Source of the DNA: a virus
IMG/VR virus record: IMGVR_UViG_3300006754_000166
Coordinates: 1 to 24,456 of that record
Strand: one strand, 5' to 3'
DNA: 24,456 nt
Of the stretch, positions 1 through 24,456 are shown in pieces. Both the position numbers and the translations under genes were made by a program. The notes beneath the pieces are model-generated. The model was not told where the DNA came from. It searched no databases and saw nothing but the letters and a program-made list of their open reading frames with translations. Each line of letters begins with the position of its first letter. The stretch's first letter is position 1.

Positions 1-100
1 CAATTTGACCATCTTTCTTTCTTGGTACATAATCATCTGTTACATTGGCTGTGTTCTTATAGGATAATATGGTACTGATTTGTTTTATTACACTACTCAT
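1..100 (-). CDS. Leftward gene, N-terminal part only (33 codons visible), unknown function
   Basis: On the minus strand an ATG (complement of 98-100) opens a frame without stops to the left window edge. The visible product starts MSSVIKQISTILSYKN and continues with a polar, charged stretch ending near RKKDGQI. A GAGG Shine-Dalgarno-like sequence (plus-strand complement at 108-111) lies about 7 nt upstream, which supports this start. An earlier ATG on the same strand (complement of 111-113) is in another frame and meets a stop after six codons. The gene is divergent from the rightward late operon, so it marks the edge of a separate transcription unit. No family can be recognised from 33 residues. 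The reading rests on the open frame and the ribosome site only, so a chance frame is possible. Confidence 0.5.
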   Translation of the reverse strand, partial: MSSVIKQISTILSYKNTANVTDDYVPRKKDGQI

Positions 101-150
101 TTGATAACCTCATTAGTTAGTATTATTGATTAACTCGGGTCACTTCATTG

Positions 151-249
151 CTTGCCGAGAGGCAAGAGAGGGGCGTTCTTAACAGGCAACCTTCAATTCT
201 CTGCTGGCACGGCACCCCTGCCCAGTAGAATTGGAGGGGGACTGTTGAG
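151..249 (+). ncRNA. Candidate structured RNA in the divergent intergenic region
   Basis: Two hairpins can be read directly. The first is a perfect 6-bp stem, CTTGCC (151-156) with GGCAAG (161-166), closed by a GAGA loop, which is a GNRA tetraloop on the plus strand. The second is a long nested stem: 178-185 pairs with 242-249, 190-200 with 227-237, and 204-209 with 219-225 (one bulged C), leaving a C-rich loop at 210-218. Two positions (180/247 and 193/234) are G-U wobbles in plus-strand RNA but would be A-C mismatches in minus-strand RNA. Together with the GNRA loop this favours a rightward RNA. The class is not recognised. It could be a free small RNA, an mRNA leader or a packaging-site structure. 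No clear promoter or terminator frames it. Confidence 0.35.
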
Positions 250-366
250 TGAGTTTCCCACACACCCATTCTACAGCAAGTTTTCAAGAATCCACATTAT
301 TTTTTTTAATTGATTTCTAAGAAGCAGTACACGTAAATTCCTCTATGGATATAGCGACACTTAGTT

Positions 367-395
367 ATACTACTCTCCTATTTAATATACATCAA
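367..395 (-). promoter_or_regulatory. Candidate sigma70-type promoter for the leftward gene
   Basis: Read on the minus strand, TTGATG (complement of 390-395) is followed after 17 bases by TAGTAT (complement of 367-372). Each hexamer matches four of six consensus positions and the spacing is optimal. It would drive the gene that starts at 100, giving a leader of about 260 nt that runs antisense through the folded segment at 151-249. The region is A/T-rich, so chance matches are expected. Confidence 0.25.
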
Positions 396-406
396 GTCTT
401 AGTGGC

Positions 407-426
407 TACTCTAAGAGTACTCTAAG
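407..426. repeat. Tandem 9-bp direct repeat with embedded palindrome, possible operator
   Basis: TACTCTAAG occurs at 407-415 and again at 418-426, an 11-bp period close to one DNA helical turn. The palindrome AGAGTACTCT (414-423) spans the junction. The repeats sit just upstream of an A/T palindrome and between the two divergent gene starts, where a regulator of both directions could bind. No regulator family is implied. Confidence 0.35.
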
Positions 427-429
427 TAG

Positions 430-450
430 TATATATATAATATATATATA
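430..450. repeat. 21-bp A/T palindrome between divergent genes
   Basis: An alternating TA tract forms a perfect palindrome around the central A at 440. It contains TATAAT at 436-441, which could serve as a rightward -10 element, but no good -35 hexamer lies 16-18 bp upstream. The tract could also be an easily melted site or a protein-binding site. Confidence 0.4.
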
Positions 451-530
451 GCGTGGGTAGTAAATACGATACAATAAAGTCTGATTTAGTCTTTCCTAAG
501 TGGTCTGGAGAGGTTAGTGTAGACAGTTTA

Positions 531-536
531 AGGAGG
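531..536 (+). promoter_or_regulatory. Strong Shine-Dalgarno site of the first rightward gene
   Basis: AGGAGG is a full match to the anti-Shine-Dalgarno core and lies 10 nt before the ATG at 547. It fixes the endolysin start and marks the beginning of the rightward operon. Confidence 0.7.
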
Positions 537-546
537 AAGCTAACAA

Positions 547-954
547 ATGCCGAAGTTCGGAAAAAGAAGCAGAGAAGCCCTAAAAAGTTGCGACAATAGG
601 TTACAGGCAGTATTCAATGAAGTTATCAAAACAGTGGATTGCTCTGTACTTGAGGGTCATAGGGGTCAAGCTCGCCAAGACAAGTTTTATGAAGAAGGTA
701 AGAGCAAGGTTAAATATCCCGATGGACGTCATAATAGACTCCCCTCTCGTGCTATCGATTGTGTTCCTTATCCTATTGATTGGAATGATAGGGAAAGGTT
801 TACACTATTTGCTGGGTTCGTATTAGGGATAGCGACAAAGCTTGATATATACTTACGTTGGGGAGGAGATTGGGATAGAGATTGGTATGTACACGACAAC
901 AAATTTGATGATTTCCCTCATTTTGAGCTCTTAGATGTACCAGGTAACGATTAA
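547..954 (+). CDS. Endolysin, M15-family peptidoglycan peptidase (L-alanyl-D-glutamate or D-Ala-D-Ala peptidase type)
   Basis: This is a 135-residue single-domain protein of the zinc peptidase family M15, used by phages to cut peptide bonds in peptidoglycan at lysis. Visible hallmarks are EGHRGQARQ (36-44), H62 and D71 in the H-x8-D first zinc-binding segment, the following VPYPIDW, a WGGDWD segment (105-110) and D122-x-x-H125 before FEL. In the T5 endolysin the equivalent residues are His and Asp zinc ligands, a third His ligand and a catalytic Asp. There is no signal peptide or membrane segment, so it needs a holin to reach the wall. A strong AGGAGG (531-536) lies 10 nt before the ATG. The last 20 bases overlap the next gene. 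Unusually, this lysis gene is first in the packaging operon, far from the candidate holins at 12.5 and 14.2 kb. The exact bond cut is not certain. Confidence 0.87.
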   Translation: MPKFGKRSREALKSCDNRLQAVFNEVIKTVDCSVLEGHRGQARQDKFYEEGKSKVKYPDGRHNRLPSRAIDCVPYPIDWNDRERFTLFAGFVLGIATKLDIYLRWGGDWDRDWYVHDNKFDDFPHFELLDVPGND

Positions 955-1726
955 ACACAGAGATAAGGGTACAAGGTCATACAATATATTTACAGAGAGA
1001 GAAGCAAAAGAAGAGGGTATCGAGTACAAGTATTGGAAGGACGCTGATATTGGCGAATACGCTCTCAGCGATGACAAATATGTCGCCCTCGTCCTTCAAA
1101 AGAAAACTTATGAAGCGAATAACGGTCTTAGTAATACATACATTCGTCTACCTTTTGGTTATGCCTTTCATAATCCTAAGTATCCTGGTAAAAAGTTTAA
1201 TGCAGAGGGTAGAAAATCGCATCACACATTATCTGGAAAACCGCAATTAGAGGTTAGAAAGGGCTCCACTAAGTGGAAAAACCTTGCTGTAGCCTATTCT
1301 ACTACTTTTCAGTATGATATTGCAATAGATCTTGTATTTGATTCAACAACCCCATCGGAAAGAAGGACGTATAAACGATGGATGAAGACACAGGAGTTTA
1401 AAAGTATGGTAAGAGATGAGCTAAAAGGACTACTAAAGGAGAAGGGTTACGGGGAATCTGACGTAATAGACCTCTTGACAGAAGCACAAGGTATGGCAAA
1501 GGAGAAAAAGGATCTTACTAACTTCATACGTGTTATAGAAAATATACAGGATATGCTTGGAATGAAGGATAAAACAGTAATAAGGACCACAGACACTCTC
1601 CAAGCAACCCAAACAAAGCGTCTTTTAGATGAAATAGCTGAAGAAGAGCAGCATCTTATAGGGCAAAGAGAGACAGTAGAGGTAAAAACCTTGGGTCCTG
1701 ACGATCCAGGTGATGAAGATGGCTGA
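935..1726 (+). CDS. Putative terminase small subunit
   Basis: This 263-residue protein is encoded immediately before the large terminase, the usual place of TerS, which recognises viral DNA and hands it to the motor. The N-terminal 150 residues look mixed alpha/beta and match nothing I can name. From about residue 150 the protein is helical and charged. The segment around 185-215 (AKEKKDLTNFIRVIENIQ, then LGM) resembles the helical region often seen in small terminases ending in a short Gly-hydrophobic motif. The C-terminus is acidic (GPDDPGDEDG). The start overlaps the endolysin end by 20 bases and the end overlaps the TerL start. The role rests mainly on position and helix pattern, since no DNA-binding HTH is obvious. 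A different packaging or structural role cannot be excluded. Confidence 0.5.
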   Translation: MYQVTIKHRDKGTRSYNIFTEREAKEEGIEYKYWKDADIGEYALSDDKYVALVLQKKTYEANNGLSNTYIRLPFGYAFHNPKYPGKKFNAEGRKSHHTLSGKPQLEVRKGSTKWKNLAVAYSTTFQYDIAIDLVFDSTTPSERRTYKRWMKTQEFKSMVRDELKGLLKEKGYGESDVIDLLTEAQGMAKEKKDLTNFIRVIENIQDMLGMKDKTVIRTTDTLQATQTKRLLDEIAEEEQHLIGQRETVEVKTLGPDDPGDEDG

Positions 1727-3215
1727 AGATTATGAGGCATTGTACGAAAGGAAGAAAGCTCTTGCTAAATTACAGAAATCTATAGCTTTATTTGGTAGAT
1801 ACTGCTTTCCTACTGCTTTACGCAAGTCTACACCCCCTTTTCACCATCAAATATACAGATCAATACGTGACCAGAAGTTAAAACGCGTACTTATAGCTGC
1901 TCCCAGGGGTACAGCTAAGTCCACTGTCATCTCTTTATTGCTTCCTTTACACCGTATAGCCTTTAAAAGAGAGGACCAAGAGGAGTTTATTGTCATAATC
2001 TCCGAATCTCAGGCACAATCTATCAATTTCTTGTCAAGGATAAAGTATCATCTGTCGTTCTCGGAGCGATTTAAGGCTCTTTTTGGTGATATGAGCTCTC
2101 AAACTGCTCAAAAGTGGACAAATTCCGATATTATTACTTCAAATGGGACAAGAGTAGTAGCAGTTGGTACTGGTCAGAGGGTTCGTGGGTTTATTGAGGG
2201 CGATACTCGTCCAACTTTGATCATTGTTGATGATTTTGAGTCAGAATTGAATGCTTTTACTGATGAAGCAAGGGCAAAGAACAGAAAATGGATGACAGAA
2301 GCTGTTATTCCTTCATTAGCTGATGATGGTAGGATAATTATGATAGGAACAGTTATATCTGAGGACTGTTTCCTATACTGGGCTAAGGAGTCTACGGCCT
2401 GGAAAGTGCTGTGGTATAGTATAATTGACGATGATGGCGAAAGTATTTGGGAAGAAAGGTTCCCACAATCAAGGATAAATGCTATAAAGGCAGAATACTC
2501 TTCTGTTGGGAATATAAATGGGTTTTATCAGGAATATATGAACATAGCTCAGTCACCCGATGAAGCCCCCTTTCAGCCCAAATGGATCAAAATGCACCAT
2601 TATGACTTCAAAAGAATAGAGGGACAGCCCTGTTTAGTTAGAAATGTTGGTGATGAAGAGAAAATAATACCTATTGAGACGTATGGAGGCGTAGATCCTG
2701 CTTCTTCTTTATCGGCTAAAGCTGACTTTTTTGTTGCTATTACCATAGGAATCGACCATGAAGGGAACAAATATATTGTTGATTTGTTTAGAAAGAGGAT
2801 ATCTCCAGCTGAGCAGCCTGATGTAATCATAGATATATGGAAAAAATACAAACATAAGAAGATGAAGATAGAAACTGTTGCATACCAGGAAGCATTACGT
2901 GCAGCAGTAAAGAAAAGAATGCTGGAAGAGAACATATATATCCCAGGATTAGAGAAGGGAGTAAAGCCAAGAACAAGGAAATCAGAGAGATTGCTGTCAT
3001 TAGTACCTATGTTTGCTAAGGGTGAGTTCTTTTTTAGGCCCCAAGACACAGAAGCACAGGCAGAATTTCTTTCTTACCCCAAAGGAAAGCACGATGATGT
3101 GATGGATGCGTTATGGACTTCTCTCGAAGGAGCAAGGCCTTGTAGGATTAAAAGTTTAGACCCAGATGAAAAAGTGTCTAAATATCAGAAAGTTCTTGAT
3201 TGGATGACATTATAA
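1719..3215 (+). CDS. terL: Terminase large subunit (ATPase-nuclease packaging motor)
   Basis: The product is about 498 residues, normal for TerL. Numbered from the upstream GTG at 1710, it shows a Walker A-type loop APRGTAKST (64-72), Walker B LIIVDDFES (170-178) and an IGT coupling motif (212-214). The C-terminal RNase H-like nuclease has an acidic residue in GGVDPASS (D329), a second candidate in KIETV (E388) and the KGKHDDVMDAL segment (D462, D463, D466). It powers DNA entry through the portal and cuts concatemeric DNA. Three starts are possible: GTG 1710, ATG 1713 and ATG 1719. ATG 1719 has an AGG at 1708-1710 with 8-nt spacing and is preferred. It overlaps the preceding gene by 8 bases. 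The family is certain, but the packaging strategy (cos, pac or terminal repeat) cannot be told from the protein alone. Confidence 0.95.
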   Translation: MAEDYEALYERKKALAKLQKSIALFGRYCFPTALRKSTPPFHHQIYRSIRDQKLKRVLIAAPRGTAKSTVISLLLPLHRIAFKREDQEEFIVIISESQAQSINFLSRIKYHLSFSERFKALFGDMSSQTAQKWTNSDIITSNGTRVVAVGTGQRVRGFIEGDTRPTLIIVDDFESELNAFTDEARAKNRKWMTEAVIPSLADDGRIIMIGTVISEDCFLYWAKESTAWKVLWYSIIDDDGESIWEERFPQSRINAIKAEYSSVGNINGFYQEYMNIAQSPDEAPFQPKWIKMHHYDFKRIEGQPCLVRNVGDEEKIIPIETYGGVDPASSLSAKADFFVAITIGIDHEGNKYIVDLFRKRISPAEQPDVIIDIWKKYKHKKMKIETVAYQEALRAAVKKRMLEENIYIPGLEKGVKPRTRKSERLLSLVPMFAKGEFFFRPQDTEAQAEFLSYPKGKHDDVMDALWTSLEGARPCRIKSLDPDEKVSKYQKVLDWMTL

Positions 3216-3253
3216 GTTTTAACTTTAAGAGAATGAGTGTATATACATTAAAT

Positions 3254-3258
3254 AGAGG
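3254..3258 (+). promoter_or_regulatory. Shine-Dalgarno site that selects a TTG start for the portal gene
   Basis: AGAGG lies 6 nt before TTG 3265. No ATG or GTG with a comparable site is near, so this site decides the non-AUG start of the portal. It falls in the only sizeable gap (3216-3264) between terL and the capsid genes. That gap also holds the palindrome TGTATATACA (3238-3247). Confidence 0.6.
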
Positions 3259-3264
3259 TTTGTT

Positions 3265-5679
3265 TTGGCAGTTTATGACGCTCCTTTAGAGGGAGCACAA
3301 GAAGAAAATCTTAATCCTGACGACCTTGATGCAGGAAAAGGCGAATCTGGTTCAATAGAAGAAGAAACCCGTCGCCTCTTTGATCTTTATAAGAACAAGA
3401 GGTATGATTGGGAGGTTCAAGCCAGGGAAGACCAGGAGTATCGATTAGGCCGTCAATGGACGATAGAACAGGAAAAGAGCCTAAAATCAAGAGGGCAGGC
3501 TCCGATTGTTGTTAATAGAATCCATCCAGCTGTAGAAACAGCAAAAGCACTCCTTACTTCTAACAGACCTTCGTTTAAGGTTTCCCCAAGGGAAGATTCA
3601 GATACAAGAGTAGCGAATGTATTAAATGCTCTACTCACTTATATGTATGATATCTCCGACGGAAGGACTGAAGTACGTAAAGCGGTTGATGATTACTATG
3701 TAGCAGGACTTGGATATCTATTAGTTTATCAAGATGGACAGGCTGATGGCGGTAAAGGGGAAGTAAAGTTTCGTTCAGTAGATCCTTTCGATGTATACGT
3801 TGATCCTAACTCAAGAGACAGATTCTTTGAAGATGCAGAAAATATTATTGTATCACGTATTTTTACTAAAGCACAGGCTAAAAAGTTATATCCATTATAT
3901 GCAAATGCTATTGATTCAGCTTCTGGTGGGGAATATACTACTGATCAGATTGTAACAGGCAATACTGATAATACAGCAATAAAGTTCCCTGGAGATGAGA
4001 ATACATTCGAATCAGATACTTATGTCAGAGGTTATGAAAGATACTATAAAATTCGTGAAATAGCATATCGGGTCCATGAAAAGTATTCAGGTAAAGAATT
4101 AAGACTTAACCAAGAGGAGTATCAACAATACCTTGAAACGGAAGTTGGTGTACTTGGAGAAGGGGCACAGACTCAGGTATTTGAGGGCGAACAGATAGAA
4201 GCAAAGAAAGGACAAGTTGCACAGCAAAGAGACCAGGTACTTAAACAAACAGCAGATCAAATAGACGGTGGTATCGAGAAACAAGCGTCAGAGCTTGAGG
4301 TGCAGTATATTGAAAAAGAGAAAGAACTCAATGAGTTGTTGGAACTGGGTGAAATAGTCCCAGACAGGGCAGAGCTTGAACTTAGTAATTTAAGAGAGCA
4401 GATTGACAAACAAGTACAAGATGCTTATAATCAAGCCCTTGAGAGTGCAGGCCAGGTATCGGAGATACCTACTGTAAAAATGGCAGTTAAGGCTGGACTC
4501 ATAAAGCTTGGTTTAATAGAAGCAATCCCCGTAACAATAACTAAAGTTAAGATGTGTGTTGTAATTGGCGAGACTTATGTGTTTGGAAGAGTACTTCCAT
4601 CATCAACGTTCCCGATAGTCCCAATATGTAATTTACATACTCGTACTCCATATCCAATGTCAGATGTGCGTATGGTAAAAGGACTACAGGACTATATTAA
4701 CAAAACTCGTTCACTTATTATAGCACATGCAACTACTTCAACCAACATGAAGGTTATGATCCCAGCTGGTTCAGTCGATATGGCTGAATTCGAGCAGAAA
4801 TGGGCACAGCCTGGTGTAGGTATTGAGGTAGATTTTGATATGGGGCAGCCTGTCGTAGCCAGTCCAGTACCTCTACCCAATGAACTCTACCAAAACGAGC
4901 AAACAGCCAAAAGCGACATCGACCACCAACTTGGACTCTACGAAATGATGATGGGAAATTCCCAAGCTGCCCCACAAACTTACAAAGCAACTATTAGCCT
5001 GGATGAGTTCGGACAGAGAAAGATTAAGTCTAAACTTGCTGATATTGAAGCTGGGTTACAGATCCTTGCTAAGGTTGCAATCCCAATGATGCAAGAATTA
5101 TATCAAATGGATAAGGTATTTAGAGTTGTTAATCCAAATAACTCTATGAGTGAATACGCTATAAATAAGCGTTTATATGACGATAAAACAAAAGAGATAC
5201 AAGTTTTTAATGATATTACTGTTGGAGCCTATGATGTTGTATATGTTTCAGGTTCGACACTTCCGTCTAATAGATATGCGGAACTCGAATTCTACATGGA
5301 AGCATACAAAGCTGGGCTCATTGATAAACAGGAAGTTTTGAAGAAGACAGAGGTCTTCGACATGGAAGGAGTACTTCAAAGAACCGATGTTATTGCTCAA
5401 TTACAGCAACAACTCAAGTCAGCGACTGAGCAACTTAAGAAATTAAGTGGCGATATGCAGACGCTCACACGTGAGAATGTACACTTGAAGCAAAAAGTAG
5501 AGGTTGAGAAGTTCAAGACTCAACTCGATTCAGTAGAAAACAAAGCGAAAGCTGCGGGAACACTGTTCGACAAGAGATTGGGCGATCAACTATCATTGGT
5601 TGAAAAAGAAGTACGGGATGCAGCAAAAGAAGCCAGCAAACCTCCATCCGCATCTAATGGAGCTGCTAAAAGGAAATAA
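3265..5679 (+). CDS. Portal protein (P22-like, large)
   Basis: This 804-residue protein follows terL directly and has the features of the large portal family of short-tailed phages. They include an acidic N-terminus, a WEVQAREDQEYRLGRQW segment, an APIVVNRIHPAVET motif near residue 80, and RSVDPFDVYVDP (near 170). Portals form a dodecameric ring at one vertex, dock the terminase and serve as the DNA channel. Residues of about 280-405 are a Gln/Glu-rich helical stretch of predicted coiled coil interrupting the portal core, which resumes near VPICNLHTRTPYPMSD. The C-terminal 100 residues are another long coiled coil ending in basic AAKRK, which could form the barrel seen above P22-type portals. 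Translation starts at TTG with AGAGG 6 nt upstream. The next gene begins 3 bases after the stop. Confidence 0.88.
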   Translation: MAVYDAPLEGAQEENLNPDDLDAGKGESGSIEEETRRLFDLYKNKRYDWEVQAREDQEYRLGRQWTIEQEKSLKSRGQAPIVVNRIHPAVETAKALLTSNRPSFKVSPREDSDTRVANVLNALLTYMYDISDGRTEVRKAVDDYYVAGLGYLLVYQDGQADGGKGEVKFRSVDPFDVYVDPNSRDRFFEDAENIIVSRIFTKAQAKKLYPLYANAIDSASGGEYTTDQIVTGNTDNTAIKFPGDENTFESDTYVRGYERYYKIREIAYRVHEKYSGKELRLNQEEYQQYLETEVGVLGEGAQTQVFEGEQIEAKKGQVAQQRDQVLKQTADQIDGGIEKQASELEVQYIEKEKELNELLELGEIVPDRAELELSNLREQIDKQVQDAYNQALESAGQVSEIPTVKMAVKAGLIKLGLIEAIPVTITKVKMCVVIGETYVFGRVLPSSTFPIVPICNLHTRTPYPMSDVRMVKGLQDYINKTRSLIIAHATTSTNMKVMIPAGSVDMAEFEQKWAQPGVGIEVDFDMGQPVVASPVPLPNELYQNEQTAKSDIDHQLGLYEMMMGNSQAAPQTYKATISLDEFGQRKIKSKLADIEAGLQILAKVAIPMMQELYQMDKVFRVVNPNNSMSEYAINKRLYDDKTKEIQVFNDITVGAYDVVYVSGSTLPSNRYAELEFYMEAYKAGLIDKQEVLKKTEVFDMEGVLQRTDVIAQLQQQLKSATEQLKKLSGDMQTLTRENVHLKQKVEVEKFKTQLDSVENKAKAAGTLFDKRLGDQLSLVEKEVRDAAKEASKPPSASNGAAKRK

Positions 5680-5682
5680 AAA

Positions 5683-6666
5683 ATGGAAGCTAATAGCCAA
5701 CAGGTTGAACCACAACAAGAAGCCCCCCAACAGGAAGTTACTCAGGATGTCCCAAGCTTTGAAGCTGCGATAGACAAAGAAATAGCTGAACCTCAAGGGG
5801 CTACCTTCGAAGAGATAATAGGGGTTACCGAGCAGGAACCAGGTCAAGTACCTGTACCTTCTGAGGTCGCACCCCAAGGTAATGATCAGGTTAGGTATCA
5901 ATACTGGCAGTCAGAGGCTGCCAAGCTCCAGAATCAATTAGCTGAAAGAGATGAGATTCTGAAGCAGCAAACTCCTGTGATAGAGTATGTTACCCAAAAT
6001 CCACAAGTACTTAACGGAAGTGCTCCACCTCCTCAAGCTGGTCAGCCAGTGCAAGAGGCTAAGAAGGAAGAGGAATTTCCTCCTCCACCTCAAAAGCCCC
6101 AACCACCAGCTGGATACAGTAGAGAGGATGCGTATCAGGATGCAACAAGTGATAGTGCGAAGTATGATTCACAGGTAGAGCAATGGAGAGATGATATGCA
6201 GACATATAATCAGCTCCACACATCCTACCAGGTAGCTACTATGCAGGAGACTCACGATAAGGAGATCTCAGAACTTAGGAAGTATGAGCAAATGAGACAG
6301 CAAGATGCGAGACAACGATCAGAGCTTGACAACGCCACAAGATATGTTAAATCCAGGTATGATCTTGGAGGAGACCATAATCTTAATAGGTTTGTCAATG
6401 AAATGAATGATCCTAATTCAATTAACATGGATGATTTAGTAGGTTATTGGAAACATAAGAACGGGATAGTGGACTCAGGTCCAATGCCAGTTCAGAATTC
6501 GCCCCAACAATCACAGCCAAGTCAGACATTTCAACAATTGAAAAGAGGTCAATCAGTTCCAACTCCGATGGGTGTTCAAACGTCTGCTGGTAATCAGGCA
6601 GCTGATCCTTCTAATAATTTCATGGCATCTCTTATCAATGAGGAGAAACGTAGTAATTTACTATAA
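5683..6666 (+). CDS. Scaffold-like head assembly protein
   Basis: This 327-residue protein lies between portal and major capsid genes, the standard place of the scaffolding protein that guides procapsid assembly and is then released. The composition fits. An acidic, Gln/Glu/Pro-rich N-terminus (about 1-65) is followed by a helical segment with WQSEAAKLQNQLAERDEIL (about 75-93), a proline-rich linker (about 125-146, with PPPPQKPQPP) and a long helical region to about 225. A final part is rich in Gln, Ser and Pro. There is no enzymatic motif. An AGGA (5671-5674) lies 8 nt before the ATG. The assignment comes from position and composition because scaffolds diverge too much for reliable motif reading. 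Confidence 0.65.
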   Translation: MEANSQQVEPQQEAPQQEVTQDVPSFEAAIDKEIAEPQGATFEEIIGVTEQEPGQVPVPSEVAPQGNDQVRYQYWQSEAAKLQNQLAERDEILKQQTPVIEYVTQNPQVLNGSAPPPQAGQPVQEAKKEEEFPPPPQKPQPPAGYSREDAYQDATSDSAKYDSQVEQWRDDMQTYNQLHTSYQVATMQETHDKEISELRKYEQMRQQDARQRSELDNATRYVKSRYDLGGDHNLNRFVNEMNDPNSINMDDLVGYWKHKNGIVDSGPMPVQNSPQQSQPSQTFQQLKRGQSVPTPMGVQTSAGNQAADPSNNFMASLINEEKRSNLL

Positions 6667-6688
6667 CACTTAATGATGAGGTATTGAT

Positions 6689-8185
6689 ATGGCAACATAT
6701 ACAGGTACTGGTCAGTATAATGTTACTACTACTCCAAATAGTCCTGGTTGGACAGGGCAGAGTATTGATAGTCTTAGACGAACTTTTGGAATCGGCGATA
6801 CGGTTCATGAATTAGCTCCAGAGACATCAATTTTCTTTAGCTATTTGAGTAAGTTAGGTAAGAAACCTACTGACGAGACAGTTTGGAAACCGATGGAATA
6901 TCGGTCTCAATGGCAACGTCGCAATTTTGAAGCGAAGGTAGCTAAAATCACAGGCGGGGATGATGCCCAAATAACAGGCATTGCTGACCCAACTGGTTCA
7001 GATGCTACTCACTTTATGCTATATTGTGACTACAATCATCAGGGGAAACAGGTAAAATCAACTGTTCAACCCGATGCGTCTTCTTATATAGGGTATGCTC
7101 CTATTTATATAACTAAGAATCAAGTTCTTAGAATAAATGGAATATCTTATAAAATAACCGCAGAACCCGACTATTTCACATATTCTTCTGGTAGTGTTGG
7201 CGACGTGTCAACTAAAGCCGCTGCTGGTGTAGCATACGGATATATTACCATCCCTATCGCGAATATGATAGTTGTTTCAACAGGCTCCGCATTTGCTCAG
7301 CCTGCTTCTGGTGGATGGGATGAAAAAGGTCAGGTTATCGGATCTCAATGGGGTGAAGCTACAGGTGCTCCTGAGGGCTGGAGAGATGAATTGAGTGATG
7401 TGGAATTTTTCACACAGATATTCAAGACATCTGTTCCTTTGATGAGTGGATCTATGCAGGCTACCAGGTATCGTGGCTATGCAAATGAGTGGAAACGTAT
7501 CTATGGAGAGCATGTCAAGTCCCATAAAATGGATCTTGAAAATGCTTTCTTATTTGGCTATGGTAAATATACCAGTGCTGACGTAAGAAACTCCTGGGGT
7601 ATCGAACCGTTCATCCGAAACAAGGGTGGTAAGAAGTATGAATTAGCATATAATGGTACTGCTGCTGACTCAGCAGGGTATGATGTTAGTGCTGGTTTTT
7701 CTTACGACGGAATGATTGACGTCATGGATGACTTTATGAATTATGAAGGCGGAAACAGTGGTCAAAAACTGTGTCTAACTTCACGTAAGGTTATCAATGC
7801 ATTACATAAAGTTGGAAGTGGAAACTTTCTACAGAACTCGTTTGATGCGACTACAAGTCAAATCTTTCAAGCTTCTTTGGAAGTTAAATCTTCGAGCTTC
7901 ATGCCTATTGACATCACGTCTATATCTACATCATGGGGATCTATGAATTTCATAGCTCATCCATTGTTTAGACATGACATGGAAGATACGGCAGTATGCG
8001 TTGATTTAAGCCATGTGACAATGCGGCCACTTGCTGGAAACGGGCATTCACGGGATACATTCGTAGAAACGAATATTCAAGACAATGATATCGACGGAAG
8101 AAAGGACCAGATTGTTACTGAAGCTGGTCTTGAGGTACTCTTCCCAGAGACTCATGCTGTTGTAGACTTCGTAGCTGGCGGATAA
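6689..8185 (+). CDS. Major capsid protein
   Basis: This 498-residue protein follows portal and scaffold genes and is expected to form the icosahedral shell. The N-terminal part has an ELAPETSIFFSYLSKLGK segment (about 42-59) followed by a W- and Q-rich stretch (VWKPMEYRSQWQRRNFE). This pattern resembles the HK97-fold capsid proteins of phages such as SU10. The C-terminal part has TSTSWGSMNFIAHPLFRHDM (about 413-432), typical of the late beta-rich region of capsid proteins. TGAGG (6677-6681) lies 7 nt before the ATG. The gene is followed by a strong GC hairpin at 8198-8222, consistent with higher expression or message stability for this most abundant protein. No delta domain or protease gene is evident. 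The role is well supported by synteny, but the exact family is an inference. Confidence 0.82.
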   Translation: MATYTGTGQYNVTTTPNSPGWTGQSIDSLRRTFGIGDTVHELAPETSIFFSYLSKLGKKPTDETVWKPMEYRSQWQRRNFEAKVAKITGGDDAQITGIADPTGSDATHFMLYCDYNHQGKQVKSTVQPDASSYIGYAPIYITKNQVLRINGISYKITAEPDYFTYSSGSVGDVSTKAAAGVAYGYITIPIANMIVVSTGSAFAQPASGGWDEKGQVIGSQWGEATGAPEGWRDELSDVEFFTQIFKTSVPLMSGSMQATRYRGYANEWKRIYGEHVKSHKMDLENAFLFGYGKYTSADVRNSWGIEPFIRNKGGKKYELAYNGTAADSAGYDVSAGFSYDGMIDVMDDFMNYEGGNSGQKLCLTSRKVINALHKVGSGNFLQNSFDATTSQIFQASLEVKSSSFMPIDITSISTSWGSMNFIAHPLFRHDMEDTAVCVDLSHVTMRPLAGNGHSRDTFVETNIQDNDIDGRKDQIVTEAGLEVLFPETHAVVDFVAGG

Positions 8186-8197
8186 TCAAAAATCTGA

Positions 8198-8222
8198 GAG
8201 GGGGCTCTTTATGGGCCCCCTT
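8198..8222 (+). terminator. GC-rich hairpin after the capsid gene, terminator or message-stabilising element
   Basis: Positions 8200-8207 (GGGGGCTC) pair with 8213-8220 (GGGCCCCC) around a 5-nt TTTAT loop, with one G-U pair. An outer A-T pair (8199/8221) and a G-U pair (8198/8222) extend the stem to 10 bp. It begins 13 nt after the capsid stop. Only two T residues follow, so it is not a classical strong terminator. Partial termination or protection of the capsid mRNA 3' end is more likely. Confidence 0.6.
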
Positions 8223-8230
8223 AACGAACA

Positions 8231-8887
8231 ATGACAATAGCCACACACATACTTGCGAAGCTCTTCCCAGATCCTAACAACAAGGAAACGTTTGTTAGCG
8301 ATCTAACTAACGAGGTTGCCCTTGTAAATCAATCCCTTTGGGAGGTTGCCAATATGCTTCCTGTCAAAGATCTTATTAAGGTCGCTCAAGACCCAAGAGA
8401 AGGTGGAGATGCTGGTACTTCGATTGGTGTAGATGAAAAAGTTCTTCTTGTTTTAAGAGATGATATAGCATGCAAGGAGATAAGCGTTGAAGATGCTTTC
8501 AGAGCAAAGGATAGTGCTAGTATCCACTATGCAACTGCTCGTTCTCCTGTATTTTGGATTACAAAGCACCCAACAGAAGCTTACCCTTTTGTTTATGGGT
8601 TCCCTACTGGATGGACAAAGTTGAATATATTTACCTACAGGAAGGAAACTCTTAGTGATCTCTCTGGAACTGCCTTTGCATATATACCTCCTACAGCTTA
8701 TGAGGCAGTATATTTAATGTCAGCTATGAAGATTATGCAGCAGAAGCTATCTTATATGGCTAATGATGAAGAAGATGCTGAATTATATCAGATATTTCAG
8801 GGTAATTTACAGCAGATAGAATTAGCCTTAAAAGACTCAATGAAACTCCTTTCGCCTAGAGAAGGGCATCAGGAGAGAGAAAAATGA
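8231..8887 (+). CDS. Head-tail connector or tail-tube-like structural protein
   Basis: This 218-residue protein is encoded right after the major capsid protein. Residues of about 110-150 are beta-type (SPVFWITKHPTEAYPFVYGF). The C-terminal 60 residues form long helices beginning IPPTAYEAVYLMSAMKIMQQ and running to LKDSMKLLSP. This helical tail with a leading PP is reminiscent of connector and tubular-tail-A-like proteins of short-tailed phages. It probably sits at the portal vertex or in the neck. The start lacks a good Shine-Dalgarno sequence: the 20 nt upstream are mostly the 3' arm of the hairpin and TTAACGAACA. Initiation may therefore depend on the hairpin context. The stop overlaps the next start (ATGA). 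The role is inferred from order and general appearance. Confidence 0.5.
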   Translation: MTIATHILAKLFPDPNNKETFVSDLTNEVALVNQSLWEVANMLPVKDLIKVAQDPREGGDAGTSIGVDEKVLLVLRDDIACKEISVEDAFRAKDSASIHYATARSPVFWITKHPTEAYPFVYGFPTGWTKLNIFTYRKETLSDLSGTAFAYIPPTAYEAVYLMSAMKIMQQKLSYMANDEEDAELYQIFQGNLQQIELALKDSMKLLSPREGHQEREK

Positions 8888-9576
8888 CACTTAAAGAATT
8901 ATTAGAAGTAGTACAACTGCACCATCCTGGGCAAGGCGAAACAATGATTCGCCAGGGTTTAAATAGGGCACAAGATAATTTTAGTGCTAAGACAGGAATA
9001 CTCAAGGCTACTGCAAATGACACAACAGTAGTTGCACAAAGAGGATATACTTTACACGATGAAATGCTTGAGTTATACAGAGTAGAACTTGATACCGAAA
9101 TGATTCCAAAATTAATGGGTGGAGCTCTCTCTATCCCAATTGGAGATGTAGACGATGAGGCAGGGGTCGGTTCTTCAGCAACACCAATAACAGCTAAGGC
9201 AAAGGCTGATAAGTATGCCTGGTATCTCGATTGCAAGACGCTATATATAGTAGAAAAGTGTTCTGCTACTGCAGACTACCTTTATGAATGGCAGTCAGTT
9301 AGTACTGCTGGGATGACAATTAAGGTATATTATACCAGAAAGGCAGCTAAATATAGCTCTGGTGATTTAACTTTAGTATCAGAACTTCCTTCGCAATTTC
9401 ACGAGGCATTAGCTTTTAAAGTGATCTCTGACTTTTATAAGTTACCTGGTGAAACATTCAATTTGCAAGTTGCATCATATTTTGATCAGGAGTTTGAGAA
9501 GGAAGTTAGAGAGGGTAAAAAATACGCTAAACGAGGCCATCAGAGAACTGGCTTCATTCAACCTTGGAGTTACTAA
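8884..9576 (+). CDS. Head-tail adaptor-like protein
   Basis: This 230-residue protein starts inside the stop of the preceding gene (ATGA overlap) with AGGAG (8871-8875) 8 nt upstream. The N-terminus (TLKELLEVVQLHHPGQGETM, then LNRAQDNFSAKTG) resembles adaptor proteins that bind beneath the portal. In the C-terminal third, ELPSQFHEALAFKVISDFY (residues about 165-183) and a helical segment with SYFDQEFEKEVREGKKYAKR match the helix pair usual in gp4/gp6-type head-completion proteins. The middle is beta-rich (WYLDCKTLYIVEKC, IKVYYTRKA). It would seal packaged DNA and connect the nozzle. The assignment is by synteny and pattern, not by an exact motif. Confidence 0.55.
   Translation: MTLKELLEVVQLHHPGQGETMIRQGLNRAQDNFSAKTGILKATANDTTVVAQRGYTLHDEMLELYRVELDTEMIPKLMGGALSIPIGDVDDEAGVGSSATPITAKAKADKYAWYLDCKTLYIVEKCSATADYLYEWQSVSTAGMTIKVYYTRKAAKYSSGDLTLVSELPSQFHEALAFKVISDFYKLPGETFNLQVASYFDQEFEKEVREGKKYAKRGHQRTGFIQPWSY
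9566..9569 (+). promoter_or_regulatory. Shine-Dalgarno GGAG that places the next start at ATG 9576
   Basis: GGAG lies 6 nt before ATG 9576. A TTG at 9564 is in the same frame, but this GGAG would fall inside a gene starting there. The TAATG junction (stop 9574-9576, start 9576-9578) supports the ATG. Confidence 0.6.
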
Positions 9577-9932
9577 TGGGATTTACAAGAGATCCATCGA
9601 GCTTATCAGGCTTTTTAGAAGGCGGAGTAGAAATTAACACACCAGAGTTTGTATCCTGGGATAGAGATGTCTTAGCACAAGGCACCGATTGGGGTCTTGG
9701 ACAAGGATGGCAACTGAATATTAACGCAAGTGGATCTGAACTTTCATTTAAGTATGGTTCAGAAGTCCCTTTTGCAATAACTTCTGATGGTGAGGCTACA
9801 CTAACTACTTTAGCTATGCCAACATTAAAATTAGATATATTAAGTTCATTACCTGAAGCCGCCTCATATCAATTAGGCGAGGTAGTGAATGTTTTGGGCT
9901 TCCTGTATGTTAATCAGGATGATCCTTCATAA
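9576..9932 (+). CDS. Small fibre- or decoration-type protein, unknown function
   Basis: This 118-residue protein begins at ATG 9576, sharing one base with the stop of the adaptor-like gene. It has no cysteine, signal peptide or membrane segment. The middle (WQLNINASGSELSFKYGSEV, then FAITSDGEATLTTLAMPTLK) alternates polar and hydrophobic residues and ends in short turns, as in beta-strand modules of phage fibres and fibre-attachment proteins. The C-terminus contains EAASYQLGEVVNVLGFLYVN. A 22-nt gap with AAGGAG separates it from the repeat-rich fibre gene. It is most likely a virion protein joined to the fibre set. No family is recognised. Confidence 0.6.
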   Translation: MGFTRDPSSLSGFLEGGVEINTPEFVSWDRDVLAQGTDWGLGQGWQLNINASGSELSFKYGSEVPFAITSDGEATLTTLAMPTLKLDILSSLPEAASYQLGEVVNVLGFLYVNQDDPS

Positions 9933-9954
9933 ATAAAGAACAAGGAGAAAGAAA

Positions 9955-11409
9955 ATGGGCTGGAAAAGAATATTAACAACTTCCGATACCGAGTTCGTTG
10001 AAGATACAGTTGGAGCCATGTTCACTGGTAATACAGAAACTGGCATAACTGTCTCTTACGATGACAGTGCTAATGACATAAACTTAACGGTAGCGGATAC
10101 AACGGTTGCAGGAGATACTGGTTCAACAGCAATGACTCCTGGCGATACTCTTACTATCGCTGGAGGCACTGGTGTCACGACTGCAATGAGTGGAGATACT
10201 CTAACTGTTACTGCGTCTACGCAATTGTCTACAGAGAATGTTGAGGATATAGTAGGTGGTATGTTAGATGGGACTGAGACTGGAATTTCGGTTTCGTACG
10301 ATGACGATGGTGGTGCTAATATAGACTTCGTTGTTTCTGATACAACCGTAGCTGGTGACAGCGGATCTACTGGTATGACACCAGGTGATACACTAACAAT
10401 TGCTGGTGGTACCAATGTTACAACAGCTATGAGTGGGGATACCCTCACAATCACAGCGACTGATGCATCGGCAGCAACTACATTCCAAGTTGAAGATGAC
10501 AGTGGAGATGAAGTTACTATTAGTCATGCAAAAGAATGGGCTATACTTGGAGGTACAGGTATTGGCACTAATTGGACAGATACATCAACTGGAAGTGACG
10601 GCGACCCTTATGACTTGACTATTACTAATGATGGTGTAACTTCTAATGTAGCTGGATCAGGAATTAGTGTTAGTGGTGCAACAGGAGCGGTAACGGTTAC
10701 AAATAGTGGTGTTACTTCTAATGTAGCTGGAACTGGTATATCAGTATCGGGAGCTACAGGTGCAGTGACAGTTACTAACTCAGGTGTTACCTCTGCCGTA
10801 GCAGGTAGTGGTATATCTGTATCTGGTGCGACAGGAGCTGTAACTGTAACTAATTCTGGAGTAACAGCTTTATCTGCTACTGCTAATGAAACAACAGTAA
10901 GTGGATCTACAGGTTCTATCAGTATAGGATTACCAGATGATGTAACAATTGGTGGTGTATTAACTGTTACTGGTAATTTAGTAGTAAATGGTACTACCAC
11001 AACTGTGAGTTCGACAAACTTATCAGTAGAGGATGTATGTATCTCTCTTAATACAAACAGTGATGGAGATGACTGGGCAGGAAGTCTTTCTGCAGGTGAC
11101 TCTGCCATATTGTTTGCTGGATTAAGTGCATCACCTGCTGTAGATGAGACCATAAAGTTGGTTTGTGATTTTGATGGTTTTCAATTCGATACTGGTGATG
11201 CAAGAGCTTGCTTAGCGGTAACTCATGCAAATAGTACAACATTTGGTACTTCGAATTCTATTACTCAAGGTACTCTTGCTCATGTGAAAGCTGCAGCTTA
11301 TGTCTATGATGACACTCAGGGTACTTTGATATATGACTCTGGTAATGGTGTCCCAACAGATGGAACAATAGTAGCAGCAGCCGATGAGCTGTACATTTAC
11401 TTTGCGTAA
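9955..11409 (+). CDS. Repeat-rich tail fibre-like structural protein
   Basis: This 484-residue protein is rich in Gly, Ser, Thr and Val and built from repeats. Residues 1-10 (MGWKRILTTS) match the start of the protein at 11780. Residues 15-95 and 96-172 are two long repeats containing GDTLTIAGG and TTAMSGDTLT. Residues 229-303 are three 25-residue repeats around GISVSGATGAVTVTNSG. Then comes a VTGNLVVNGTTTTVSSTNLS segment (about 339-358), a motif widespread in fibres of environmental phages that often precedes a globular end. The last 100 residues are less repetitive (DGDDWAGSLSAGDSAILFAG, then FDGFQFDTGDARACLAV). The protein is probably a beta-structured fibre or decoration protein. AAGGAG (9942-9947) precedes the ATG by 7 nt. 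Its stop overlaps the next start by one base (TAATG). Confidence 0.7.
   Translation: MGWKRILTTSDTEFVEDTVGAMFTGNTETGITVSYDDSANDINLTVADTTVAGDTGSTAMTPGDTLTIAGGTGVTTAMSGDTLTVTASTQLSTENVEDIVGGMLDGTETGISVSYDDDGGANIDFVVSDTTVAGDSGSTGMTPGDTLTIAGGTNVTTAMSGDTLTITATDASAATTFQVEDDSGDEVTISHAKEWAILGGTGIGTNWTDTSTGSDGDPYDLTITNDGVTSNVAGSGISVSGATGAVTVTNSGVTSNVAGTGISVSGATGAVTVTNSGVTSAVAGSGISVSGATGAVTVTNSGVTALSATANETTVSGSTGSISIGLPDDVTIGGVLTVTGNLVVNGTTTTVSSTNLSVEDVCISLNTNSDGDDWAGSLSAGDSAILFAGLSASPAVDETIKLVCDFDGFQFDTGDARACLAVTHANSTTFGTSNSITQGTLAHVKAAAYVYDDTQGTLIYDSGNGVPTDGTIVAAADELYIYFA
9997..10470 (+). repeat. Two long repeats (about 81 codons each) in the fibre gene
   Basis: The protein segments encoded by 9997-10239 and 10240-10470 align along their length. 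Both begin V-E-D-x-V-G, continue with T-E-T-G-I-(T/S)-V-S-Y-D-D and T-T-V-A-G-D, and end with P-G-D-T-L-T-I-A-G-G and T-T-A-M-S-G-D-T-L-T. At DNA level they have diverged clearly, so this is an old internal duplication. Confidence 0.8.
10639..10863 (+). repeat. Three tandem 75-bp repeats encoding 25-residue fibre units
   Basis: The units are 10639-10713, 10714-10788 and 10789-10863. Unit 1 and unit 2 proteins differ at one residue and units 2 and 3 at two. The codons differ far more: between units 1 and 2, 14 of 25 codons are synonymous changes and 10 are identical. Between units 2 and 3, 16 are synonymous changes and 7 are identical. Confidence 0.92.
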
Positions 11410-11615
11410 TGTCTAAATATGCACGGGATGTAAAACAAATAGTAAAAGAAGCTGTAGTCAAAGAATCAGTATCAGGTCTTAAGCTAACAGTAAAGGATAC
11501 TGATTTTTTGCTAAAGTTGATTATGCGTTCTCAATTTGAAGGTTCAGAAGTTGAGCAAGCGTATATGGTAATTAGTAAATTGGCCGAAAAACATAGGAGG
11601 AGCCTTGAAAGTTGA
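11409..11615 (+). CDS. Small helical protein, unknown function
   Basis: This 68-residue protein starts with ATG overlapping the fibre gene stop (TAATG). It is charged and likely all-helical (KYARDVKQIVKEAVVKESV, KDTDFLLKLIMRSQF, EVEQAYMVISKLAEKHRR). It has no cysteine and no membrane segment. Its last 11 bases overlap the next small gene, whose strong ribosome site lies within this coding sequence. The pairing of two small, charged proteins in this and the next frame suggests a coupled pair, perhaps an assembly chaperone for the fibre encoded just upstream. That role is inference from position only. Confidence 0.65.
   Translation: MSKYARDVKQIVKEAVVKESVSGLKLTVKDTDFLLKLIMRSQFEGSEVEQAYMVISKLAEKHRRSLES
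11595..11600 (+). promoter_or_regulatory. Perfect Shine-Dalgarno AGGAGG for a TTG-started small gene
   Basis: AGGAGG lies inside the end of the upstream gene, 4 nt before TTG 11605. The only open frame it can serve is the 57-codon gene ending at 11778. Confidence 0.65.
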
Positions 11616-11778
11616 ATTAACAATAACAGAGTTATCAATGCTTAATCAAACACTGGAGAATACATCAGTTAAGGGAAAGGATACTTTGCCTTTTTCTGTT
11701 TTATTTACCAAGATAGAGAAAGCACTAAATAAAGAGATAGAGAAAAATGGCGGACCTGACCAAGTTGTAGGAAAGTAA
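11605..11778 (+). CDS. Very small protein with TTG start (57 residues), unknown function
   Basis: A frame opens at TTG 11605 behind a perfect AGGAGG and ends at TAA 11776-11778, two bases before the next ATG (11780). It overlaps the previous gene by 11 bases and fills what would otherwise be a 164-base gap in a tightly packed operon. The product is helical and charged: KVELTITELSMLNQTLENT, then a segment with PFSVLFTKIEKALNKEIEKN and a polar end. No membrane segment or cysteine is present. The AGGAAAG near its end (11769-11775) acts as ribosome site for the next gene. Its neighbours on both sides are structural genes, so it may be an assembly chaperone. The function is unknown. Confidence 0.65.
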   Translation: MKVELTITELSMLNQTLENTSVKGKDTLPFSVLFTKIEKALNKEIEKNGGPDQVVGK

Positions 11779-11779
11779 A

Positions 11780-12298
11780 ATGGCAGGCTGGAAAAAGATT
11801 TTAACTGCCTCTATGAATAATACTACATCAGATGTTAATATGATGTGGTCGGGTAATACGTATGGTACCAGATGTGGAGTTATAGGTAACTATTATGTTG
11901 GTAATCATAGTTTAGGATCAAGTCCAGATGAAACGGACTTTACAGCAGATGTCCTTGACATATCCTATTATCCATACTTTAGAGTCCAAAAGGGATGTAA
12001 AATAGTAACCATTGGTGGATGTGGTAATACTAATTATTCTACAAATGGCTGGGCAGCGTCATTCTGGCTTGTAGACTTTGATCATAATGATAGTGATGCA
12101 GATACTGTAACTCAAATTGGTCATGATTTTACTTGGGCTGCTGGTATACAGGAAATGGGAAACTTTGAAGAAGATCTTGGAACCCCAGTTTCTGCAGCTG
12201 ATGGGAATATTATAATCCATTCTGTAAGAGCAACATCTGGTTCAACTAATAAATACTTCTACTTCAATCCTTCTATAACGTATTTTATGGAACGATAA
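11780..12298 (+). CDS. Virion protein sharing the GWK(K/R)ILT N-terminus, possible fibre or decoration protein
   Basis: This 172-residue protein begins MAGWKKILTAS, almost the same as the start of the fibre-like protein at 9955 (MGWKRILTTS). The rest is beta-type, rich in aromatic residues, Gly and Asn, with segments YYPYFRVQKGCKIVTIGG and GWAASFWLVDFDHND. The C-terminal part (NKYFYFNPSITYFMER) is aromatic. Three cysteines are present (near residues 32, 73 and 80). The compact aromatic beta pattern is like small globular fibre-tip or capsid-decoration domains. The shared N-terminus suggests both proteins dock to the same virion site. Its stop overlaps the next ATG by one base. No family is recognised for the body. 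Confidence 0.6.
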   Translation: MAGWKKILTASMNNTTSDVNMMWSGNTYGTRCGVIGNYYVGNHSLGSSPDETDFTADVLDISYYPYFRVQKGCKIVTIGGCGNTNYSTNGWAASFWLVDFDHNDSDADTVTQIGHDFTWAAGIQEMGNFEEDLGTPVSAADGNIIIHSVRATSGSTNKYFYFNPSITYFMER

Positions 12299-12516
12299 TG
12301 ATACGAAAAGTATACGTTACTGGAAGTGAAAAACTTGATGATTACTTTAGTGAACTTGTTGAAGCAGTTAATATTCTTACGGGAGATGTAAGAAGTGGAA
12401 CACCAGGTGACAGTTGGACCATTGTTCAAATTAAGGCTTGGCTTGACCAAGAAGATATTGACTATAATGGGACAACTTTAAAGGCGGACTTATTAGAATT
12501 ATGCCAGATCACATAA
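12298..12516 (+). CDS. Small protein with C-terminal HeH/LEM-like domain
   Basis: This 72-residue protein starts at ATG 12298, overlapping the previous stop. The C-terminal half reads SWTIVQIKAWLDQEDIDYNG followed by TTLKADLLELC. It matches the helix-extended loop-helix pattern of HeH/LEM domains: hydrophobic residues, IKAWLD, a polar loop and K-x-DLL. Such domains are frequent in small phage proteins and bind DNA or proteins. The N-terminal half (KVYVTGSEKLDDYFSELVEA) is less clear. Its last 16 bases overlap the XhlA-like gene. It could bind packaged DNA, be ejected with it, or regulate; the sequence does not decide. Confidence 0.68.
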   Translation: MIRKVYVTGSEKLDDYFSELVEAVNILTGDVRSGTPGDSWTIVQIKAWLDQEDIDYNGTTLKADLLELCQIT

Positions 12517-12701
12517 CAGCAGAAACTCATAGACGCGAAACCAAAGAGCGTCTTGTTCGTATTGAAACAATAGTAGATCGTATGGAAGGTCATCTTACAA
12601 GGCTTAATGATAGGACAAGAAAATTGGAAATCTGGAGGGGATGGTTGGCAGGAGCCATAGCAACAATGACAATAATAGGAACAATAATAGGAGTAATATA
12701 A
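12501..12701 (+). CDS. XhlA-like membrane protein (putative holin or lysis accessory)
   Basis: This 66-residue protein has a charged N-terminal helix with heptad-like spacing (ETKERLVRIETIVDRMEGHL, then RLNDRTRKLE). A single C-terminal hydrophobic segment of about 18 residues (WLAGAIATMTIIGTIIGVI) follows. This is the design of XhlA-type haemolysin/holin-associated proteins: a coiled coil in the cytoplasm and one membrane helix at the end. It likely inserts in the inner membrane and helps the holin or endolysin. The start overlaps the HeH/LEM gene by 16 bases, and the stop shares a base with the next ATG. The endolysin lies 12 kb away. Confident as a membrane protein, moderately confident for lysis. 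Confidence 0.65.
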   Translation: MPDHITAETHRRETKERLVRIETIVDRMEGHLTRLNDRTRKLEIWRGWLAGAIATMTIIGTIIGVI

Positions 12702-12895
12702 TGGAAGGTTTAGGCGTACTACAGGAATTCCTGGAAGAGAAAGTATTCAACGATGAGACTAAAGCTAAGCTTGTTAAATCTTTAAATGATGCTGTTGATA
12801 TACCAATCATTTCAGAGAAGACCGAAGGAAAGATTATCGACTCGATGATATCGATTGTATTTGAGGTATTTAAAAAGGTCCTACTCGGAAAATAA
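12701..12895 (+). CDS. Small amphipathic protein, unknown function, next to the XhlA-like gene
   Basis: This 64-residue protein starts at ATG 12701 within a TAATG junction, with GGAG (12689-12692) 8 nt upstream. It contains LQEFLEEKVFNDETKAKLVK, a central VDIPIISEKTEGKIID and an amphipathic end (SMISIVFEVFKKVLLGK). That end could lie on a membrane but is too short and charged for a clear transmembrane helix. Lying directly behind a probable lysis accessory gene, it may belong to the same lysis group or be a small virion protein. I do not recognise the family. Confidence 0.6.
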   Translation: MEGLGVLQEFLEEKVFNDETKAKLVKSLNDAVDIPIISEKTEGKIIDSMISIVFEVFKKVLLGK

Positions 12896-12897
12896 CA

Positions 12898-13227
12898 GTG
12901 GATACTCCAGACTCAGACGGAATGTCAGTTTATGCTGATCTTGTCTGTGACCCTAATGCTGGAGATTTGCTTGATAACCTTGGCATAATAGGAAATAAAA
13001 CTTATCCCGATGGGGTCGATAACTGCGTTAATTGCGGTTACGAAAAGTTAGCGAATCTTGAGGTTCTTGGGGCACACAGTAAACCTCTTTTTTATATATG
13101 TAGGAAGTGCAGTCATTTGCATTTACGGTACACAAGACCGTATACTATGAAGTGTATATTAAAAGCTGAGTCACTCTATTCAGATCCAGAGTCTTGGGAT
13201 ATGCCAAAAAGAAAGGATTACGACTGA
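12898..13227 (+). CDS. Cys4 zinc-ribbon-like small protein, unknown function
   Basis: This 109-residue protein carries CVNCGY (C43, C46) and ICRKC (C68, C71), two CxxC knuckles 21 residues apart. That is the layout of a zinc ribbon as found in many small nucleic-acid-binding or structural proteins. Acidic residues dominate the N-terminus (DTPDSDGM, then VCDPNAGDLLDN) and the C-terminus is charged (DMPKRKDYD). The start is GTG 12898, two bases after the previous stop. ATG 12922 is an alternative that removes eight residues. The stop overlaps the metallophosphoesterase start (TGATG), so the two are probably translated together. Zinc binding is a reasonable reading, but the biological role is unknown. 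Confidence 0.62.
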   Translation: MDTPDSDGMSVYADLVCDPNAGDLLDNLGIIGNKTYPDGVDNCVNCGYEKLANLEVLGAHSKPLFYICRKCSHLHLRYTRPYTMKCILKAESLYSDPESWDMPKRKDYD

Positions 13228-14207
13228 TGGATAAAGCTGATTTAGAAGGCGATACCAGTCACGGTAAAAAAAATAGGATCTATGAAATAGTTGCACATTA
13301 CCTTGTACATGGTGATAAAGCAGCTGATATACTTGGTATAAAAACACAGACTCTTAGAAGGTATCTACGGAGAGCTAAAGCTCTCGGATTAGATGTAGAG
13401 AGAGGTAAGGTACTAAGTGATATAGAAGCTAACTATTCAAAAACAGAACTTTTAGCAATATCAAAAGGTGCTAGAATATTACCTGGACAACCTCCTACAC
13501 CAGTAGTAGAATTTAATGGAGAAAGAACTCGTATAGGAGTAATGGGTGATATACACTTTGGCAGTAAGTACTGTCTCTACCCATTGGTCAATAAAGCATT
13601 CAAAGAGTTTGAGAAGGAAAATGTTGATATAGTGTGCCAAGTTGGAGACTTAACAGAGGGAATGTCAAATAGGCCAGGACAGATCTATGAACTTTCCCAT
13701 TTAGGCTTTCATGAGCAAAAGAAGGTAGCTATTAAATATATGAAGAGATGTCCAAGGCCTCTTTATATGATAGACGGAAATCATGATAGGTGGTTCATAA
13801 AGTCTAACGGAGCTTTAATAGTGCCTGATGTCTGTGATGCTATTGACCATGCTACCTTTTTAGGGCATGATGAAGGTAATCTTGCTTTAGGTGACAATGC
13901 TACTGTTAGATTGTGGCACGGTGAAGACGGGTCCAGTTATGCAGTATCTTATAGGATCCAAAAAATAGTAGAATCATTAACAGGAGGTCAAAAGCCTAAC
14001 GTGATGTTTTTGGGGCATGTGCATAAAAGTACGTACCTTTATGATAGGCATATACACTGTTATAGTGCAGGTGCCTTTCAAAGGCAGACAGCTTGGATGC
14101 GAGGTAAAAGACTCTCATCACATACTGGCTTTTGGATAGTAGACATTTATGTAAACGAAACAGGCGTTAGTAAAACAACAGGAACATGGTACCCATTTTA
14201 TGCTTGA
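13227..14207 (+). CDS. Calcineurin-like metallophosphoesterase with N-terminal HTH
   Basis: This 326-residue protein contains all metal-binding motifs of the calcineurin-like phosphoesterase fold: GDIHFG (D108, H110), VGDLTEG (D141), DGNHDRW (N185, H186, D187), WHGEDG (H231) and GHVHKS (H264, H266). It should bind two metal ions and hydrolyse a phosphomono- or diester; the substrate is not evident. Residues of about 17-56 (YEIVAHYLVHGDKAADILGI, then TLRRYLRRAKALGL) look like a helix-turn-helix. This suggests contact with nucleic acid or packaging near DNA. The chosen start is ATG 13227, overlapping the previous stop, with AAGGA upstream. A TTG at 13194 would add 11 basic residues. Such enzymes appear in phage late regions, but their role there is unsettled. 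Confidence 0.85.
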   Translation: MDKADLEGDTSHGKKNRIYEIVAHYLVHGDKAADILGIKTQTLRRYLRRAKALGLDVERGKVLSDIEANYSKTELLAISKGARILPGQPPTPVVEFNGERTRIGVMGDIHFGSKYCLYPLVNKAFKEFEKENVDIVCQVGDLTEGMSNRPGQIYELSHLGFHEQKKVAIKYMKRCPRPLYMIDGNHDRWFIKSNGALIVPDVCDAIDHATFLGHDEGNLALGDNATVRLWHGEDGSSYAVSYRIQKIVESLTGGQKPNVMFLGHVHKSTYLYDRHIHCYSAGAFQRQTAWMRGKRLSSHTGFWIVDIYVNETGVSKTTGTWYPFYA

Positions 14208-14457
14208 AGTATTTGCGGAGTACGGGGCAATAGGTGTAATGATTATGCTTTTTGCAGGACAAATAGTGTTTTTACAGAAAACATTGACCTCTAAATTGAA
14301 TGAGATAGAGTCAATGGTTATCAAACTTATAGATAGATGGAATAAGTCAGACGATAGATATGAGAGACGCCACGAAAAGGCAGTTGGGGAAATGAATAGA
14401 TTGACGGATGACCTGGCATTTTTGAAGGGCAGAATTAATGGTGGAACCAGGGGTTAG
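14200..14457 (+). CDS. BhlA-like putative holin (one membrane helix plus coiled coil)
   Basis: This 85-residue protein begins with a short exterior stretch, one membrane helix (about 8-26, YGAIGVMIMLFAGQIVFLQ) and then a highly charged helical tail (LTSKLNEIESMVIKLIDRW to GRINGG). This topology is that of BhlA-type holins and bacteriocin-like membrane proteins. It may form or regulate the membrane lesion that lets the endolysin out. The start overlaps the metallophosphoesterase end by 8 bases and lacks a strong ribosome site, so coupled translation is likely. Its topology is the reverse of the protein at 12501 (membrane helix at the C-terminus), so the two could act as a pair. The lysis role is inferred from topology. 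Confidence 0.6.
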   Translation: MLEVFAEYGAIGVMIMLFAGQIVFLQKTLTSKLNEIESMVIKLIDRWNKSDDRYERRHEKAVGEMNRLTDDLAFLKGRINGGTRG

Positions 14458-14460
14458 ACA

Positions 14461-17400
14461 ATGCCACGTCAATTAGCTGAATTAAAACAGTTTGGTACTG
14501 GGATAAAGAGTTCTCCGTCCGATACGGATATTCATCCAGAATCTGCTATTTACAGTAAGAATATAGATCCTATATCTGAGGCTGGAAAGTTAAAAGGTAT
14601 TAAGGAACACTTGAAAGTTCTTCCTCTGGATGGTAATTTAAACTTTATTATTATACCGCCTTGGGATGGCTCTGCTAATGATGGAGCTGGTAACTCATTT
14701 CCAAATGGTACCACAAACGCTGAGGAAGAACTCATTATATCTATAAATAATGTTACTGTCACTGAAAAGGCACTGTTTGATACATCTGCTAGATTAACTA
14801 ATACAAACTTTTGGACCAGCCTTGAAACTAAGCTTGAGACTGCCTTTGGCGATTTAATTGGTGCTACTTTAGGTAGAGCTGCTAATGATCTAAACAATAC
14901 ATATACTGATGTTGACCATTATAGTTCAGATGGTACTGCATATTCATCTTCAGATGACTCAGTTGCAATAACGGGCACTGATCTACAACCATATAGACAG
15001 ATTGGTCTTGAGTTCGAGTCAACAGTTGCTACTGTTGATATGTATGTTACCTGGAATAAATATGATGCGAATGGAGTGTCAAGTACGTATACATATTATG
15101 TTTCAGATCCATACACCTCCAGTGGAGAACTTATTAACTCATCAGTTACCTGGAATGTTGTATTAGATGATACTTCATATCTTGAGATGAATGCTACAGA
15201 AATGGAGTCGTTTAATGATGAAGCAAAGAATCATATTGCTTTCTATAGCATAACTCCTAATGATTCTACCAGCAGTACTGGAAGTGCTACTACGTATAGA
15301 ATGAAAGTATTTAATGATGTTTATGGCGTTAAAACCATAGAAGACAAATATACTGCAGACGATGGGGGCACAGATGTCTATTACGACATACCAGGAACTC
15401 CAGCAGATGTAAGCTTAGAAAAGAACAATGCACAGATATATATTGGGACAGGGAATACTCTTCAAGCGAAAAGTAAGTGGTTTGGAAAGATAAAGCATAA
15501 GCAATTTGGTAATGCTATTGATGGGTATAGACTTACTGATTCAGAGACACTTCCTATTGATAAGGGAAGATCAGTATTTAACCTTGATCATATTGACTAT
15601 GCATATGATGGAGAATATAATACGACTAATTACGAAAGAAACTGGGATCCAAGGATAACCTACGGAATATCCCCTGGGATGTTAAAGTTAGTACTTTTTT
15701 TAAGTGACGGTACAGAAGATAGTGCCTCCAATACAAACTTAGGTATGCAGAAGCAACCTACTTCTATGCTTACTTTTTCTCCGAATATGATTTATGGATC
15801 ACGTTGGCTTTGGGATGAGTTAAGCGTATTTACTGGAGCAGGAGACCCAGGAGCTGGAGATGCCTGGACTCCTTCTGGATCAGGTGATACGGCATTAGCT
15901 GCATGGACACATAATGGAGCTGGGCATACTTACTTTTGGGCAACAGATAAAAACGCTAATAAAATTCACGTACTAAGCAGTGATGCCTCTGGTTTTCATC
16001 CTCATGATCCTAATCAATATGTTTACGACCATACTGTTCCAATATCGCTTACAGCAGATTTTGCAAATAGTTCTCAATCTCCAGTTGAGGGATCGAGACC
16101 AACTGATATTATAGAAACTTATGGAGACCAGGCTACAACTGGTAATACTATAGTCTATGTTCTCTTTACGCAAAAAAGTGATACAGCGTATACCTTTGAT
16201 GAGGAGTTTTTATACTATTTTAATCCTGAGTCAGATATATCTTGGAATTCTTTAACAGTTACCTTACACGAATGTACACCCCCTACTCCTAAATTAACAC
16301 ACTATGGAACGTGGAGAACAGGGACTGGTGGATATTTTAATGAACATTTTTATCCTAATTTTGGCAAGAGAACTCACGACTATTGGGCTGGCACTTACAA
16401 TGTTAAAAGTAACTACTTTTATTGGAGATATAATGATAAGGTAAATGAGCCAGCCACTGGAGCTCCAGAGGAGCCTGGTGGTGCTGCCAGTGGTGATACG
16501 GCACATGAAGGCGTAAAAGGTAATGAGTGGAAACATAGTCGAATGCATACCCAACCAGCTAATACAGCACAAATTGGTAAGAATTTAGGTTGGGATGGAG
16601 CTGAGGACTATCTCATTACTCCAAGAAGAAGAGGTCTTATAGATTTAAATGATGGGCATAATTCAATAGGTCTTATAGCACATGTAAAAGGAAAGTTTGT
16701 TACTAATGGTGGTTATTTTGGTAGTACCCAATGGAGTAATTGGACACCTCGTTATAAGTATATTTGGGCGAATGGTCATACAACTGAACAATATGACGAT
16801 GTATGTATGTTCAATATTAACCCTAATCATGTAGGAGTTAGACATAGACAAATTGCTGAAGGATTTAAAAGAATCAATTTTTATAACGATGGGGAATCTC
16901 ATACAGCAAGTATAAATCAAAGTGATAACACTAATGGGAATCATAGTGACAGTTATAACGCTGCTTGTGATAGAGGCATTTGGATGGCTGGTTTTGGATA
17001 TAATAATGGATACAGCGAATATGATCACTATATCATTAAGTTTGACAGTGCTTCTGCCTCTACTGGATTTGATGGTTCAAATGAGATAAATCAAATGCCA
17101 GATGAAGTAGCTGGTATAGCTTCTATGAGCAGAAGGATTTTAGATGTAGTCAATAGTGGGACTTCAGTCGCTCAGGGAGCACATAAGTTTTGGGCTGTTC
17201 TCCAGGGGGATGATGGGACAGAAACAGTACTTGGTAGTTGGAATATGAATTTTCCTACTGGTACAAATGTTAATGCTGGAGAAGGTCGAGGGAACTGGAC
17301 AGTAACAACTGAGGGATGGACTCCTATGATATTCAAAACACTTGGAACTCCAGCTATGGCTGTCGCTACACCGCATAACAGTGAAGCTTACAAGACAGAA

Positions 17401-18966
17401 GCTACAACAGTGACTGGTGTTGACTATGCAATGCAACTTAGTGCTACTCAAGGAGAGTATTTCATAGGAAGAGGTACATGGAAAAACGCTGGTTATACAG
17501 GTACATCTGGTTTTATCCCTCCAGCAACAGCAGATTTAAACGCAGCTACTCCCTATTTAAGTTATTATGAGAAAAGTGAGCTACCTTATGGATTGTCTTT
17601 TACTAATGGAGACGTTGTTGATGATCCTGATGCTTCTGCTAATTTTGAGAATGGTGTTATTTATTACTATAAACTATCGCTTGTATATGACGGATTCCAA
17701 GAAAGTCCATTAAATACTTTCTATTTTAAACATACTACAGGCGGCGGTAGATATGATACTACAGTTGTTAAGATACGATTAAGTCAGCCTCCAGAAAGAT
17801 GTTCTGCTATAGTTGTATATAGAAAGAACAGCGTAGAAGAATTTTATAGGATGATTGGAGAGAAAAGTTTCAAAGGTGGATTTGGTAAAGTTGACGATGA
17901 ATACTTTTCAGTTATGGTGGATGATGGGAATCTTGGTGCCACCTATGAAGCTATTACAGGAATGCCAGAATCATTAAGAAATACAAGTGTAAATTATAAA
18001 TTGAGTTGCTCTGCTGGTGGATATTTAGTGGTAGCTAACTGTTATCATAAGGACATTGTAAATGGTCAAAACTTTATCTTTAGGTCTATGCCTGGTAACT
18101 TTAGTGTATTCCAATGGTCAAAAGACTTTTGTATACTCCCGAATGAGCCAACAGCGATAGCATATTGGGCAGGAAGAATCTTTGCGTTTGACAAAGCTAA
18201 TATGTATAAGATCGATTTAAATACACTTGCTATTGAGGATATACACGAAGGAGTTGGTTGTTTTGGAGAACAGTCATTTGTTATAACTGACTATGGGATG
18301 TACTTTTGCGATGCTAATAATATGTACATGCATGACGGAACCAGGATAACTCCAATAGGTAACGATATATTAAAGAATTCTAAGTTTGATGATCTTGGTA
18401 CTGAAACAAAAGCGTGGCACAATATAGAGCATGCATATGATCCTTATGTACAATATGACGCATTTAACCAAAATGTTATGTTTCAGTTTGAAGATACTGA
18501 TGGAGAATACGGATCTTGGAATTACAATATTCCACGCAAAAGGTGGGATTTAATTGATATACCTAAGCCAAGGGCTTCTGTACAGGGCAATTTAGGCGAA
18601 TTATGGCTATCTGACAGCGATTATATCTATAAATTAGGTGAAGGTTCGGGTAGGAAGAAATTCGACCATTATACGCCATCCTTGGACTTTGGTTTTGCTA
18701 CAGTAGATAAGCGATTGAAACGTATGAAGATTGTTTTTAATAGTGATACTGACATTACAAAAGCAACTTATAACATTAAAATGTTTGCAGATGAAACTGA
18801 AGTTGACCTAACTGAGGCGACAATTAAAGATGAAGAGAATGTTAGAACGTACAGGTTGAAGGGTTCTGTAGTAAGACGTGCTAAAAAAGTGAGACTTGAG
18901 ATAACAAACAGTAATGTAGAAATAGATTCAATAGGAATCTCATACAACACAAGAACGATTAAGTAA
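14461..18966 (+). CDS. Tail nozzle-like protein (gp10/stabilisation-type), very large
   Basis: This 1501-residue protein starts at ATG 14461 with AGGGG 7 nt upstream. The N-terminus (ELKQFGTGIKSSPSDTDIHP, then SAIYSKNIDPISEAGKLKGI) follows a pattern I associate with tail nozzle proteins. The C-terminal 460 residues resemble the beta-propeller of P22 gp10-type stabilisation proteins. Visible pieces are YKLSCSAGGYLVVANCYHKD (from about 1179), AYWAGRIFAFDKANMYKID, FVITDYGMYFCDANNMYMHD, and a final beta region. These proteins plug the tail beneath the adaptor and hold DNA in. P22 gp10 has about 470 residues and T7 gp12 about 790. Here residues of about 60-1030 form a long Tyr/Trp/Asn/Gly-rich beta insertion of unknown role, perhaps extra outward domains. 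Its stop overlaps the giant fibre gene start (TAATG). Confidence 0.65.
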   Translation: MPRQLAELKQFGTGIKSSPSDTDIHPESAIYSKNIDPISEAGKLKGIKEHLKVLPLDGNLNFIIIPPWDGSANDGAGNSFPNGTTNAEEELIISINNVTVTEKALFDTSARLTNTNFWTSLETKLETAFGDLIGATLGRAANDLNNTYTDVDHYSSDGTAYSSSDDSVAITGTDLQPYRQIGLEFESTVATVDMYVTWNKYDANGVSSTYTYYVSDPYTSSGELINSSVTWNVVLDDTSYLEMNATEMESFNDEAKNHIAFYSITPNDSTSSTGSATTYRMKVFNDVYGVKTIEDKYTADDGGTDVYYDIPGTPADVSLEKNNAQIYIGTGNTLQAKSKWFGKIKHKQFGNAIDGYRLTDSETLPIDKGRSVFNLDHIDYAYDGEYNTTNYERNWDPRITYGISPGMLKLVLFLSDGTEDSASNTNLGMQKQPTSMLTFSPNMIYGSRWLWDELSVFTGAGDPGAGDAWTPSGSGDTALAAWTHNGAGHTYFWATDKNANKIHVLSSDASGFHPHDPNQYVYDHTVPISLTADFANSSQSPVEGSRPTDIIETYGDQATTGNTIVYVLFTQKSDTAYTFDEEFLYYFNPESDISWNSLTVTLHECTPPTPKLTHYGTWRTGTGGYFNEHFYPNFGKRTHDYWAGTYNVKSNYFYWRYNDKVNEPATGAPEEPGGAASGDTAHEGVKGNEWKHSRMHTQPANTAQIGKNLGWDGAEDYLITPRRRGLIDLNDGHNSIGLIAHVKGKFVTNGGYFGSTQWSNWTPRYKYIWANGHTTEQYDDVCMFNINPNHVGVRHRQIAEGFKRINFYNDGESHTASINQSDNTNGNHSDSYNAACDRGIWMAGFGYNNGYSEYDHYIIKFDSASASTGFDGSNEINQMPDEVAGIASMSRRILDVVNSGTSVAQGAHKFWAVLQGDDGTETVLGSWNMNFPTGTNVNAGEGRGNWTVTTEGWTPMIFKTLGTPAMAVATPHNSEAYKTEATTVTGVDYAMQLSATQGEYFIGRGTWKNAGYTGTSGFIPPATADLNAATPYLSYYEKSELPYGLSFTNGDVVDDPDASANFENGVIYYYKLSLVYDGFQESPLNTFYFKHTTGGGRYDTTVVKIRLSQPPERCSAIVVYRKNSVEEFYRMIGEKSFKGGFGKVDDEYFSVMVDDGNLGATYEAITGMPESLRNTSVNYKLSCSAGGYLVVANCYHKDIVNGQNFIFRSMPGNFSVFQWSKDFCILPNEPTAIAYWAGRIFAFDKANMYKIDLNTLAIEDIHEGVGCFGEQSFVITDYGMYFCDANNMYMHDGTRITPIGNDILKNSKFDDLGTETKAWHNIEHAYDPYVQYDAFNQNVMFQFEDTDGEYGSWNYNIPRKRWDLIDIPKPRASVQGNLGELWLSDSDYIYKLGEGSGRKKFDHYTPSLDFGFATVDKRLKRMKIVFNSDTDITKATYNIKMFADETEVDLTEATIKDEENVRTYRLKGSVVRRAKKVRLEITNSNVEIDSIGISYNTRTIK

Positions 18967-21900
18967 TGCCTTTTAGACCGAAGCTTGGCGTTGTAAAGAA
19001 AAACGCTCCATCCGTATCAGATCCCGCAATGAAACGGGTTGTTGATACAATATATAAGGATATCAATTCTCTTTCTGACTCTCTTCATTTACCAAGTGGA
19101 ACTCATACATTTCTTCCAAGAGAGGGTAAACCTGGTGATATAAGATTATACGAAGGTACTGGTAATGATGGGACATCAGGATACTTCTTACAAGGCAGGG
19201 TAAAGGATGGTTGGGCTTCTGTTAAACTAACTCTTGAAACAAGGAATCCAGAAAATACTGATACTAGTGCTGTTGCGGGAGATATGAACCCAGCACATAT
19301 TACAAGATATGATGTTACTCGTCATAATATTGATTTCAATGGTGACATGGGAACAGGAGTTGGACAGGTTGCAAGAGGAGACCATACACACACTCACTGG
19401 ACGGATTCAAATATTGTAGGATTAAGTTTTAATGAGGGATCTTACGCATTCGGTGGTGACTTAGAACATCTTGGAACTATACATTTTCCTCTTGCAGACA
19501 CAACTGACACCACTAATGTAACTCAAGTAGATCTTGATAATAGTAGTGCTGGGACACTTGCTTTTGCTGCTCGCGTTGATCACAAACATAAACTTGATGA
19601 AGATATAGAACCTATTTGGACGGGTGGAGAAGGGCAAATACATACATTTGGAGAATCGGTTGGTGCAGGTACTGGAATGACAATTAAAGTATATGGGAAG
19701 GGACAGGGTCTTGATTCTGACCCAGCTATTGATGTTTCAGGAAATGTTTTAATAGATGGTGCATTAACCGTAGCATTTGCTGAGTCAAACACTGGTCAGA
19801 CAGTTATGTCTGGAGATGTTTTTATGAATACTGCAGACAGTACCACGTACACTACAACTGTATATGGTGAAACTTTAGTAGAGGCTCCTGTTAAAATATA
19901 TCCCTGGAAAGGAACTTCTCCGTATAATAAGACAGCTCTTGAGATTAGAGGCCCTGCTGATACTGGATATGGTCAACTTAGAATAACGGATTATAGTGAT
20001 GCGAACATGTACTTTGACCTAAAGGTTGATACAAGCGGAAATCTCCTTGTTGATACCATAGGTAACATACAGTTGTTACCTGAAGCAGGGACTGATACAC
20101 CAGGGCAGGTACTACCAAAGCAGACTTTACTTACTGACCTTGGGGACTTTAACAGAATGTTTAGGTCCTTGTTTGTTGGTGAGATATATGCTGAAACTCT
20201 TGTAGCACAAGATGTACTTGCAACAATCGGGGGAAGAATTAGCGTAGCTCCTACAACAATGCTGGAAGCCCCGATAGATATGGAAGCAACCTCCATTAGC
20301 GTTAGGCATAATATATTTGATACTGGAGACTTTGCTATAATGAAGTCTGCTCCAATGGGACTTCCACAGACAGAGATCTTTGAGATAACAAATGATGGTG
20401 CATGGGCAAACGCTGATATCTCCACAGAAGATAACCTATTAAATCTGGAATACGGGACTGAATACGACGCATATCAAGACAGAGTAGAAGCAGACTGGGG
20501 TATAAGACCAAATGCAAGGATAACAGTAGATACTGGAGATCCAGATATATCTGGTATATTAGAAGATGGTCAATGGATACTTGTATCTGGAACAGGTGGA
20601 CATGCATACGATGATCCTCCTGGAATAAATGGTGCATATAAAGCACTAATAAAAACTGCAAATCCAGAAGGTATTGATACTGACTATGATAAAGCACCTG
20701 ATCTTGAATTAGGACAAATTGATCTTAGAGTTCCAACCGATGTATTTGAGACTCTTGAAAACAAAGCTTTTGCTGATATGGTAGTAAATATAGGACCGTA
20801 CACATATAATGTGAATAGAAGTGTAGCTAATATTGGTCTTGCTAATCGTTGGCAATCTGGTGATGCTATAATGAACCTTGGTCATGAGGAAGGAGATGGT
20901 TTTATAGAGCTTACATCTACTGAAACCGCCTATCAAGACCTCGGGCCAGCGATAACTTTGTATTCAAGAGATGATACTGAAGATCAGGAATGGAACGATG
21001 CTATACCAGTAGTGTCATTTGGGCAATTAAGAAGTTTTGTTGATTATAATGAAGGTGATCTCTGTGGGATGGCGATCGGTAAGAATCTTTATACAAGCTC
21101 TGCTGATGGGTTTCAAGGTATAACAGCTGACCCAGTTAAGGGTGTAAGGCTATTTAATACAGAATTGAAAATGTATACAGGTACTGATTTAATGGTGCAT
21201 CTTGAAACGGATGGTAATTTTAGGATAGGAACTGGTTTAAGTGTAAATGATCCGATAGTATATGATGCATCAGGTACAAAGTTTTCCTGGGATGGAGCAA
21301 CCATACGTGTAAAGGGCAATATGGAGTTTACAGAGGGGGATCAATATGAGCAGTTATTTGGGGAGGATACTCTTTTTGACTCTTTATCAGTTACTTTAAC
21401 AGGTGCTTATCAGTCTGCTGATGCTGCTGTCCAAGCTGATGCTGATGCTGCTCAAGAGGATGCAGATGCCGCTCAAAACGCTGCAGATGCCGCCGCTGCT
21501 GCTGCACTTGCAGCACAAGAAGATGTTGATGATATAGGGAACGATGATAAGGTTACACCAAGCGAGAAAGAAATTGCATATACATTATATACTGCAATAA
21601 CCAATGAATATGCTGGTTATACAGCTCAAGGAACAGATTTAAGCGTATCTACTACCGCTTATGATACCGCTTATAACGCATTAGTAGTTTACATAGGGAC
21701 CACACTTGATCTGTTTGATGATATGGCTGCAACAACTACTATAGTTAGGGCTACTTGGAATACAACGTGGAATGACTATTATAATGAAAGATCAACTCTT
21801 CTTACTGCAATAGCCGACGCTATACAGGCTAATGTAGATAGTGTGCAGGATAATGTAGACAGTGTAGAGAGTAATTTAGTAGATGCTGAAAACTGGATTG

Positions 21901-24456
21901 GTAATAGCCTTACAAGTCAGATTCCACCTGGAATTGGTTGGGGAGGGACTCTTAAAATAGAGCCTCTTAGCAGTGCTGAAGACGATGAGCTTGTATCTCG
22001 TGGTCATGTTAAAGCTGTAAAGAATAGCTTTGCGACAGGATTTGTATCATTACAAACAATGACACTTGATTCGGATGAGGATCCACCAGAATTTACTGAT
22101 GTTGATATAAATGCCAATAATACTCCCTCTGATCAGCAGACTTTTACTATTTTAAGACCAGATGTTGTTTTGCCTCTGTCTTCATTTACAATACAGACCC
22201 CCTTCCAAGCTCCAGATAGTGAAGGAACAGACTTCTCTGATTTTGGAGTAATTGGTACAGATAACACAAATCTTACGATGTATCTAATGTGGTCTGTGGA
22301 TACGAGAGATTCAAGATTTACAGGTGATGATAGTTTAGGGACCTATGTAGTTCAAGGTACTGATACTATAAGAGACCATATTGTAATGGTATTTCATAAT
22401 TCTGTAACTGGCATTTGGTATGCAGTAGGAGGGGGATTTGGGATAGAAGGAGATGATGATAATCTTTATACAGCATTTACTCCGCTATCAAGTGATGTCT
22501 TATTATGTGCATTCAATCAAGCTTCTGATGATGGGGGAATAGAGTGGGCTGAATTCCTTTACCAAGCTGAATCACCACAATCTTCAGATTTACAATATGC
22601 TCAGGCTATTATACAAACAACTCTTGGAACTGTTGGGGCTGTACCAGCTGGAAGTCTTACTGGTATAGAAGGTGGAGGTGTAGTTCTCGATGGAGGAATG
22701 GAAGTTACAGCTCAGGTAACTGCTGCTGGAGATGATATAGAGGGTTCAGAAACATGGTTTTGGAATCATTCAACAGGAGGAGTAGATCCCGTTAAAACTG
22801 ATGCTCAAAAATATAATGGTGACTATTCTTTACAACTAGACGGTGCTATATTACCATATGAGGTAAAAAATACAAGAGAGCAAGGGACTGAATTTAACTA
22901 TATACCCTGTGTAACGGGTATGAAAGTAAATCTTTCAGCACGCGTATACCCTGGTGCAGCTGGTGGTGCCAGTATAGGGCTGACCTTTTATAGTGCTAAT
23001 AAAACTGTACTTGAGGTGGTATCTGACGCTGTTGGAGATGTCCCTTCATGGGGGACACCAGGGGAGGCTGGAGACTGGAGATATAGAACTGGTGCTCACA
23101 CTATTAGATCTGCTTACGATGGGACTGAGCCTGCATATTTTGTAGTGACTTTAATTTCAAAAGTTGGTACAAATGGAGTTAGTCATTATTTTGATGACGT
23201 AAGATGTACAATGGAAGTAGGACTTGCTTTTCCTGTTATACCAGACCAAACAAGATCAGGATTATACACGGGTAGCGACTTCTTAGGATTTTGGAATAAA
23301 GAATCTACTATAGGTGGTGGTGATGGAGCGTGGAAAGTATACATGGATGACACTGGTGTATTCCAATGTGGTACAACTACAGCCCAAGGTGACAATTTTC
23401 TGCAATGGACTGGTTCTGCTCTAAATATAGGAGGAGTTGTAAATGTATTAGGTGGAGGAGTAACCGATGGTAATGATGGATTTACATCATTTGATGATAT
23501 ACAGTCTGCTTCTGTAAACTTTAATAGTGGCAACGATATGAATGGCGATGTTCTGGGTGCTCCTGGAATTAATAATGATGGAACTGCTATAGACCATACT
23601 ACGAATACTGATTCCAGCTGTGATATATCTTTTGAGTGGACTTGGAACTTTAACGAAGACATTTTAGATGGATTTATAATTTGGGTTTATCGATCTACAT
23701 CATCAAATGATGGTTATACTATAGGAGATTCGCCAGGATATGAAACAGCTTATTTTGTTCCGTATGATAGAAGGTCTATTATACTTCAAGGACTTCCACA
23801 GGATTTATACTATACTTTTGGAGTGCGAGCCTATCGAAGTGTAAATACTAACATTTCTTCTACTGGGTTTATATACTCAAATATGGTTCAGCCTGTTGCT
23901 ACTGATGAGAACCCTTATTATCCAGTTGGTGATGGTGTAGTTGAATTTGATGGTGATATTACTGGGACGATTGATGGAACAGGAGCTACTGCTGTTGTAA
24001 CTGGTGCTGCTCTTGGTGATTCATCAAATCAGGATTCCACAGCAACTATATTAAGTGGGAATCATACTGGGACTGTTGGTAATGAGACAACAGCGAATCT
24101 TATTACTGGGATGAATAATGCGAATACTGCTCACGGCTGGGGAAATCATGCGAGTGCTGGATATGGAACTGGTACTGTTAGTACTTGGGGAGATTTAGGA
24201 GATTTAACAGCGTCTAATAATGTATCTATAGACGGTGGCAGTGTTATACTTGGAAATACTAATGGCTCAGCTATATACTCATCTGGTCACAATACTTTTA
24301 ATTCAGGGACTGCTGGCTTTTGGATGGGAAGAACTGGTGGAACTTTTAAGTTTGATATCGGATCAGCTGGAGTTGGAATGCAATGGACTGGGAGTAAACT
24401 TAAAGTACAGGGAGTATTAGATGCCTCTTATTGGGAGGCTCCATCGCTTACTGCAG
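18966..24456 (+). CDS. Giant modular tail fibre or tip protein, partial (C-terminus beyond window)
   Basis: A frame opens at ATG 18966 (TAATG overlap) and stays open to the last base: 1830 codons and no stop. Visible modules, by residue: a head domain with DPAMKRVVDTIYKDINSLSD and PGDIRLYEG (1-100); HTHTH (140-144) and HKH (206-208) in fibre-type GDH/VDH motifs; a long beta region; an Ala/Asp-rich coiled coil (about 815-858); a VTPSEKE helical repeat (863-960) common in phage tail proteins; a jelly-roll-like, possibly carbohydrate-binding domain (about 1239-1418); a TGSDFLGFWN segment (about 1434-1494); a fibronectin III-like domain (about 1510-1640); and a second fibre-type segment near 1769-1812. 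It probably reaches the host surface. The start has only a weak ribosome site, so coupled translation is likely. The role is well supported, the individual domain names less so. Confidence 0.82.
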   Translation, partial: MPFRPKLGVVKKNAPSVSDPAMKRVVDTIYKDINSLSDSLHLPSGTHTFLPREGKPGDIRLYEGTGNDGTSGYFLQGRVKDGWASVKLTLETRNPENTDTSAVAGDMNPAHITRYDVTRHNIDFNGDMGTGVGQVARGDHTHTHWTDSNIVGLSFNEGSYAFGGDLEHLGTIHFPLADTTDTTNVTQVDLDNSSAGTLAFAARVDHKHKLDEDIEPIWTGGEGQIHTFGESVGAGTGMTIKVYGKGQGLDSDPAIDVSGNVLIDGALTVAFAESNTGQTVMSGDVFMNTADSTTYTTTVYGETLVEAPVKIYPWKGTSPYNKTALEIRGPADTGYGQLRITDYSDANMYFDLKVDTSGNLLVDTIGNIQLLPEAGTDTPGQVLPKQTLLTDLGDFNRMFRSLFVGEIYAETLVAQDVLATIGGRISVAPTTMLEAPIDMEATSISVRHNIFDTGDFAIMKSAPMGLPQTEIFEITNDGAWANADISTEDNLLNLEYGTEYDAYQDRVEADWGIRPNARITVDTGDPDISGILEDGQWILVSGTGGHAYDDPPGINGAYKALIKTANPEGIDTDYDKAPDLELGQIDLRVPTDVFETLENKAFADMVVNIGPYTYNVNRSVANIGLANRWQSGDAIMNLGHEEGDGFIELTSTETAYQDLGPAITLYSRDDTEDQEWNDAIPVVSFGQLRSFVDYNEGDLCGMAIGKNLYTSSADGFQGITADPVKGVRLFNTELKMYTGTDLMVHLETDGNFRIGTGLSVNDPIVYDASGTKFSWDGATIRVKGNMEFTEGDQYEQLFGEDTLFDSLSVTLTGAYQSADAAVQADADAAQEDADAAQNAADAAAAAALAAQEDVDDIGNDDKVTPSEKEIAYTLYTAITNEYAGYTAQGTDLSVSTTAYDTAYNALVVYIGTTLDLFDDMAATTTIVRATWNTTWNDYYNERSTLLTAIADAIQANVDSVQDNVDSVESNLVDAENWIGNSLTSQIPPGIGWGGTLKIEPLSSAEDDELVSRGHVKAVKNSFATGFVSLQTMTLDSDEDPPEFTDVDINANNTPSDQQTFTILRPDVVLPLSSFTIQTPFQAPDSEGTDFSDFGVIGTDNTNLTMYLMWSVDTRDSRFTGDDSLGTYVVQGTDTIRDHIVMVFHNSVTGIWYAVGGGFGIEGDDDNLYTAFTPLSSDVLLCAFNQASDDGGIEWAEFLYQAESPQSSDLQYAQAIIQTTLGTVGAVPAGSLTGIEGGGVVLDGGMEVTAQVTAAGDDIEGSETWFWNHSTGGVDPVKTDAQKYNGDYSLQLDGAILPYEVKNTREQGTEFNYIPCVTGMKVNLSARVYPGAAGGASIGLTFYSANKTVLEVVSDAVGDVPSWGTPGEAGDWRYRTGAHTIRSAYDGTEPAYFVVTLISKVGTNGVSHYFDDVRCTMEVGLAFPVIPDQTRSGLYTGSDFLGFWNKESTIGGGDGAWKVYMDDTGVFQCGTTTAQGDNFLQWTGSALNIGGVVNVLGGGVTDGNDGFTSFDDIQSASVNFNSGNDMNGDVLGAPGINNDGTAIDHTTNTDSSCDISFEWTWNFNEDILDGFIIWVYRSTSSNDGYTIGDSPGYETAYFVPYDRRSIILQGLPQDLYYTFGVRAYRSVNTNISSTGFIYSNMVQPVATDENPYYPVGDGVVEFDGDITGTIDGTGATAVVTGAALGDSSNQDSTATILSGNHTGTVGNETTANLITGMNNANTAHGWGNHASAGYGTGTVSTWGDLGDLTASNNVSIDGGSVILGNTNGSAIYSSGHNTFNSGTAGFWMGRTGGTFKFDIGSAGVGMQWTGSKLKVQGVLDASYWEAPSLTA

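Follow-up and report, generated by a model that had tools for sequence, protein, structure and literature searches.

A conserved plus-strand fold between the divergent operons of marine phages, a candidate transcription-control element of phages with a predicted giant two-barrel RNA polymerase

The structured RNAs that act on RNA polymerase include the HK022 put RNAs and the bacterial 6S RNA, the latter also a rod. The hairpin of an N4-type promoter consists of 5-7 bp with a 3-nt loop and resides in the template strand, just upstream of the start site. The early promoters of the N4 virion RNA polymerase require this template-strand hairpin (PMC4496689). The two-barrel virion RNA polymerase of the Thermus phage P23-45 uses a conserved AT-rich motif that precedes the pre-early genes (PMC10770324). 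For crAss-like two-barrel virion polymerases, the choice of the start site is poorly understood.

The element described here lies near the left end of a 24,456-nt stretch of viral DNA (IMG/VR record IMGVR_UViG_3300006754_000166, positions 1 to 24,456; hereafter, the window). Like the N4 promoters, it combines a hairpin and conserved bases before early genes with a giant putative virion polymerase, and the folded strand is the template for the leftward genes. Unlike the N4 promoters, it consists of a long variable rod plus a separate hairpin, P0, is present in one copy per genome and has only a putative promoter role; furthermore, the enzyme that recognizes the N4 hairpin promoters is T7-like, whereas the polymerase of the clade carrying the element is predicted to be of the two-barrel type. 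The P23-45 motif occurs in many copies, whereas here there is one site, to which a conserved fold is attached. In contrast to the HK022 put RNAs and 6S RNA, the element has no Rfam match, and its RNA form is putative. The coordinates of the features are given in Table 1.

Table 1. Features of the element and its surroundings in the window
Feature	Position	Strand	Remark
Leftward (early-side) ORF start, cut by the window edge	1..101	-	SD AGGTTATCAA-ATG
P0 hairpin closed by GAGA	151..166	+	GNRA-type loop
AGGGG, unpaired motif between P0 and rod	169..173	+	over-represented in homologues
Rod, nested imperfect stem, ~25 pairs	178..249	+	
Rod outer stem	178-185:242-249	+	
Rod inner stem	190-200:227-237	+	
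Rod apical stem	204-207:222-225	+	
Whole covariance-model match	175..283	+	69.7 bits
Linear conserved tail	250..283	+	34.6 bits in the window copy
Endolysin-like ORF, first long rightward gene	547..951	+	PHROG 465, E = 2.5e-35
Large terminase	1710..3212	+	used to fetch relatives
P22-type portal	3265-5679		
SU10-type major capsid protein	6689-8185		

The SU10-type capsid protein together with the P22-type portal places this phage among podovirus-like phages. The leftward ORF that is cut by the window edge encodes 153 aa in an overlapping contig (L002). In the relatives examined, as far as the contigs reach, the gene order is the same: the leftward short ORF, the element, small rightward ORFs, the conserved ORF, the large terminase and the portal. 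The element always separates the early operon, which runs leftward, from the rightward packaging operon; its place and orientation are fixed, so that its location between divergent phage operons, noticed in the initial annotation, is conserved in the relatives. In a 53-kb relative (G003), the leftward genes to the left of the element include those for a DnaB-like helicase-primase and a Sak4-like protein, and to the right, rightward genes extend for ~39 kb; from this gene content, we infer an early role for the leftward genes and a late one for the rightward genes. The early region in L088 contains, on the minus strand, ThiF/E1-like, JAB-like and 453-aa neighbours recognized by eye (3560-5069 and 5002-6363), possibly a ubiquitin-like module, with no family found in a scan of the 453-aa protein, as well as a spore-photoproduct-lyase-like radical SAM protein (7677-8537; Pfam SPL, E = 3e-23). 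The late operon of the window includes a metallophosphoesterase (Pfam; 13194-14207), the N-terminal region of which resembles a helix-turn-helix by eye.

A single site per genome with a T-rich flank would also suit a replication origin, in which the hairpin and an AT-rich stretch would expose the plus strand or support RNA-primed synthesis. In the profiled part of G003, the element coincides with the minimum of the cumulative GC skew and with its change of sign; this evidence is, however, confounded because gene direction changes at the same place, and no initiator protein or iterons were identified, so that we regard an origin as unlikely. The proximity of a single site to the terminase genes similarly brings to mind a DNA packaging site, cos or pac. 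This explanation appears highly improbable: the element is located from 0.5 to ~40 kb from the contig start in near-complete contigs and therefore marks no fixed genome ends, and conserved pairing inside a long rod is unexpected for cos or pac. A cos site specifically is rejected, given that near-complete contigs break at many distances and their ends do not cluster at the element.

The full conserved element spans approximately positions 151-290 and comprises P0 (CUUGCC-GAGA-GGCAAG, a perfect 6-bp hairpin), the single-stranded AGGGG, the rod and the linear tail, TGTATATCNCGNACNCNCATTCTA..TTTT. P0 and the nested stem of about 25 pairs were found exactly where the initial annotation had placed them (151-249), with one G-U pair in the plus strand of each of the three rod helices, the outer, the inner and the apical. 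The extent proposed there holds for the hairpins but omits the most conserved part of the element, the tail and the T-tract that follows it. Energy folding against shuffled controls, suggested as a check, favours the same strand: the plus strand of 140-260 folds at -52.7 kcal/mol (z = -3.54, none of 200 shuffles as good), compared with z = -0.96 for the minus strand (31 of 200 shuffles as good).

The large terminase gene retrieved 80 viral contigs, most of them sharing 69-81% protein identity, and further contigs came from two DNA-pattern scans with the conserved tail; in the contigs examined from these scans, the gene order is the same as in the terminase relatives. Upstream of the endolysin-like ORF, the relatives display the same architecture despite differing sequences. 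A first alignment, of 19 sequences, carried a structure of 22 pairs to which it had not been fitted. Both partners vary in 17 of these pairs; cells with such double changes number 58, against 32 in shuffles, and the covariation score is 0.316 compared with 0.183 for shuffled and at most 0.146 for slid controls. The covariance model (R1) identified 70 copies in related marine phage contigs, with E-values up to 0.36 but mostly far below 1e-5, and, wherever the terminase gene is present, with the same orientation relative to it. The realigned set, unlike the first alignment, was fitted to the structure; in it, both-side changes occur in 20 of 21 pairs, with 247 compensatory cells against 119 +/- 9 in shuffled and 35-71 in slid controls. 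The covariance search across related phages thus revealed compensatory changes in the stems, as the initial reading of the fold implied. The covariation of the rod is firm, and the element, in which compensatory changes exceed both the shuffled and the slid controls, is a structured nucleic-acid element.

It is present in nearly every member of a large marine phage group, in one copy per genome, which eliminates a repeated T7-like promoter; a search with PF00940 also gave no match, although its control matched nowhere either. Across the homologues, the sequence of the rod is free and its pairing is kept, apart from conserved internal motifs, UCAAC and CCGUGAAA. The AGGGG motif is found in 39 of the 59 non-redundant homologues, whereas shuffles give 6.9, and some homologues carry, before GGGG, a perfect hairpin of other sequence, such as GCTTATC-GAGA-GATAAGC in L132. 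In more distant phages, the length of the rod and its sub-helices differ; the rod of L126 pairs GUACCUGUCCG with CGGACGGGUAC, and in L278 small hairpins alone remain before the tail. Complementarity between AGGGG and CCCCT (215-219), both present in the window, had led to the proposal of a pseudoknot, which did not gain support: the presence of AGGGG is not significantly associated with apical CCCC (Fisher p = 0.25). An H-type pseudoknot, CCGU:ACGG, is rejected on inspection by eye because the pairing is broken in L031, L034, L035 and L050.

The tail forms the right-hand boundary block of the element, a signature of 34 bases followed by a T-tract, with the consensus TGTATATCACGTACTCCCATTCTAGAGTAATTTT (37.7 bits, built from 60 distinct tails) and nearly invariant positions 2, 5, 8, 19 and 21-23. 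The window tail, TGAGTTTC...CATTCTA, is among the more divergent forms; it scores 34.6 bits, and the next best site in the window -0.4. In the scanned genome stretches of the relatives, the tail site scores 42-51 bits and the next site at most 4.8; in G003, the values are 47.6 and, for the next best site anywhere, 4.8. A small tail hairpin, ACUC/GAGU, shows no covariation, and its pairing is unsupported.

The fold belongs to the plus strand. When folds were made without G-U pairing and single mismatches within helices were counted, 57 were of the plus type, stable or common on that strand (AG 20, AA 20, GT 17), against 20 of the complementary minus type (CT 4, TT 6, AC 10), with 52% expected (p = 1.3e-4, an optimistic value because the sequences are related). 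An earlier, smaller mismatch test also pointed to the plus strand, and the long helices likewise favour GU (44 against 20 expected) over AC (28 against 21). The mean fold z-scores, however, differ little between the strands. The strand specificity that the initial annotation had deduced is thus upheld by the purine-rich mismatches, in agreement with the folding of the window. These results are compatible with the folded RNA proposed there as far as the strand is concerned, but the signature specific to RNA is indistinct: G-U is not clearly enriched over A-C among the mismatches (GT 17 against AC 10, p = 0.12, again optimistic), and the model alignment (A2) contains 93 G-U against 86 A-C cells. 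The folded plus strand may therefore be either RNA or single-stranded DNA.

The strand also bears on the idea that the element is a regulatory 5' leader of the leftward early mRNA, the promoter of which would be the tail. The leftward start codon is located 140-220 nt downstream of the element (minus-strand ORFs start 143-221 nt from the tail ATTCT in homologues in which a good start was found), and the minus strand of the tail contains TAGAAT and TATACA. Nevertheless, both the 57 to 20 excess of plus-type mismatches (p = 1e-4, optimistic for the same reason) and the folding of the window favour the opposite strand, and TATACA is lost in the window copy, making such a leader quite unlikely.

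Another conceivable although rather unlikely explanation is a free-standing noncoding RNA of ~140-190 nt, transcribed rightward and ending at the T-tract, which would act in trans or target a polymerase, for instance as a 6S-like rod serving as a decoy for the RNA polymerase of the host or the phage. The long rod with conserved internal loops, the GNRA-type loop of P0, the purine-rich mismatches on the plus strand and the U-rich end after the tail are all in line with such an RNA, which, if trans-acting, would represent a new family of phage noncoding RNAs, strongly covarying and without known relatives. However, no significant promoter-like excess was found left of P0; no intrinsic terminator, that is, a GC-rich hairpin directly followed by a T run, was found in window positions 1-600; the tail hairpin is unsupported; neither a sigma70-type promoter nor a terminator could be matched to a plus-strand RNA; the preference for G-U over A-C is not clear; and a trans-acting RNA would have no need for a fixed position between divergent operons. 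As the initial annotation had surmised, the fold fits no class that can be named: none of the 4227 families of Rfam 15, including 6S RNA, phage pRNA, riboswitches and ribozymes, matched the window at the gathering threshold, a permissive scan of positions 1-600 gave chance matches outside the element only, and a scan of 17 homologous loci returned one tRNA elsewhere and nothing in the element. A tRNA gene lies near the element in one relative (L034:538-612, minus strand). A nucleotide search in annotated phages found nothing, and the two matches from a scan of a genome collection, both in cellular genomes and inside coding sequence, were dismissed as chance.

The last rightward gene of G003 (40281-49706; L090:281-9706) encodes a protein of 3141 aa without a Pfam or PHROG match, and homologues of this ~3,000-aa late protein are encoded in L151-L174 and L177-L256. 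Across 36 proteins, the GGADLDGD motif is invariant and the upstream RVPMDS.SGA..HP invariant or nearly so, a block that we take to resemble the NADFDGD region of beta-prime. An AlphaFold model of 1,080 residues, built from the 36-sequence alignment (pLDDT 86, pTM 0.82), has as its best PDB matches the virion RNA polymerase of the crAss-like phage phi14:2 (gp66, 6vr4; E = 8e-8) and QDE-1 (5e-6). The former is the nearest solved structural relative found, although very remote in sequence, with 9% identity over the alignment; a sequence-profile search against the PDB found no relative, and the relationship is revealed by the predicted fold alone. The core of the giant protein, with its DxDGD motif and double-psi barrel fold, is thus predicted to be a two-barrel RNA polymerase of the QDE-1/crAss gp66 type, apparently undescribed in these marine phages; from its size and late-operon position, it would be catalytically active and present in the virion.

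Among the 24 element-clade contigs, 23 contain the polymerase gene, and a profile-guided scan detected homologues encoded in 195 viral stretches. Among contigs fetched by the polymerase gene alone, the element is present in 23 of 40, including 19 of the 21 that are at least 43 kb long. For this very phage, the gene is presumed from its relatives because the window ends before it.

These phages are also predicted to encode a giant RNA polymerase of their own, so that the element may well be a switch that starts or steers viral transcription. One site in a fixed place, a plus-strand fold, a fixed tail and the company of a polymerase are together best fit by a cis-acting transcription element; we put at roughly 40% the probability that it is a single-copy transcription-control element at the early/late divide, serving the phage's own putative virion RNA polymerase. 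The polymerase, or a partner, would recognize the hairpin of the plus strand along with the tail, in the form of either extruded single-stranded DNA or nascent RNA, and this recognition would govern where early transcription begins or the switch from early to late genes. The leftward early genes use the plus strand as their template, so that a hairpin of this strand, lying ahead of their start, would have the geometry of the N4 virion-polymerase promoters. Against a cis-acting element, the polymerase and the element could occur together for no other reason than membership of a single clade; against a hairpin promoter, the rods are far longer than the N4 hairpins (~72 nt in the window, which, with the tail hairpin unsupported, does not conform to the short N4 type), and the conserved internal motifs of the rod look more like RNA. 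That the element represents a new promoter or regulatory class, in which a single-subunit virion polymerase of the QDE-1/crAss type recognizes one long folded single strand, of DNA or nascent RNA, and a linear tail, at one site per genome, to start or switch the entire transcription programme of an abundant group of marine phages, is doubtful. If it is a recognition site, the 59 natural variants would provide a substrate for testing promoter recognition by QDE-1-type polymerases, and the element would also be a marker for a widespread group of marine phages.

Around the element, sigma70 promoters show no significant overall excess. In one subgroup (L013, L020, L100, L101, L138 and others), TTGnnn-18-TATATT recurs ~70-180 nt to the right of the tail, where it may serve the late operon as a host sigma70 promoter. 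Downstream of the tail in L007-L035 lies a second stretch of conserved noncoding sequence, TTTTTTACAAATGCACTTTTCAACC ... GGTTAAGGTACC, which may hold another structure.
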